Below, piece after piece: positions 1 through 57,689 of a stretch of DNA of 57,689 nucleotides. A model generated the notes under the pieces. The model saw only the letters and a program-made list of their open reading frames with translations, made no database searches and was not told where the DNA came from. A program made the position numbers and the translations under genes. Origin of the DNA: Candidatus Firestoneibacteriota bacterium (GTDB lineage Bacteria; Oederibacteriota; D2-FULL-39-29; CAIOVX01). The DNA is taken from assembly GCA_903861835.1 (NCBI GenBank), contig CAIOVX010000089.1, forward strand, positions 1-57,689, written 5' to 3'. Position 1 is the first letter of the stretch, and every line of letters starts with the position of its first letter.

Positions 1-31
1 CCAATTCTTTTCTTCTGCCCTTGCCCTTGTT

Positions 32-62
32 TTACGTTACGAACGTTAAGAACGTTAAAAAC
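32..62. repeat. 9-bp ACGTT array (forward orientation)
   Basis: Three units of about 9 bp, read on the plus strand as ACGTTACGA, ACGTTAAGA and ACGTTAAAA. They lie directly after the stop codon of the MttB-like gene. The same unit recurs at 11098, 25346, 25876, 40164 and 57581. The copy at 11098 reads in the opposite orientation, so the block 65-11072 is bracketed by inverted arrays. Function is unknown. Confidence 0.8.
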
Positions 63-64
63 CT

Positions 65-1498
65 CTATCGAACCAATTCCCGCCGGGCTTTTTCAATCAC
101 CCCCAACAGTTTTCTCTCCGTCTCATCCGCTATCCCCTTCGGGTGATAAGTATTCCAGACATCAAGCACCTTCTCGGAGGCTTTTTCAACTATTGTTTTC
201 TTTCCGCTGTTAAGCCACGAAGCCATCATCTCGTGCGACATAAACTCGGGAAGCCAGATTTCTTCCCTGAAATGGGTGACGGTGTGTTCGTGATCCATAA
301 AGAGCCCGCCCGGGCCGACTTCTTTCATGGCGTCGAATGCCAGGGTGTCCTCATTTATCTTAAACCCGTCAAGAAGGCGGTTTACATAATCGGCGTATTC
401 GTTTGCCAGCACCATCTTTACCGGGGAGATTATCTCGTCAACTGAGAGTAAATCCATATCCATTGACGGAGCACCGGAAGCAAGAAGGCCCAGCATCGCG
501 CCGCCGGCAAGGTTCATACCGCTCTCCATATCATCTGCTTTGGCCGTGGTGTTGGCCGAAGGGCCGGCCCCCGCCGCCGACTTGTAATATCTTAGTATCT
601 GCGCTCCGGCTATTCCCATCAGCTGTGTTTCCGGGCGGCCATACGGCTGCGAGCCATTCCTCATATCTATCGGCGCGCCATAGAGAGAAAGCCAGAGCTG
701 TTTCCTGCCATAAAAGACCCTGTCAAGTATGCAGGCAAAAAATCCTTCGGCGAGATGTTTCGAGAGCGCTCCCGCGATTGTGACCGGCGCGTTGGCTCCC
801 ATTGTTGTCATAATATCCAGGTGAATATAATGGCCGCGCTCCCAGAACCAGACAAACTGCTCTGCCTCTTCCCTCGCGAAATGAAGCGGCGAGATCAAAA
901 AAATTGAGGCGTTAAGATATTTCTGCAGAAAGGGCTTCTTCGTCCGCACCGTGTCCTGCTTCATTATTTCGGCCATTTCAACAATATACGGGCAGAGTTT
1001 TATGTCCCAGATTAGCCCGTCACCGGCCCATTTATTTTCAGAGTGGCGCCAGAGCAGGTACCTGCCATATAACGGAATGAGGACCGCGGGAATATCCCCG
1101 GGTACCGCGCCGAGCCCGATAGCGCTGATATTTGGAAGATAATCCGCGAGCTTGATTATATTTTCTGCAGATTTCAACGTGTTCTTCTTAACGGTGCCGC
1201 TCTCGGGGTCGAAGTAATTCAGCCCGTAACCGCCTATTCCCCCGGACGCCCTGACATTCTGGTCAATTGATTGATCTATACCCTCCACTCCCGCGAGGAA
1301 TTTCTCCATATATTTCCTGTCAAAGAAGACCTTCCCGGCCTTAGAATCCGCCTTTGCCCCTGAGGATTCAAGGACTTCTATTATCTTGGCGTTGTCTACC
1401 TTAACTCCGACCTCGTCAAGTATCCTGAAGGCCGTGCTCTCAATCATCTTTATCTCTTCCATTGAAAGCATATCGAAATGCTGCAGCAGTTTCTTCAT
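65..1498 (-). CDS. Trimethylamine methyltransferase (MttB) family protein, non-pyrrolysine type
   Basis: A 477-residue protein of the MttB/MtgB superfamily. Members transfer a methyl group from a quaternary or tertiary amine to a cobalamin (corrinoid) protein in the cytoplasm. Length matches the family, and Gly/Ala-rich segments around residues 290-340 are typical of its TIM barrel. The frame is open with no internal TAG, so this is not a pyrrolysine-containing MttB and is closer to glycine-betaine-type enzymes such as MtgB. The ATG is preceded by a good Shine-Dalgarno sequence (AAAGGAGAG). No corrinoid protein, activase or amine transporter is adjacent, so substrate and partner cannot be named. 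It lies at the 3' end of the polysaccharide cluster but is probably unrelated to it. Confidence 0.85.
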   Translation of the reverse strand: MKKLLQHFDMLSMEEIKMIESTAFRILDEVGVKVDNAKIIEVLESSGAKADSKAGKVFFDRKYMEKFLAGVEGIDQSIDQNVRASGGIGGYGLNYFDPESGTVKKNTLKSAENIIKLADYLPNISAIGLGAVPGDIPAVLIPLYGRYLLWRHSENKWAGDGLIWDIKLCPYIVEMAEIMKQDTVRTKKPFLQKYLNASIFLISPLHFAREEAEQFVWFWERGHYIHLDIMTTMGANAPVTIAGALSKHLAEGFFACILDRVFYGRKQLWLSLYGAPIDMRNGSQPYGRPETQLMGIAGAQILRYYKSAAGAGPSANTTAKADDMESGMNLAGGAMLGLLASGAPSMDMDLLSVDEIISPVKMVLANEYADYVNRLLDGFKINEDTLAFDAMKEVGPGGLFMDHEHTVTHFREEIWLPEFMSHEMMASWLNSGKKTIVEKASEKVLDVWNTYHPKGIADETERKLLGVIEKARRELVR

Positions 1499-1583
1499 TC
1501 CCTCTCCTTTGTTAATATTATTTATGAATCAAATATTGCGGCATGATTGCTTTTTTGCGAAGAATATTTTTCAAACAATGGCT

Positions 1584-2504
1584 CTATATATTTGCGGCAA
1601 TTTCGCCGAGTATCGCCGCGTATCTTGAAAGCAGGCCGACCAGCACCTCTTTAACCAGCATAAACACAGAAAGACGCTTCGCGCGCGGCGACTTTATTAT
1701 CCTGATTGATTCGTTGGCGGAGTAAAATATCTGCGCGGCAAGGCGGAACAGGAGAAATGAAACTTTCTTCCCTGAGTCGAGGATTTTGTTGAACGACCTC
1801 TCGCTGTTGCGGTTATACCTGTAGAACTCGAGGATGCCATAGTTGTGCGAGTGATAGATAACGGACTCCGGCTCGTAGACAATTGAACGCCCTTTCAGGA
1901 GCATCTGCCTTGACCATTCCTGGTCCTCGGCCATATTGATGTCCTCGCGGAACTTGTTCTTTTCCCAGAAACTCTTCCGGACGGCGCAGCTTACCGTAGA
2001 GAACCACATCAACCTTCTTATGCCGGCCGCCCTTTCTTCAGGCGCGAGGAACCTCAATGAGGCAATGCTTTTTACCGGGGGCATTCCGGTTGCGATATCC
2101 AGCGCCATATAAATGTTACAGTTTGTTTTTGCTATGTGCCTGCTGAAAACCCCGGCAGTTTCCTTGTCATTTTCCAGCTGGCGTATAAGCGGCGCCAGCC
2201 AGTTCTTGTTTCTCGGCACCGCGTCTCCGTTGAAAAAGACAAGGAATTTTGGAGCGCGCGCCAGCCCTCCGCCGAAATTTCTGGTGCCGCCGTGGCTGAA
2301 GGTTTCCGGGTTTCTTTGAATCAACCTTACTGACTTGAAACTTTTTATTATCCCGACCGTTCCGTCCGTTGAACCGGAATCAACAACTATGACTTCATAG
2401 GGCTTTGGGAATTTCTGGGAGAGAATAAGCGAGAGCGTCCCGCGGATATTTCCTTCCGCGTTCTTAGTCAGGACGATTATGGAAACCTCCGGCCTATTTG
2501 CCAC
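1584..2504 (-). CDS. GT2 glycosyltransferase, rhamnosyltransferase-like
   Basis: A 306-residue GT-A fold glycosyltransferase of family 2, expected to add one sugar from a nucleotide donor to a growing surface glycan on the inner membrane face. It has the N-terminal nucleotide-binding motif DSGSTDGT (residues 42-49) and a GDA metal-site motif at 93-95 in place of the commoner DxD. HGGTRNFG at 71-78 is a motif seen in rhamnosyltransferases. A hydrophobic, basic C-terminal segment around 240-300 could associate with the membrane. The start codon is GTG and overlaps the upstream radical SAM gene by 11 bp, so the two are probably translationally coupled. Acceptor and sugar are unknown. Confidence 0.85.
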   Translation of the reverse strand: MANRPEVSIIVLTKNAEGNIRGTLSLILSQKFPKPYEVIVVDSGSTDGTVGIIKSFKSVRLIQRNPETFSHGGTRNFGGGLARAPKFLVFFNGDAVPRNKNWLAPLIRQLENDKETAGVFSRHIAKTNCNIYMALDIATGMPPVKSIASLRFLAPEERAAGIRRLMWFSTVSCAVRKSFWEKNKFREDINMAEDQEWSRQMLLKGRSIVYEPESVIYHSHNYGILEFYRYNRNSERSFNKILDSGKKVSFLLFRLAAQIFYSANESIRIIKSPRAKRLSVFMLVKEVLVGLLSRYAAILGEIAANI

Positions 2505-3879
2505 TTCTTACCGCCTTCTTCACAAGTTCCACAAGTTTTCTGCCGGGCGCCGTCTTCTTGAGGAATGCCGCCGTGCCGTATACCGCGATTTTTTTAAATC
2601 TGCTAAACGCGCTGTGCGTCACAGGGTCCATCGAATCCGCGAGAGCCCGCTTCAGGAACTCGTAATCAATTCCTTTGATCTTTTGTCCGAGCGGCGAGCG
2701 CCTGTACTCTTCATGCGACTTTATGAGCGAGAGCCCGTTATTCTCGCAGTAAGTAAAGAGGTCGCTTCCGGGATGCGGCGTGAAGAATGCCGGGCTGTAA
2801 TGGTCCGGCTTGATTTTCTTTATCATTCTCACGGTATCCATGGTCTCGCGTTTTTTTTCGCCGGGAATGCCAAGCATGTAGTTCGCCCAGACTTTTATCC
2901 CGTATTTCCTGCAGATCTCCGCGGCCCTGATATTGTGCTCCACCTTGGTGCCCTTGCGCAGGAAGTTAAGTATCCGCTGGTTTCCGCTCTCGAAACCTAT
3001 AATAAACATAAAGAGCCCGGCCTCACGCATCTTCTTTATGGTTTCTTCGTTCCGGCAGATAATATCCGCGCGCGATTGGCAGACGAAGGGCAGTTTAAAT
3101 CCGCGCTCAACATAGCCGCGGCAGAATTCCTCGACATACTCAACATCCTCGGTAAAGCAATCGTCGTGTATCATCAGGCTTTTAAGCCCGTATTTGTCCC
3201 TGAGGGTTTCAAGTTCTGCGAGCAGGCTGGAGACGCTCCTTCTCCGCAGGCCTTTACCGAATATTATTTTTTCCGCGGGCTGGCAGAAACTGCAGTTATA
3301 GATACAGCCGCGCGCGGCAATGACCGTCATAAATGGGACCGGAAGCTCTGAAAGTATCGGCGCTTCGTGCCCGCTGTAAAGCTCCCGGTCGGCGAAAGGC
3401 AGTTTGTCCAGATCGGCAGGAGTTCCTTTTATGACTCTTTCAACTTTCTTTCCTGCCGCGAGAGAATTCAACAGGTCGGTGAAGGTTATCTCGCCTTCCC
3501 CGAGCACCACATAATCGAACTGCGGGTTCGCGGAAACTTCTTCGGGCATGATTGAGGGATGAGGCCCGCCGACAATAACGACGATGGAACTGTCAACTTC
3601 CTTGACCAGCGCAGCGCATTTGGTGACCGCGTCAAAATCAACGCTCATCATACTAAGGCCAACAACTCCGGGCCGGCTCTTTTCTATAAGGGCCTTGAAT
3701 TCTTCGTAACCGGAGAGGAGGCGCAGGTCTATCAGTGATATGGAGTGCCCCGCCTGTTTAGCATAGGCGCTGATTGAACAGAGCCCGTGATGTATCCAGC
3801 TTGACTCCATCAGCTCTCCAGTGTTATAGCTCTTAAAACCGCAGGAGCTTATGCTGGCGTCAACAAGTATTGCTTTCAT
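2494..3879 (-). CDS. B12-binding-domain radical SAM protein
   Basis: A 461-residue radical SAM protein. The N-terminal part (about 1-150) is a Rossmann-like cobalamin-binding domain, with GGPHPS at 104-109 as in BchE/HpnP-type enzymes. The canonical DxHxxG cobalamin ligand motif is not evident. The radical SAM core follows, with the CxxxCxxC cluster ligands at C192, C196 and C199, and a C-terminal helical domain of the DUF4070/HpnP type. Relatives methylate or rearrange lipids, sugars and cofactors. Its place between two glycosyltransferases suggests modification of a glycan or of a polyprenyl or lipid intermediate, which is inference. The ATG has a strong GGAGGAAAG ribosome site. Confidence 0.85.
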   Translation of the reverse strand: MKAILVDASISSCGFKSYNTGELMESSWIHHGLCSISAYAKQAGHSISLIDLRLLSGYEEFKALIEKSRPGVVGLSMMSVDFDAVTKCAALVKEVDSSIVVIVGGPHPSIMPEEVSANPQFDYVVLGEGEITFTDLLNSLAAGKKVERVIKGTPADLDKLPFADRELYSGHEAPILSELPVPFMTVIAARGCIYNCSFCQPAEKIIFGKGLRRRSVSSLLAELETLRDKYGLKSLMIHDDCFTEDVEYVEEFCRGYVERGFKLPFVCQSRADIICRNEETIKKMREAGLFMFIIGFESGNQRILNFLRKGTKVEHNIRAAEICRKYGIKVWANYMLGIPGEKKRETMDTVRMIKKIKPDHYSPAFFTPHPGSDLFTYCENNGLSLIKSHEEYRRSPLGQKIKGIDYEFLKRALADSMDPVTHSAFSRFKKIAVYGTAAFLKKTAPGRKLVELVKKAVRSGK

Positions 3880-3881
3880 TA

Positions 3882-5039
3882 TTATTCTTTCCTCCGGGTT
3901 AATTTACCCCTTATATTTGCTAACAGAAACCTTAGCGGATGCCGGTCCCGGTGTTTAAGCACTTTCCTGTAAGCCTCCAGCTCTTCCCTGAGACTGCTCT
4001 GTTTTGACACCTCGGAATTCTCCAGAGAGTCAACAACGGCTTTTCTTTCTTTGCCGGGAAGCGCAAGCAGCGCATCTTTTAACCCCGCCAGGTACTCGTG
4101 GCGCAGGAGAAGCGCATAGCATTCAAAAAGCATTTCTTTGGCTGCGCCGTAATTATACAACGGCAAAAGCGCGCCGCCGGTTTTCTCTATTGAAGCGGCA
4201 AATTCCCGGGCCGCTTTCAGGGCTTCGCTTTCCCCAAGGTCCAGCTTCTCAATCTCTTTTATATTGTACCTGAACAGGCCTCTGTCGGCGTCATAGTTAA
4301 GTATGTTTATCCTCTTGGCAAGTTCAGGATGAAGCCCCGCCAATTTCACCGCGGATCTTCCCATCAGTTTCATTTTTCTCAAGTAGGCCAAAAGATTGCT
4401 CTCAACACGGTGTTCCGCGAGCGCGGCAGAATTAAAGAACACGCGAAGACCTTTTTCCGGCAGGCGGCTGCCAAATTCGACATCCTCCCAGCCGTAACAA
4501 TCAAACCCTTCTTCAAAACCTCCGGCGAGACGGAAATCTTCTTTCCTTATCATAAAGCTGGAGGAATTAAAATGCTCGCAAGAAAGTTCTGCGCCCTCAA
4601 GGATGTTTTTATAATCAGGCAGAAGCCCGTAAAAGACTGCGAACTCGCCAAAGAGCGAGGACTTCACGCTTTCAGCAGGAAGCATTTTCCCCATACTAAG
4701 CCTGCTCTTGCCTGACTTAACGCATTTTAGATGTTCCGCGATTAAGCCCGGGAGCGACACAACGTCGTCATCCATAAAGAGCAGGAACTCCCCTTCTGTT
4801 TCCCTCGAGCCGAAATTACGCGCGGCAGCGGCTCCCGGCTTTTTACAGCCAAGCACCCTTACAAACCCGGGGAAGCCGGCTTTTTCACCGGAGAATAACC
4901 GCTGTTGCGGGGAGTTGTCAACAACCAATACCTCCAGGCTCCCGCGGGACGGAAACTGCTTTTCCAAAGCCGCAAGCGCGGCGTCAAGCGTTGCTCTTTC
5001 CCCCAGCGTGGGGATTATTACCGATATTTCCAGGTTCAT
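3882..5039 (-). CDS. GT2 glycosyltransferase with WEDxxFG motif
   Basis: A 385-residue family 2 glycosyltransferase. The frame is open for 64 more codons upstream, but those lie inside the preceding gene. The ATG at 5039, four bases after that gene's stop and with AAAGGA upstream, fits both the domain start (MNLEISVIIPTLGE) and the operon spacing. The aspartate triad DDD is at 90-92, and GWEDVEFG at 183-190 supplies the ED catalytic-base motif common to GT2 and galactosyltransferase-like enzymes. About 120 helical C-terminal residues follow the catalytic domain. It probably adds a sugar to the glycan exported by the ABC transporter encoded upstream. Donor and acceptor cannot be read from sequence. 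Confidence 0.85.
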   Translation of the reverse strand: MNLEISVIIPTLGERATLDAALAALEKQFPSRGSLEVLVVDNSPQQRLFSGEKAGFPGFVRVLGCKKPGAAAARNFGSRETEGEFLLFMDDDVVSLPGLIAEHLKCVKSGKSRLSMGKMLPAESVKSSLFGEFAVFYGLLPDYKNILEGAELSCEHFNSSSFMIRKEDFRLAGGFEEGFDCYGWEDVEFGSRLPEKGLRVFFNSAALAEHRVESNLLAYLRKMKLMGRSAVKLAGLHPELAKRINILNYDADRGLFRYNIKEIEKLDLGESEALKAAREFAASIEKTGGALLPLYNYGAAKEMLFECYALLLRHEYLAGLKDALLALPGKERKAVVDSLENSEVSKQSSLREELEAYRKVLKHRDRHPLRFLLANIRGKLTRRKE

Positions 5040-5043
5040 ATCT

Positions 5044-6486
5044 CTATTTTTCCTTTGACCATATCGTTGTAACCGGGTTCTTAATACAGGAGAGCCCCTT
5101 TGTCTTGCAGGCGCTCCACGTGTCGAAACACTGCCACCAGCCGCATTTATCACATATAGCCGGCTTCTTAAAGACAAGTTTATTGTGTAATTCCCTGATT
5201 CGATTGAGTTTTCTTCCGTTCCAAACCTCAAGAAGCTTTTCCCGTTTCAAATCTCCGAGTTTGTTGCGGGCGAACGCGTCCATATTGCAGAGGGCCACCG
5301 TCCCGTCCCAGTAAATCTCCATTAGCAGCCTGAGCGCAGGACAGGGAAAGCGCCCCTTTTCACTGTGTTTAACCGAACCTTCATCGTGGCATTCATCCAC
5401 CGTCACCGTATCCGCCGTCCTCGACCAATAACTGATAAATCTTTTAAGCCCCTCTTCGTTACCCTTCTGCTTCACGAGGCGTATATTCAAGACCGGCTTC
5501 TTTCCGGCACCCCTCAACCGCAGGAACTCCGCGATATTTTCTTTGACCGTTTCAAAATTGGCCCCGACTCTGATCTTCTCGTATTCCGCTTTCGTGTAAC
5601 CGTCAAGACTGACATCCAGCCGGTCAAGACCCGAGGCGATCAGGCCTTTTGACTTCTCCCGCGACAGGAGCATCCCGTTCGTAGCAAATTGAACGTCGTT
5701 TACTCCCGACTTTTTGGCGAAAGAAACCATCTCAACAATCTTAGGATGAAGCAGCGGCTCGCCGTAGCCGTGCAGCACGAGGTTCACCTTCTTGCGTTCC
5801 GGCAGCTGCTTTATTACGCGCTTAAAAAGCGTGAACGCCATAAAACCGGAAGCGCGTTTTTTCTTTCCTTCCGGCGCAGAATGAACCGGACACATCACGC
5901 ACCTTAAATTACAGCGATTCGTCGGCTCTATCGCCACCAACCGGGGGTACCGCGAATCATTCCGCGCAACCTCGCCAAAGAGCCACTGCTTGTCAGCCGT
6001 TTCAAGTTCAAAGAAAACACCTTTTGTTTTCCTCAGACCGCCAAGCGCGTGTTTCTTAAGAAATTCAGGAGTCACAACATGCACTTCGGCAGTCTCATAG
6101 GGAATGCCCCGGCAGGACTTGAAATAAATATGCTCAGGACCGCCCCCTTTAATTTTCGCCGACATCCTCTCAATCATAGACTCGGAGAATACACCCTGCG
6201 CCGGAAAAATAACCGCTGCAGAACCGAACCCCCCTGTCATCAAGGTTTTAGGGAGCTCTCCTTCACGTACAATCTCAGCTCCGAATCTGGAGGCTGCCTT
6301 TTTCAAATAGGGAGGAGTCCAGCGCCCTGCAGGCAGGATTACAAAGAATTTGCGCGGGCTTTTGAAATTCTTGAAGAACTTAGAAAGATCTTCGCCTTTT
6401 TTTTTGCCTTTTATCCACCCCGCTAAATATCCGGGGAAACCCGGCCTTTGCTCCGCAAGCACGGCAACCGGAGTATTTTTCTTCAT
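5044..6486 (-). CDS. Radical SAM/SPASM protein with extra N-terminal domain
   Basis: A 480-residue radical SAM enzyme. The 4Fe-4S ligands are C192, C196 and C199 in a CNLRCVMC motif. The C-terminal SPASM region (about 385-480) holds several more cysteines for auxiliary clusters. SPASM enzymes modify peptides or act as dehydrogenases and epimerases on small alcohols and sugars. Residues 1-185 belong to neither domain and resemble nothing I can name. Its start overlaps the Wzt-like gene by 4 bp (ATGA), so it belongs to the polysaccharide export operon. A role in sugar or glycan-terminus modification is inferred from that position only. Confidence 0.82.
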   Translation of the reverse strand: MKKNTPVAVLAEQRPGFPGYLAGWIKGKKKGEDLSKFFKNFKSPRKFFVILPAGRWTPPYLKKAASRFGAEIVREGELPKTLMTGGFGSAAVIFPAQGVFSESMIERMSAKIKGGGPEHIYFKSCRGIPYETAEVHVVTPEFLKKHALGGLRKTKGVFFELETADKQWLFGEVARNDSRYPRLVAIEPTNRCNLRCVMCPVHSAPEGKKKRASGFMAFTLFKRVIKQLPERKKVNLVLHGYGEPLLHPKIVEMVSFAKKSGVNDVQFATNGMLLSREKSKGLIASGLDRLDVSLDGYTKAEYEKIRVGANFETVKENIAEFLRLRGAGKKPVLNIRLVKQKGNEEGLKRFISYWSRTADTVTVDECHDEGSVKHSEKGRFPCPALRLLMEIYWDGTVALCNMDAFARNKLGDLKREKLLEVWNGRKLNRIRELHNKLVFKKPAICDKCGWWQCFDTWSACKTKGLSCIKNPVTTIWSKEK

Positions 6487-8084
6487 ACCTTCTCCGGGAC
6501 GAGAAATTTCCCTATAAGACCTGTCCCGCCGAAAGACAGGTAAAGCTCTTTGCCGGGACCTAAGGCTATGCCGCAGGGAAGCATTGAGCGCTCCAGTCCG
6601 AACACACCTACAAGCCGGGGTATGCCCGCAACGCCTGAAATATCATACTCTTTAACGCGCGCGTTCAGATGATCTGCGATATATAGTGTATTTCCCCTGA
6701 TGGCCATATCGTGCGGCCCGTTAAACTCCTCCGGGCCTTCACCGAAACTGCCAAAAGAAGAGACCGCTTTGCGCTTAGAATCAAAAACCTGCACCCTGTG
6801 ATTATTAAGATCGCTGACATAAAGGAAACCTCTTCCGTCAAAAACGGCTGCTATGGGAAAATTGAACTCGCCGATCCCGGATCCCTTCTGGCCGAAAGAC
6901 GTTATTTCCCGCCCCTCAACGGATACTTCAAAGACCTTGTGCAGCCGGCGGTCCGTTACTATAAGCCGGCCTTCCGAAGCGCAAAGCCCGAACGGCTCGA
7001 CGAATTCCCCGCGAATAACAGAACGAAATGCTCCGTCCCGTGAAAACTTCTGCACGCAGGCGCCGGAAACATCTGAGACAAAAACATCCTTGCCGCTCAC
7101 CGCGATTCCGGCCGGAGCATAGAGTTTTCCTTCGCCGATTCCGGCAGTGCCAATTTGTTTCAGCAGTTTGCCTGCCGGAGAAAATACTGCGGCGCAGTGT
7201 CCCTGCATTGAAGCCGCGAAAACTTCCCCCTCGGGAGAGACCGCCAGTCCGCGAGGCTCTAACACCACCGCCCCCGGCGCATACTCTATAGACCAGGCAC
7301 TGTCTCTGACCAGCCTAAGGGAGCCCGCCCGTTTTTTTTCGGAATGAGCGATATATGCGTTTACGACTTTCTGCGGTTCGCCCGCTTCAATAATTTTCCC
7401 CTTGCCGAGCCAGACTACTTTAGAACAAAGACTTAGCACGCTTCCCAGGTCGTGCGAAACAAAAACTATAGTCTTGCCGCTTTCTTTGAACCTGTCCAGC
7501 GCGTCCCGGCATTTTGCCTGAAAGTTCAGGTCGCCGACGGCCAGCACCTCGTCTATCAGCATTATATCTGTGTCGAGATGCATCGCCACTGAAAAGCCCA
7601 GGCGGACGAACATCCCCATGGAATAGCGTTTAACGGGCGTGTCAAGGAACTCTTCTATCCCGGCAAAAGAGACGATAGAAGAGAAGGCTTCTTTTATCGC
7701 AGCCGTTTTCATGCCCATTATTGAACCGCATAGATAGATATTTTCTCTTCCGGTGAGGTCGGGATGGAAACCGGCCCCGAGTTCTATCAGGGAAGCAACT
7801 CTGCCGGAGACTTTCAGTTTGCCTTCGTTTGGCTTCATAATGCCAGCAATAAGCTTAAGCATCGTGGTCTTGCCGGCCCCGTTCTCGCCGATTATCCCTA
7901 TTGATTCTCCGTCGCCTATCTTAAGATTAAGGTCCTTGAGCGCCCAGAAGGCGTCCGGGTTTATCCGGCGGGCTCTCCCGAAAAGCCTGCCGAGGGTCCC
8001 AGAAAGCAGTTCTCGCAGGCTTGTAGCCCTCTCGCCCTTGACGAGCCGCTTTGAAACCCCTATGAATTCAATGGCGTTTTGCAT
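6483..8084 (-). CDS. Wzt-type ABC ATPase fused to an NHL beta-propeller
   Basis: A 533-residue protein. Residues 1-250 form an ABC ATPase of the polysaccharide-export type: Walker A GENGAGKTT (66-74), signature YSMGM (154-158), Walker B IMLIDEV (174-180) and H-loop SHD (210-212). In classical Wzt proteins the remainder is a jelly-roll domain that binds the finished O-antigen. Here residues 270-533 consist instead of about six NHL-type repeats of roughly 45 residues (for example FNFPIAAVFDGRGFLYVSD, HRVQVFDSKRKAV, FNGPHDMAI), predicting a beta-propeller. The permease stop and this ATG share a base (TAATG), so the pair is translationally coupled. The propeller may take over substrate or regulator binding, which is inference. 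Confidence 0.9.
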   Translation of the reverse strand: MQNAIEFIGVSKRLVKGERATSLRELLSGTLGRLFGRARRINPDAFWALKDLNLKIGDGESIGIIGENGAGKTTMLKLIAGIMKPNEGKLKVSGRVASLIELGAGFHPDLTGRENIYLCGSIMGMKTAAIKEAFSSIVSFAGIEEFLDTPVKRYSMGMFVRLGFSVAMHLDTDIMLIDEVLAVGDLNFQAKCRDALDRFKESGKTIVFVSHDLGSVLSLCSKVVWLGKGKIIEAGEPQKVVNAYIAHSEKKRAGSLRLVRDSAWSIEYAPGAVVLEPRGLAVSPEGEVFAASMQGHCAAVFSPAGKLLKQIGTAGIGEGKLYAPAGIAVSGKDVFVSDVSGACVQKFSRDGAFRSVIRGEFVEPFGLCASEGRLIVTDRRLHKVFEVSVEGREITSFGQKGSGIGEFNFPIAAVFDGRGFLYVSDLNNHRVQVFDSKRKAVSSFGSFGEGPEEFNGPHDMAIRGNTLYIADHLNARVKEYDISGVAGIPRLVGVFGLERSMLPCGIALGPGKELYLSFGGTGLIGKFLVPEKV

Positions 8085-8866
8085 TATATTCTTTCCGCGA
8101 AGAGATATTCCAATTTATGAAAGAGCGCCAGGCCCGCAAAAAGCGTGACAAAAGCTATGGCAGCGGCCAATACAAATGGCACCGGGTTATGAATTCCGCC
8201 TTCAAAGACTGCCCCTCTGAAAGCGTCTATTAACGGTATCATCGGATTTAGCGCCAGGAGGTTCGTAATCAGCGGATTTGAACTTTTTATCGGATAAATG
8301 ACGGAAGTGGCAAACATCCAGATGGTTATAACCGAATCAAATATGTATTTGACATCCCGGAAGAACAGGTTCCCCATAGAGAGAAGCAAGGCCAGGCCTG
8401 CGGCGAAAGAAAGTTCTACCAGGGTTATTACCGGAAGCCAGAGCAGAGCGAAGGTAAAAGGAATATGGAAAAACGGCAATAATACAAAGAGCACAGCCAG
8501 CGACAGGGCGAAATCAAGGAGTTTTGAAAACACCGCCGAGAGCGGGAAAACTTCCCTCGGGAAATAAACTTTAGAAACTAAACTCGAATTGTTGACCAGC
8601 ACGGGAACTGCGGCAGAAAGGCTTCCCGAAAAAAGCGACCAGACAGTCAACCCGCTGTAGACAAAAAGAAGATAGGGAACCGCTCCGGTGTTTACCGGGG
8701 CAAAGCGGTTGAAAACAAAAGTAAAGATAAGCGTCAGCGTCAGCGGAGAAAATATCGCCCAGGCGACTCCGAGCAGCGTTTGCTTGTAACGGAGTTTCAG
8801 GTCTTTTTTTATGAGCCCGCCGAGAAGTTCCCGGTACTGCCATATTTCTATCAGGCTTTTCTTCAT
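8084..8866 (-). CDS. ABC-2 type polysaccharide export permease (Wzm-like)
   Basis: A 260-residue inner-membrane permease of the ABC-2 family with about six hydrophobic segments. The N-terminus has the typical interfacial motif (YRELLGGLIKKDLKLRYKQT) seen in Wzm, TagG and KpsM proteins. With the ATPase encoded immediately downstream it should form the homodimeric channel that moves an undecaprenyl-linked glycan across the inner membrane. It lies 3 bp after wecB and overlaps the ATPase start. Nothing in the sequence is unusual, in contrast to its partner ATPase. Confidence 0.9.
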   Translation of the reverse strand: MKKSLIEIWQYRELLGGLIKKDLKLRYKQTLLGVAWAIFSPLTLTLIFTFVFNRFAPVNTGAVPYLLFVYSGLTVWSLFSGSLSAAVPVLVNNSSLVSKVYFPREVFPLSAVFSKLLDFALSLAVLFVLLPFFHIPFTFALLWLPVITLVELSFAAGLALLLSMGNLFFRDVKYIFDSVITIWMFATSVIYPIKSSNPLITNLLALNPMIPLIDAFRGAVFEGGIHNPVPFVLAAAIAFVTLFAGLALFHKLEYLFAERI

Positions 8867-8869
8867 GGT

Positions 8870-9976
8870 TTATTTGAAAAATCCGTTAATGGCCTTAAGT
8901 ATTCTGCCTGCCGCCTTGCCGTCCCCGTAGGGATTGCCGGCCCGGCTCATCTTCCTGTAAATACTCTTAGAGTGCAGGAGACTGCCGCACCATTTCACTA
9001 TTTTTTTTCTGTCAGTCCCGACAAGGACCGCGTTACCTGCCGCGACGCCTTCCGGCCTCTCTGTGACATTACGCATTACCAGCAGCGGCTTGCCGAGCGA
9101 CGGAGCCTCTTCCTGCACGCCCCCGGAATCCGTGACAATAAAAAATGCGTTATACATAAGGTGAAGGAAGTTATTATAGTCCTGCGGCGGAATAAGTTTC
9201 ACATTTCTCAGCCCGCCGAGAAGTTCCTTCACGGGCTGCTGGACATTCGGATTCAGATGGACGGGATAAACTATCAGAACATCTTCTTTTTTCGCGACAT
9301 CCCGAAGCGCCAGGCAGATATCTCTCATTCCCGCACCGAAATTTTCCCTGCGGTGCCCGGTGACCAGAATCATCCTTGGGTGGGGAGCAATCCCGAAATT
9401 TTGTCCGAAGTATTCCCAATATTTCCTGCTGTCTTTTTTGATCTCTTTCAGCCGCATCATAAGCGCGTCTATGCCGGTATTGCCGGTCACGACAATGCGC
9501 TTCTTTTCTATGCCTTCCTTTAGCAGTATCTTTGCGGATTCTTTAGTGGGCGGGAAGAACAAATCTGCCGTCTGGGTGATAAGCCGGCGGTATATTTCTT
9601 CCGGGAAAGGCTGGTACTTGTTATTGGTTCTAAGCCCGGCTTCCACGTGGGCCACGGGAATCTTAAGGTAAAAGGCCGAAAGAGCTCCGGCAAAAGAGCT
9701 GGTGGTGTCGCCCTGGACCACGACAACATCGGGCTTTTCTTTTTTCATAACCGGTTCAAGTTTAGCAATCAGGGAGGCCGTGAGAAACCCGAGAGTCTGT
9801 CCTTTCTTCATAACTTTTAGGTCGTACGAGGGTTTGACTCCGAATAGTTTAAGGGTCTGGCGCAGCATTTCCCGGTGTTGGCCGGTTACGCATACTACCG
9901 GATGTTTTGTTTTCTTGATCAAAGGAGCCATCTTTACGGTTTCCGGCCTGGTGCCGAAGACATACATTATTTTCAT
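8870..9976 (-). CDS. wecB: UDP-N-acetylglucosamine 2-epimerase (non-hydrolysing)
   Basis: A 368-residue cytoplasmic enzyme converting UDP-GlcNAc to UDP-ManNAc, a precursor for surface glycans. Family motifs are intact: GTRPE near the N-terminus, HVEAGLRT, GHRRENFG and TDSGGVQEEA with the catalytic acidic and basic residues. Length matches the WecB family. It sits between a DegT-type aminotransferase and the export permease with gaps of only a few bases, so it supplies sugar nucleotide to this operon. No UDP-ManNAc dehydrogenase (WecC) is present, so the fate of ManNAc is open. Wzm, Wzt and WecB together point to an ABC-dependent polymer containing ManNAc or a derivative. Confidence 0.93.
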   Translation of the reverse strand: MKIMYVFGTRPETVKMAPLIKKTKHPVVCVTGQHREMLRQTLKLFGVKPSYDLKVMKKGQTLGFLTASLIAKLEPVMKKEKPDVVVVQGDTTSSFAGALSAFYLKIPVAHVEAGLRTNNKYQPFPEEIYRRLITQTADLFFPPTKESAKILLKEGIEKKRIVVTGNTGIDALMMRLKEIKKDSRKYWEYFGQNFGIAPHPRMILVTGHRRENFGAGMRDICLALRDVAKKEDVLIVYPVHLNPNVQQPVKELLGGLRNVKLIPPQDYNNFLHLMYNAFFIVTDSGGVQEEAPSLGKPLLVMRNVTERPEGVAAGNAVLVGTDRKKIVKWCGSLLHSKSIYRKMSRAGNPYGDGKAAGRILKAINGFFK

Positions 9977-9980
9977 CGCT

Positions 9981-11072
9981 TCACCCCTTGAAATTATTTA
10001 TAGCAGCGATCATATAATCCAGCTGTTCCCCGGAGAGTTCCGGGTGTATCGGCAGACAGAGCACTTCCCGGGAAGCCTTCTCGGCCTCCGGCAGGACATC
10101 CATATAGCCGGCCTTCATATAAACTTCCTGTTTATGAAGCGGCGAAGGGTAATGCACTCCTGTCATTATTCCGTTAGCTTTAAGATATTCCGCCAATTGA
10201 TCCCTGTGACTGTGCCGGACAGTGTACTGGTGGTAAACGTGCGAACTCTGCTCGTCAGCGCGCGGAGTAATCACGCCCTTCAAAAGAGAAGTCAGTTTTT
10301 TGGCGTTCTTCCTGCGTTTCTCATTCCAACCCTCAAGATATTTCAATTTAACTCTGAGGATTGCCGCCTGAACTTCGTCAAGCCTGCTGCAAACCCCTAT
10401 CTCGGAGTGCGCATACTTCTTTACGGAACCGTGGTCGCGCAGTATTGAAAGCTTCGCCGCCAGCTCGCTGTTGTTCGTAACCACCATTCCTCCGTCGCCG
10501 GCCGCGCCGAGATTCTTGGTGGGATAGAAACTAATACAGCCGGTATCGCCGAAAGAGCCGGTCATTTTACCTCTGTACTTTGCGCCGAGCGCCTGCGCGT
10601 TATCCTCTACAACATTAAGACCATTATTCTTCGCAAGGGTCATTATCAGGTCCATCTCCGCAGGCTGCCCGTATAGGTGCACGGGTATGATTGCTTTTGT
10701 GCGGTGAGTTATGAGCTTTTCAAGTTTAACCGGATCAATATTGTAGGTGTCCGGGGTGATGTCGCAAAAAACCGGCTTGGCTCCGCACATTGAGACCGTT
10801 TCAGCGGTTGCAAAGAAAGTGAATGCCGGAACTATGACTTCATCCCCTTCCCTGATGCCAAGCACCTTAAGGGAAAGGTAAAGCGCGTCTGTCCCTGAAT
10901 TCAAAGCCACCGCGTGCTTAACCCCGGAATACTTCGCTATTTCTTCTTCCAGTTTCTTGACTTCCGGTCCGTTGATGAAAACTCCTTCTGAAAGGACCTT
11001 GATGACCGCGCTGTCAAGCTCGGCCTTTATGGTGTTGTACTGCGCCTTAATGTCTATAATCGGTATTTGCAT
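9981..11072 (-). CDS. DegT/DnrJ/EryC1/StrS sugar aminotransferase
   Basis: A 363-residue PLP-dependent aminotransferase that converts a keto-sugar nucleotide to an amino-sugar. The PLP lysine is K186 within SFYPTKNLGA, and GTD at 60-62 and EDNAQ at 156-160 contribute the phosphate and pyridine contacts. Length is normal for the family. It is the first gene of the polysaccharide operon and is preceded by CAGGAG and by an ACGTT repeat array. Neighbouring wecB suggests amino-sugar synthesis for a surface polymer. Members act on the C3, C4 or C5 keto group, and which one cannot be read here. Confidence 0.9.
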   Translation of the reverse strand: MQIPIIDIKAQYNTIKAELDSAVIKVLSEGVFINGPEVKKLEEEIAKYSGVKHAVALNSGTDALYLSLKVLGIREGDEVIVPAFTFFATAETVSMCGAKPVFCDITPDTYNIDPVKLEKLITHRTKAIIPVHLYGQPAEMDLIMTLAKNNGLNVVEDNAQALGAKYRGKMTGSFGDTGCISFYPTKNLGAAGDGGMVVTNNSELAAKLSILRDHGSVKKYAHSEIGVCSRLDEVQAAILRVKLKYLEGWNEKRRKNAKKLTSLLKGVITPRADEQSSHVYHQYTVRHSHRDQLAEYLKANGIMTGVHYPSPLHKQEVYMKAGYMDVLPEAEKASREVLCLPIHPELSGEQLDYMIAAINNFKG

Positions 11073-11097
11073 AATTGGGGCTCCTGAATAAATGGTC

Positions 11098-11134
11098 TAT
11101 AACGTTATAACGTTCTTAACGTTTTTAACGTAAA
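11098..11134. repeat. 9-bp ACGTT array (reverse orientation)
   Basis: Four units of 8-9 bp read TATAACGTT, ATAACGTTC, TTAACGTTT and TTAACGTAA. This is the reverse-complement orientation of the array at 32-62. It lies just upstream of the DegT-type gene and 35 bp downstream of the next gene's stop. AACGTT is itself palindromic, so orientation is read from the flanking A/T bases of each unit. Confidence 0.8.
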
Positions 11135-11169
11135 CATCTTCCAGAAAACATAGCATCATCTAATTGAGG

Positions 11170-12201
11170 TTACTTTACGCCCTGGATATCGCTTTTTTGC
11201 CGTATTTCGCGCACATCTCCCGTATACCGGCCGTAATGGAGCTCGTTCCTTCTGACCAGACTCCCCGAAATATCCTTATCCCCTGTCCTGATGCGGAAAT
11301 CCTGGACTAAGCTGACTTCGAAATTGTCCGGGATGGGAGCCGGCTTTAGCACTTTCATCCCAAAGGTGAACTTCCCCTCATAATCGGTATTGAAGCCCTC
11401 CATCTTGAAATTGAAATACTCCGGTGGAAGCTTTAGAGCATTTTTAGCCATCTTAAGACCCTCTTCAATATGAATGCCTTCCGCCTGAAGCGGCTTGTTG
11501 AACTGGTCGATTACCTGGTAAATAATGAAGAGCGAGTAGCCGTAAAGCTCAGGACCTGATTCCTGTTTCAAATCGCGCTTTAGCTCTTTCAGCGCGAGCG
11601 GCTGGAAGACTGTGAGTGTTTTCACCGCAGAAACGGACTTGCTTTCCGTGCCGGAAACGAGAGTGTAGATCAGCATCGCTTCATTGCCGCCTTCGGCGCG
11701 GCTGCTCCGCCTCGCTTTGACCCTTATTTCAGGTTTATTTATATCTTCGGGATGCAAGGCTAAATCGTCTCCCTTAGCCAGCACCCACTTGTACTTAGTC
11801 CCTTCCGGCTGATTGGGAGCGGCGCGAAAGAACCTGGCAGGGCCGGGGCCGTCCGAGTAGTTCAGAACGATATCGGAATTAAAGCTCCCGCCGAGCACAA
11901 GCAGCCGTCTTGAACCCCAGCCAATCACGGCTCCTGCCGTGTCTTTGCAGGTAGCGGTAATTGCAACCGGATTTTTGGACGAAGGAAGCGCGGGCGCAGT
12001 CCAGTTCACCTTCGAAGAGTCTCCGGAAAATATACCTCCGGCGCCTCCGTCATCCCAGGTAAACTTAAGGCCCTCATTCCCCTCAACAGTAAGCTCCACA
12101 GCCTCGCCTGCCGGGACAATTGAACCCGGAGCCTTTATGTCAAAGGCTCCCGCACAAAAAGCAACGGACAGCAATAGCAGCAACAACGCAATTTTCTTCA
12201 T
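11170..12201 (-). CDS. Secreted protein of unknown function with Ig-like N-terminus
   Basis: A 343-residue protein with a clear Sec signal peptide (hydrophobic residues 5-17, cleavage near AFCAGA-FD). Residues 20-110 look like an Ig/PKD-type beta domain (repeated VEGNEG and WTAP-like strands) and residues 110-200 like a second beta domain. The C-terminal 140 residues are unrecognised. No catalytic motif is seen. It follows aroA by 10 bp and may be cotranscribed with the shikimate genes, though nothing links it to that pathway. It is probably periplasmic or surface-exposed. The start is an ATG shortly after the aroA-side GGGAGA. Confidence 0.7.
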   Translation of the reverse strand: MKKIALLLLLLSVAFCAGAFDIKAPGSIVPAGEAVELTVEGNEGLKFTWDDGGAGGIFSGDSSKVNWTAPALPSSKNPVAITATCKDTAGAVIGWGSRRLLVLGGSFNSDIVLNYSDGPGPARFFRAAPNQPEGTKYKWVLAKGDDLALHPEDINKPEIRVKARRSSRAEGGNEAMLIYTLVSGTESKSVSAVKTLTVFQPLALKELKRDLKQESGPELYGYSLFIIYQVIDQFNKPLQAEGIHIEEGLKMAKNALKLPPEYFNFKMEGFNTDYEGKFTFGMKVLKPAPIPDNFEVSLVQDFRIRTGDKDISGSLVRRNELHYGRYTGDVREIRQKSDIQGVK

Positions 12202-12211
12202 CCGATCTCCC

Positions 12212-13507
12212 TTATCTTTTCTTCTGCAGGCTTCTCAGCAGGTCAAAGAAACCCGGAAAAGAAGTTCCTATGCAGGCTGTATCAGAAATTATTGTTTTGC
12301 CGGAAACTGCCTGGCCCAGCACCGCAGCCATCATCGCTATTCTGTGGTCTCCGTAACTCTCGGTTCTCGCGGCTTCAAGACCCGCTCCGCCGTAGATTAT
12401 CATGCCGTCCGGAAGCTCTTTTGTTTTAACCCCGAATTTTGCCAATTCCGAGCAGACCGTTTTTATGCGGTCGCTTTCCTTAACGCGAAGCTCGCCTATA
12501 TCGCGAAAGATTGTTTTTCCTTTCGCCGACGAGGCCGCTGCCGCAAGCGCAGGTATCTCATCTATCAGCCGCGGGATAATACTGCCACCCACGGTTACGC
12601 CTTTTAGCGGCGCGTATTCAACCGTGATATCCGCCGAAGGTTCCGCTTTTCCGCCTCTCATATTTTTGAGTCTGATATTGGCGCCCATACGCTTTAGGAC
12701 TTCAAGCACCCCTGTTCTAGTCGGGTTGATTCCGACATTAAGCAGAGTAATTTTCGAGCCCCGCACAATACTGCCGGCGACAAGAAAAAAGGCGGCCGAG
12801 GAAATATCGCCCGGAACCTCAATGTTTGTTCCTTTAAGGCGCTGCCCGCCCCTCAACGACACCTTGTTGCCCTTGACCGAAAGTTTCACCCCGAATTTCA
12901 CAAGCATCCGCTCGGTGTGATCCCTTGACTTTTGCGGCTCAGAAACCGTTGTTTTTCCTTTCGCGTAGAGCCCGGCAAGGAGGAGGCAGGATTTTACCTG
13001 CGCGCTCGCCACTTTTGACCGGTAATTTATGGAACTGAGTTTTCCGCCCGTTACCGTAAGCGGGGCGAAATTTCCTCCGTCCTTTCCCGTAATTTTCGCG
13101 CCCATCCGCCGAAGAGGCTCAGTCACGCGTTTCATGGGACGGCCGCGAAGCGACGCATCCCCGGTTATCTTCGACGAAAAAGGCTGCCCGGCGAGAATTC
13201 CCAGCATCAAACGCGTAGTGGTTCCGGAATTTCCCGCGTCAAGGACCCTGCGGGGAGCTTTCAGACCAAAAGACCCGGCGCCTTTAATTTTAACATTGCA
13301 GCCTTTCCTTTCAATCGCAACTCCCAGCGCCTTAAAACAGCCGATAGTAGAAAGACAGTCGCCGGATTCAAGAAAGTTTGAAACGCGGGTCACTCCGCCG
13401 GCTATTGAGCCAAACATCACAGCTCTATGGGAAATTGATTTATCCCCGGGTATCTTTATCCTGCCGGAAAGCCCGAAGGAGCCGCAGACAGTATTCGAAT
13501 TCTTCAT
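12212..13507 (-). CDS. aroA: 3-phosphoshikimate 1-carboxyvinyltransferase (EPSP synthase)
   Basis: A 431-residue cytoplasmic enzyme that joins shikimate-3-phosphate and PEP to form EPSP, the sixth step of chorismate synthesis. The signature GDKSISHRA is at 21-29, LDAGNSGTTTRL at 89-100 is the PEP/S3P-binding loop, and RVKESDRIK near residue 345 is the second conserved motif. Length is standard. It lies 30 bp after a PPC-domain gene that is itself coupled to tyrA, so tyrA, PPC and aroA form an aromatic amino-acid operon. A G directly follows the LDAGNS core, as in ordinary enzymes, and no unusual substitution is evident by eye. Confidence 0.95.
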   Translation of the reverse strand: MKNSNTVCGSFGLSGRIKIPGDKSISHRAVMFGSIAGGVTRVSNFLESGDCLSTIGCFKALGVAIERKGCNVKIKGAGSFGLKAPRRVLDAGNSGTTTRLMLGILAGQPFSSKITGDASLRGRPMKRVTEPLRRMGAKITGKDGGNFAPLTVTGGKLSSINYRSKVASAQVKSCLLLAGLYAKGKTTVSEPQKSRDHTERMLVKFGVKLSVKGNKVSLRGGQRLKGTNIEVPGDISSAAFFLVAGSIVRGSKITLLNVGINPTRTGVLEVLKRMGANIRLKNMRGGKAEPSADITVEYAPLKGVTVGGSIIPRLIDEIPALAAAASSAKGKTIFRDIGELRVKESDRIKTVCSELAKFGVKTKELPDGMIIYGGAGLEAARTESYGDHRIAMMAAVLGQAVSGKTIISDTACIGTSFPGFFDLLRSLQKKR

Positions 13508-13537
13508 TATCTATCAACCCCAATTTGACCGATGCGA

Positions 13538-13969
13538 TTATAGCTTAAGCAGTGTCATTCCGGATTTCTTATCAAGTTCTCTGACTGCCCGGGATTCAAG
13601 CTCCATAAGAATGCCTTCCAGGACAATATAGGTTTTGCTATTCTTTCTGAGGCAACCGACCATCGCCTTCTTTCCCCTGCCGAGGCTCATATGCAGGTGT
13701 ATTTTTGGGTTTCCTTTTTCCGAAAAAAGCGTTCCTATGCCTACAACTTCATGCGCTCCTTTTACCGGAACAAACCAGGGATCCGGAGGGAGCACCGTTT
13801 TTTTTGGCCCGGTCACGACATCGCATTTTTCGATCGCGCCGATAAGATAAAGGATTCCGGACTTAATCTTTTCCTTCTTTGCCATAGAATAGAGCGATTC
13901 AAGCACATCGTCCCCGTTCTCTATTTTCACCACAAAGACTCTCTTTATTTTAGCCGAAGAATATTTCAT
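13538..13969 (-). CDS. PPC/DUF296-domain protein
   Basis: A 143-residue protein of the PPC (plant and prokaryote conserved, DUF296) family, which forms trimers. Bacterial members are small single-domain cytoplasmic proteins of unknown role. An upstream-extended frame of 192 codons exists, but the ATG at 13969 overlaps the tyrA stop as ATGA and begins exactly at the domain (MKYSSAKIKRVFVVKIENGDD). The family's HLH(M) metal-like motif is present as HLHMSLG near residue 96. Its position between tyrA and aroA suggests a role tied to aromatic biosynthesis, perhaps ligand sensing, but that is inference from position. Confidence 0.8.
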   Translation of the reverse strand: MKYSSAKIKRVFVVKIENGDDVLESLYSMAKKEKIKSGILYLIGAIEKCDVVTGPKKTVLPPDPWFVPVKGAHEVVGIGTLFSEKGNPKIHLHMSLGRGKKAMVGCLRKNSKTYIVLEGILMELESRAVRELDKKSGMTLLKL

Positions 13970-14796
13970 TTTAGTTTTCCCCTCATCCTGCTTGCCTTTG
14001 CCAGAAGCGGCAGAAGTTTCCTGCTCCCTGCGTTCTTTTTTATTTTCCTTAGGGCCGAGATAACTTTGTCTATTCCGAGCACGATATTTTTCCTGTTGGA
14101 AGAGGCTATCTCGCACCAGAGTTGCGGGCTTCCCGCGGCAATGCGCGTAGTATCGAGAAAACCTTTACCCAGAACACTCTCCCTCTTTTTATCGCCGTTT
14201 AGCACGGCCAGAACCAAAGCCGAGGCCGTAAAATGCGGCACGTGGCTGGTCAGAGCCAGCGTCCTGTCATGCTCGAAAGGCGACATAAGCATAACCCTGC
14301 AGCCGAGGCTCTTCCAGAACGCCGCGACGGAATTAACTGCTTTGCTTTTTGCGCCTTTCGCCGGAGTAACGATGCAAAGCGTTCCCCGAAACATCCTGCC
14401 GTCGGCATTGCCAACCCCGCGTTTGTGAGAACCCGCAATAGGATGAGAACCTACAAAGAAAACTCCGCGCGGAAGTTTTGCCGAACTTTTAACTATCCTT
14501 TCCTTTGTGCTTCCCGCATCTGTAATTATGCAGCCCGGTTTCAGGTTTGGCGCGATCTTTGCAAAAATATTTTCAATATGAACGACAGGCGTGCAGATAA
14601 TGACAAGGTCTGCCTCTTTGAGCGCAGAATAATCGGTAGACCAGGAGGAAACCGCTTTTTCCTTAAGGGCAAGACGAAGTTTCGCGCGGTTTCTGCCGAT
14701 TCCGATAACGTTGGAATAGCTCCGCCCGGCAAGCAAAGCTTTGCCTATGGAGCCTCCTATCAGGCCTGTGCCTATGACTGCGGCTGTCTTTTTCAT
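13966..14796 (-). CDS. tyrA: Prephenate/arogenate dehydrogenase
   Basis: A 276-residue NAD(P)-dependent dehydrogenase that decarboxylates prephenate or arogenate on the way to tyrosine. The Rossmann motif GTGLIGGSIG is at 9-18, and GSHPIAGSHKRG near 130 contains the catalytic histidine. It is a monofunctional form without a chorismate mutase or ACT domain. No Shine-Dalgarno sequence precedes the ATG. A TATAGT hexamer ends about 15 bases upstream, so the 5' leader may be very short. It is the first gene of the tyrA-PPC-aroA unit and overlaps the PPC gene by 4 bp. Confidence 0.9.
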   Translation of the reverse strand: MKKTAAVIGTGLIGGSIGKALLAGRSYSNVIGIGRNRAKLRLALKEKAVSSWSTDYSALKEADLVIICTPVVHIENIFAKIAPNLKPGCIITDAGSTKERIVKSSAKLPRGVFFVGSHPIAGSHKRGVGNADGRMFRGTLCIVTPAKGAKSKAVNSVAAFWKSLGCRVMLMSPFEHDRTLALTSHVPHFTASALVLAVLNGDKKRESVLGKGFLDTTRIAAGSPQLWCEIASSNRKNIVLGIDKVISALRKIKKNAGSRKLLPLLAKASRMRGKLK

Positions 14797-14867
14797 AATT
14801 ATCCATTTTACTATATTCCGAGCACGTAAACTACTGCGGAATTGCCTGAAAACACTTCAAGAAGAGA

Positions 14868-16844
14868 TTACCCGCCGGCCTTGAGTCCGGAATAATTAAT
14901 GTTGACCAGGGTTTTCAGGATAATTTTCTTGAGGGAAGGATTATTTGCCGAAGCGCATTTTACGAAGACCGGGATCCTGTCTTTTCTGGCTTCAAACTCG
15001 CGAAATTCTACCGGGCCGGTGAACCTGCCGCCTGTCCAAATATCCATCCACTCCCCTTCCGGAAGATATATGCTGCGCTTCTCGACGGGGCCAAGCACTG
15101 GGGCAACGAGCAGATCCTCGCCGAACATATACTGGTCTTCTATCGTCCTTACCCTCTTGTCCTGCGGAAAATCAAGATAGAGGTGGCGCATCAGAGGAAG
15201 CCCGTTCTTTACGCATTTTTTGGCCTCCTCGTTTAGGTATTGAAGCATAGCGTAGCGCAACTCCATATAGAACCTGTAAATTGCCCTGACTTCTTCCGGA
15301 AATTCATACGGCCAGGGAACGGTTCCGTGAATCTGAACGACAGGGGAAAATACCGCCAGCTCGATCCCTCTTATAAACACCTCAGTCTCATCATCTTCTA
15401 TACCCTCGCGTTTTGGTATATAACCGCCGAGATCGTGCGCCATGAAAGGAATTCCGGAAAGCCCGGAACTGAGTGACGCCGAGACAATAGCCCGAAGTCT
15501 CGTCCATTCCCTGCTCTGATCGCCCATCCAGATGAAGTGATACCTGTTGGAACAAATCCCGCCCCCGCGCGAGAAGTGCACGCCGCCCTCAGGGCGTTTG
15601 GAATTAAAATTCCCGTGCATGAGAATATTGTATTTGACCGGGTAGTACTGGTGAAGCCCCTTCGTATTTTTTAGACCTTTCAACACCACGCCGTCTTCAG
15701 GCACTTCTTCGTTAAAATCTATCTTCGCGCCGTCAAGCTGGATCTCTTTCAGGAGTTTTCCCCAGACCCCGTTCAGCCACCAGTCAACGGCTTTCTCGTC
15801 GGAAATATCAAGGAATACTGATACTTTCCTGTCAGGCGCGTCGCCGGGATTGTAATGTTTTGCTTCCTTGACCTCAACCCCGCCTTCCGCATTCTTTATA
15901 AAATATTCTTCCTTCGCTCCGTGCCATTTCCAGTTCTCTTTCTTCATCCGGCCGCAAGATTCGTAGACCATCACCTTCTTTCCCATTGAGTGGAGTTCCG
16001 CCACAATCTCTTTCAAACCGGCGTGCGTGGAACCGTCATACGGCTCCCAGCCTTCCATAAGTATTACACCCCAGGGGAAATTATTTTCCTTGAGTTTTGC
16101 AATCACGCCCCTTACTTTTTCAGGCGTAGAAAGCTCGCGCAGCCTCTCGTGCCTGCAGATCCAGGGTTCAAAACTCCATTTGGGGGGCAGGGGCGTCTTG
16201 CCGCAGAGGACCGAGAACATCTTAACGAGCATCTTCGGGTCTCTTTCAAGAAAAACATAGACATCGAGCACCGGACTTTCAGAAACAACGTGGATGCGGT
16301 TAGGCTCCATCTTCCCCACATTGAAACTCGCGGCCTCAAACCTGTTGAAGAAGAGGGCGTAGCCGGAGGTGCTGAAGAAGAAGGGGATAGGCACATAACT
16401 ATTATCTTCTATTTCATTCCAGCGGTCCTCTGCCCAAATACGGAACTCTTTTCCGCGCTGAGAAACTCCGTTGAAGCGCTGGCCCAGCCCGTAAATGAAT
16501 TCTTTTCTGTCAAGCGTGACCGAAATATTTGAGCCGTTGTTAAACGCGGAGGCTTTCTGGAGAGAACAAACGGTTTGCTCGGATTCATTTATAAATACGG
16601 CCTTGAAATTCTTCTTTGAGATCAAAACCGCGTACTTTCCGGCAAGCGGCTTGACTGAGATTACATTCTGGCTCACTTCAAGAATAGCGAGTTCTTCTTT
16701 TGGCTCCCGCGAACCGCCGTCAATTTCGGAGGCAATGGTCTGAACCGCCCCGCGCGTTTCCGCGGATTGAATGCGGCAGATATTAGCTGCCGGAAAAGTA
16801 AAGATCAGCCCGTGCGCGAGATATTGCTTCTGGCTTTTTGACAT
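14868..16844 (-). CDS. Glycoside hydrolase family 31 (alpha-glucosidase/alpha-xylosidase type)
   Basis: A 658-residue GH31 enzyme hydrolysing alpha-linked sugars by a retaining mechanism. It has an N-terminal beta-sandwich (about 1-200), a TIM barrel with the nucleophile region DGAKIDFNE (D376), and the acid/base region WMGDQSREW (D442). The C-terminal beta domains are short. No signal peptide is seen, so it is probably cytoplasmic and acts on imported oligosaccharides. Start ATG is preceded by GGAGG. Substrate (glucoside, xyloside or sulfoquinovoside) cannot be fixed from motifs alone. It is near a URO-D-like gene and the FAD oxidoreductase cluster, which suggests a catabolic neighbourhood. 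Confidence 0.92.
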   Translation of the reverse strand: MSKSQKQYLAHGLIFTFPAANICRIQSAETRGAVQTIASEIDGGSREPKEELAILEVSQNVISVKPLAGKYAVLISKKNFKAVFINESEQTVCSLQKASAFNNGSNISVTLDRKEFIYGLGQRFNGVSQRGKEFRIWAEDRWNEIEDNSYVPIPFFFSTSGYALFFNRFEAASFNVGKMEPNRIHVVSESPVLDVYVFLERDPKMLVKMFSVLCGKTPLPPKWSFEPWICRHERLRELSTPEKVRGVIAKLKENNFPWGVILMEGWEPYDGSTHAGLKEIVAELHSMGKKVMVYESCGRMKKENWKWHGAKEEYFIKNAEGGVEVKEAKHYNPGDAPDRKVSVFLDISDEKAVDWWLNGVWGKLLKEIQLDGAKIDFNEEVPEDGVVLKGLKNTKGLHQYYPVKYNILMHGNFNSKRPEGGVHFSRGGGICSNRYHFIWMGDQSREWTRLRAIVSASLSSGLSGIPFMAHDLGGYIPKREGIEDDETEVFIRGIELAVFSPVVQIHGTVPWPYEFPEEVRAIYRFYMELRYAMLQYLNEEAKKCVKNGLPLMRHLYLDFPQDKRVRTIEDQYMFGEDLLVAPVLGPVEKRSIYLPEGEWMDIWTGGRFTGPVEFREFEARKDRIPVFVKCASANNPSLKKIILKTLVNINYSGLKAGG

Positions 16845-16955
16845 TCAGCCTCCAACAAAGAAAACCAGGTTGATTATAGCAGGATTATTGGCGCGCGCAA
16901 AAGCATTAATAGCGCTTTAAAAACAAGCGTTTAATCACTTTCACTGCAGATGTTT

Positions 16956-18026
16956 CTATTCAAGCAATTTTGAATGTCCCCTTACGAATTCAAGGATATC
17001 TTCGGCGTCTTTTTTGTCTTTACAGCCCACCGTGAGAAAAACATTGCGCTCCTTGAGCTCTTCAATATGGGCCCGTACCTGCGAGCTGTTTGAATGAATC
17101 AGCAGATTGTGCCCGGCCGTAGCCGAAAATATCCGTCCCAGATCTTCGATAGGGGCTTTCGTCTTGGGATCCATCGATATCTCAAGCAGGGAAAGGCGCG
17201 GCAAAGAACAAAGACTCGGGAAATAATGCATCTTTTCATTATGCAGGTGATACATTGCGTGGTCATATTTTTCCAGAATACGCTTTTCGTAGGGATAGCC
17301 AAAGGTTTCGTATACTTCCGGAGAGCAGAGCATCGCGGCGTCATTTGAAAGATGGCCAATGGTGTTTTCCGGCATCCAGCCTCCCTCGCACAGGAGATGC
17401 GCCCTGCCTCCGTCAATATCATCGGCCCAGGAGAGCTGGCGCCTGAAATACCATTCAACCGCTTTGGTAAGGAATTCCATAAGGCGGTGGCAAAACTCCG
17501 GCTCAAGCAGAAAATCGGTGTAAATTTCGTTCCCTCTCAAAGCATCTGCCAGGTCCATCGGCGTCATCATCCCGCGCGTTGAAAGATAAAAGGTCCCGTC
17601 CTTTTTGCTCCTAAGATACTCGTATCCCTCTTTCATATACCGGAACCACCTGGTGTTTTCGCTGAGCGTCAATTTATCGATATCCCCGGGTTCTTTTATT
17701 ATAGGCACAGGCAGGCAGGTGTCTTTCTGAAGGTGAACCTCCATTCCAAGCCAGGCAGAATGCTCGGCTATCCCGAAATGAGGGCAGACAACCGGAAGCG
17801 TGTCATCGTCAATCCCTTCTTTGAAACGGAAATACGGACGGTTCCTCTTTAGCTTCCAGTCAAGCCATTCGCTCAACTGCCGGTCAAGGTCAAATTCATA
17901 GAGCGGCGGGATTTCAGGCCTCTCAACGGGAGCCGACACGCTTACCAGAAAATGCCCCGGCTCTTTTTTTGCGTAAAATGCCCTTGCGCGTTTTACAACT
18001 TTGGCCGTATGCTCATTAAGGTTCAC
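16956..18026 (-). CDS. Uroporphyrinogen decarboxylase-like protein
   Basis: A 356-residue protein of the URO-D/MtaA/CmuA superfamily, judged from its overall pattern (an HLHNEKMHYF segment around 255-265, LEISMDPKTKAP near 280 and IHSNSSQVRAHIEEL near 315). Such paralogues are abundant in polysaccharide-degrading candidate phyla and are thought to act in methyl or one-carbon transfer rather than haem synthesis. No other haem gene is nearby, which fits that view. The start codon is GTG with a strong GGAGGAAATT ribosome site. It is divergent from the Cys-rich gene at 18108 with only about 80 bp between them. Substrate unknown. Confidence 0.72.
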   Translation of the reverse strand: MNLNEHTAKVVKRARAFYAKKEPGHFLVSVSAPVERPEIPPLYEFDLDRQLSEWLDWKLKRNRPYFRFKEGIDDDTLPVVCPHFGIAEHSAWLGMEVHLQKDTCLPVPIIKEPGDIDKLTLSENTRWFRYMKEGYEYLRSKKDGTFYLSTRGMMTPMDLADALRGNEIYTDFLLEPEFCHRLMEFLTKAVEWYFRRQLSWADDIDGGRAHLLCEGGWMPENTIGHLSNDAAMLCSPEVYETFGYPYEKRILEKYDHAMYHLHNEKMHYFPSLCSLPRLSLLEISMDPKTKAPIEDLGRIFSATAGHNLLIHSNSSQVRAHIEELKERNVFLTVGCKDKKDAEDILEFVRGHSKLLE

Positions 18027-18107
18027 AATTTCCTCCGAAAATCCTGCTATTGCCGCATGCGGATTTTTCTGTTATTATTTATAGACTAACGAGCCATAGG
18101 AGCCAAT

Positions 18108-18320
18108 ATGAACCCCGAGACAGTAAAAGAATTCATTGCCAAACACCCTAAATGCGATTGCCCTCTGACATCCTGTGAGCAGCACGGCAAGTGCTTTGAA
18201 TGCGTGATGGTGCACCGGCACTACGGCAACCACGTTCCCCACTGCCTCCAGTTCATGCTTAAAGATAAAATAAAAGAACTCGCGAAACTGGCCGAAATCA
18301 CTATCCCTGAAAAGAAGTAA
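18108..18320 (+). CDS. Small Cys/His-rich protein (possible metal binding)
   Basis: A 70-residue protein with six cysteines (C16, C18, C23, C29, C32, C46) and histidines at 26, 36, 38, 42 and 45, all between residues 16 and 46. The spacing CxCx4Cx5CxxC suggests a zinc or Fe-S site. The pattern resembles small cytosolic Cys-rich proteins of the DUF6485 kind (C..C..HGKC..C...H....P.C), although I could not confirm membership. Start ATG follows TAGGAGCC. It has no signal peptide and is transcribed divergently from the URO-D-like gene. Function unknown. Confidence 0.75.
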   Translation: MNPETVKEFIAKHPKCDCPLTSCEQHGKCFECVMVHRHYGNHVPHCLQFMLKDKIKELAKLAEITIPEKK

Positions 18321-18435
18321 TTTCGTTGCTCCGTCGGCCGCCCCGCGGATTGTGGCCTTATCGGCCCACTGTCTTCCGGCTACGGTCCTCAATTTCCACT
18401 GTGCATCCGACCCTCTAACCATCTGACCTTAGGCA

Positions 18436-18621
18436 TTATCGCTCCGAGCAACTCTTCCCCCCTATCGCCCAATCTTCTTTCGCCACCTGCGTAACAACGA
18501 TTTGCACCGCTTCCGGCGGGCATTTAATTGCATCCATAATGCCTTCCGTGACTTTTTGAACCATCTTCTTTCTTGTTTCGGCTGGCACACCCGCCCACAT
18601 CTTTATCTCTACGAATGGCAT
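18436..18621 (-). CDS. 4-oxalocrotonate tautomerase family enzyme
   Basis: A 61-residue tautomerase of the 4-OT family. Removal of Met exposes the catalytic Pro1 (MPFVEIKMW), and the length is exactly that of typical 4-OT subunits, which assemble as hexamers. The start at 18621, rather than a longer frame, is fixed by GGGAGG six bases upstream and by the requirement for Pro at position 1. It transfers protons between keto and enol forms of an unsaturated acid or similar. An extended -10 (TGCTATAAT) lies about 30 bp upstream, and behind it the operator shared with the PocR/AraC gene. It is divergent from the FAD oxidoreductases and may act on their product. Substrate unknown. Confidence 0.88.
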   Translation of the reverse strand: MPFVEIKMWAGVPAETRKKMVQKVTEGIMDAIKCPPEAVQIVVTQVAKEDWAIGGKSCSER

Positions 18622-18651
18622 ATTCCCTCCCGGCCTGAGGCCTTTGGGCCT

Positions 18652-18660
18652 ATTATAGCA
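18652..18660 (-). promoter_or_regulatory. Extended -10 promoter of the tautomerase gene
   Basis: On the minus strand the sequence TGCTATAAT is a perfect -10 hexamer with the extended TGN element. The predicted start of transcription near 18645 gives a 5' leader of about 24 nt that contains the GGGAGG ribosome site. The -35 region is poor, which fits a promoter needing an activator. The shared operator is centred about 51 bp upstream of this start. Confidence 0.6.
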
Positions 18661-18688
18661 TAAAAACCCCGCCAATATTCTATGCGCA

Positions 18689-18703
18689 TAGCAACAAATG
18701 CTA
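18689..18703. promoter_or_regulatory. Palindromic operator TAGCA-N5-TGCTA, intergenic copy
   Basis: A perfect 5-bp inverted repeat, TAGCA ACAAA TGCTA, lies between the divergent tautomerase and FAD oxidoreductase promoters. A near-identical copy (TAGCA ACAAG TGCTA) lies in the promoter of the PocR/AraC gene at 23883-23897. Flanking bases are also shared, with 16 or more matching positions. The centre lies near -64 relative to the FAD operon and near -51 relative to the tautomerase, usual positions for AraC-type activation. Confidence 0.7.
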
Positions 18704-18724
18704 AACAATTCGCAACTCAAACAC

Positions 18725-18753
18725 TTGGCTTGGCAAGCCGGCGGGGATATAAT
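18725..18753 (+). promoter_or_regulatory. Sigma-70-type promoter of the FAD oxidoreductase operon
   Basis: TTGGCT at 18725-18730 and TATAAT at 18748-18753 are separated by exactly 17 bp. Predicted transcription start is near 18760, giving a leader of about 60 nt before the first ATG at 18821. The operator at 18689-18703 ends 21 bp upstream of the -35 hexamer. Confidence 0.65.
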
Positions 18754-18820
18754 GAAACTCTTCGGCCTAAGGCCGGGGCCTTCTTTGGCTCAACGAACAA
18801 ATCTCCAGACAGGAGAACTA

Positions 18821-20158
18821 ATGGCACATATAAATGAACCGGCAAAGAAACTCAGGATAGCGGGCAAATACGATGTCCTGGTCTGCGGCGGCGGCCCCGC
18901 CGGAATAGGAGCGGCGCTCTCCGCGGCCAGGAACGGCGCAAAAACTTTGCTCGTCGAGCAATCCGGATTTCTTGGCGGGATGGGAACGGGGGCGCTGGTC
19001 CCGACTTTCGCCCCTTCAGCAATGAGCGGAGCTCCTCTCATAAAAGGTATACACGCCGAAATCCTGGCTTTGCTCGGAATTGGGGACGGCTCCAATGACA
19101 CCTGGCCTCCCCTAGATCCCGAGAAGACAAAATACGCCGTTGACCGCCTAATGAAAACAGCCGGAGTTGAAATACTTTTTTTTACCAGGATCTCCGGGGT
19201 CATAAAGACAGGAAGGCGCCTCGAGCATATAATAGTAGAGAATAAATCCGGCAGGCAGGCATTAAAAGCAAAATATTTTATCGATTGCACGGGCGACGCG
19301 GATGTGGCGGCAATGTCGGGCGCGAGCTTCAAAAAAGGCGACAGAAAAGGCGCGATGCAGCCGGCAAGCAACTGCTTTACCGTGGCCGGCATAGACGATG
19401 AAAAGTTCGAAGCGATCAGAAAGAAAGACAACTCGCACGACCTTAAACTTTCAGATATCATGCGCTCGGACGAAGGGAAAGCTATACTCCCTATAATTCC
19501 CTCCGGAGAATACAGGTTCCTGCTTGAAACCAAATTTGAAAAAGGTTACTGGGGCTTCAACTTCGGGCACATTTTCAACGTTGACGGAACGGACGCCAAG
19601 GACCTTTCAGCCGCCGCGCAAAAAGGCAGGGAAATCGCGAATAATTTCATCGCCTACGCAAGAAAGAAGTTCCCGGGTTTTAAAAACGCCTTTCTCGTCA
19701 GCGTCGGACAAGCCCTCGGAATCAGGGAGACCAGGATCATAGAAGGCGAATACACCTTGACCGTTGCCGATTATATTAAACGGACGAAATTTCCGGATTC
19801 CATAGCGGTTTATGACTACCCCATAGACATGCATCAAACCGACAAGTCCCTGAAAGCTTTTAATAAAAGTCATAAAGCGTTTACGCAGGATTTCTTGCTT
19901 TCTCCGGGGGAATACTATTCCATTCCTTTCCGCGCATTGATTCCCAAAGGGAAGGATAACCTGCTCGCAGCCGGCAGATCTATATCCTGCGACAGGCAAG
20001 TCCAGGCGGCGACAAGAGTAATGCCTCTTTGCGTTGCAACCGGAGAAGCCGCAGGGCTGGCGGCCGCGATGGCCGTAAAGAAAGGCAACAGGTTCAGGGA
20101 TACCGACACAAAACTTTTGCGGGAGAAACTAATAAAGCAGAGCGCCAGGGTTGATTAA
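18821..20158 (+). CDS. FAD-dependent oxidoreductase, copy 1 of 3
   Basis: A 445-residue flavoprotein of the FAD_oxidored family. The dinucleotide-binding motif VCGGGPAG is at 21-28, EQSGFLGGMG follows, and the second FAD motif FIDCTGDAD lies near 160. The start ATG at 18821 has AGGAGAACTA immediately upstream, and an upstream-extended frame is rejected because it would lie across the promoter. It is the first of three tandem paralogues that share N-terminal, central and C-terminal blocks (FRDTDT near the end). The family oxidises small alcohols, sugars or related compounds with unassigned acceptors. It is the most divergent of the three. It is probably activated by the PocR/AraC regulator encoded downstream. 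Confidence 0.88.
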   Translation: MAHINEPAKKLRIAGKYDVLVCGGGPAGIGAALSAARNGAKTLLVEQSGFLGGMGTGALVPTFAPSAMSGAPLIKGIHAEILALLGIGDGSNDTWPPLDPEKTKYAVDRLMKTAGVEILFFTRISGVIKTGRRLEHIIVENKSGRQALKAKYFIDCTGDADVAAMSGASFKKGDRKGAMQPASNCFTVAGIDDEKFEAIRKKDNSHDLKLSDIMRSDEGKAILPIIPSGEYRFLLETKFEKGYWGFNFGHIFNVDGTDAKDLSAAAQKGREIANNFIAYARKKFPGFKNAFLVSVGQALGIRETRIIEGEYTLTVADYIKRTKFPDSIAVYDYPIDMHQTDKSLKAFNKSHKAFTQDFLLSPGEYYSIPFRALIPKGKDNLLAAGRSISCDRQVQAATRVMPLCVATGEAAGLAAAMAVKKGNRFRDTDTKLLREKLIKQSARVD

Positions 20159-20175
20159 ATTCTTACGGAGGAAAC

Positions 20176-21534
20176 ATGAAACACATCACAGAACCGAAGA
20201 AGAAACTGCCCGTTTACGGGAATTTTGATGTCGTAGTCTGCGGCGGCGGACCCGCCGGGTGCGCTTCGGCTCTCTCTGCCGCAAGGAACGGGGCAAAAGT
20301 CCTGCTCCTTGAACAGACAGGATGTCTGGGCGGAATGGGAACCTCCGGGCTTATCCCCTGTTTTGCGCCTTATACATACGCGAAAGAACCGCTGACAAGA
20401 GGCATTGCCCTGGAAGTTCTGGAAAAACTTAAAGCGCTGGACGGGGTTGGAAACAGCCCCAAGAGCTCCACTTCCTGGATAGGAATTGACCCTGAAAAAC
20501 TCAAACTCCTCTACGACAATCTGTTGGAAGAGTCGGGGATAAAGGTTCTCTTTTTTACGGCGGTCTCGGGTGTTATTAAGAACAGGGGAAAGATTACTGC
20601 CGTCATAATCGAAAATAAAAAAGGGAGGCAGGCCGTCACCGGGAAAACCTTCATAGATGCCACCGGCGACGCCGATATTGCCGCAAAAGCAGGCGTACCT
20701 TTCAAAAAAGGCGACAACAAAGGGAAAATGCAGCCGGTTACCGTCTGCTTCTCCGCGGCAGGCATAGACTCAAACAAGTTTAAAATACTGCGGAATGCGA
20801 CTTTCAAAGGTAAAAACAGCCTGATGACCGAGAAAACCCTTACTTCAGCCGAAGGTAAATCTCTCCCGCGGCTTAAATTCGGCGAATACAGGTTCATAGC
20901 CCAGAAAGACCTGGGCGGCGGCGTTTGGGGGTTCAACTTCGGACATATATTCGATATTGACGGGACAGACACGGACAGGCTGTCCTTTGCGATTGCGTAC
21001 GGAAGAAAGATAGCGAACAATTTTATCGCTTACGCGAGAAAACATATCCCGGGGTTCAAAAATGCGTCTCTTATCCAGACCTCGCAGATGCTTGGCGTAC
21101 GGGAAACAAGAAGAATAAAAGGGCTTCATATGTTTACTTTCAAGGATTATATGTCACAAAATAAGTTCAGCGATACCATCGCAGTTTATGATTACCCCAT
21201 AGACATACATGTTCCCAAAAAGTCCAGGTCAATCTTCAACAAAATGGAAAGGGAGTTCACCAAGGATTTCGTTCTGCCTTATGGAAAGTATTACAGCGTG
21301 CCGTTTCGGTCTCTGGTACCGGTAAACATTGATAATTTGCTTGTGGCAGGAAGGTCCGTCTCGACAGACAGAATAACCCAGGGGGCGCTCCGCGTAATGC
21401 CGCTCTGCCTTTGCATGGGGCAAGCCGCGGGACTCGCGGCGGCCATGGCCGTAAAGAAGGGAAACAGCTTCAGAGATACCGACACAATGCTTCTCAGGGA
21501 AAAACTTACAAAGCAGGGCGCAAGGGTTGATTAA
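20176..21534 (+). CDS. FAD-dependent oxidoreductase, copy 2 of 3
   Basis: A 452-residue paralogue of the preceding gene, with VCGGGPAG at 21-28, EQTGCLGGMG and FIDATGDAD. It begins 17 bp after copy 1, and its leader and start (TTCTTACGGAGGAAACATG) are identical to those of copy 3. The protein is colinear with copy 3 over its whole length and clearly closer to it than to copy 1. It is cytoplasmic, with no signal peptide. Retention of three intact copies suggests different substrate specificities or a multi-subunit complex. Which applies cannot be told from sequence. Confidence 0.88.
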   Translation: MKHITEPKKKLPVYGNFDVVVCGGGPAGCASALSAARNGAKVLLLEQTGCLGGMGTSGLIPCFAPYTYAKEPLTRGIALEVLEKLKALDGVGNSPKSSTSWIGIDPEKLKLLYDNLLEESGIKVLFFTAVSGVIKNRGKITAVIIENKKGRQAVTGKTFIDATGDADIAAKAGVPFKKGDNKGKMQPVTVCFSAAGIDSNKFKILRNATFKGKNSLMTEKTLTSAEGKSLPRLKFGEYRFIAQKDLGGGVWGFNFGHIFDIDGTDTDRLSFAIAYGRKIANNFIAYARKHIPGFKNASLIQTSQMLGVRETRRIKGLHMFTFKDYMSQNKFSDTIAVYDYPIDIHVPKKSRSIFNKMEREFTKDFVLPYGKYYSVPFRSLVPVNIDNLLVAGRSVSTDRITQGALRVMPLCLCMGQAAGLAAAMAVKKGNSFRDTDTMLLREKLTKQGARVD

Positions 21535-21551
21535 TTTCTTACGGAGGAAAC

Positions 21552-22910
21552 ATGAAATATATCACGGAACCAAAGAAGAAATTGCCGGTCTACGGAAACT
21601 TTGATGTTGTGGTCTGCGGCGGCGGACCCGCAGGGTGCAGCTCGGCTCTTTCCGCGGCAAGAAACGGTGCAAAAGTCCTGCTAATAGAACAGGCAGGGTG
21701 TCTGGGAGGAATGTCAACTGCGGGGCTTGGGCCTACAATGGCGCCATTTACCAATTCAAGAGAACCTTTTATAAGGGGGATTGCCCTTGAAGTTTTAAAC
21801 AGGCTCAAAGAGACCGGCGGAGCAGGCGAGACTCCAAAAAGCTCGACAATGTGGCCGACAATTGACTCGGAAAAGATGAAACTGTTGTATGACACTCTCC
21901 TGGAAGAAGCCGGGGTTAAAGTCCTGTTCTTCACGGGTGTTTTCAATATACTCAAGTCAGGAAACAGAATAAAAGGAATCATTATCGAGAACAAAAACGG
22001 CAGGCAAGCAGTTACCGGGAAAACTTTCATTGATGCGACAGGCGACGCGGATCTTTCGGCAATGGCCGGTGTACCGTTTGAGAAGGGCGACAGCAAAGGA
22101 AGAATGCAGCCGGTAACCCTGTGCTTCACGGCGGCCGGCATAGACTCGGAGAAGTTTAAAACCCTCCGGAATGTAACCTTCAAGGGATCGAACGCCAAAA
22201 TGACAGAGGCCACTATTCACCCTTATCTGGGTAAATCTCTTCCCGATATGAAATACGGCGAGTACAGGTACATAGTCAACAAGAACCTCGGGAACGGGGT
22301 CTGGGGTTTTAATTTTGGGCACGTTTACAATGTGGACGGGACAGACGCGGACAGCCTGTCTTTTGCCATGTCCTACGGCAGGAAAATAGTCAATAATTTC
22401 ATCAAACACGCCAGGAAACATATCCCCGGGTTTGAGAACGCGCAGCTGCTCCAGACGGGACAGTTGATGGGCGTCAGGGAAACCAGAAGGATAAAGGGAG
22501 TTTACAAATACACCATTGGCGATTACACCTCTTTGAAACAATTTGACGATACTATTGCCGTCTATGATTATCCCGTGGACGTTCACGCCCCCACAAAATC
22601 AAAAAAACTGTATAAAAAACACGAGAAACAATTTACAACCGATTACGTGTTGCCGGCCGGAAAACACTACAGCATTCCTTTCAGGATAATGGTGCCCGTG
22701 AAAATTGACAACCTGCTGGTCCCGGGAAGGTCTATTTCCGCGGACAGGCTTACGCAGGGGGCTCTCAGGGTCATTCCTCTCTGCCTGGCATTCGGCGAAG
22801 CGGCCGGCCTTGCAGCGGCAATGGCCGCAAAGAAAGGAAACGCGATAAAAGATACGGATTTTGCGCTACTCAGGAAGAAACTCAAAGCGCAAGGAGCAAA
22901 GGTCGACTGA
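21552..22910 (+). CDS. FAD-dependent oxidoreductase, copy 3 of 3
   Basis: A 452-residue paralogue with VCGGGPAG at 21-28, EQAGCLGGMS and FIDATGDAD. It begins 17 bp after copy 2 with the same leader TTCTTACGGAGGAAAC. All conserved FAD motifs are intact, so it is not a decaying duplicate. Its stop codon at 22910 abuts the stop of the convergent araC-type gene at 22911 with no terminator between, so transcripts from the two strands probably overlap. The C-terminal segment diverges from copies 1 and 2 (IKDTDF rather than FRDTDT). Confidence 0.88.
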   Translation: MKYITEPKKKLPVYGNFDVVVCGGGPAGCSSALSAARNGAKVLLIEQAGCLGGMSTAGLGPTMAPFTNSREPFIRGIALEVLNRLKETGGAGETPKSSTMWPTIDSEKMKLLYDTLLEEAGVKVLFFTGVFNILKSGNRIKGIIIENKNGRQAVTGKTFIDATGDADLSAMAGVPFEKGDSKGRMQPVTLCFTAAGIDSEKFKTLRNVTFKGSNAKMTEATIHPYLGKSLPDMKYGEYRYIVNKNLGNGVWGFNFGHVYNVDGTDADSLSFAMSYGRKIVNNFIKHARKHIPGFENAQLLQTGQLMGVRETRRIKGVYKYTIGDYTSLKQFDDTIAVYDYPVDVHAPTKSKKLYKKHEKQFTTDYVLPAGKHYSIPFRIMVPVKIDNLLVPGRSISADRLTQGALRVIPLCLAFGEAAGLAAAMAAKKGNAIKDTDFALLRKKLKAQGAKVD

Positions 22911-23873
22911 TCAGCCAAAATTAATCTTGCGGTAAACGCCGGGGTAGGACCCGGTCTTTCTGAAAAAAGCGCGGCTGAAAGAACTTAAGTCGCGGTAACC
23001 GCAGCTGTAAGCTATTTCTGACAGACTCAAGCCGGGGTTCTTCATAAGGACCCCGGCTCTTTTTATTTTCAACGTATTCTGATAGTCCCTGAAACTCAAT
23101 CCTTTCTGCGCCTTAAACACCCTTGTGTAATAATATTTGCTGAGTCCGGCGCTTTTGGCTGCAAACCCCAATGTGACGTTCTCCGGAGACGCCGTTTCCA
23201 GCCACTTCACGGACGCATCAATGATATTCTTCATTCTTGCGCTCCTGAGGTTGGCAACTCCTGCCGCAAGCACGCCTGCGTTCCCTGACCGCATGCCGGC
23301 CCGGAGCGACTTTAGCTCTTTTTCCCAAGCTTCTTTGCTCTCCGCGTCAATTATGAAATGGGCAAGAAGTTTCAGCATATTTGACGCGTTGGACAGCCCC
23401 TTATTTGACACCACCCGGACCTTTTCAATAAGTTTTGCCGCCTTCTTTCCGTCGAGGCCTAAAGACTGAAGGCGCGCTATTATTCTCCGCTTCCTTGCTT
23501 CCGAAGGAGCGCTGAAAAAAACCTGGCCGGCAAGTATACAGCCGAGGTATTTGCCTCGGGAAATGACGGGTAGCACTATTTCGTCGAGTCCCGCGTGGCA
23601 TTTTTTCACAAACGGTTTTCCAGCCCTTTCCGCGGCCCCGAGGCCTTCATGGTCTGTCCTAAAACAGACGGCATAAGAGGGTTTGGTGCTTTTTACGAAG
23701 GCGCAGTAGGGGCTTTTATGCAGGAAGGACGAACTGTCAACGGAAAGAGCCTTGCTGCCTTCCGACCGTTCTTTAAAATCATAAAGACAGACAGTAAGGC
23801 CCGTGGTTTCTTCGAAGGTCTTTAGAAAGTCCCTCAGAGCTATGTTTCCTACCGGAAATATACGCCGCCGCAT
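22911..23873 (-). CDS. AraC-family regulator with PocR ligand-binding domain
   Basis: A 320-residue transcription factor. Residues about 10-150 match the PocR sensory domain, including the conserved Cys-containing segments YAVCFRTDHEG and KKCHAGLDEIVLPV. Residues 220-320 form the double helix-turn-helix AraC DNA-binding domain (LSLSEIAYSCGYRDLSSFSRAF). The ATG at 23873 is preferred over a TTG 18 bases upstream. It has no Shine-Dalgarno sequence and coincides with the predicted transcription start, so the mRNA is probably leaderless. The promoter contains the operator TAGCA-N5-TGCTA between -35 and -10, which suggests autorepression. PocR relatives sense small molecules such as propanediol. 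The ligand here is unknown. Confidence 0.9.
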   Translation of the reverse strand: MRRRIFPVGNIALRDFLKTFEETTGLTVCLYDFKERSEGSKALSVDSSSFLHKSPYCAFVKSTKPSYAVCFRTDHEGLGAAERAGKPFVKKCHAGLDEIVLPVISRGKYLGCILAGQVFFSAPSEARKRRIIARLQSLGLDGKKAAKLIEKVRVVSNKGLSNASNMLKLLAHFIIDAESKEAWEKELKSLRAGMRSGNAGVLAAGVANLRSARMKNIIDASVKWLETASPENVTLGFAAKSAGLSKYYYTRVFKAQKGLSFRDYQNTLKIKRAGVLMKNPGLSLSEIAYSCGYRDLSSFSRAFFRKTGSYPGVYRKINFG

Positions 23874-23878
23874 GGCAT

Positions 23879-23907
23879 ATTGTAGCAACAAGTGCTAACA
23901 AAGGCAA
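23879..23907 (-). promoter_or_regulatory. araC-type promoter with embedded palindromic operator
   Basis: On the minus strand TTGCCT (23902-23907) and TACAAT (23879-23884) are separated by 17 bp. The palindrome TAGCA-N5-TGCTA at 23883-23897 fills the spacer and overlaps the -10 by two bases, where a bound protein would block RNA polymerase. Transcription would begin within a base or two of the ATG at 23873. Confidence 0.65.
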
Positions 23908-23924
23908 GGGCCGGCCTAAAACGC

Positions 23925-24698
23925 CTATTTGCCTTTTGAAATCAGCTTGACCGCTATATCCGCTTCAAGCCCGGCGATGATATCGATCCCTTTGGCGTTT
24001 GGATGCACATTGCTCCACCAAGTCTTGTCAGGATCGTTAAGATGGGCCGTGTCCTTGCTGTCGTCCACAGTTACTTTATCGGCGCGTATCCTAAGGTCCC
24101 AGCTCCCGGCCTCGGTTGCGGCTTTGAGCGCCTCGCTTACATCTCCTAGCGCGTAGCCCTCTTCCTTGGCGAAAGCCCTTATGGTATCAAAAACATCCTT
24201 TGTGCCTTCGTTCGGCGTCTTGCTTACGGTGTGGTTCGGGTCCGTGTACATCGCGGTCTCCACGGCTATTTGTACTCCCGGATAATCCTTCTTCAATCTT
24301 TCGCAGAGATTCTTCAGTCTTTTCTTGAACTCTTCGGCGGAATAATTATTTTTATCGTTTGAACCGTACCTTATGAAAACAAGGTCCACCTCTTTATTCG
24401 CTTTTATAACCTGGTCGTAACGGCTGTAGAAATGAAAACCGTCTATGTCTTTTTCAATGAAGTTTGATTTCGCTCCGGGCCCTATGGATTCCCCGCCCTG
24501 CCCCCCGTTCACCACTTCAAAAGTCTTGTCCGGAAGCAGCGTTTTGAGCTTTTCCTTCAGCCTGGATTGAACCTGGTCCTTCACGGGAAGATACGGCGTA
24601 TTCACGGTTGAATCTCCGAGGAGAAGTATTTTATAAGCCATCGCTCCTGAAACAGAAAGCACCAACAGCAGCACGGCAACAGCCAGTCTCTTAAGCAT
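23925..24698 (-). CDS. Secreted SGNH/GDSL-type hydrolase
   Basis: A 257-residue SGNH hydrolase, a family of esterases that deacetylate polysaccharides or cleave lipid esters. It has a signal peptide (residues 1-21, ending SGAMA) and is probably periplasmic. Catalytic blocks are visible: block I LLGDST with Ser30, block III RYGSNDKN with the oxyanion Asn, and block V SNVHPNAKG with the catalytic His. Start ATG follows GGAGGAAAG. A sugar O-acetyl esterase is plausible beside the glycosidases of this window. It lies 17 bp downstream of the DUF4337-like gene and ends 51 bp before araC. Confidence 0.85.
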   Translation of the reverse strand: MLKRLAVAVLLLVLSVSGAMAYKILLLGDSTVNTPYLPVKDQVQSRLKEKLKTLLPDKTFEVVNGGQGGESIGPGAKSNFIEKDIDGFHFYSRYDQVIKANKEVDLVFIRYGSNDKNNYSAEEFKKRLKNLCERLKKDYPGVQIAVETAMYTDPNHTVSKTPNEGTKDVFDTIRAFAKEEGYALGDVSEALKAATEAGSWDLRIRADKVTVDDSKDTAHLNDPDKTWWSNVHPNAKGIDIIAGLEADIAVKLISKGK

Positions 24699-24715
24699 CT
24701 TTCCTCCGCGGTAAA

Positions 24716-25294
24716 TTAGAGCAGAAATTTAATTGCGAGCGTAAAACCGTTTAACATATATACTATTCCTGTAAGCCCAAACGCGAGCCCTACATACCAA
24801 AGTGCCGGTTTTTTAAGCAAGGCCGCGATGGAAGAAAGCATTATCGCAACCTGGAGAAGCATCACAGCCTGTCCGAATTGCCCGCCATGCGCTTTAAAAT
24901 CTTCCTGCTCGGCGGAGAACTTCTTAGCCCCTTCCATGATATCCTTTTCTTCGCCCTCATATTGCTTTATCTTTTCCTCGTAACTTTTCATTTTACCGGC
25001 AAGGAATTCTTTCTTTCCGGCGCTGCACTCCGTCATGTTCTGCGCCTTGAAGTTGTCATCCTGCAACTGCATCAGATATTTCTTGATACTTTTGGCCTGA
25101 TAATATTGCCACTGGTTGGACTCTTTAGTGGTCCAGAGTTGTACTTTTGTGGAATAACCTCCGCCCTTCATCGACGAGAACGCCGCGCATACCGCGAGTA
25201 TAGTTGTCGTCAGCGCCACCCACTGAGTCCACCTGTCCTTTATTATCGCCCCGCTCTTCTGTTCCTCTTTCTTTTCCGCATTATTCGCAGACAT
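24716..25294 (-). CDS. DUF4337-like membrane protein
   Basis: A 192-residue membrane protein. The true start is the ATG at 25294 with GGGAGGAAAG upstream, not the longer frame. It has one transmembrane helix near the N-terminus (ALTTTILAVCAAF, about 28-45), a long charged coiled-coil-prone region (about 50-120, rich in Lys/Glu/Gln) and two or three hydrophobic helices at the C-terminus. The pattern (W..YQ.KSIKK after the first helix) resembles DUF4337, whose function is unknown. Its neighbours, a release-factor-like gene upstream and a GDSL hydrolase downstream, give no clear functional link. Confidence 0.7.
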   Translation of the reverse strand: MSANNAEKKEEQKSGAIIKDRWTQWVALTTTILAVCAAFSSMKGGGYSTKVQLWTTKESNQWQYYQAKSIKKYLMQLQDDNFKAQNMTECSAGKKEFLAGKMKSYEEKIKQYEGEEKDIMEGAKKFSAEQEDFKAHGGQFGQAVMLLQVAIMLSSIAALLKKPALWYVGLAFGLTGIVYMLNGFTLAIKFLL

Positions 25295-25345
25295 CTTTCC
25301 TCCCACGCCTTGCGCTGTAAATGATATTTGTTCTTTTATTCCCAC

Positions 25346-25451
25346 CTTACAAACTTTACGAACATTGTAAACTTTTATTGTTCTTTGCTTTACGTTATAA
25401 ACGTTATAAACGTTAAGAACGTTAAGAACTTTATGAACGTTATAAACTTTT
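25346..25451. repeat. 9-bp ACGTT array (forward orientation)
   Basis: About seven clean units of 9 bp between 25390 and 25450 (ACGTTATAA twice, ACGTTAAGA twice, ACTTTATGA, ACGTTATAA, ACTTT), preceded by degenerate units from 25346. It is the longest array of this family in the window. It fills the gap between the DUF4337-like start and the stop of the release-factor-like gene, and it is opposed by a reverse array at 25876-25922 on the other side of that gene. Confidence 0.9.
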
Positions 25452-25457
25452 GACCTT

Positions 25458-25865
25458 CTAAAGTATTTTTCTCCTATTTTCCTTTTTATCCGAATTAAAC
25501 CGCTTATCCTCCAACATCTTATTCTTCGCCCTTCTCGACCTTCTCCTTTTCTGCCTTCTTATCTTTTCAACTCTCTGCTGTTCCGCGGAAAGCTTGCCCA
25601 TAACTTTCTCTTCTATCTTCCCGGCAAGGATTTTTCTTGCGATATAGCGGTTTAAGGCCTGGGAACGCTCTGACTGGCACTTGACTTCCGTGCCTGTCGG
25701 AATGTGTTTCAAATAAACACAGGTTGAGGTCTTATTCACATTCTGCCCGCCCTTGCCGCCGGAACAGATAAAACGCTCAAGTATATCAGCCTCATTTATG
25801 TTAAAACGGGCCATTTTTTCGCGCAATTTACTCTCTTTTTCCGGGCTGACACCGAATAAACCCAT
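25458..25865 (-). CDS. GGQ release-factor-like protein (ArfB-type candidate)
   Basis: A 135-residue protein consisting only of the catalytic domain of class I release factors. The GGQ motif is at 39-41 within SGGKGGQNVNKT and is followed by a C-terminal basic tail (RRQKRRRSRRAKNK, about 100-115). Codon-recognition domains are absent, so it cannot read stop codons. The basic tail is the feature that lets ArfB/YaeJ enter the empty mRNA channel and rescue stalled ribosomes. The sequence after GGQ (HIPTGTEVKCQSERSQ) is closer to RF2, so it could also belong to the less-studied release-factor-like group. The gene is bracketed by inverted ACGTT arrays. Confidence 0.85.
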   Translation of the reverse strand: MGLFGVSPEKESKLREKMARFNINEADILERFICSGGKGGQNVNKTSTCVYLKHIPTGTEVKCQSERSQALNRYIARKILAGKIEEKVMGKLSAEQQRVEKIRRQKRRRSRRAKNKMLEDKRFNSDKKENRRKIL

Positions 25866-25875
25866 ATTTTCCTCT

Positions 25876-25922
25876 CGTTGCGTTCTTAACGTTTGTAACG
25901 TTCTTAACGTTCATAACGTAAT
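25876..25922. repeat. 9-bp ACGTT array (reverse orientation)
   Basis: Five units read GTTGCGTTC, TTAACGTTT, GTAACGTTC, TTAACGTTC and ATAACGTAA, the reverse orientation of the array at 25346-25451. It lies directly upstream of the release-factor-like gene. Confidence 0.85.
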
Positions 25923-25928
25923 ACTTTT

Positions 25929-26014
25929 TTACCATTATAGACCAGGCTAATGCCTTTTAAAATACAAAAAGGCGGCTCTCGCCGCCTCGCTAAACCTACA
26001 ATCTATAATGGTAA
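25929..26014. repeat. Perfect 13-bp inverted repeat flanking a terminator
   Basis: TTACCATTATAGA at 25929-25941 and TCTATAATGGTAA at 26002-26014 are exact reverse complements. They flank the terminator hairpin of the ncRNA candidate. The arrangement could be a small terminal-inverted-repeat element or an extended RNA stem. No target-site duplication was seen. Confidence 0.6.
25962..25987 (-). terminator. Rho-independent terminator of the ncRNA candidate
   Basis: On the minus strand AGGCGGC-GAGA-GCCGCCT forms a perfect 7-bp stem with a 4-base loop and is followed by TTTTTG. It ends the transcript that starts near 26157. Confidence 0.8.
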
Positions 26015-26157
26015 TCAGCCAATGGTCTTTTCTGAGGGTAACGCGAGTATGATAGGTAACTTCGAACAGTGTTTCTGAATCAACTGCTCTTGCTTCCTTC
26101 CATACTTCTTCTCGGTGTTCTCTGCGCGTCCGCGCAGCTCGTGACTCGGTTACCCTC
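25964..26157 (-). ncRNA. Small non-coding RNA candidate, unclassified
   Basis: A region of about 194 nt has its own near-consensus promoter (TTGACA-N16-TATACT) and a Rho-independent terminator, but no convincing protein. The 5' end GAGGGTAAC (26149-26157) pairs perfectly with GTTACCCTC (26034-26042), extended by CGAGT/ACTCG with one bulged base, giving a 14-bp closing stem. A second hairpin CTGCGC-GGAC-GCGCAG lies inside. Size and separate transcription recall 6S RNA, but the closing stem excludes the last 70 nt and I do not see 6S conserved elements. A GGAAGGAAGCA stretch recalls SRP RNA, but its helix-8 partner strand is absent. Confidence 0.6.
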
Positions 26158-26163
26158 ATTAAA

Positions 26164-26191
26164 AGTATAACACCGTTTATTTCTTTGTCAA
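26164..26191 (-). promoter_or_regulatory. Sigma-70-type promoter of the ncRNA candidate
   Basis: TTGACA (26186-26191), a perfect -35, and TATACT (26164-26169) are separated by 16 bp on the minus strand. This is the best promoter match noticed in the window. The predicted start near 26157 coincides with the 5' base of the closing stem. Confidence 0.75.
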
Positions 26192-26205
26192 GTGGGCGGC
26201 TCAGG

Positions 26206-26238
26206 AAAATAAAAGCGGAAGGCAATTTGCCTCCCGCT
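26206..26238 (-). terminator. Rho-independent terminator after ilvE
   Basis: On the minus strand GCGGGAGGCA-AAT-TGCCTTCCGC forms a 10-bp stem with one G-U pair, followed by TTTTATTTT. It begins about 18 bases after the ilvE stop codon and ends the lysS-lolC-lolD-ilvE operon just before the ncRNA promoter. Confidence 0.85.
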
Positions 26239-26255
26239 TCACACTGCTCGTTTAT

Positions 26256-27128
26256 TCAAGAATAGACTTCCGTTCCTTCCGTCCTGGTAATCTGCTTATA
26301 TTTTTCCAAAAGCGCAACTGTCACCGGTCCCGGCTTCCCTGTTCCTATTTTTCTCGCATCGATATTGATGATGGGCATAATCTCAGCCGCGGTACCTGTC
26401 AAGAACACTTCATCGGCAACATACAGATCGCAGGCCGTAAAGGGAACTTCCTTTACTTTAAGACTCATACCCGCGGCAAGTTCCATAACCATAGCCCGGG
26501 TGATACCGTCAAGCGCCCCCACATAGGTCGGCGGCGTGTAAAGGACTCCCTTGCTCACCATAAATATATTATCCGCCGTGCATTCCGCCACATAACCTTC
26601 GCGGTTCAGCATCACAGCCTCGAGCACGCCATAATTATTCGCTTCAAGTTTTCCAAGAATGTTGTTAAGGTAATTCAAGGATTTCACCCTCGGGCTTAAA
26701 GCATCCGGCGTGTTCCTTCTTGTTGAAGTGATTATCACAGGCAGCCCTTTCTTATAGAACTTCTCGGGGTAAAGGCTTATGCTCGCGGCAATGATAAAAT
26801 AAAACGCCTTGGGACACTTTACCGGATTTAAGCCGAGGTCTCCCGGCCCGCGCGTTACGACAACACGGATGTACGAGTCCTTGAGCTTGTTCTTCTTTAC
26901 GGAAAGGATTATCTCGGCTTTCATTTTTTCTTTGGAAACCGGGATGGAAAGCGTCAGGGCTTTGGCCGAATCATAGAGCCTGTCAACATGCTCGTCGAGC
27001 TTGAAGATACGCCCGTTGTAAGACCTGATGCCTTCAAAAACACCGTCTCCGTAAAGCAAGCCGTGATCAAAGACCGAAACGACCGCCTTTTCTTTGGGAA
27101 CGAATTTACCGTTCAAACAGATAAGCAT
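26256..27128 (-). CDS. ilvE: Branched-chain amino-acid aminotransferase (class IV)
   Basis: A 290-residue fold-type IV PLP aminotransferase catalysing the last step of Leu, Ile and Val synthesis. The N-terminus (SVFDHGLLYGDGVFEG, about 19-34) and the PLP lysine region SPRVKSLNYLNN (about 148-159) are intact, and EVFLTGTAAEI near 250 binds the cofactor phosphate. Aminodeoxychorismate lyase and D-amino-acid aminotransferase share this fold, but length and motifs fit IlvE best. It is the last gene of the lysS-lolC-lolD-ilvE unit and is followed by a strong terminator. Confidence 0.88.
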   Translation of the reverse strand: MLICLNGKFVPKEKAVVSVFDHGLLYGDGVFEGIRSYNGRIFKLDEHVDRLYDSAKALTLSIPVSKEKMKAEIILSVKKNKLKDSYIRVVVTRGPGDLGLNPVKCPKAFYFIIAASISLYPEKFYKKGLPVIITSTRRNTPDALSPRVKSLNYLNNILGKLEANNYGVLEAVMLNREGYVAECTADNIFMVSKGVLYTPPTYVGALDGITRAMVMELAAGMSLKVKEVPFTACDLYVADEVFLTGTAAEIMPIINIDARKIGTGKPGPVTVALLEKYKQITRTEGTEVYS

Positions 27129-27159
27129 AATGCCTCCAAATATTTTGTATTGCCGTCAA

Positions 27160-27831
27160 TTATGATTTTACTACGCAGCCATCCACTATTTCAACCACTC
27201 TTTTGGTGCGCCTCGCAAGATCCATATTATGCGTGACAATTATTATCGCCTGGCCCCTCGTTTTGTTTATATTCTCTATGAGCCTGAAAAGGATATCCGT
27301 ATTTTCCATATCAAGGTTGCCGGTCGGCTCATCCGCAAGCAGGACATCCGGCTCGTTGATGAGAGCGCGGGCAAGAGCGATCCTTTGCTGTTCTCCCCCG
27401 GAAAGCTCCCCGGGCTTATGATTAAACCTGTCCTTTAACCCCAAGTCAGAGAGGAGCGCTTTCGCTTTCTCCCCGGCGTGCCTACCCTGAATCATGGCCG
27501 GGATTAGAACATTCTCAAGAGCCGTAAAATCAGCGAGGAGGTTGTAGAACTGAAAAACAGTGCCTATCTTTTTCCCGCGCAACTTCGAAAGGTCTCTGTC
27601 GGAAAGGGAATAGATATCGACCCCGTCCATAAAGACCCTGCCGAAACTCGGTTTGCTCAATCCCCCGAGCACGTTCAAGAGCGTCGATTTGCCTGCGCCG
27701 GAAGGCCCGCAGATACTCAGAAGTTCGCCTCTTTCAGCTGACATAGAAATGTCTTTTAAAACATGGACTGAAGCAGGTCCCAGACTGAAGGACTTATGGA
27801 TTGTTTCCGCGCGAAGGACAATGTCATTCAT
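27160..27831 (-). CDS. lolD: Lipoprotein-releasing system ATP-binding protein
   Basis: A 223-residue ABC ATPase of the MacB/LolD class. It has Walker A GPSGAGKST near 42-50, signature LSGGEQQR, Walker B VLLADEPTGNLD and H-loop THNMD. With the LolC/E-type permease, whose 3' end it overlaps by 8 bp, it powers extraction of lipoproteins from the inner membrane for delivery to the outer membrane. The pairing with a FtsX-type permease is what separates LolD from the similar FtsE and MacB ATPases. No LolA or LolB gene is present in the window. Confidence 0.88.
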   Translation of the reverse strand: MNDIVLRAETIHKSFSLGPASVHVLKDISMSAERGELLSICGPSGAGKSTLLNVLGGLSKPSFGRVFMDGVDIYSLSDRDLSKLRGKKIGTVFQFYNLLADFTALENVLIPAMIQGRHAGEKAKALLSDLGLKDRFNHKPGELSGGEQQRIALARALINEPDVLLADEPTGNLDMENTDILFRLIENINKTRGQAIIIVTHNMDLARRTKRVVEIVDGCVVKS

Positions 27832-29038
27832 ATCTTATTGCCTCCACGGGATCAAGTTTTGAAGCTTTGTAAGCGGGGTAAAGCGTGGAGAGAAAACTCA
27901 AGAACAGCGAGGCCGCCACTATTACCGCGATATCCACCGCCTTTATCTCTACCGGCAAATAGTCCAGGTAATATACGTCGCTTGCCAACTTTATGAATTG
28001 GTATTTTTTAAGAAGAAGCGCCGTAATCGTCCCGAGCGTTACTCCTCCTGCCGTGCCGAGAAACCCGAGTATCATACCCTGCCAGACAAATATTTTCATC
28101 ACGCTTCCCTGCGAAGCGCCGACGCTTCTTAAAATCCCTATCTCCTTGGTCTTCCTCATAACCAGCATGATAAGACTTCCGAGCATATTGAAGGCCGCAA
28201 CCAGGACAATGAGGGTGAGCATTATAGTCATCAATATTTTTTCGAGTTTAAGCGCGGAAAAAAGATTGCGATTCATCTGCTGCCAGTTCTGGATTTTTAA
28301 GCCCCTGCTCACTTTGTTGCGCAGCATAGTTTCAACCGTGCCCAGATTATAAATATCAGACACACGAATCTCTATGTCGGTAACCTTGCCTTTCATCTCA
28401 AATAGTTCCTGAGCGTTTTTTAAGGAAATGTAGGCGAATGCGGAATCAAACTCGTACATCCCTGACTTAAAAGTTCCCGCCACTTCGAATTTGCCTACCT
28501 TGGGAATCATGCCGAGCGGAGAAGACTTGAAGATGGGAGTAACCAGCACTACCTCGTCGCCTGAAGCGAGCAGCAGACGCGAAGCCAGTTCCTTTCCCAC
28601 AAGGATGCCCGGAAGTTTGCCTCCGGCGCGCAGCATAACCTCTGCGCCCCCGGAATTAGGTATCTGACCGGCTCTTTCGGGATTGATCCCGAAAACAACC
28701 GCGCCCTCCGTATAATATTTTGATTTGAGCATTCCCTGGTTAATAATGAAAGGGTTCGCTGAAGTGACCCCTTTTACCGACGCGGCCGCTTCAGTTTCCG
28801 CTTCGTAATTTTCAATGCCTCCGCCGGCGCGGTCAGAAATTACTATATGAGGTTTTATGCCGAGTATTTTGTCGCGGAGGTCTTTCTGAAATCCGTCCAT
28901 CACGGAAAGGACAATGATGAGCGCAGCCGTGCCGAGCGTGATACCGGCAAGGGAAATAAGGTTGATAAAGGAAATGAAGAACTTCGCCCGTCTGGACTTG
29001 ATGTACCTTTTCCCTATGAAAAATTCAAATGAAACCAT
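27824..29038 (-). CDS. Lipoprotein-releasing permease LolC/LolE family
   Basis: A 404-residue inner-membrane protein with the LolC/E layout: an N-terminal helix (about 22-48) preceded by FFIGKRYIKSRRAKF, a large periplasmic MacB-like domain (about 50-265), then three helices (about 268-400) ending KLDPVEAIRYE. A single permease gene accompanies lolD, so it probably works as a homodimer in place of a LolC-LolE pair. This supports a diderm envelope. It starts 18 bp after lysS, with GGGGAG very close to the ATG. Confidence 0.88.
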   Translation of the reverse strand: MVSFEFFIGKRYIKSRRAKFFISFINLISLAGITLGTAALIIVLSVMDGFQKDLRDKILGIKPHIVISDRAGGGIENYEAETEAAASVKGVTSANPFIINQGMLKSKYYTEGAVVFGINPERAGQIPNSGGAEVMLRAGGKLPGILVGKELASRLLLASGDEVVLVTPIFKSSPLGMIPKVGKFEVAGTFKSGMYEFDSAFAYISLKNAQELFEMKGKVTDIEIRVSDIYNLGTVETMLRNKVSRGLKIQNWQQMNRNLFSALKLEKILMTIMLTLIVLVAAFNMLGSLIMLVMRKTKEIGILRSVGASQGSVMKIFVWQGMILGFLGTAGGVTLGTITALLLKKYQFIKLASDVYYLDYLPVEIKAVDIAVIVAASLFLSFLSTLYPAYKASKLDPVEAIRYE

Positions 29039-29056
29039 AACTCCCCGTTATTCCCG

Positions 29057-30550
29057 TCAAACAGGTTTCTCAGCACTGCTATTTTCCTGCGATTCCGGCC
29101 TCATCTGAGGAAAGAGTATAACATCTCTAATTGACGCCGAATTTGTCAGGAGCATCACCAGTCTGTCTATGCCGACGCCGAGCCCGCCGGCCGGCGGCAT
29201 ACCGTGCTCGAGCGCGGTAATGTAATCCTCGTCAAGTTTTTTAAGGTCGGCTTCTTTTTCCGCATCTATCTGTTTCAGGAATCTCTTCTTCTGTTCCGCA
29301 GGGTCGTTAAGTTCAGAGAAAGCGTTAGCTAGTTCCCTGCCGTAGATGAAAAGTTCAAAGCGTTCAACCAGCGAAGCGTCTCCCCTCTTCTCTTTCGAAA
29401 GCGGAGAAATCTCTATCGGATAATCCGTAATGAAGGTCGGCTGTATCAGCGCTGCCTCAGCTTTCTGCTCAAAGATTTCGTTTATTATTTCGCCCTTAGA
29501 CTTGAAGCCCGACGCGTCAATGCCGAGCCCGGCGCAGGCCTTGACCAGCCCCGCCAGATCAAGCGCCGCTGCGTCAACACCCGCGTGGACCTTTACCGCT
29601 TCCGCCATGGTGAGACGCTTCCAGGGGCGCGCGAAATCCAGCTCTTTGTCCTGATAGTTAATCTTTAACGTTCCAAAAATGGACTGGACCGCCGTTGCAA
29701 TCATCTCTTCCGTAAGATCCATCATATCGTTGTAGTCCGCATAGGCCTGATAAAGTTCGATCATTGTGAACTCGGGATTATGCTTTATGGACATACCTTC
29801 GTTTCTGAAATTCCTGTTTATCTCGTAAACTTTTTCAAATCCGCCGACCACGAGGCGCTTCAAGAAAAGTTCCGGCGCAATCCTCATAAAAAGAGGCATC
29901 TGCAGGGCGTTATGGAAAGTCTTAAAAGGTTTGGCCGCGGCGCCGCCCGGAATGGAATGCATCATCGGCGTTTCAACTTCAAGGAAACCTTTCGAATCCA
30001 GAAAGTTTCTTAGCTGTCTGATAACGCAGGAGCGCGTATAAAAGACGGCCATACTCTCCGGATTTGAAATGAGGTCAAGATATCTCTGGCGGTAGCGGAT
30101 CTCTATATTGGTAAGTCCGTGAAACTTCTCCGGCAAAGGAAGCATAGCTTTGGAAAGCAGCTCCAACTCCTTCACCCGAACCGTAACCTCGCCGGTGCGC
30201 GTCTTAAAAACGTCTCCCTTAACTCCGGCGAAATCCCCGATATCAAGCATCTTAAAGATATCCCATTTTTCCTGCCCAAGCACACCAAGGTTAAAGTAAA
30301 GCTGTATCATTCCGGAGCCGTCTTTTAAATGGGCAAAGCAGGTCTTTCCGTGCTCGCGTATGGTCATCAACCGGCCGGCGAGAGAGTACGAAACGGTCTC
30401 AACATGTTCTCCGACCTGAATATCCTTGTGTTTTTCCAGTATTTCTTTGGCTTTGGCGTTCACCTCATACTTATAGGGGTAAGGGTTAATGCCTGCCGCT
30501 CTTATCCTTTCGAGTTTTTCTAAGCGTTCCTGCAGAAAATCCTTTTCCAT
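29057..30550 (-). CDS. lysS: Lysyl-tRNA synthetase, class II
   Basis: A 497-residue class II synthetase that charges tRNA-Lys. It has the N-terminal OB-fold anticodon-binding domain (about 50-150), motif 2 around FRNEGMSIKHNPEFTMIE (near 255-272) and motif 3 GLGVGIDRLVML (near 462-473). Length is typical. Start ATG is preceded by AAGGAGAAGTCAG. It is the first gene of an operon continuing into lolC, lolD and ilvE, with a promoter about 120 bp upstream. The leader holds a GGATAAA/TTTATCC hairpin but no T-box features. Confidence 0.95.
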   Translation of the reverse strand: MEKDFLQERLEKLERIRAAGINPYPYKYEVNAKAKEILEKHKDIQVGEHVETVSYSLAGRLMTIREHGKTCFAHLKDGSGMIQLYFNLGVLGQEKWDIFKMLDIGDFAGVKGDVFKTRTGEVTVRVKELELLSKAMLPLPEKFHGLTNIEIRYRQRYLDLISNPESMAVFYTRSCVIRQLRNFLDSKGFLEVETPMMHSIPGGAAAKPFKTFHNALQMPLFMRIAPELFLKRLVVGGFEKVYEINRNFRNEGMSIKHNPEFTMIELYQAYADYNDMMDLTEEMIATAVQSIFGTLKINYQDKELDFARPWKRLTMAEAVKVHAGVDAAALDLAGLVKACAGLGIDASGFKSKGEIINEIFEQKAEAALIQPTFITDYPIEISPLSKEKRGDASLVERFELFIYGRELANAFSELNDPAEQKKRFLKQIDAEKEADLKKLDEDYITALEHGMPPAGGLGVGIDRLVMLLTNSASIRDVILFPQMRPESQENSSAEKPV

Positions 30551-30666
30551 CTGACTTCTCCTTGAAGAATAACTGGTTTAATTGCAATGCTGCCGGCGGC
30601 TTAAGAGGATAAAGGCTTGTTTATCCGTCTCTTTAGCAAAGTACTGCCTTTTTGACCGCTTTTTGA

Positions 30667-30695
30667 ATTATATAATATTAGCCCTTTCTTTACAA
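30667..30695 (-). promoter_or_regulatory. Promoter of the lysS operon
   Basis: TTGTAA (30690-30695) and TATAAT (30667-30672) are separated by 17 bp on the minus strand. The predicted start near 30660 gives a 110-nt leader before lysS. It lies back-to-back with the promoter of the plus-strand ABC operon. Confidence 0.6.
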
Positions 30696-30725
30696 TGAAA
30701 GTATTAAACCTGAGCCCGTTAAGGC

Positions 30726-30754
30726 TTGATTCAGCAGCGCTTTTCATATAAAAT
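30726..30754 (+). promoter_or_regulatory. Probable promoter of the ABC transporter operon
   Basis: TTGATT (30726-30731) and TAAAAT (30749-30754) are separated by 17 bp. The predicted start near 30761 gives a 40-nt leader before the ATG at 30801. Both hexamers are imperfect. Confidence 0.45.
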
Positions 30755-30800
30755 CCAGTATATCCCGAAAGTAAAACTGTTTTGCAGGGGCCAAACCGGC

Positions 30801-31529
30801 ATGGACGCAATCAAGACAAAAAAACTGAATAAAACCTATGTCAGCGGCCACTTCTGGTCAAGGAAGAGGTCTGTTGCCCTTGTAAATGTTGACCTCGCTA
30901 TAAAAGAGAAACAGGTCTTCGGGCTGCTCGGCTTAAACGGCGCCGGCAAGACTACCCTCATGAAAATTCTCCTCGGCCTTGTTTCTCCGACCTCGGGAAA
31001 AGCGCTGGTGCTTGGCAGGGACATACGCGAGGCTTCAAATAGGAAATATATCGCCTATCTTCCGGAAATGCCCTATTTCCCCAGGTATCTGACTCCCCGC
31101 GAAATACTTACCTTCTACGGGAGGCTTTATGAACTCTCCAACTCCGAGAGCAAAACGAGGGCTGCGGAAGCGCTTCAAACCGTAGGGCTTTACAAAAGAG
31201 CCGATTCAAAACTTCGCGAATTTTCTAAAGGCATGCTCCAGCGCGTCGGCATCGCTTCTCTCCTCCTAAACGACTCAAAACTTTTCTTCCTTGACGAACC
31301 GACTTACGGGCTCGACCCGCTCGCCGCTAAAGAAATGCGCGACATCATTCTCGGCCTTAAAAAGAAAGGAAAGACCATACTGCTCAACTCTCATCAGATA
31401 AACGAAGTGCACAGGCTTTGCGACAGAATAGGCATCCTTCATGACGGAAGATTGATTACCGACCTGCCCGTCTCAAAGGTCAAAGGAAACATGGAAGACT
31501 TCTTCATAAGGACGGTAAAAAAATTATGA
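30801..31529 (+). CDS. ABC transporter ATP-binding protein
   Basis: A 242-residue ABC ATPase of the multidrug/NosF/CcmA type. It has Walker A GLNGAGKTT near 43-51, signature FSKGMLQRV and Walker B LFFLDEPTYGLD. The ATG at 30801 is chosen over a TTG 75 bases upstream because the domain starts there and the TTG falls in the promoter. Its stop overlaps the start of the ABC-2 permease by 4 bp. Substrate is unknown. The ATPase-permease-TPR order recurs in other bacteria and may serve envelope or gliding-type functions, but that is inference. Confidence 0.88.
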   Translation: MDAIKTKKLNKTYVSGHFWSRKRSVALVNVDLAIKEKQVFGLLGLNGAGKTTLMKILLGLVSPTSGKALVLGRDIREASNRKYIAYLPEMPYFPRYLTPREILTFYGRLYELSNSESKTRAAEALQTVGLYKRADSKLREFSKGMLQRVGIASLLLNDSKLFFLDEPTYGLDPLAAKEMRDIILGLKKKGKTILLNSHQINEVHRLCDRIGILHDGRLITDLPVSKVKGNMEDFFIRTVKKL

Positions 31530-32311
31530 GAGCGAGCGCGGAAAAACTTCTTGCCGTCGCGGGAAATACTTTTAAAGAATGCGTCAGGCACCGCATCCTG
31601 AATGTCTTGCTTATCTTTGCCGCGGCGATGATAGGCGGCTCCTTCCTAATCCGGGAACTTGCCCCGGGAGCCGAGGACCGCGCACTTATAGACACAGGGC
31701 TGGCGCTGACCGAGCTCTTCGGTTTCCTTACTGTAGTGCTCAGCCTCTTCATCACCTCCTATGAAGAATTTGAGATGAGAAACATCTGGATAACACTCAC
31801 CAAACCGGTTTCACGCCGGCTCTTCCTTGCGGGAAAGTTCCTCGGCATCTGCCTGACGGTAACAATCAATACCCTGCTAATGCTGCTGCTTCTTCTCGCG
31901 CTTGCGGGAATAAATTTAACGACGGTCAACCTTTCCTTTATCGCAGCCTCACTTGGTATACTGCTTACGCTTTATGTGTCAGTCGGGTTTACGATGCTCT
32001 TTATGGTTGCCTCTACGAATCTCACCACCGGCACGCTCTTTGCCGTTCTCTTTTATCTGATAGGGCATCTGACACAAAACCTGAAAGCAATAATTTCCGG
32101 CCAAAAAACCGCCGAAGCAGTAAAATTCACGGCGACGGTCTTTTATTATATCCTTCCGGACTTTGCGGCTTTTAATTTCAGAGAGCAGCTCTATTTAAGC
32201 GCCGGCAGCATTCATTACCCTCTTCTGTTCAAGGCTTCCGCATACGGGCTCCTTTACGCACTAATCTGCCTGCTAATAGCGGGATTCGCCTTCTCAAAAA
32301 AAGAACTATGA
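31526..32311 (+). CDS. ABC-2 type permease
   Basis: A 261-residue inner-membrane protein with about six hydrophobic helices of the ABC-2/NosY kind. The first helix (about 25-42) is followed by a periplasmic loop with charged residues (RELAPGAEDRALID), and the last helix ends FAFSKKEL. It pairs with the ATPase encoded directly upstream (ATGA overlap) and overlaps the downstream TPR gene by 4 bp. The three genes are therefore translationally coupled. The transported substrate cannot be inferred. Confidence 0.82.
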   Translation: MRASAEKLLAVAGNTFKECVRHRILNVLLIFAAAMIGGSFLIRELAPGAEDRALIDTGLALTELFGFLTVVLSLFITSYEEFEMRNIWITLTKPVSRRLFLAGKFLGICLTVTINTLLMLLLLLALAGINLTTVNLSFIAASLGILLTLYVSVGFTMLFMVASTNLTTGTLFAVLFYLIGHLTQNLKAIISGQKTAEAVKFTATVFYYILPDFAAFNFREQLYLSAGSIHYPLLFKASAYGLLYALICLLIAGFAFSKKEL

Positions 32312-33021
32312 AAAAAACTCTTATAAGCCTTATAGCGCTTGCTGCCTTAGCGCTTTTTGCGCTTTATTTAGTCCGCGCCGACAAGGAGTACGGAGCGCTT
32401 CACCCGAATTACCCCTTCAAAGAAACCTCCTCAATGCCTTACTACGCGCACGCTTTTTCTTTTATGGGCTTCCGCGCCGCGGTTGCGGATTTTCTCTGGA
32501 TGGATATCGTGCAATATATAGGAGACCCGGAGAGCTCCAAGACAAAGTATAAGGAACTTTACGCCAAGACTGATAATCTGATAAGCCTGGATCCAAAATT
32601 CACTTACTCCTATCTTTCGGTGTCAGGAATCTATATGTTCGAGCTTAAAGACTCTGAGCGGGCTCTCGGGCTAATAGACCGGGGCATCGAAAAGAACCCG
32701 GATTACTGGGTCTTGCAGTTGTACCGCGCGGCCTATGTTTACCAGATGAATTTTAACGTGAGCAACAAACTCTCCGACCTGGAGAGCGCCGCCTTAAGGA
32801 TTGAAAAAGCAGTCGGCCTGAAAGAACATCCTCCGATGCTTGAACGCACCCTCGGCAGTTTTTACCTGAAGCTTTCGGAACTATCCTCTCAGGAAAGAAA
32901 GAAATACTGGATGGGGAAAGCCATCAGGCACTGGGCCAAAATGTACGAATTCCCTTCCGAAGAACTTAACAGGAAATACGCCGAAGATCATTTAAGAAAA
33001 TTCGGCTTGTTAAACAACTAA
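32308..33021 (+). CDS. Membrane-anchored TPR-like protein coupled to an ABC transporter
   Basis: A 237-residue protein with an uncleaved or signal-like N-terminal helix (residues 3-22) and a mostly helical remainder resembling tetratricopeptide repeats (DPKFTYSYLSVSGIYMFELKDSERALGLIDRGIEKNP, broken here into TPR-like helices around 95-150). It is probably anchored in the inner membrane facing the periplasm. It is translationally coupled to the ABC permease and is the last gene of the unit. The region 33022-33155 that follows holds a short inverted repeat (TTCCGGT...ACCGGAA) but no gene. Confidence 0.7.
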   Translation: MKKTLISLIALAALALFALYLVRADKEYGALHPNYPFKETSSMPYYAHAFSFMGFRAAVADFLWMDIVQYIGDPESSKTKYKELYAKTDNLISLDPKFTYSYLSVSGIYMFELKDSERALGLIDRGIEKNPDYWVLQLYRAAYVYQMNFNVSNKLSDLESAALRIEKAVGLKEHPPMLERTLGSFYLKLSELSSQERKKYWMGKAIRHWAKMYEFPSEELNRKYAEDHLRKFGLLNN

Positions 33022-33155
33022 GCGCTGCAGGCAAAGACCAACTCTAGGAGATAGAACTTCCGGTCAATAACGCGCGCATACGAACCCCGTTTAGCGCCTG
33101 CAATTACTGTGCTTTCTCCTTTTACCGGAACTTCAAACACGGCAGCTTATCGCGC

Positions 33156-33195
33156 TTGACTGCTCAGTGACTATGTGATAGTATTCTCACATAGT
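33156..33195 (+). promoter_or_regulatory. ACR3 operon promoter with ArsR-like palindromic operator
   Basis: TTGACT (33156-33161) and TAGTAT (33179-33184) are separated by 17 bp. A perfect 9-bp inverted repeat, ACTATGTGA and TCACATAGT with an 8-bp gap, covers 33170-33195 and encloses the -10. A regulator bound there would block transcription, as ArsR/SmtB repressors do at arsenic-resistance promoters. No regulator gene lies in this window near the operon. Confidence 0.75.
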
Positions 33196-33234
33196 AATAC
33201 GGGAAAGCAAGCACTGATAAAAAGGGGAATGAAT

Positions 33235-34296
33235 ATGGCAAATAGCGAAGTAATAAGAAAACTGTCTTTTCTGGACAGATACCTGACGGTATGGATTTTT
33301 GCGGCTATGTCGGCAGGGGTTTTTGCCGGACGCTTTATTCCCGGCGCAGAAGATTTTGTAAACAGTTTTTCTGTCGGGACAACTAATATCCCGATCGCTG
33401 CCGGCCTTATTCTTATGATGTACCCTCCATTCGCAAAGGTTAAATATGAGGAGATGGGGGATGTTTTCAGGAACAAAAAGGTACTTGGCTTGTCTCTCAT
33501 TCAAAACTGGGTAATTGGCCCGTCCTTGATGTTCCTTCTTGCAATTATTTTCTTAAAGGGCCATCCCGGATACATGGCCGGCCTTATAATGATTGGCCTG
33601 GCTCGCTGCATAGCGATGGTTATAGTTTGGAATGAGCTGGCTAAAGGCGACACCGAATATGCGGCCGGGCTTGTCGCCTTCAACAGCATTTTTCAGGTGT
33701 TATTTTACAGCGTATACGCGTGGGTTTTTATTACGGTACTTCCTCCACACTTTGGGCTAAAAGGCGTGATGGTAAATGTCAGCATCGGCCAGATAGCAAA
33801 AAGCGTTTTTATTTACCTGGGCATACCCTTCCTGGCCGGCGCGTTGACGAGATTTGTCGTTTTAAAGTTTAAGAGCAAAGAATGGTACCATTCACAATTC
33901 GTGCCCGTAATCAGCCCGATCACGCTGATTGCCCTGCTCTTTACCATAGTTGTAATGTTTTCCCTCAAAGGAAATCTGATAATAAAGCTTCCCTTGGATG
34001 TTCTAAGAATTGCGGTCCCGCTGCTCATCTACTTTGTTTTGATGTTTCTCGTGAGTTTCTTTATGGGGAAAAAGGCGGGCGCTGATTATTCAAAAACCAC
34101 GACCCTGGCTTTCACGGCAGCAAGCAATAACTTTGAACTGGCAATCGCAGTCGCCGTAGCGGTCTTCGGGCTTAACTCTGACGCAGCTTTTGCCGCGGTA
34201 ATCGGACCGCTGGTTGAAGTCCCGGTAATGATAGGCCTGGTCAATGTGGCGTTCTTTTTCCGGAGAAAGTATTTTACAGACTTGATTTCAGGGTAA
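33235..34296 (+). CDS. acr3: ACR3-family arsenite efflux transporter
   Basis: A 353-residue inner-membrane transporter with about ten helices that expels arsenite. Family signatures are clear: [17 protein letters not shown] at the N-terminus, [36 protein letters not shown] with the functionally essential Cys, and [19 protein letters not shown]. The ATG at 33235 has AAGGGG seven bases upstream and is preferred to the ATG at 33229, which is too close. It is preceded by a palindromic operator and followed by a DGC-domain protein, a thioredoxin and CcdA. A role in arsenic or related metalloid resistance is well supported. Confidence 0.93.
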
Positions 34297-34326
34297 CGTG
34301 AATTACTGGATTTCGAGGAGGCTTAT

Positions 34327-34686
34327 ATGACAAATGCTTGCGGCGGGAACGGAAAAGAAAGAGTGGTCTTTGCCTGTTCGGGCGCGGCGGATGTCGGGGA
34401 ACTTGCCGATAAAGTGGCGAGAAAGATGCGGAGCGACGGCTTCGGAAAAATGTCCTGCCTGATTGGCGTAGGCGCGAAACTGGACAGTTTCCTGCAAACA
34501 GCCAGGAATTCGCATACCGTGGTTATTGACGGCTGTTCCGTGAATTGCGGAAAAAAAGCGGTTGAAGCGGCGGGCATTACCGGAACCTTCATAACGCTTA
34601 CCGAGATGGGAATAGAAAAAGGGAAATCTCCCGTAACGGATGTTTTGGTGAACAAAACCGTTGAAGCCATAAAAAAGCAGTTTTAG
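34327..34686 (+). CDS. DGC-domain putative zinc-binding protein
   Basis: A 119-residue protein of the DGC family, named for a conserved Asp-Gly-Cys, here in VIDGCSVNCGKKA near 70-82. Other conserved cysteines are in FACSGAADVG (near 17) and MSCLIGVGA (near 41). Members are predicted zinc-binding proteins, often encoded beside arsenite efflux genes and redox proteins. It has no signal peptide, so it is probably cytoplasmic and could handle thiol-bound metalloid or deliver reducing equivalents. It lies 30 bp after ACR3 with GAGG upstream of the ATG and is in the same operon. Confidence 0.82.
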   Translation: MTNACGGNGKERVVFACSGAADVGELADKVARKMRSDGFGKMSCLIGVGAKLDSFLQTARNSHTVVIDGCSVNCGKKAVEAAGITGTFITLTEMGIEKGKSPVTDVLVNKTVEAIKKQF

Positions 34687-34710
34687 CGGCAGCTTTGCCC
34701 CGGAGGACAG

Positions 34711-35115
34711 ATGAACCTGCGCAAAACATTTGCGATTACAATAATGATTATTCTTGCTGCCGCAACAGGCTTTTCGATGAGCGCGAAACCGCCGGCGGCA
34801 ACAAATGAAAAGAAGGATATAGGCGAAAAACCCAAAGTTACCTTTATTGAGCTGGGCTCAAAGAAGTGCATCCCCTGCAGAATGATGCAGAAAGTGATGG
34901 ACGAAGTAGAAAAGGATTACGGCTCAAAAGTAAAGGTCGTCTTTTACGATGTCTGGACAGACGAAGGAAGACCGTTCGGAGAAAGATACAAAATAAAGCT
35001 TATTCCGACTCAGATCTTTTTTGATGAGAACGGCGTTGAATATTTCCGGCACGAAGGTTTTTATCCAAAAGAAGAGGTCGACAAAGTCCTGCAGCAGGGC
35101 GGCGCGCGGAAATGA
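34711..35115 (+). CDS. Secreted thioredoxin-fold protein
   Basis: A 134-residue thioredoxin-fold protein with an N-terminal signal or anchor (hydrophobic about 6-23), hence periplasmic. The redox motif CIPC (C54-C57) replaces the usual CGPC of thioredoxin, and the cis-proline region IPTQIFFDENG follows. The next gene, overlapping by 4 bp, encodes a CcdA-type electron carrier across the membrane, which would keep this thioredoxin reduced. In the ACR3 operon it may reduce a metalloid or a thiol target. That link is inference from context. Confidence 0.85.
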   Translation: MNLRKTFAITIMIILAAATGFSMSAKPPAATNEKKDIGEKPKVTFIELGSKKCIPCRMMQKVMDEVEKDYGSKVKVVFYDVWTDEGRPFGERYKIKLIPTQIFFDENGVEYFRHEGFYPKEEVDKVLQQGGARK

Positions 35116-35807
35116 TAATGGAAATTTTCACTTCTTTGAGCAAAGCTTTGACCCTTTCACCGGCCGCGGCCCTGTCCGCTTCATTTTCCTGGGGAATTCT
35201 AAGTATGCTATTAAGCCCCTGCCATTTGGCAAGCATTCCGCTGATCATTGGGTTCATCAGCGGGCAGGGCAATATCCGGGCAAATCGCGCTCTCGCTCTT
35301 TCAGCGGTGTTCGCGTCCGGCATTTTCGCCGCCATCGCGCTTATTGGCGTAATCACCGCGACGGCAGGAAAAGTTCTCGGCGACACAGGCCGGTACGGCA
35401 ACTATATTGTGGCTGCCGTGTTTTTGATAGTCGGACTCAATCTGCTGGATCTTCTCCCGCTGCATTTTCCGGGGCAGCAAAAACTCGGAATAAAACAAAA
35501 AGGCTTACTTGGAGCTCTTCTGCTCGGCCTCATATTCGGAGTTGCCTTAGGTCCCTGCACCTTCGCTTTTATGGCCCCTGTCCTGGCGCTGGCCCTTAAA
35601 ACCGCCTCAACAAATTTGTTATACGCCGTAGGCCTTCTTCTTGCGTATGGCGTCGGACATTGCATGGTTTTAGTCCTGGCAGGAACATTTAGCGGAGCGG
35701 TTCAGCGCTATCTGGATTGGAATGAAAAGTCAAAAGGCGCTTTGCTTGTGAAAAAGATTTGCGGTGTGCTGGTAATACTCGGAGGTCTTTTCCTTGCCTT
35801 GCAATGA
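35112..35807 (+). CDS. CcdA/DsbD-type membrane electron-transfer protein
   Basis: A 231-residue membrane protein with six helices of the CcdA/DsbD-transmembrane type, moving electrons from cytoplasmic thioredoxin to periplasmic thiol proteins. The two redox cysteines are visible in LLSPCHLASIPLI (near 37-43) and GPCTFAFMAPVL (near 150). Its start ATGATA overlaps the thioredoxin stop, and a second ATG 6 bases on is also possible. Together with the thioredoxin it forms a dedicated reductive relay for the arsenic module. It ends just before a TAATC array, which may act as the transcription boundary. Confidence 0.88.
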   Translation: MIMEIFTSLSKALTLSPAAALSASFSWGILSMLLSPCHLASIPLIIGFISGQGNIRANRALALSAVFASGIFAAIALIGVITATAGKVLGDTGRYGNYIVAAVFLIVGLNLLDLLPLHFPGQQKLGIKQKGLLGALLLGLIFGVALGPCTFAFMAPVLALALKTASTNLLYAVGLLLAYGVGHCMVLVLAGTFSGAVQRYLDWNEKSKGALLVKKICGVLVILGGLFLALQ

Positions 35808-35835
35808 TAGGCGCTTTGGGGTTGTTGAATCTCTG

Positions 35836-35888
35836 CTCACTCTAATCACTCTAATCACTCTAATCTCTTTTGGTAATCCGCGTAATCA
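35836..35888. repeat. 9-bp TAATC array
   Basis: CTCTAATCA twice, CTCTAATCT, a CTTTTGG interruption, then TAATCCGCG and TAATCA. Period is 9 bp. The array ends 3 bp from the stop of the outer-membrane gene at 35892 and fills the convergent gap after ccdA. The motif TAATCCGCGTAATCA recurs exactly at 45527-45541. Confidence 0.85.
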
Positions 35889-35891
35889 TCT

Positions 35892-36533
35892 TTAGAAGAA
35901 GAAGTATTTCACCCCCGCCTTCGCTTCCCAGTTATTCTCCCTGAAAGCCGGCGAGAGCCAGTTTACCTCAAAAGTAGTCGCGAAGTTCGCGTTCTCAAAC
36001 ATATAGGTGCAGAATCCCAACTTAAAACAGGTCGTTGATTCCTCCGCAAGACTTGAAGGAAAACCCGAGACTCCCAGCTGGATGCCGCCGAGAACAGGAT
36101 TTTTCTCAAGCTGGTTCATCACGGGAAGGAGCAATTGAACCATCGCGGACCAGGGAATAACGCTCCGGGTTGCATCACTGTGATAGCCGCCGGAGAGCGC
36201 GAGGTTCCCGAACTCAAACCACCAGTAATCAAGTTCAATATGCAAGAACCCGTCCTTTAGACCAGACATCTGCCAGTTCCCGGTGTCAAAGCGTTCAGTA
36301 AGCGAACCCGCGGCGCCAAGCCCGAAATGTCCGCTCCGTTTTGCGCCCTCCTGCCTGCCAATTGCAAAATTCGCAAGCGTTAAAGCGCGGTAAAACTCGC
36401 CGTAAACCTCCCTTAAGGATTTTTCCTTCGCGGGAGGCGGATTTGTTTCGGCTGCCGGCCTCTGCTCCTGCGCCGAAAGCCTCAGGGGCAAGAATATTAC
36501 GGCAATAACGAAAAAAAAGAAGAGCTTTTTCAT
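35892..36533 (-). CDS. Putative outer-membrane beta-barrel protein
   Basis: A 213-residue protein with a signal peptide (residues 1-22, FFFVIAVIFLPLRLSAQ). The ATG at 36533 is used rather than a TTG 24 bases upstream. Alternating hydrophobic strands with frequent Trp/Phe/Gly and a C-terminal KAGVKYFFF, ending in Phe, are the usual outer-membrane assembly signature. It resembles small barrels of the acyloxyacyl hydrolase/PagL or OmpW size class, but no catalytic motif allows assignment. It lies 10 bp after rlmB on the same strand. Confidence 0.65.
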   Translation of the reverse strand: MKKLFFFFVIAVIFLPLRLSAQEQRPAAETNPPPAKEKSLREVYGEFYRALTLANFAIGRQEGAKRSGHFGLGAAGSLTERFDTGNWQMSGLKDGFLHIELDYWWFEFGNLALSGGYHSDATRSVIPWSAMVQLLLPVMNQLEKNPVLGGIQLGVSGFPSSLAEESTTCFKLGFCTYMFENANFATTFEVNWLSPAFRENNWEAKAGVKYFFF

Positions 36534-36543
36534 GGCTGCCCCG

Positions 36544-37293
36544 TTACTTGTTATCAAAGTATCTCTGCCTCAGAGCCTCGTACATAACCACGCCTGCCGA
36601 GACCGAGACATTCAGAGAGGTGAGTTCTCCTCTCATCGGGATGTTAACCATAAAGTCGCACTTCTCTTTCACGCTCTTTCTCATGCCTTCGCCCTCGCTG
36701 CCGAGGACCAGCGCTATAGGGAGCTTGAGGTCGGTGTTGAAATAAGGTTTGCTGCCGTCCACTTCCACACCTACTATCCATACGCCGTATGATTTAAGGT
36801 CGTTTAAGATATTGTTGATATTCACAACCCTGGCTATCGGAACATATTCGGTGGCTCCGGTCGAAACCTTGTCTACCGTCTGCGTCACATTAGCCGCGTT
36901 GGATTTAGGGATAATTACCCCGTGAACGCCTGCGCCTTCGGCAGTCCGAAGCACCGCTCCCAGATTGTGCGGATCCTGCACATTATCGAGCACTATGATG
37001 AACGGGGCTTCATTCCTCTCCTTCGCGTAGGCAAGCATATCCTCCACCTGGATATAATGCTTTGGGAAGGTTTCTATCATTACGCCTTCATGTTCCTTGG
37101 AGTGGGTTATGCGGTTCATTGTCTTGTAAGGCATGTACTGCAGGTTCAACCCCTTTTCCTTTGACATCTGGAGGAAATCAACGAGTTCGCTCTCGTACTC
37201 CTTTGCCACGAGTATCTTCTTGACGCGTTTTTCTTCGAGCGAAACCAGCTGAAAACACTTGTCTCTGCCCATAGTAACGAAATCCGGATTCAT
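36544..37293 (-). CDS. rlmB: 23S rRNA (guanosine-2'-O-)-methyltransferase, SpoU family
   Basis: A 249-residue SPOUT methyltransferase. Motif 1 (IVLDNVQDPHNLGAVLRTAEG, about 102-122) contains the catalytic Arg and Asn, motif 2 is LVLGSEGEGM (near 199-208) and motif 3 is IPMRGELTSLNVSVSAGVVMYE (near 218-239). The N-terminal substrate-binding domain is complete. RlmB methylates G2251 of 23S rRNA, and the related TrmH group cannot be fully excluded. Start ATG at 37293 has AAAGGAG upstream. A heptamer inverted-repeat array separates it from cysS. Confidence 0.9.
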   Translation of the reverse strand: MNPDFVTMGRDKCFQLVSLEEKRVKKILVAKEYESELVDFLQMSKEKGLNLQYMPYKTMNRITHSKEHEGVMIETFPKHYIQVEDMLAYAKERNEAPFIIVLDNVQDPHNLGAVLRTAEGAGVHGVIIPKSNAANVTQTVDKVSTGATEYVPIARVVNINNILNDLKSYGVWIVGVEVDGSKPYFNTDLKLPIALVLGSEGEGMRKSVKEKCDFMVNIPMRGELTSLNVSVSAGVVMYEALRQRYFDNK

Positions 37294-37339
37294 AGGAGCT
37301 CCTTTGAAAATAATAATCTCTGGCGAAATCACTTAAGTT

Positions 37340-37553
37340 CAAATCACAAATTACAAGCACCAAGCCACACAACATCAAATCTCAAATCACAAGCACCAAA
37401 TCCCAAATAAGAACAGAACAACATAAAAAGAAAAATCAGAAAATCCAGGGCATTGTTGTTTTATGTTTTTTGTATTTTGGCGTTTATTTGGTGCTTGGTG
37501 CTTGAGATTTGGTGCTTGCTCTTCAGGTGCTTGCTGCTTGAGATTTGGTGCTT
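37340..37553. repeat. 7-bp heptamer arrays in inverted arms (CAAATCN / CAAGCAC)
   Basis: The left arm (37340-37410) reads CAAATCA, CAAATTA, CAAGCAC, CAAGCCA, then CAAATCT, CAAATCA, CAAGCAC, CAAATCC. The right arm (37484-37553) reads GTGCTTG, GTGCTTG, AGATTTG, GTGCTTG, one irregular unit, GTGCTTG, CTGCTTG, AGATTTG, GTGCTTA. That is the reverse complement of the left-arm units at the same 7-bp period. The arms flank a 73-bp A/T-rich centre that has its own AACATAAAA/TTTTATGTT pair. The right arm runs into the cysS stop codon. This is most of the gap between cysS and rlmB. Confidence 0.9.
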
Positions 37554-38976
37554 ATTTTTTAAACACCATCTGCCCAACCCGGCTGTCTTCCGCGATATAG
37601 CCCAACTTATCCAGCTTCGCGCGGAGTTCGTCCGAAGCCTTAAAATCTTTAATCTCTCTTGCCTTCTCTCTTCCCGCGGCCAGAGCAAGCGCCTCAACTG
37701 AGAGTTGTTCCGTCTCCAGCCTGAAACCAAGGGCGCCGCCCAGGGAAGAGAGTTTCGCTGCGGCAAGCTTCAGCACTTCCCTGTTTTGCGCGTTAAGAAC
37801 AAACTCTTTTTTCTTAATCGCATTTTTAATCTCAGACGCGTATGAGAACAGAGCAGCAATCGCAGCTGCGGTATTGAAATCATCGTCCATAGCAGACACA
37901 AAAGCCGCTTCCATCGCCTTTCCCTTTTCAAGCAGCACTGCATCCGGGCTGCCGCCCTCTGCCGCCGGTTTTTCCAGCGCCAAAGCCGCGCGCGAGAGGG
38001 TATAGCGGAGCTCGTTGTAGCCCGCGACAGCGCTTGCAACATTCTCTTCCGTCCAGTCAAGCGGACTTCTGTACTGCGCCGAGAGCAGGAAGAACCTTAT
38101 CACGCCGGCGTTCATGGTCTTTAAGACATCCCTGGCCATCAGAAAGTTATTGAGTGACTTGCTCATCTTCTGGCCTTTTATATTCAGGTGCCCGTTATGC
38201 ATCCAGTATTTCGCGAACTTGTCCGCGCCGCCGTACGCGGCCTCTGCCTGCGCCAGTTCGTTCTCGTGGTGCGGAAAGACCAGGTCGATGCCTCCCGCGT
38301 GAATATCAAAAGGCAGACCAAGATATTTGGCGGACATTACACAGCATTCCGTATGCCAGCCCGGGCGGCCTTTCCCCCAGGGGGAGTCCCACGAGATGCC
38401 TTCATTCTTATCCTTCTTCCATAAGGCAAAATCAAGCGGGCTCTTCTTCTGCTCGTTGATGTCTATCCTTGCTCCCGCTTCCAGCTCTTCTATATTCTTA
38501 TGCGAGAGCTTCCCGTAGCCGGCGGCTTTTGCCTTCTCAACAGAATAATATACATCCCCGTTAAGCTCATAGGCAAAACCTTTTCCGATAAGGACGGTTA
38601 TAAGCCCCAGCATTTCCCCGATATGTTCGGTCGCCTTAGGATTTACATCCGCCTTTTTCACCCCGAGCTTCTCAAGGTCTTCGAAGTAATAGGCAGTGAA
38701 CTTTTCAGCGACCTCAGAGGGCTTAACCCCTTCTGCCGCAGCTTTCTTGATTATTTTGTCATCAACATCCGTGATGTTCTGGGCCAGTTTCACTTTGAAG
38801 CCCTTCCATTCCAGATACCGCCTCACCGCGTCTATAACTATAAAGTTCCTGGCGTTGCCGACGTGAAAAAAGTTGTAAACCGTAGGCCCGCAATTGTAGA
38901 TGCTTATCTCTCCCGGACGGACGGGAACAAGTTCCTCTTTCTTTGAAGTAAGCGTATTGTAAATCCGGAGCGCCAT
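37552..38976 (-). CDS. cysS: Cysteinyl-tRNA synthetase
   Basis: A 474-residue class I synthetase that charges tRNA-Cys. It has the zinc-binding cysteine YNCGPTVY (C29), the HIGH-type motif (FFHVGNAR, about 35-42), the second zinc-site region GWHTECCVMS near 205-214, and the KMSKS motif QKMSKSLNN near 267-275. The C-terminal domain after residue 400 is as usual. Start ATG abuts the stop of the MauE/DoxX gene, so both are probably cotranscribed. The stop codon lies inside the last unit of the heptamer array. Confidence 0.95.
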   Translation of the reverse strand: MALRIYNTLTSKKEELVPVRPGEISIYNCGPTVYNFFHVGNARNFIVIDAVRRYLEWKGFKVKLAQNITDVDDKIIKKAAAEGVKPSEVAEKFTAYYFEDLEKLGVKKADVNPKATEHIGEMLGLITVLIGKGFAYELNGDVYYSVEKAKAAGYGKLSHKNIEELEAGARIDINEQKKSPLDFALWKKDKNEGISWDSPWGKGRPGWHTECCVMSAKYLGLPFDIHAGGIDLVFPHHENELAQAEAAYGGADKFAKYWMHNGHLNIKGQKMSKSLNNFLMARDVLKTMNAGVIRFFLLSAQYRSPLDWTEENVASAVAGYNELRYTLSRAALALEKPAAEGGSPDAVLLEKGKAMEAAFVSAMDDDFNTAAAIAALFSYASEIKNAIKKKEFVLNAQNREVLKLAAAKLSSLGGALGFRLETEQLSVEALALAAGREKAREIKDFKASDELRAKLDKLGYIAEDSRVGQMVFKK

Positions 38977-39438
38977 TTAGTTGCCTTTCCCGCGGAAAAA
39001 TGGGAAATTGTTTCCGCCGAATACCAGAGGCGGAAGGAGGAGCAGCAGGAAGACAAGGTCTCTAATAATAGTGACTGCGCCTATGCTCTCTTCAAGAAAT
39101 CCGAAACAGCCGCAGTCGTGGACCAAACCCAAGGACAGGTCGTAACCCATGCCTGCTATATAACCGGCAAGCACGGCTATAAGGATCAAAGCAGTGCTGC
39201 GGGTAAATATATCCAGCATCAGCAGCAATCCGCAGATTAATTCCAGCCACGGAAGAACGACTGCCACGAGCGGCAACAATAACTCCGGAATTATTTTATA
39301 TTCCGCGGCTTTGGCGGCAAAAACCGCCGGATAAAGCAGCTTATCATAGCTCGCGGCCACAAATACGGCGCCCATCAAGATGCGGAGAACCATCAAGAGC
39401 CGCCGGGAGCTTAATATGCCGCGAAATTTAGATTTCAT
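38977..39438 (-). CDS. MauE/DoxX-type redox membrane protein
   Basis: A 153-residue inner-membrane protein of the MauE/DoxX family with four or five helices. It has the family CxC motif as DCGCFG (near 112-117), a potential disulfide pair facing the periplasm. MauE relatives supply or shuttle thiols for protein maturation. Its start overlaps the stop of the rhodanese-domain gene by 4 bp (ATGA), and its stop touches cysS. The pairing with a membrane-anchored rhodanese suggests handling of periplasmic sulfur or thiols, which is inference. Confidence 0.8.
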   Translation of the reverse strand: MKSKFRGILSSRRLLMVLRILMGAVFVAASYDKLLYPAVFAAKAAEYKIIPELLLPLVAVVLPWLELICGLLLMLDIFTRSTALILIAVLAGYIAGMGYDLSLGLVHDCGCFGFLEESIGAVTIIRDLVFLLLLLPPLVFGGNNFPFFRGKGN

Positions 39439-40115
39439 CTCTTCACCTTAACGCCTTCAACAGGGTAATTATTTGCTTCCCATGCCGCCCAGCCGCCTTC
39501 AAACAGATTTATCTTTTTATAGCCTCTGTCAAGCAGCTCGCCGGCTACTATCTCCGAGAGCTTGCAATCCGGGCTGCTGCAATAAATAACAAGTTCTTCT
39601 TCCGGGCTGGCTTTTCCCTTAAAACCGGGAAACTGTTTAACGAATAAACTTGCCGAAAGCGTCTCAGCCCCTTTTATGTGGGCCTCTATGTATTTGTACT
39701 GCGGCCTTGCGTCAACAAACCTGTATCTTCCGGAATCAAAATACTGTTTTGCCTTTTCAAGGCTAAGCCGGGGAAGCTCCTTGAGTTTCTCTGCCGGCGG
39801 TATAGGAGCAATCTGCCTTGAGAGTTCCGCCAGAGTCTCTGCCTCACCCGAAGCCGGGATTGTCACCGTAGAACCGGCGGATTCGGCAATACCGGCGGCT
39901 ACCGGTTTAGCTGCGCAATCTCCTGCCCTTGATTTAAACCCGGCGCTGCCGTTCTTTTCAACGGTTTTAACTATAGTAATAATCTTTGCCGGAGCAGGTT
40001 TTATGCTTATTCCATAAGGGTTAGCAATGTTAAAGAGCATCCCGGCTGTAAATGCCAGGGAAGCGATAACCGCTGAAATACCGGCGGTCTTTAGGATGGT
40101 TGCGAGGCGTTCCAT
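39435..40115 (-). CDS. Membrane-anchored rhodanese-domain protein
   Basis: A 226-residue protein with an N-terminal transmembrane helix (about 11-32, FTAGMLFNIANPYG), a linker rich in Ala/Pro, and a C-terminal rhodanese domain (about 110-220) with the catalytic loop IYCSSPDCKLS. The first Cys is expected to carry the persulfide. The domain faces the periplasm if the helix is a simple anchor. The promoter (TTGTTA-N17-TATATT) places the transcription start at the ATG, and there is no Shine-Dalgarno sequence, so the mRNA is probably leaderless. It is coupled to the MauE/DoxX gene by a 4-bp overlap. Confidence 0.85.
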   Translation of the reverse strand: MERLATILKTAGISAVIASLAFTAGMLFNIANPYGISIKPAPAKIITIVKTVEKNGSAGFKSRAGDCAAKPVAAGIAESAGSTVTIPASGEAETLAELSRQIAPIPPAEKLKELPRLSLEKAKQYFDSGRYRFVDARPQYKYIEAHIKGAETLSASLFVKQFPGFKGKASPEEELVIYCSSPDCKLSEIVAGELLDRGYKKINLFEGGWAAWEANNYPVEGVKVKR

Positions 40116-40121
40116 AGGTAT

Positions 40122-40150
40122 AATATACTAAAAAAGTGCAGGGATAACAA
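40122..40150 (-). promoter_or_regulatory. Promoter of the rhodanese-MauE-cysS unit
   Basis: TTGTTA (40145-40150) and TATATT (40122-40127) are separated by 17 bp on the minus strand. The predicted start coincides with the ATG at 40115, implying a leaderless transcript. A reverse ACGTT array lies immediately upstream. Confidence 0.55.
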
Positions 40151-40163
40151 CATTTATAGCTTT

Positions 40164-40191
40164 AAATGTTGTTAACGTTTTTAACGTAAAA
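40164..40191. repeat. 9-bp ACGTT array (reverse orientation)
   Basis: Three units read AATGTTGTT, AACGTTTTT and AACGTAAAA. It lies upstream of the rhodanese promoter and 36 bp downstream of the stop of the periplasmic-binding-protein gene. It is a short member of the family. Confidence 0.7.
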
Positions 40192-40226
40192 TGCGGTCTG
40201 CCTTCTATTCTAACGGGTTGAGATAA

Positions 40227-41900
40227 TTATTCGGTGGATTCGGAGACCGTGCCTCTGCGTATCGTCAGAATCCTTGGAGATTTGACGAAGCGCCCGCCGG
40301 AGAAAGTAATAGAACCGTTCAGGCCGCTGTAGCCGTTCAAGGAAACAAGGAAATTCGTCATACCTTCGCGCGTTATGACCCCCTGCTCCAGACCGGAAAG
40401 GATCAAACCCGCCGCTTCATAACCGAAACCTGCAAGCTCTTCCGGCTCCTCAAAATACATTGACCTGTAAAGCGAGGCAAAACTCACGGCCGCGGGGTCT
40501 TCGCTCCCTGCGAAAAAAGCGGTCGTAAAGGCCGCTCCTTCCATCCTGGAGGCGGACTGCGCAAGAAATTTATCGTCAGCCCATTTTCCGATCCCGAGAT
40601 AAACCGACTTAAGCCCGAAGAAAGCAAGATGCGAGACTATATTGTCGGAATCCGCGGTATCCTGCGATACATAAAAAGCATCTATACCGAACCTGTTGCC
40701 TTGAGGGACCACCGAGACCAGAAAAGGAAAACTTATTTCAGAAACCGTTTCCCCCGAAGAATTTATCACTTTGACCTCAGCCTTAAAACTTCCAGGAGCC
40801 AGCAAGGATACGCTTCCCGTCACCGCGAAGTCAGCCTGCAACTCCGCGCACGCTGCAAGCAGTTTTCCTTCGGCGCTGCCCCCGGCCGCGGCTTTCAGAA
40901 ATGCGTACACCTTCGTCATCTCTATCATCTCAATATCTTTCGCCTTAGCCAGCCCGAAGCTGAGTTTCTTCGCAAAAAAAGCGCCGTGGTCAACTTCTTC
41001 CCGAAGCTCCGCCCCTCCGGTTCCGGTATTGGTAAAGTTCAAGACTATCACTTTGGTTGCGCCCTTTCCCGCAGGAATAAAGGCCCTCACGTGAGCTACA
41101 AACCTCGCTGCCACCGCGTCAAGGTTCAGTTTGTCCGTGTCGGTCAGGTCTTTTACCACATGCGGGTCAACGCCCCCAAGCGCAAGCATCTGTTCTTTAA
41201 GGTCGTACTGCCCTGGTACGGTCAGTACTTCTTTCTCAACACTCCCTCCCGCTTCAAGCGCTCCCGCGGTGAAGCCTGCCGCCGCCCGGCTTGAGAAAAC
41301 AGTGTCATTGCGTATCACAGCCAATTTTTTCTTGCCAAGCTTTTTCACCGCATAAAACGCGAGCCGACGGCCTTCATCCTCAGGGGCGAGATTGTTTCTG
41401 AAAAAATACCTGTTGCCGGGAATGTCTTCCTGGAAAAGGACGGTCGGAGAAATAACCGGAAGTCTAAAAGTGTTGGCGCCTGAAATATATTCCGTCAGAC
41501 CGTCTGCAGTTACCGGACCTATCCCGGCGATAACGTTTGAATCAATGGCTGCTGCGGCAAGCAGGACCCCCGAGGAAACACCCGTCGGGGAAGTATCATA
41601 TTCCAAGAGAGTTATGTCTGAACCGTGCGCGTCATTGAAAGCCTTAATGGCGGCGGCCGCCCCTCTTTTAAGTTTCTCGCCAAGTTCACCGTTCTCCCCG
41701 GAAAGCGGCCCGAAGAAGGCCAATTTTTGCGAAGGCGCGGCAGGGAGCCCGCTCTTTTCCGTGAAGGGCGCTCTAAAGGGTGCGGGAGATGCTGTTACGG
41801 GGGTTGTAGTTTCCTTCTCCGGTTCTTGCGCCAAAACAGGCATAACAGCGCATAAAAGCGCGGCAAGCAGCAGGTTTATGTAATTATTTTTCTTCGGCAT
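40227..41900 (-). CDS. Periplasmic-binding protein with inserted CsgG/FlgO-like domain
   Basis: A 557-residue secreted protein (signal peptide 1-24). Residues 58-235 and about 415-557 together look like a type 1 periplasmic binding protein of the LivJ kind (LAFFGPLSGENGELGEKLKRG; IAGIGPVTADG; LAVIRNDTVFSS; GFGYEAAGLILSGL). Between them lies a segment (about 255-405) with a different pattern, VIVLNFTNTG...LSFGLAKAKDIEMIEMTKVYAFL...ADFAVTGSVSLL. That pattern resembles the CsgG/FlgO/TolB-N-type domains used in outer-membrane lipoprotein and secretion partners. Ligand unknown. It is the last gene of the PHP-TPR-GH57 unit, 15 bp after the GH57 gene. Confidence 0.7.
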   Translation of the reverse strand: MPKKNNYINLLLAALLCAVMPVLAQEPEKETTTPVTASPAPFRAPFTEKSGLPAAPSQKLAFFGPLSGENGELGEKLKRGAAAAIKAFNDAHGSDITLLEYDTSPTGVSSGVLLAAAAIDSNVIAGIGPVTADGLTEYISGANTFRLPVISPTVLFQEDIPGNRYFFRNNLAPEDEGRRLAFYAVKKLGKKKLAVIRNDTVFSSRAAAGFTAGALEAGGSVEKEVLTVPGQYDLKEQMLALGGVDPHVVKDLTDTDKLNLDAVAARFVAHVRAFIPAGKGATKVIVLNFTNTGTGGAELREEVDHGAFFAKKLSFGLAKAKDIEMIEMTKVYAFLKAAAGGSAEGKLLAACAELQADFAVTGSVSLLAPGSFKAEVKVINSSGETVSEISFPFLVSVVPQGNRFGIDAFYVSQDTADSDNIVSHLAFFGLKSVYLGIGKWADDKFLAQSASRMEGAAFTTAFFAGSEDPAAVSFASLYRSMYFEEPEELAGFGYEAAGLILSGLEQGVITREGMTNFLVSLNGYSGLNGSITFSGGRFVKSPRILTIRRGTVSESTE

Positions 41901-41914
41901 ATTCGTTGAAACCC

Positions 41915-44086
41915 TTAGGCGTTCCAGTTTTGTCCTTCAAAATCAGAGCCCGGCACTGTGATATTTATTATACCCCTTGTCGGCCATTTTTCAACTTCGT
42001 TCTCTCCGCGATAAACTGCAAGCGTCACATTAATATTGTCCTTTTCCCCGGCCTCTAATACAGCATACGGAACGGAGGCCTCAAGGATTCGAAGAGCCGC
42101 AGCTTTTGCCGGCTCGCCCTGTATCGGGGTCCAAGCGGAGACCGTTTCTGACTGCCTGAGAAGTTCCGCAGACATTGCACCTCCCGGAAGTGAAGCCAGC
42201 TTAAGCCGGAACGTTGCTTTTCCGATAAAAGTATATTCGAAAACAAAATCCCGCATTTTTTCACCGGCAGGGTCGATGTTTAGATCCAACCGCAGGTAAA
42301 GGTTCTCCCGGTCAAACCCGAAATACAGGTTCTTGACAATGCTCTCCGCCCTGTGAATGGCGCTGTTCGCCTTGGCGGTCTCATAGATACAGGAACCGGC
42401 CCATTCGTAAAAATTAGATATCTTGCCGTCAATCACGGGCTTTATAAAAGCAGTCGGGGTAAGCTGGGTGCGAACTGTCTTTGCCGAGGAAAGTATCGGT
42501 GTCAACAGATTTGAAGGCACCTCTTTTCCTGCGAGCTCATACACTTTCTTCAAGTGGCCGCGGAAGAGCATATCAAACTCCTCGTCCTGCGCTGAGGAAT
42601 GATCGTCGCCGTACCACCAGCACCAGTCACTGCCTTCGGCAATATAAATTTCTTCCATTATCTCGGCGTAGAGAGAGGTATTTTGTTCCTTGATTTCTTC
42701 CCAGCCGGCTGCCGCTTCCCTGGCGGCCTTAAGGTATTTCCACGCCTTCTTGTCTTCATCGTGCCCTATCCAGATATAGAAATCGTGATTTATCCAGGAT
42801 CCCGGGAAAAGCTTAGGCAGTTCCGGAGTGTCGGGAAAAGCGTCCAGGTACTCGCTGACTTTAACGCATTTGATATCATTTTCCGCCGAAAGGCGGGAGT
42901 AGAGCCGCCTGAAGAAACCAAGCGCGTTGTTCTTGTAATATTCCCACGCGTTTTCTCCGTCCAGTACGACGGTCACGAGCGGGTCTTTCATATTAGTAGC
43001 CGCGCCTATCGCCTTAACCCTGGAGATAAAATCGTTCACCGCGGAATCTTCATCCCATTTAGAATAGACAAAGCCCAGCAGGTCGGCAAGTTCCTTGTCG
43101 CGGAATATGATTTTTAGTTCCTTGCCCTCCCTGTTTATCTTCCAGGGACGGTAGAGGACGTTCTCTTTCCGGTCAAAGAAGCCGAGTGAATTAAAAAGCA
43201 CCTCTTCATCTGAGGCTATCCAGGTGAACCCTGCGCCGGCGACTATGGGGACTATCCCCTCGGAAACGCTTCCCTCCGCCGGCCACATGCCGCGCGGCTC
43301 TACTCCGAATTTTTCCCGGAAATATTCCACGGCTCTTTTCACCTGCGCCGCCGCATCTTCGGGATAGGCAAAGCGAAAATCCTGGCGATTGTCCGGCATA
43401 GCGGTCTTAGCTATATCGGTGTCTACCAGGAGCGGAAGGATTGGATGATAAAACGGCGTCGTGGTAAGTTCTACCTGTCCTGAAGCGGCAGCTTCCCGGT
43501 ATTTCGGAATTATGCCTCGCAGCATAGAGATGTGTTTGGCAAGCACCCGCTCTTTGTCCTCTTCTGTAAAATTCCGGCCTTTGAGTATCAGCGCCTTTAT
43601 GGCCGCGTCTTCCTCGGCAGTCAGCGGGTCTATCCAACAGAGATTGAACCAGACCTGCAGGTCCAGGTAATCCTGGGAAGAAAAGGTTCCGGAGTGCTCG
43701 CGGAGTTCCGCGGGAGAGACATAATACCCGCGCTTTTCAAGCAGTTCCGCGTATCTTGGATGAACCTTTATCATGTTGTCCCACTGGGCCATAAAGAAAT
43801 TCCAGAGGATGAATATCCTTTCGTCCTCGTTCAACCCGGAAGCTTGCTTCTTCGTAAGCTCAAATAACGTATCGGTCACACCTGAATTATAGTCTTCTAT
43901 CTGGGAAAGCAAGGAAGGGACAAGATTGAAGGTCTGATGGATCTTCGGAAATTCATCGAGCAAGCGAACCATAAAGAGGTAATCTTTGGCGCCGTGCAGT
44001 CTCACCCACGGCATAAGAAGTTTGTTTTTTTCGCGATCCTTATAATATGGCTGATGCATATGCCATACAAAGGCAAGGTGTATCAT
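41915..44086 (-). CDS. Glycoside hydrolase family 57
   Basis: A 723-residue GH57 enzyme, a family of alpha-amylases, amylopullulanases and 4-alpha-glucanotransferases. It begins with the family motif FVWHMHQPYY (about 6-15). The nucleophile is E271 in GMWPAEGSVSEG, and the acid/base is D376 in VVLDGENAW. No signal peptide is seen, so it is probably cytoplasmic and acts on glycogen or maltodextrin. A C-terminal beta-rich region of about 170 residues (from about 550) may bind glucan. It begins 5 bp after the TPR gene. Which of the GH57 activities it has cannot be decided here. Confidence 0.93.
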   Translation of the reverse strand: MIHLAFVWHMHQPYYKDREKNKLLMPWVRLHGAKDYLFMVRLLDEFPKIHQTFNLVPSLLSQIEDYNSGVTDTLFELTKKQASGLNEDERIFILWNFFMAQWDNMIKVHPRYAELLEKRGYYVSPAELREHSGTFSSQDYLDLQVWFNLCWIDPLTAEEDAAIKALILKGRNFTEEDKERVLAKHISMLRGIIPKYREAAASGQVELTTTPFYHPILPLLVDTDIAKTAMPDNRQDFRFAYPEDAAAQVKRAVEYFREKFGVEPRGMWPAEGSVSEGIVPIVAGAGFTWIASDEEVLFNSLGFFDRKENVLYRPWKINREGKELKIIFRDKELADLLGFVYSKWDEDSAVNDFISRVKAIGAATNMKDPLVTVVLDGENAWEYYKNNALGFFRRLYSRLSAENDIKCVKVSEYLDAFPDTPELPKLFPGSWINHDFYIWIGHDEDKKAWKYLKAAREAAAGWEEIKEQNTSLYAEIMEEIYIAEGSDWCWWYGDDHSSAQDEEFDMLFRGHLKKVYELAGKEVPSNLLTPILSSAKTVRTQLTPTAFIKPVIDGKISNFYEWAGSCIYETAKANSAIHRAESIVKNLYFGFDRENLYLRLDLNIDPAGEKMRDFVFEYTFIGKATFRLKLASLPGGAMSAELLRQSETVSAWTPIQGEPAKAAALRILEASVPYAVLEAGEKDNINVTLAVYRGENEVEKWPTRGIINITVPGSDFEGQNWNA

Positions 44087-44091
44087 ACGCT

Positions 44092-44754
44092 CTACTGGAC
44101 GAACTGTTTGGCCGTGTAGGCCCAGGCGGAATCAGGATACTTATCTACAACCGCCTTGTATTTCGCAGACGCTTCCGGAAGCTTTCCCGCTAAGCGCAGG
44201 TTCCTTCCCTGATTCAGAAGGACTTCCCCGGCTCCGTAGTAATTTGGCATTATATTCAGCAGCTGGTCATAAATGGCCACAGCCTTTACATAGTCCTGTT
44301 TCGCTTCAAGCGCGTAAGCGTAAGCTACATAAGCGCCCGGCAAAATACTCTCCGGCAGGTAGGAGCCAACCGCGTCGCCGTAAGCTTTCAGCGCGCCGTC
44401 AATGTCGCCTTTCGTTTCATAGCACTGACCCAGATAGTAATTAACGGCTCCGAGCATTGAGCTTGACGGATAATCGCGCGCCGTGGTCTTCAGATTCTGT
44501 ATCGCGGTATCGATGTCTTTCGCGCCGATCTTTGCTTTGGCGGTGCCTATCGCTTTGTAGACCTGCGTGTCCACATTGTTTCTGTAGGCGGTGTAGCCCC
44601 AGACCACAAGCGCTACCAGGAGCGCCCCGATGGCCCAGTTCAGCGCCTTATTTACCTTCGCAGGATCCCTGAAAAATTCAACGGTGTGCTGAACCAGGCT
44701 CTTAAGCTCGTCTTCCTTGAGGGATTCTTTAAAATGTTTCTTTTCCTTGTCCAT
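44092..44754 (-). CDS. TPR protein with N-terminal membrane anchor (YfgM-like)
   Basis: A 220-residue protein with a transmembrane helix at about 41-58 after a charged cytoplasmic start (MDKEKKHFKESLKEDELKS). The remainder is TPR-like helical repeats (CYETKGDIDGALKAYGDAV; NQGRNLRLAGKLPEASAKYKAVVDKYP, broken into repeats). It resembles YfgM or other periplasmic TPR proteins that work with the SecYEG or Bam machinery. Start ATG has GAGAA upstream. It lies between the PHP and GH57 genes in one minus-strand unit. Confidence 0.75.
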   Translation of the reverse strand: MDKEKKHFKESLKEDELKSLVQHTVEFFRDPAKVNKALNWAIGALLVALVVWGYTAYRNNVDTQVYKAIGTAKAKIGAKDIDTAIQNLKTTARDYPSSSMLGAVNYYLGQCYETKGDIDGALKAYGDAVGSYLPESILPGAYVAYAYALEAKQDYVKAVAIYDQLLNIMPNYYGAGEVLLNQGRNLRLAGKLPEASAKYKAVVDKYPDSAWAYTAKQFVQ

Positions 44755-44765
44755 GTTTTCTCCTC

Positions 44766-45422
44766 TTACATCAAACCGAAATTTCTTTTCGCGAACTTTT
44801 CGGAATTCTTTAAAAGGCTTTCCGCCTGCTTTTTGCTTAAGCCCGCACCCAGAGCCACTTTCATCCCGAAAGCTCTGCTGATAATATCAGAAGGCGTGTG
44901 CGCGTCGGTATTCAAAACCATAGGCGTCCCGCACTCAAGCGCAAGTTGCGCGACATGGCCGTTGGTTAAAGAATGCCCCTTTCTTGTCGTTATTTCTATT
45001 AAGACATTGTTCTTCTTCGCGAGTTCCATTTCGCTTTTGGAAATCAAACCGGGATGCGCAAGTATATCAACACGGGCCTGAATCGCCGCGAGATTGGTGC
45101 CTTTTTTGACCGGCTCGGTAATGGTCTCGCCGTGCACTACAACTACCTTCGCCCCCAGAGTCCTTGCTTTACTCGTAAGTCCGGCTATCAAAGTGGGGTC
45201 TACGTGGGTTATTTCCACGCCGGGCAGGACTTTCAGTTTTGAAGTCCTGTTAAAATCTTCTACCGCTCTGGTCACATTTTTGATGATATCTTCTATGTTG
45301 GAACTGTCAGCGTGGTCGGTTATGGCCAAATACCGGTATCCCGCGCGCTCGCACCTTCTGGCAAGCTCTGAGGGAAGCAGTTCCCCGTCGCTGAATATGC
45401 TATGCGTGTGAAGACTTATCAA
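44766..45422 (-). CDS. PHP-domain metal-dependent phosphoesterase
   Basis: A 218-residue PHP-domain protein related to YcdX/histidinol-phosphatase (HisK-type) enzymes. Metal-ligand motifs are HTHSIFSDGE at the N-terminus, ITDHADSSN near 35-43, VEITHVDP and NTDAHTPS near 170-177. Two in-frame TTG codons follow AAGGAG. The second (45422) gives normal spacing and is used here, while the first would add one residue. It is the first gene of the PHP-TPR-GH57-binding protein unit. The substrate, a phosphomonoester or nucleic acid end, cannot be assigned. Confidence 0.85.
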   Translation of the reverse strand: MISLHTHSIFSDGELLPSELARRCERAGYRYLAITDHADSSNIEDIIKNVTRAVEDFNRTSKLKVLPGVEITHVDPTLIAGLTSKARTLGAKVVVVHGETITEPVKKGTNLAAIQARVDILAHPGLISKSEMELAKKNNVLIEITTRKGHSLTNGHVAQLALECGTPMVLNTDAHTPSDIISRAFGMKVALGAGLSKKQAESLLKNSEKFAKRNFGLM

Positions 45423-45441
45423 CAATACTCCTTAAAGCAGG

Positions 45442-45541
45442 TTGATTACGCTGATTACGAAAACAGATTACGCAGATTAGAGAATTAGCGCCAGGTATAG
45501 GCGTTAATCTGCGGAATCTATCTACCTAATCCGCGTAATCA
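45442..45541. repeat. TAATC/GATTA arrays forming a nested inverted repeat
   Basis: The left half (45442-45487) reads GATTACGCT, GATTACGAA, AACA, GATTACGCA, GATTAG. The right half (45500-45541) reads TTAATCTGCG, GAATC, then CCTAATCCGCGTAATC. GATTACGCAGATTAG on the left pairs with CTAATCCGCGTAATC on the right, 14 of 15 positions, and CGCAGATTA also pairs with TAATCTGCG around a GCGCC/GGCGT core. The 200-bp gap 45423-45626 holds no gene. Confidence 0.85.
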
Positions 45542-45626
45542 AAAAAGGTTTTCATATGCCTGCCCAATATTTTACATTGTTATTGGAAGCTTTTCAACGC
45601 AATTTTGCCCTCTTTGGAAAGCATTC

Positions 45627-48600
45627 TTACTTAAGGTTCCTTCTTATTATTGAAATAAAAGTATTTACGGCGGTTTTGGTGCCCGCCGCGTCGGAACCTC
45701 CGACTATGATACCGTCCCTCGCGGACGACCTTACGTCATAGAACGCGGAATTCACCGCGTCCACCATGCAGACCACGCCGCGCCTTTCCCCGGGATACGC
45801 CGCCGAGACCTTTTCCAGCACTTTGTCGTAGACAAATGTATCCTGCGCTCCCAGGTGCCTGATTGCCGGGTTGGTGTCCTCGCTCCCGACGAAGATAAGG
45901 CTCTTGTCGCTGTCGCACGGTTCATTATTGAAGGTGTCCAGGAGATACCAGTCGGACTTGTCTATTCTCGGTTTCTTGACGGGTATCCCGAAAGTCTGTA
46001 TTTTCACCTCGTGCACGGCTTTCGGCGTCTTAAGCTCCTGCGCGGAGTAGGTTGAAACCTTCACTCCGTATTTCTGAAGTTCGGAACGGATTTCCCCGGC
46101 CAGCAGCTGCTCGGCGGAATTCCCGTAGACTATTCCAACCGGGTGCTTCACAAAACCTTTAATAGAGGGCTCCCACATTGAGACCCAGCACATATCTTTA
46201 AGCGGGCGGAGTAGGAATATTTTCGCTTGTCCCGGCTTGATTTCGCAGGGAATCCCGCTTGAAACAATTTCCTTCGCGGTCATTTTAAAACTAATCTTGC
46301 TCCTGAGCGCTTCAGGATTTTTCGCCTGCGCGGGTCCCTTATCAGCCTTCACCATAAGGTCCGGCGCTTCTCCGGTCACGTCAATTACCGCGTAATCGCC
46401 GTCCGCGAGATTTCCGACTTTAAGCGTAATTTTGCGCGAAAATTCCTGTTCAAGGTTGCAGGCCGCGGCAAGCGTGTAGCCGTCGCCGGAAAGCGTACCG
46501 CAATACATATCATAATTATCATCAAGACCGGCAACCGAAACGCTCTTGTCTATGTTCCAGCCGTCAATTATTTTCTTGAAATACCTTGAGAGGGCCCTTA
46601 CCAGCGCTTCATCAGGGCTGTCAGTCATAGGAAAATATGAAACGATAATATTTCGCTTCTTGTTAATAAAACCCAAAGCGACTTCCCTGCCGCCGAGGTC
46701 TCCCTTAAGAAACACTTCGTTCCCGCCGTCCGGCTCGTAGTAAAAACCCAGTTTTGTGTCCTGAAGCTTGCCGGCGCCTGGCAGTGAAATTTTCACCGGC
46801 TTTGGGAAATCCATCTGATACTGGTTCTGACAAACGATTCTGTAGCCCGCGAGCTCTGCCAGTTCTTTAACCGGGAAGACTTCCCCGGACTTGCCCGAGT
46901 ACCTGCGCGGCTCATTCACGTAGGCAAAACCGGCGGCGTTCAATATCATAAGTTTCCCGCCGTTGTTCACAAAATCGATGATTCGCTTTACGTCAGTCTT
47001 TGAGATATGTTCGGTCGTATCCCCGAGTACGATGAGTTTATACGCTGACAGGTCTTTTACCTCTGACATACGGATAAAATCGGCGTTGAGTCCTGTTGAG
47101 CGCAGGACACGCATCGCCGCTGTCTCAAAATTATTATTGTTAACACCGAATCCCTTCAGGAAGAAGCTCTCTTCAACAGTCGGAATAAGCACTTTCGGTT
47201 CGGACGGTTTGGCAGGAAGGAAAAGATGAGCCATTCGGTACAGCGTTTTATTCGCGGCTGACGCGTAAATAGCGCCCCGCTCAAGGCGGACCGGCGGGCC
47301 GTCAAAAGCCGTCTTTTCAAAGAAGCAGATTTGCCCTGTCCAGTGCTTGATATTGAACTTTGGCGCCTGGTCGGCTATGTAATTCGTCTGGTGGAACACG
47401 TGCTGGATGCCGTCGTCGTACCATTCATTCCAGAATGCCTTCACCCCGCAAAAAACCCCGGAAATAAGTTTATTATAAACAATCTTCACTTCGTCCTTTC
47501 CTATATATTTTTTCGGCCCCGGCGCGTGGTCGGCCTGCTTTCTTCCGTCAAGGTAAGCGTCCTCGCAGGGCAACAGATACCCTCCGGTCATCGCGCTTTT
47601 CTTAAAATAGCGTGACACCGAAGCGGCAACACGCGGGGTGTACCAGCCAAACTGGTCAAGAGACGCTCCTGGCTGCCAGGATTGCGAACCGAAATCTCCC
47701 TTTGCGCCTTCGGCAATGTGATTCTGGTCCATTTTATGGATAAGAGTACTGTCATACTTAATCATCTCCCCCTGAGCCCAAGACCTGAACTTCCGGAAGT
47801 TCGTGTACTCGGGGGTATACTGCCAGAAGTCCCTGCTGGCGGCCGTCGTATTTTCCTGCGTCGGCGCGACGATATCCTCAAAGGCGGCGTATGTTCTGTG
47901 CCACTCCGCATTCAACTTCTCTATCGTCTTGTATTGGATTCTCAGGTATTCCTGGAACTGCACGAGCGACTGGTCGTCGTAGCCGCAATCCTCGGGATGC
48001 CACAGTTCCTCAAATATATAGTAATAGGCCATCGCGGGATGCAGGTAGAGCTGGTTGAAAAGCATCGTGTAAGTCTCTTTCTGTATCTCTTTGTCCAGCG
48101 CCGAATTGAGCGGCGGTTTTATGAAGTACCTGTTCGCCCTGCCTCTTGAGTCCACCGAGGGCGTCCCCTCGCCGGCGACTTTGCGCGGGACAAAGGAAAA
48201 AGCGTTGCCCATATAGAGCGTGGTGAGGTAGCCCCACGAATACATCATATTCATCGTGTCTATGACCGACCAGGGGTAATCTTCCTCGAGAGACAGGCGC
48301 TCCCAGTCCGGGTTAAAGAAGTGGCTGGAGTTTTGCATATTGGGAGTGACCAGCAGGCAGTTTGTCAGACAGTAATAAGTAAATTGGTCTGAAATATATG
48401 GGTGATAATTATACTGCGTCTTGAGCTGGAAGTAGGGCTTGCCGTTGAGCGAGACAAAATTGCCTTCGTTCTTCAGGACCGGCGGCTCGCCCTCGATGAA
48501 TGTGACTTTCCTGATCTTCTTGGACTTTTCGCTGATTATTTTCCATTCCCATTCCAGCATCTTATTCTTGTCTTCCGCCGGAAGGACTATCAGGTAGTTG

Positions 48601-49994
48601 AGCGTCCAGGCCGCGCCTATGTCACAGTCCCTATAAATTCCCGAGGCTTCTCGCAGATCCGCGAAGAGCCGAAGGTCCAGCTTGCCGTCCGTCACCACAA
48701 CATTGCGTATCTCGTGGCGGTCAACTTTTGTTTCTCCGGGTTTCACGCCCTTTTCCCTTACTTTCCCCTGAACTTCTATGCTGAAAGCCGTTCTTCCCGC
48801 GTAATTCGCGTAGCCGATACCGGCAATCATATTGTACGTGCCGTTCGGGACATCAACCATGAATTCAGCGGAAAGATCGTCGTCAAGGTACATCGCGCCG
48901 CGCCGTTCTTCAACGTCCTTCTGATAAAGGTCGTTCATAAAATAATGATAACTCCTCGCGCGGGTAACATAGCCGCGTTCCAGCGAGGTCTTTAGGTCTA
49001 TGTATTTGTCAAAAAAAGCCACATAGTCATTTCCCATCCAGTATGAAGTAAAAAGATCCTTGTCATACTGCTGGTACCAGTAAGAACGCCTGATTTCGCT
49101 CGATCTCCAGCCCGGGATTTCCCTGTCTTTTGGCATCGGCTGAAAACTAAAATCGCTGATCTGCGCGTCGGTCAAAGGAAGATCGGAACCCTGGTAAACG
49201 GTGTTTGCCGGGGAATATTTCCAGCCATAGCCTTTTTCCTTTGAATAATTTGCGTATTCGCTTACCGGCGTGAACCCGTCAGGATTTTCCTTGGTCACAG
49301 GCCCGAAGCTGAAAAGATAGGTCCTGGCCGAAGCATCCCTCGCCTTAACAACCGCTCCGGAAAGTTTCACGCTCTTTATCAGCACCTTACCCCTGGCGTC
49401 CTTTGTGCCGCGGACGGTGAAGCTTGCCTTGAACTCGTCGCAGTCGGTCCTGTATCCCGGTATTCTCTGACTCTGGCCCCAGAAGCCGTCTCGAGGCGTT
49501 CTCTGCAGGTACCACGCAAAGGCCTCGGATTTCTGGAGGCGCAGGAAACTGATGCCCGGCCCCCCGGTCCTCGCGTACCCGCCGCTCATCGCCTCGGTCT
49601 TTCCGTCTTTTAAAAACTTTGAGTCGCAGTAATTGAGTTTGGGATTAAAATTCTGCTTAAAAGTCCCTGTGAGTTTCTTTCCCGCCTTGTCGTTTGCGAA
49701 AACCACATCAATGGAAATATCTCCCGATTTCATGTTCTCCGGCGGAATCTCAAACTCAACATCAAAAGCCGCTTCGCTCGTGACCCAGGATTTCAGCGTT
49801 AACGTGTATTCCTGCGTTCCGCTAATATCCAGGGAGATACCCTGCTCGGTGAAAGCCTCTTTCGGGATGCTCGTCTCATAGGCGGAATAATCAGGCTTTG
49901 ACACGGAAATGTCTAAAGTTTCCCACGCGGCAAAAAGGCCGGCGCCGGAAAAAAGCGCCGCCAAGAACAATATAGTAAATTTCCTGCTCAACAT
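45627..49994 (-). CDS. Secreted GH42-like beta-galactosidase family protein
   Basis: A 1455-residue secreted protein with a signal peptide (1-23). The N-terminal 500 residues are beta-sandwich-like and may bind carbohydrate. From about 500 to 900 a TIM barrel resembles GH42/GH-A enzymes, with a candidate acid/base pair E662-E663 in YYYIFEELWHPEDCG and a later FWNEWYDDG that could hold the nucleophile. Residues about 960-1080 look like the GH42 trimerisation or amidotransferase-like domain (YKLIVLGDTTEHISKTDVKRIIDF). It is 14 bp after the VWA-fusion gene, with GGAGGAAGA before the ATG. The GH42 assignment rests on pattern only. Confidence 0.75.
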   Translation of the reverse strand: MLSRKFTILFLAALFSGAGLFAAWETLDISVSKPDYSAYETSIPKEAFTEQGISLDISGTQEYTLTLKSWVTSEAAFDVEFEIPPENMKSGDISIDVVFANDKAGKKLTGTFKQNFNPKLNYCDSKFLKDGKTEAMSGGYARTGGPGISFLRLQKSEAFAWYLQRTPRDGFWGQSQRIPGYRTDCDEFKASFTVRGTKDARGKVLIKSVKLSGAVVKARDASARTYLFSFGPVTKENPDGFTPVSEYANYSKEKGYGWKYSPANTVYQGSDLPLTDAQISDFSFQPMPKDREIPGWRSSEIRRSYWYQQYDKDLFTSYWMGNDYVAFFDKYIDLKTSLERGYVTRARSYHYFMNDLYQKDVEERRGAMYLDDDLSAEFMVDVPNGTYNMIAGIGYANYAGRTAFSIEVQGKVREKGVKPGETKVDRHEIRNVVVTDGKLDLRLFADLREASGIYRDCDIGAAWTLNYLIVLPAEDKNKMLEWEWKIISEKSKKIRKVTFIEGEPPVLKNEGNFVSLNGKPYFQLKTQYNYHPYISDQFTYYCLTNCLLVTPNMQNSSHFFNPDWERLSLEEDYPWSVIDTMNMMYSWGYLTTLYMGNAFSFVPRKVAGEGTPSVDSRGRANRYFIKPPLNSALDKEIQKETYTMLFNQLYLHPAMAYYYIFEELWHPEDCGYDDQSLVQFQEYLRIQYKTIEKLNAEWHRTYAAFEDIVAPTQENTTAASRDFWQYTPEYTNFRKFRSWAQGEMIKYDSTLIHKMDQNHIAEGAKGDFGSQSWQPGASLDQFGWYTPRVAASVSRYFKKSAMTGGYLLPCEDAYLDGRKQADHAPGPKKYIGKDEVKIVYNKLISGVFCGVKAFWNEWYDDGIQHVFHQTNYIADQAPKFNIKHWTGQICFFEKTAFDGPPVRLERGAIYASAANKTLYRMAHLFLPAKPSEPKVLIPTVEESFFLKGFGVNNNNFETAAMRVLRSTGLNADFIRMSEVKDLSAYKLIVLGDTTEHISKTDVKRIIDFVNNGGKLMILNAAGFAYVNEPRRYSGKSGEVFPVKELAELAGYRIVCQNQYQMDFPKPVKISLPGAGKLQDTKLGFYYEPDGGNEVFLKGDLGGREVALGFINKKRNIIVSYFPMTDSPDEALVRALSRYFKKIIDGWNIDKSVSVAGLDDNYDMYCGTLSGDGYTLAAACNLEQEFSRKITLKVGNLADGDYAVIDVTGEAPDLMVKADKGPAQAKNPEALRSKISFKMTAKEIVSSGIPCEIKPGQAKIFLLRPLKDMCWVSMWEPSIKGFVKHPVGIVYGNSAEQLLAGEIRSELQKYGVKVSTYSAQELKTPKAVHEVKIQTFGIPVKKPRIDKSDWYLLDTFNNEPCDSDKSLIFVGSEDTNPAIRHLGAQDTFVYDKVLEKVSAAYPGERRGVVCMVDAVNSAFYDVRSSARDGIIVGGSDAAGTKTAVNTFISIIRRNLK

Positions 49995-50008
49995 TCTTCC
50001 TCCGCCTG

Positions 50009-53000
50009 CTATTTCTTGCTTACACTAATTCTAAATCCCTTTACCTGCGAAGGGACAAAGCTTCCCGCGTTAAAGGTGCCGTTCTTGCAAACCACCGGCT
50101 CATCCTCCAGAGTCCTGACGGAAACACTCTCTCCGCCCGTCTCAATATTTACATACGCGCCGTCCGGAGCGGCAGCCCCTATTAGGAGCATATAAGTTCC
50201 ACTGCCGGTGTTATAGAGTGTGCCGTGAACATCGGAAGAGCTTATGCTGAAGCGCCTGTCGGAGGGCACAAAATCCTGTTCAGTTGTGGCGCCCGAAGCC
50301 GGCAGGCTCTTGCAGAGTTTCCACCAGTTAAGGTGCCCTTTGCCGGCAGCCGGCCACAATATTATAGGCGTGTCGGCGTACATAGCCCCGCACGCGCCGA
50401 TACTGCCCGAGAGCGTGTCCGTAACGGGAGCAAGCCCCGCGCCGATTCCGTATCTTCTATTGCTCGACTTCGGGTACTTGCTTAAATCCTTGAACGCGCA
50501 GAGGTCAAACTCCGCGAAGGCCAGCTCGGTCGGATTAAAATCACCCGGCTCCCCTATGAGGAAACCTTTCTGCCCTACTATTTTCCGAAGCGCCTTCATA
50601 CAAAGCGCAAAGGGCGCGGCGTTCACCAGGTCGGCCCCGTCGTATTTAAAAGAGACCTTCTCGCCAAGCACGGTAAACTCGCCCTGCGGAAGTTTGTTGC
50701 TGAAAAAATTCACCCCGTTCACAAAGATGCCGTCCTGGTCCTGCTTCAGGTACTGCTTGAACCAGGAATCATCTCCCGCCATTTCCTTTAAGTCCTTTAT
50801 TTCAATGGAGACGCCCACCCTCATTCCCTCGGCATGGGCCGCTTCAACCAACTTTGCGAGCATTTGAGATCTCCAGCCGGCACCGAGGAGGAGGACATTG
50901 CAGCCTTCCGCAGACATAGATCCTATGTCAGAGACGGAAGGCAACCGGTCCTTAGCGAAATAAACCCTTGCTCCTATAAGCAGATTCCTGTCATCGGAAA
51001 GAGCGTCTGGCCTTGACGATCTCTTCCTTGACCCGGACGCGAAGGTCAGGGTGTTCTTGTAACTGAACGACTCGCTCTCATTGAAACCCTTTGACTCGCC
51101 TTCATAGAGATTCCAACCCGTTGAGAAACAGGGGTCCCCTCTCATAGAGCCTTCCCAGGTAGGGACCGGGGACATTCCGGAGTTGGGACGTATTAGCGAG
51201 AAAGACCCGAAATCAGTCTTGGTGCCGGCTATGGAAATGGCCTTTTCCAGGGCGAACTCGGTAAAAGAGGCCGCAGGCGCGCCGGGCAAATGCGCCAAGT
51301 CATAGGATGCCGCCACAAAGAGCAGCGGCTTGTCGGTAACTACAGGCTTTGCGTCCTTCTTCAGGTCAATATCCAGCGGAACGTGCTTGTAGCCCTGAAT
51401 CACCGATTGCCACTGGCTCATCTTGTAATACTGATTCTCGTCGGGGAATGCGTACCCGAAATTGAATTGCTTTGCCCGGTTCGGGTTCGGTTCTTTGTAG
51501 AGCATGTCGTCAAGATTCACCGACATCGCAGCCCAGTCCAGCGCATAGGTTTCATTCGCGGGAAGCTCCAACGTAATCGCCGTAATTATAATGCCTGAAT
51601 CAAAGACCCTCACCCGCTGGCGCGCTATCCAGGGTATATCCTGCATTCTGTTTTCATATATCTTTGGGCGGCACTCCGTCTCAAATATCAATTCATCAGC
51701 CGCTTCCTTAATAACTTTAAGCTTCGCATTCCTGTCCGCGCTCGCATAGGCGATGCCCCACTCCCCCGAATAATAAGCCATCCTGCTAGTTGAAACTGAC
51801 AGAGCCGGAATGGTATCCAGAGACTTCCACGCAAAAGTCGAGTTTATTCTTTGCCAGGAGGTTTTCCTTACCTTCGGGAAACCGCGATCCCACCAGCCGA
51901 GGGAAGACAAGCCTCTTTGTTCAACGCAGGAGAGCTCTCCGCCTCGCGTTGTATCCCAGGTGTAGCGGAAATTATTTCCCGTGACTATCACTTTGCTCCC
52001 GGCATATTCTATTTGCATCGCTTTCGCTTCCGCAGGCTTTAATAGGAGCGCTCCCGCAAAGACGGCAACGAAAAGCAGAACGGCTTTCTTTCCCTTTGGA
52101 TTTCTTCTCTTAAGAAAACCGGTGAAGGCGGTAGAGCGCCTGACGAATATTTCCGCCGCAAAGAATATCAGGGCCAGCACCAGCCAGAGCACGGGGTCTA
52201 CCTCGAAATGAGTGACTGCTTTCCCGCCGGACATGAGTTTTCCGGATTCGGGCTTGAATACTCCGCCCGTGTACTCGCTCAGATTCTTCAAAGTCTCTAT
52301 TCCTTTTTCAGGCGCGTCAAACTCCGCCGCGTAAGACTTCGTCCAGGAGAATACCCTCGTGGCCTTGCCCGTGGAAACAAAGAACGCAGCATCGCATTTT
52401 TTCAGCTTTGTGAGCACCGCCGGACTTGTCTTGATTTCTGCCTCTTCTGTCTTCCCCTCAACACGCCTGTAGATTTTCTGTTCCGGCTGGGATTCAATGA
52501 TGGTGAAGACCGGATAGCCCTCCGCGAATTTCATCTCCGGATTTATAAGCTGATACGGAGGCAGAAGATCAGACGCCACAAGCTGAACCCAGAACTTCTC
52601 AAACCCCGCGGAGTCCTGCTCTATCCAATTTGAGATCCAGGCCGAGGAAACTGAAGACATAAAGGCCGACGCCTGCCCGCGCCCGTAGCGCATCCTGGCA
52701 AGCAGGGGTTCCTGTTTGTTTGAAATAGTTAGCGGAGTCCACGCGTGCTGGCGGGTCCCGGCGCGGTTGTAGCCGGAGAGTTTCGGCATCGCGGAAATAT
52801 CGAGCCCGAGCAGAGCGGGGTCCTCGTCCTTCTTGCTGGCCGAGAGCGCGGCCTCTACTATGAGTTTATCCTGGAAGTTCTTAGCATCCTGCACAACAAT
52901 GGAAGGTATCTCTTTCACGGATTTAACGTGATAAAACCTGCCTTTTCCCGCATAGGCAAGCGTATTCAGCAATTTTTCGTTCGCGTTAAGGCCCACGGCT

Positions 53001-54532
53001 ACCGCCGAAAGCGTCATATTATTCTTTTCTATGGATGAAAGGAGTAGCCCGTAATCCGGGCTTTCAGTCTCTTTACCGTCCGAGATGATGACAAGGTGCT
53101 TATAGGCCACATCCGCTTCCTTGATAATCCTCAGCGCCTCGCTCAAAGCTCCGTAAATGTTTGTCATTCCGAGTGCGCCAAGCCTCGCTATTTCATACTT
53201 CAGCGGGTCAAGATCTGTAACTTTGGTAAGCGGGATAATATTATGATAATCGGAGTCGAAGGAGACCAGCGCGAGCATATCCTTCTTGCCGAGATTTTCC
53301 ACGGCAGCTATGGCTATTTCCTTCGCGATATCTATCTTTCCGACCGCGGCGGAAACGCCTTCGTTCATTGACCACGAGTTGTCAAAGACAATGCCAACAG
53401 CAAACGGCGGATATTCTTTCTTGGGACGGAGCAGAACCGGGAAGACCGGCTCCAGTGAGGTGCCGAGATAACCGCCTGCGCCGTAAGAGTTGATACCTCC
53501 CGTGAAAAGAATTGAACCGCCGTCAGAGACATACTTTTCAAGCGCGTCCAGCTGGTCTGCCTTGAACGCTTTGGCCGGAACATTATCCAGCACCACGCAG
53601 TCGCACGCAAATTGCGCCGGCAGGCTGTCCGGGGCTAAAACCTTTACCGTCATCTTGTTCGCCTCAAGAGTCGCCTTTAACGGATGCTGGGAAGGCGGAA
53701 TCCTGGAAATTACAAGAACACGCGGGGCGAGCGGCGTATATATGAAGGCAGTTGCCGTATTATTCCAGTTACAATTGTCCGGGTCGAACTTCGCCCTCGC
53801 TTCCACGCGGTGCATTCCGGTCTTGCTGAAACTTACCGGCAGGCTTGCCGAAGTAAGCCCGGGCGAGAGCCTTACCTTCTTGCTGCTTATTTCATCCCCG
53901 TCCGCGAAAAGCGTCAGTTCACAAAGGGTCGGCTCGGTGCAGCGCAGCCAGACTTCCACCGGCGCGGGGAGGTTCTGCCAGGATACGGGGGGTGTGATTA
54001 GCCCGGTGACCGCTCCTTCGTTTTTAACACGCGGGAGCGGGTGGGCATAGATCTTCACGCCTTCTTTTTGAAACTTCGGAATAAGCGAAAGCGGATCCGC
54101 GGCGGTGTAGAGCCCGTCGGAAAGAAGCAGTATCCTTTTTTCTCCGGAGCCCTTGAAATTATTTGCAGCGGTGTTGAGCGTTTCGGTAATGTCAGAGACC
54201 CCGCGGTCCTCTTTGCCGAACTCAAAGACCTGGCAGGGCAGGTTTTCTTTCGCGGCCTCCCGTTTGGCATCTTCAATTGTTTTGCCGGCGAGCCTGGTTC
54301 CCTCGTCGCTTATTGACGCCGACCTGTCCACCGCCACCATAAGTTCAACCTTATGCGTGGGGTAATTGCCCGGCAGGCGCACATCAAGCATAAAAGCAGC
54401 GACCAAAGCGAGAAGCCCCAGACGCAGCCCCAAAAGGATAAGCAGGCGCGCGCCTTTCCACGGAAGATCCGTTCGCAGGGCAATGTAAAGCGTGCCCGCA
54501 ATTATGAGGACTAGCAGTATCGCGTAAAACAT
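50009..54532 (-). CDS. VWA-domain membrane protein fused to a glycosidase-like domain
   Basis: A 1507-residue protein. The ATG at 54532 is used because the longer frame starts with TTG inside the upstream gene. Residues 1-55 hold two helices. A first von Willebrand A domain starts with VAVDRSASIS (D69), an amidotransferase-like region lies near 275-370, and a second VWA domain begins with a complete MIDAS motif DNSWS at 384-388. A helix at 781-798 ends this BatA/aerotolerance-like part. Residues 815-838 look like a second signal peptide (LLFVAVFAGALLLKPAEAKA), and 839-1507 resemble a secreted TIM-barrel glycosidase with an N-terminal beta domain. The whole frame is open, so this is one gene as read. 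Confidence 0.8.
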   Translation of the reverse strand: MFYAILLVLIIAGTLYIALRTDLPWKGARLLILLGLRLGLLALVAAFMLDVRLPGNYPTHKVELMVAVDRSASISDEGTRLAGKTIEDAKREAAKENLPCQVFEFGKEDRGVSDITETLNTAANNFKGSGEKRILLLSDGLYTAADPLSLIPKFQKEGVKIYAHPLPRVKNEGAVTGLITPPVSWQNLPAPVEVWLRCTEPTLCELTLFADGDEISSKKVRLSPGLTSASLPVSFSKTGMHRVEARAKFDPDNCNWNNTATAFIYTPLAPRVLVISRIPPSQHPLKATLEANKMTVKVLAPDSLPAQFACDCVVLDNVPAKAFKADQLDALEKYVSDGGSILFTGGINSYGAGGYLGTSLEPVFPVLLRPKKEYPPFAVGIVFDNSWSMNEGVSAAVGKIDIAKEIAIAAVENLGKKDMLALVSFDSDYHNIIPLTKVTDLDPLKYEIARLGALGMTNIYGALSEALRIIKEADVAYKHLVIISDGKETESPDYGLLLSSIEKNNMTLSAVAVGLNANEKLLNTLAYAGKGRFYHVKSVKEIPSIVVQDAKNFQDKLIVEAALSASKKDEDPALLGLDISAMPKLSGYNRAGTRQHAWTPLTISNKQEPLLARMRYGRGQASAFMSSVSSAWISNWIEQDSAGFEKFWVQLVASDLLPPYQLINPEMKFAEGYPVFTIIESQPEQKIYRRVEGKTEEAEIKTSPAVLTKLKKCDAAFFVSTGKATRVFSWTKSYAAEFDAPEKGIETLKNLSEYTGGVFKPESGKLMSGGKAVTHFEVDPVLWLVLALIFFAAEIFVRRSTAFTGFLKRRNPKGKKAVLLFVAVFAGALLLKPAEAKAMQIEYAGSKVIVTGNNFRYTWDTTRGGELSCVEQRGLSSLGWWDRGFPKVRKTSWQRINSTFAWKSLDTIPALSVSTSRMAYYSGEWGIAYASADRNAKLKVIKEAADELIFETECRPKIYENRMQDIPWIARQRVRVFDSGIIITAITLELPANETYALDWAAMSVNLDDMLYKEPNPNRAKQFNFGYAFPDENQYYKMSQWQSVIQGYKHVPLDIDLKKDAKPVVTDKPLLFVAASYDLAHLPGAPAASFTEFALEKAISIAGTKTDFGSFSLIRPNSGMSPVPTWEGSMRGDPCFSTGWNLYEGESKGFNESESFSYKNTLTFASGSRKRSSRPDALSDDRNLLIGARVYFAKDRLPSVSDIGSMSAEGCNVLLLGAGWRSQMLAKLVEAAHAEGMRVGVSIEIKDLKEMAGDDSWFKQYLKQDQDGIFVNGVNFFSNKLPQGEFTVLGEKVSFKYDGADLVNAAPFALCMKALRKIVGQKGFLIGEPGDFNPTELAFAEFDLCAFKDLSKYPKSSNRRYGIGAGLAPVTDTLSGSIGACGAMYADTPIILWPAAGKGHLNWWKLCKSLPASGATTEQDFVPSDRRFSISSSDVHGTLYNTGSGTYMLLIGAAAPDGAYVNIETGGESVSVRTLEDEPVVCKNGTFNAGSFVPSQVKGFRISVSKK

Positions 54533-54542
54533 TTTAGGGTTT

Positions 54543-56243
54543 CTACTCCGTGTACCTTTTATGGAACAATATCCATTCAAGACCCAGCAGAATCATTGCC
54601 AGAACTGTCATTAGCGGGGCAAGCGACCTTCTTCCCGGAGGAAGCGCGCTCTCGTTGCCGGAAACATTTCGGAGGTCTGACTCTCCCGCGTCAAGCAGGC
54701 TGAACGCGTGGCTCCTGTTGTCGGCTTTACTCTCAATAAATCCTATTTTTCTGGAGGTCCAGCCGTTTATGTATTCCCCGGCGCGCAGAATTTCCTGGCG
54801 GGGAAGCATCCAGGAAAGCGAGTTCTTCATTAGCGCGGGAAAGGATGGCGTGAGCGGAAGACGGGAACTCGCCGCCGAAGCGGGTATGCCTATATAAAAG
54901 ATCCTGATGCCGTTTATTTCTCCCGCCCAGATGATCGGCTTATCTTCGGCCCAGACAAGCGGCTTCGCCCAGCCCGGAACTTTTGTAAGCACCACCCCCT
55001 TAACGCTTAAGCCCCTGAGGTTTACATCTTTGAGCAGAGGGTCGTCAGCCTGGCGGTCTATGACCACAGGCTTGTCAAGCAGTCCCTGGACTTCCACGAA
55101 GCCGGAAAGATACGGGCAGATTATCACAGAACTGTTTTTCGGCAGGACTGACGGCATTATATTTACAAAGACAGAGGCCGCGCCGCCTTCTCCCTCAGCG
55201 CCGGAAACCGGATAGCCCACTCCCTCCGCGCGAAGAGCAGCGAGCACCGAGAGCACATAGGTATTCCTGCTCTTTATGTCAGGCCAAACAACATTCACCC
55301 GCATCTCGTCTATAGAGGGGACTATCACCCTCGCTTCATTGTCAATGTCCAACCGGTCTTCAATACCGCGGGCTGAAAGCGTCACGTTTACGGCCGCCCT
55401 TCCGGATTCCGTAAACCTAATGGTTTCTTCCCTGGCAGTCCCCGGAGCCACACCTCTTTCCTCATAAGTCCCGCCGGTCCTTCCGTTTCCGAAAACGGCG
55501 CCCGAAAGGGTTGCGTTATTTTCTCCGTAATTCGCCACGGTGAATTTCGCAATAATGTCGTCGCCCGCGCGTTCAGCCGAGAGCGCTATGATTCCCGCGT
55601 TCCATTTTGCGTGCGGCGCGATCCAAGATCTCACGCGGGTTCCCCAGGCTGATTCCGGCGGCTCGCGGTCGGTGAACATATATATTTCCGTTCCCTCTTT
55701 ATTCCCCCAGAGTTTAAACGCCTTCTCCAGCATGGCCAAAACATCAACCGGCCCGTCAAAACTTTCAATGCCTTCTATCTTCCGGACTGTCTCGCGCGAA
55801 GGAACTCCCGAGGGATAAATGACGCGAAGTTCATCGGCCGCTTCCACAACGCTGACTAAGGAGCCCGCGTCCAGGGATTCGGCAATCTTTGCCGCGGCTG
55901 CCTTCGCCTTTTCAAAGTTGCTCTTTCCGGAAGAGACCGCGTTCATACTCGCCGAATTATCCATAAGAATTATCAGAGATTTTGCCTTTACCGGAGAAAC
56001 CCCCACGCTTAAATCAGCGGCGGCAAAGACGAGCAATGTAATGATAAGCGCCGTAAGGGTGAATCCAAGGAAGCGTTTGAAACGCTCGGAAGATCTGCCG
56101 AAGGGCTCGGCGCCGAGGAACTTTTCCCAGAGAAAAAGAGCGCTCGTGTTGATTCTTTTCCTCGGCAGCGGCATAAGGTAAAGTATGAGCGGAATGATTA
56201 TGAATAAAAGCAGCCAGAGATATCCTGGATTGCTGAAACTCAT
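54543..56243 (-). CDS. BatA-like VWA-domain membrane protein
   Basis: A 566-residue membrane protein of the BatA/aerotolerance type. The N-terminus SFSNPGYLWLLLFIIIPLILYL holds the first helix, a second is near 58-76, and the VWA MIDAS motif MDNSASMN follows near 95-102. A beta-rich middle follows, and the last hydrophobic segment is near 545-560. Such proteins occur with MoxR ATPases and DUF58 proteins in complexes of uncertain role. Neither of those is present here. The start overlaps the upstream gene by 4 bp (ATGA). Function is uncertain, but a membrane-linked metal-binding interaction module is likely. Confidence 0.82.
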   Translation of the reverse strand: MSFSNPGYLWLLLFIIIPLILYLMPLPRKRINTSALFLWEKFLGAEPFGRSSERFKRFLGFTLTALIITLLVFAAADLSVGVSPVKAKSLIILMDNSASMNAVSSGKSNFEKAKAAAAKIAESLDAGSLVSVVEAADELRVIYPSGVPSRETVRKIEGIESFDGPVDVLAMLEKAFKLWGNKEGTEIYMFTDREPPESAWGTRVRSWIAPHAKWNAGIIALSAERAGDDIIAKFTVANYGENNATLSGAVFGNGRTGGTYEERGVAPGTAREETIRFTESGRAAVNVTLSARGIEDRLDIDNEARVIVPSIDEMRVNVVWPDIKSRNTYVLSVLAALRAEGVGYPVSGAEGEGGAASVFVNIMPSVLPKNSSVIICPYLSGFVEVQGLLDKPVVIDRQADDPLLKDVNLRGLSVKGVVLTKVPGWAKPLVWAEDKPIIWAGEINGIRIFYIGIPASAASSRLPLTPSFPALMKNSLSWMLPRQEILRAGEYINGWTSRKIGFIESKADNRSHAFSLLDAGESDLRNVSGNESALPPGRRSLAPLMTVLAMILLGLEWILFHKRYTE

Positions 56244-57556
56244 TTCTCCTCCTTGCGGAGGCGTTCAAAATATCCCTTCACGACCCCAAGGAGAGAATCC
56301 GGCAGGGGCTCCTGGTTGAGCACCCCGTCGCTGCTTTTTACCTGCGCGTCCGGCGCGGCCTTGTCCGTGATTTCCGCGAGTTTTGATTTGGTCATCCTCG
56401 CGGCCAGCGCGAACTCCGGCAATTGCATCTGTTGATCCCGTCCCGGCTGGCGCGTAACGGCCCTGCCGGCGGAGATAATTTCAAAACCGGTTTTATCCGG
56501 CGACTTTGCCATTCTTGAAGCCGTGCCGCGCGGATCCTTGGATACCGCTCCCGCGAGCGTGCCCTTGTCGTCCTTGCCGCCCTTTGTTCCTTTTGCTTTG
56601 TCCCCCGAAGCTTCCTCGCCCATCACCGCTATATCGGTTCCCTTGCCCGCGGCCGCCTGGTCCTTCGCCTTTTCTTTCTTTGAGGCCTGCAGGTCCTTGA
56701 GCAGCTGCGCGTCAAGCTTGACGGGATTTATTTTTTCTTCTTCTTTGTTCTGGCTGTTCTTCTCGCCGGAGAGCTCGTCCTTGTCCCACCTGATGGGGGT
56801 CACGCCTTCCATATCTATTTCCTGTTTCTCTGTGACCTGATCCATCAGCTTGTCAACCATCTCGTTCGTGATTTTAACCGCTTCTTTTTCTGCCTTCTCA
56901 GGTTTTATTTCCTTAAACTCTTCCGCCTGTTCTTTCGTGATCGGCTTTCTGGCTTCCTCTTTCGGCTTCTCCTCTTTCTGCGCCGCCGAAGCCGCGCTCT
57001 TTACCGGACCAGAAGTCTGGGAAGTCACCTTCTTGATGGCGGTAAGCTCTTTGACGGAAAGGCGGCTGTCGGAAGAAGTGAAAATGAGCGTGACCGCGTA
57101 AAGAATAAAGACCACGCCTGAAACTTTTCCGAGGAAGCGCCACCTGTCAACACGGGCAAGCGCGTACCTGTTTTTCACCTGAACCTTTTCAAGGGCAGCC
57201 GAGGCGAGCGAACTTGTCAGCGTTCCGAGCCAGCCGTACCGCTTCAGGTCTTTTTCAAACTCAAAGGCCGAGGAGAAAAGGTCTCCAGTTCCGGCGCGCT
57301 CGTCAAGCAGTTTGAAGAGTTCCAGCACATCCGGGGTTCTCTTTGTGCCGCGAAAGTAAACAACGCCTGCCGCTATAAGAAAACCGAGCGGAACAAGAAA
57401 CACCCAAAAGAACGGGAATTTAAAGGCCTGTCTTAAAACAAGGAAGGTTAAAAGAGCATTAAGGGCAATAGCAGCGATAAAGAGTACTCTGTTAAAGCAG
57501 TACTCAAAAAGCCATAGGTTTCTGACTTTTATTAGAATACCTTCCCTGGGTTTCAA
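56240..57556 (-). CDS. DUF4175-like membrane protein with charged Lys/Glu-rich region
   Basis: A 438-residue protein with a TTG start supported by AAGGAG eight bases upstream. Two helices lie near the N-terminus (about 22-40 and 50-70) and another near 142-160, giving a topology like DUF4175 proteins. Residues 175-330 are highly charged and low-complexity (repeated KEEKPKEE-type and KGTKGGKDDKG-type stretches), probably disordered. The C-terminus ends in a helix. It is the first gene of the VWA-glycosidase operon and overlaps the BatA-like gene by 4 bp. Function is unknown. Its composition and position suggest a scaffold for the VWA proteins. Confidence 0.65.
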   Translation of the reverse strand: MKPREGILIKVRNLWLFEYCFNRVLFIAAIALNALLTFLVLRQAFKFPFFWVFLVPLGFLIAAGVVYFRGTKRTPDVLELFKLLDERAGTGDLFSSAFEFEKDLKRYGWLGTLTSSLASAALEKVQVKNRYALARVDRWRFLGKVSGVVFILYAVTLIFTSSDSRLSVKELTAIKKVTSQTSGPVKSAASAAQKEEKPKEEARKPITKEQAEEFKEIKPEKAEKEAVKITNEMVDKLMDQVTEKQEIDMEGVTPIRWDKDELSGEKNSQNKEEEKINPVKLDAQLLKDLQASKKEKAKDQAAAGKGTDIAVMGEEASGDKAKGTKGGKDDKGTLAGAVSKDPRGTASRMAKSPDKTGFEIISAGRAVTRQPGRDQQMQLPEFALAARMTKSKLAEITDKAAPDAQVKSSDGVLNQEPLPDSLLGVVKGYFERLRKEEK

Positions 57557-57580
57557 ACAAAAACTCCTTAAAAATATTAT

Positions 57581-57668
57581 CGTTTATAACGTAAACCGAA
57601 AACACAAGAAAATCTCGTTTATAACGTAAGACTAAACCTTGATTTGCCTTGCTGTTGCTTTACGTTAT
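57581..57668. repeat. 9-bp ACGTT-type units (reverse orientation)
   Basis: Scattered units CGTTTATAACGTAA at 57581-57594 and 57616-57629, and TTTACGTTATT near 57659. They lie upstream of the VWA operon start, in the reverse orientation seen upstream of other blocks. The array may continue beyond the window edge. Confidence 0.65.
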
Positions 57669-57689
57669 TCTGCTATGCCAGACGTAGTC

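Follow-up and report, generated by a model that had tools for sequence, protein, structure and literature searches.

Does the long minus-strand reading frame at this locus encode a genuine fusion of a membrane protein with a second, exported protein, and if so, what would become of the joined chain? The window, that is, the whole stretch of 57,689 nucleotides that was analysed, contains here a single open reading frame of 1507 residues, exactly where the sequence-only reading had placed it. The features of the locus, all on the minus strand, are listed below, with residue numbers referring to the fusion protein and G001-G003 denoting the three other genomes of the genus.

56240-57556, minus: upstream gene of 438 residues, a membrane protein by inspection, with no family match; the same gene is present in G001-G003
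54543-56243, minus: upstream gene of 566 residues, a BatA-domain VWA protein (PF07584, E=3.9e-9; VWA_2)
50009-54532, minus: the fusion reading frame, 1507 residues, with ATG at 54532 and stop at 50009-50011
54476-54532, minus: predicted transmembrane helix 1, residues 1-19 (hydropathy 2.51)
54389-54445, minus: predicted transmembrane helix 2, residues 30-48 (hydropathy 2.51)
54035-54355, minus: first VWA-like region, residues about 60-166 (motif DRSAS, D69-x-S71-x-S73)
52895-53392, minus: VWA domain, residues 381-546 (PF00092, E=1e-17; DNSWS at 384)
52580-52876, minus: C-terminal part of a GATase1-like domain, residues 553-651 (PF07090, E=1.3e-9)
52145-52201, minus: predicted C-terminal transmembrane helix, residues 778-796, followed by VRRST (hydropathy; paralogues stop after the matching motif)
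52085-52144, minus: basic loop, residues 797-816, predicted to be cytoplasmic from hydropathy and charge and including the n-region of the putative signal peptide
52019-52084, minus: signal-peptide-like h- and c-region, residues 817-838 (A/L-x-A before Met839)
50012-52018, minus: putative exported C-terminal half, residues 839-1507 (669 residues), an orphan family with no family match and a weak structural model
45627-49994, minus: downstream gene of 1455 residues, GH42-like, with a signal-peptide-like N-terminus (PF02449, E=7.9e-8; PF08532)

The fusion is found as an uninterrupted, full-length reading frame with the same neighbours in two further genomes of the genus, with 1507 residues and 92% identity in G003 and with 1504 residues and 81% identity in G002. 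The fourth genome, G001, has only the first 235 residues of the protein, at a contig end. Among the three fusion proteins the alignment of the junction is free of gaps, and neither a stop nor an indel is present there. The dN/dS values for the three genomes are at most 0.16 in every region, both halves and the junction included, and lie at 0.10-0.16 across residues 806-840. The genomes that carry the orthologues were binned separately. We have hardly any doubt that the fused reading frame is genuine and conserved.

Neither the 45 genomes of the phylum nor the 384 relatives were found to carry the two halves as separate genes, and among the relatives sampled the C-terminal fusion appears to be confined to this genus. 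A scan of contigs with two exact seven-residue patterns returned just two, both from Firestonebacteria and both matching the same-genus genomes, while a scan of viral sequences gave no match. No large internal repeats or duplication were found, no link to a defence system was seen, and a literature search found no paper on such a fusion.

Turning to the architecture of the protein, the topology prediction by hydropathy yields four hydrophobic segments, at residues 1-19, 30-48, 778-796 and about 817-835. The MIDAS DxSxS motif occurs twice, at residues 69 and 384. The second copy belongs to the VWA domain, which scores 65.3 bits compared to the Pfam cut-off of 23.8, and the adjoining PF07090 match has 38.4 bits compared to a cut-off of 27. 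The first VWA-like region (residues about 60-166) has no match in Pfam and is assigned by its motif. On these matches, the N-terminal half is a GATase1-like/VWA membrane protein, the type of partner that adjoins BatA. The earlier label of BatA-like is thus acceptable in a loose sense, but the BatA domain itself (PF07584) is absent from the fusion protein in the Pfam search and sits in the upstream gene.

Using a profile of the N-terminal half, relatives could be located in 48 of the 384 genomes, most of them outside the phylum. Ca 27 of these relatives were followed to the stop codon, and in them a single C-terminal helix and a tail of cytoplasmic type conclude the chain. The longest two, with 1608 residues (G128:C35, L078) and 1457 residues (G339:C45, L079), are extended at the N-terminus and not at the C-terminus, and these extensions may have arisen by fusion to the BatA cistron upstream.

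The fusion is part of a tight minus-strand run that consists of the 438-residue gene, the BatA-domain gene, the fusion and the GH42-like gene, with gaps of ca 10-15 bases flanking the fusion. The GH42-like gene is conserved in G002, and over the length of the retrieved stretch also in G003. Its exported-looking product also has a match to a trimerisation domain, and a GH57 protein of 723 residues (PF03065, E=2.1e-62) is encoded further down on the same strand, at 41915-44086. In all four genomes, the contigs end either at the 438-residue gene or a short distance upstream of it (at 57557-57689 in the window and at the ends of L017, L018 and L019). DUF58 genes are present on other contigs of the genome, and any MoxR and DUF58 genes preceding this operon would lie beyond the contig end. 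Three further MoxR-DUF58 clusters are found in the present genome (G000), namely C74 (L049, 1091-10811), C22 (L043) and C7 (L036), with C74 constituting a full MoxR-DUF58-BatA-type-VWA series of separate genes. A short repeat, TCGTTTATAACGTAA, occurs at 57580-57594 and 57615-57629 on the plus strand, with variants at 11119, 25390 (minus), 25907 and 40175; these six matches with at most two mismatches in the window compare with 0.04 expected. Another AT-rich repeat (TTTGTAAGGTTTATAAGG...) occupies the corresponding place in G003 and G002, and it is perhaps because of these repeats that the contigs break near the 438-residue gene.

A central question is where the first protein would naturally end. 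The paralogue in cluster C74 of the same genome terminates in ...LLLAALALCAEWYVRRTSGML (motif EWYVRRTSGML, then stop), and a paralogue in the sister family (G007) terminates in ...LLIALLAGEWFLRRISGLL (motif EWFLRRISGLL, then stop). At the matching place, the fusion protein reads LALIFFAAEIFVRRSTAFTGFLKRR (EIFVRRSTAF...) and continues. By this comparison, the natural end of the VWA protein is probably near residue 800-806, and since the paralogues and the ca 27 relatives all end after the C-terminal helix, it is probably there that the first gene lost its stop. The sequence-only reading had proposed that two genes were merged without a stop codon, and this agrees with a frame that is unbroken in three genomes and with paralogues that stop at the matching helix. 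It had also taken the first 838 residues to be a complete VWA protein ending in a helix; the assignment as a VWA membrane protein stands, whereas the paralogues move its end from residue 838 to near 800-806.

Beyond this point, 7-8 of the 19 residues at 798-816 are K or R, which corresponds to a positive-inside charge. There follows the second signal-like stretch that had been noted ahead of the final ca 669 residues; it is recovered here as the hydropathy segment at about 817-835, and the codon of Met839 (52018-52016) comes directly after the stretch. The sequence upstream of Met839 is AVLLFVAVFAGALLLKPAEAKA, and in the other two genomes TALLFIGVFAAALLVKPAELKA and TALLSFVVLAGALLAPSVDLSA. By inspection, residues 817-838 are arranged like an internal signal peptide of the n-h-c type: the n-region is basic, the core is short, and small residues occupy -3/-1. 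Ala838 is invariant and the -3 position is A or L, such that AKA, LKA and LSA precede Met839 in the three genomes. Of all 22-residue windows in the protein, this one is at the same time the least conserved, with 8 of 22 residues invariant compared to a mean of 79% over all windows; the hydrophobicity and the small residue preceding Met839 are kept while the sequence varies. The three membrane helices, unlike this stretch, are conserved, with 20 of 22 residues invariant at 778-799. These properties suggest that the stretch 817-838 behaves like a cleavable signal peptide.

The best explanation, which we favour with moderate confidence, is that two neighbouring cistrons of a BatA/VWA operon were fused specifically within the Ca. 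Firestonebacteria lineage, the product being made as one polypeptide and then cleaved by signal peptidase. Starting from the fused gene, a single polypeptide would be translated. The VWA/GATase1-like half would be anchored by helices 1 and 2 and by the C-terminal helix, such that its domains lie outside the inner membrane. The third helix would bring the chain back to the cytoplasm, where a short basic loop would lead into the former signal peptide of the second gene, and this peptide would in turn direct the export of the second half. The chain would then most likely be cut after Ala838 by signal peptidase I. This would leave the VWA protein in the membrane, with a hydrophobic hairpin at its C-terminus, and release the second protein into the periplasm. 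In BB0173 of Borrelia, a BatA-type protein, the VWA domain faces the periplasm (PMC5700661). With the same topology here, both halves would be located outside the membrane, and there would therefore be no topological conflict. That the fusion protein is cleaved is, on balance, what we expect; the topology and the cleavage, like the catalytic role considered next, are what we infer from the sequence.

The nature of the exported half is more difficult to establish. It had been described as a TIM-barrel glycosidase, a claim that these searches do not bear out, as there is neither a sequence match nor a significant structural match, and what is left is a weak hint from the secondary structure. The half has no match in Pfam, NCBIfam, PHROGs, the PDB or plasmids, no match to a glycoside hydrolase family profile, and no relatives outside the genus in the 384 genomes. 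Two AlphaFold models, built from the three sequences, have pLDDT values of 33 and 39, and Foldseek with these low-confidence models gives nothing below 0.001, the best E being 0.068. Alignment to the GH42-like neighbour with hhalign, in which the profiles are very shallow, shows no homology. The predicted elements are a beta-rich part, an alternating beta/alpha part (about residues 1188-1321) and a beta-rich end, a succession that hints at a glycosidase-like layout, and the half is possibly carbohydrate-active. It could instead be a non-catalytic binding or envelope protein, which would be compatible with any of the other readings and which we consider a real possibility, although we lean against it. 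The missing glycosidase family match speaks for this option, as does, by inspection, the Asn in the motif DGIFVNG, which presumably stands where many glycosidase barrels carry Asp. However, the non-significant Foldseek matches include many TIM-barrel enzymes, several of which are glycosidases, and the adjoining gene is GH42-like.

Another option is that the chain remains uncut. Residues 817-838 would then form a fourth helix in the membrane, and the second domain would stay beside the VWA domains, as an enzyme tethered to the outer face of the inner membrane. The hydropathy of residues 817-835, 1.94-2.02, does reach the transmembrane threshold, and a single conserved reading frame with both halves on the same side would fit. 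However, the short hydrophobic core ends in KP or APS, a small residue is conserved at the cleavage position, and the stretch is poorly conserved compared to the three real helices; we regard this arrangement as rather unlikely. Co-translation followed by cleavage is favoured over permanent tethering because residues 817-838 are the least conserved while the three membrane helices are conserved, and because they resemble a signal peptide. That a new exported enzyme family belongs permanently to a VWA complex of the MoxR/BatA type, with the VWA machinery presenting or controlling a surface carbohydrate-active domain, seems to us distinctly improbable.

We give little credence also to the formation of two products by internal initiation, starting either from the invariant Met839 or from codons within the last helix. 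ATG839 as well as GTG781 and GTG785 are indeed invariant in the three genomes, but by inspection no ribosome-binding-like sequence is conserved before ATG839 (GGAAG is present only in G000), and no promoter-like site was found in 51500-52700. Initiation at ATG839 would moreover give a product without a signal, while one initiated at 781-785 would include the greater part of the last helix of the VWA protein. Between that helix and Met839, no ATG, GTG or TTG is conserved in the three genomes. This leaves little room for the start of a separate second protein that would have a signal of its own, and the second half is therefore most simply made within the single chain. Finally, a frame-restoring assembly error that joined two genes is exceedingly improbable, for although such artefacts occur in MAGs generally, it is excluded in practice here by the same unbroken frame and junction in three separately binned genomes of 81-92% identity, with no indel nearby and with the low dN/dS of purifying selection.

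Although BatA/VWA (MoxR-type) membrane systems are widespread, few of their targets are known. The conserved fusion hints that the exported half is made with such a system and works alongside it, and the same may hold for the GH42-like neighbour. The fusion also resembles a polyprotein that is divided by signal peptidase, and few natural bacterial examples of this kind are known. While the GATase1-like/VWA half and fusions in this type of operon are already known, the C-terminal fusion to an orphan exported half appears to be new.

It is instructive to compare the protein with known systems. GH42 and other TIM-barrel glycoside hydrolases share with the C-terminal half the predicted order of beta-rich, beta/alpha and beta-rich parts, and the neighbour is GH42-like, but the half is without a sequence match or a significant structural match. 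A parallel in organization is FbcH of Bradyrhizobium, a precursor of cytochrome b and cytochrome c1 that is cut by signal peptidase. In both cases a single gene encodes a membrane protein and then an internal signal sequence with a periplasmic domain; the proteins are, however, unrelated, and the cleavage is here predicted from sequence. The GATase1-like (PF07090)/VWA proteins of MoxR-DUF58 operons have the same two N-terminal helices, DxSxS motif, VWA domain, GATase1-like domain and C-terminal helix, and the same BatA gene alongside, but they end after that helix and a short tail, whereas the fusion adds an exported half of 669 residues. In the BatA-VWA fused plasmid proteins of Ketogulonicigenium (WP_085787426) and Deinococcus (WP_264778077), neighbouring membrane cistrons are likewise joined via a helix-basic-helix hairpin, with the difference that there the upstream BatA is fused and here the downstream exported protein. 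Another fusion in a BatA-type operon is bb0170 of Borrelia (PMC5700661). Together with the hairpin fusions of Ketogulonicigenium and Deinococcus, it indicates that such fusions seem to be easily tolerated in this type of operon.
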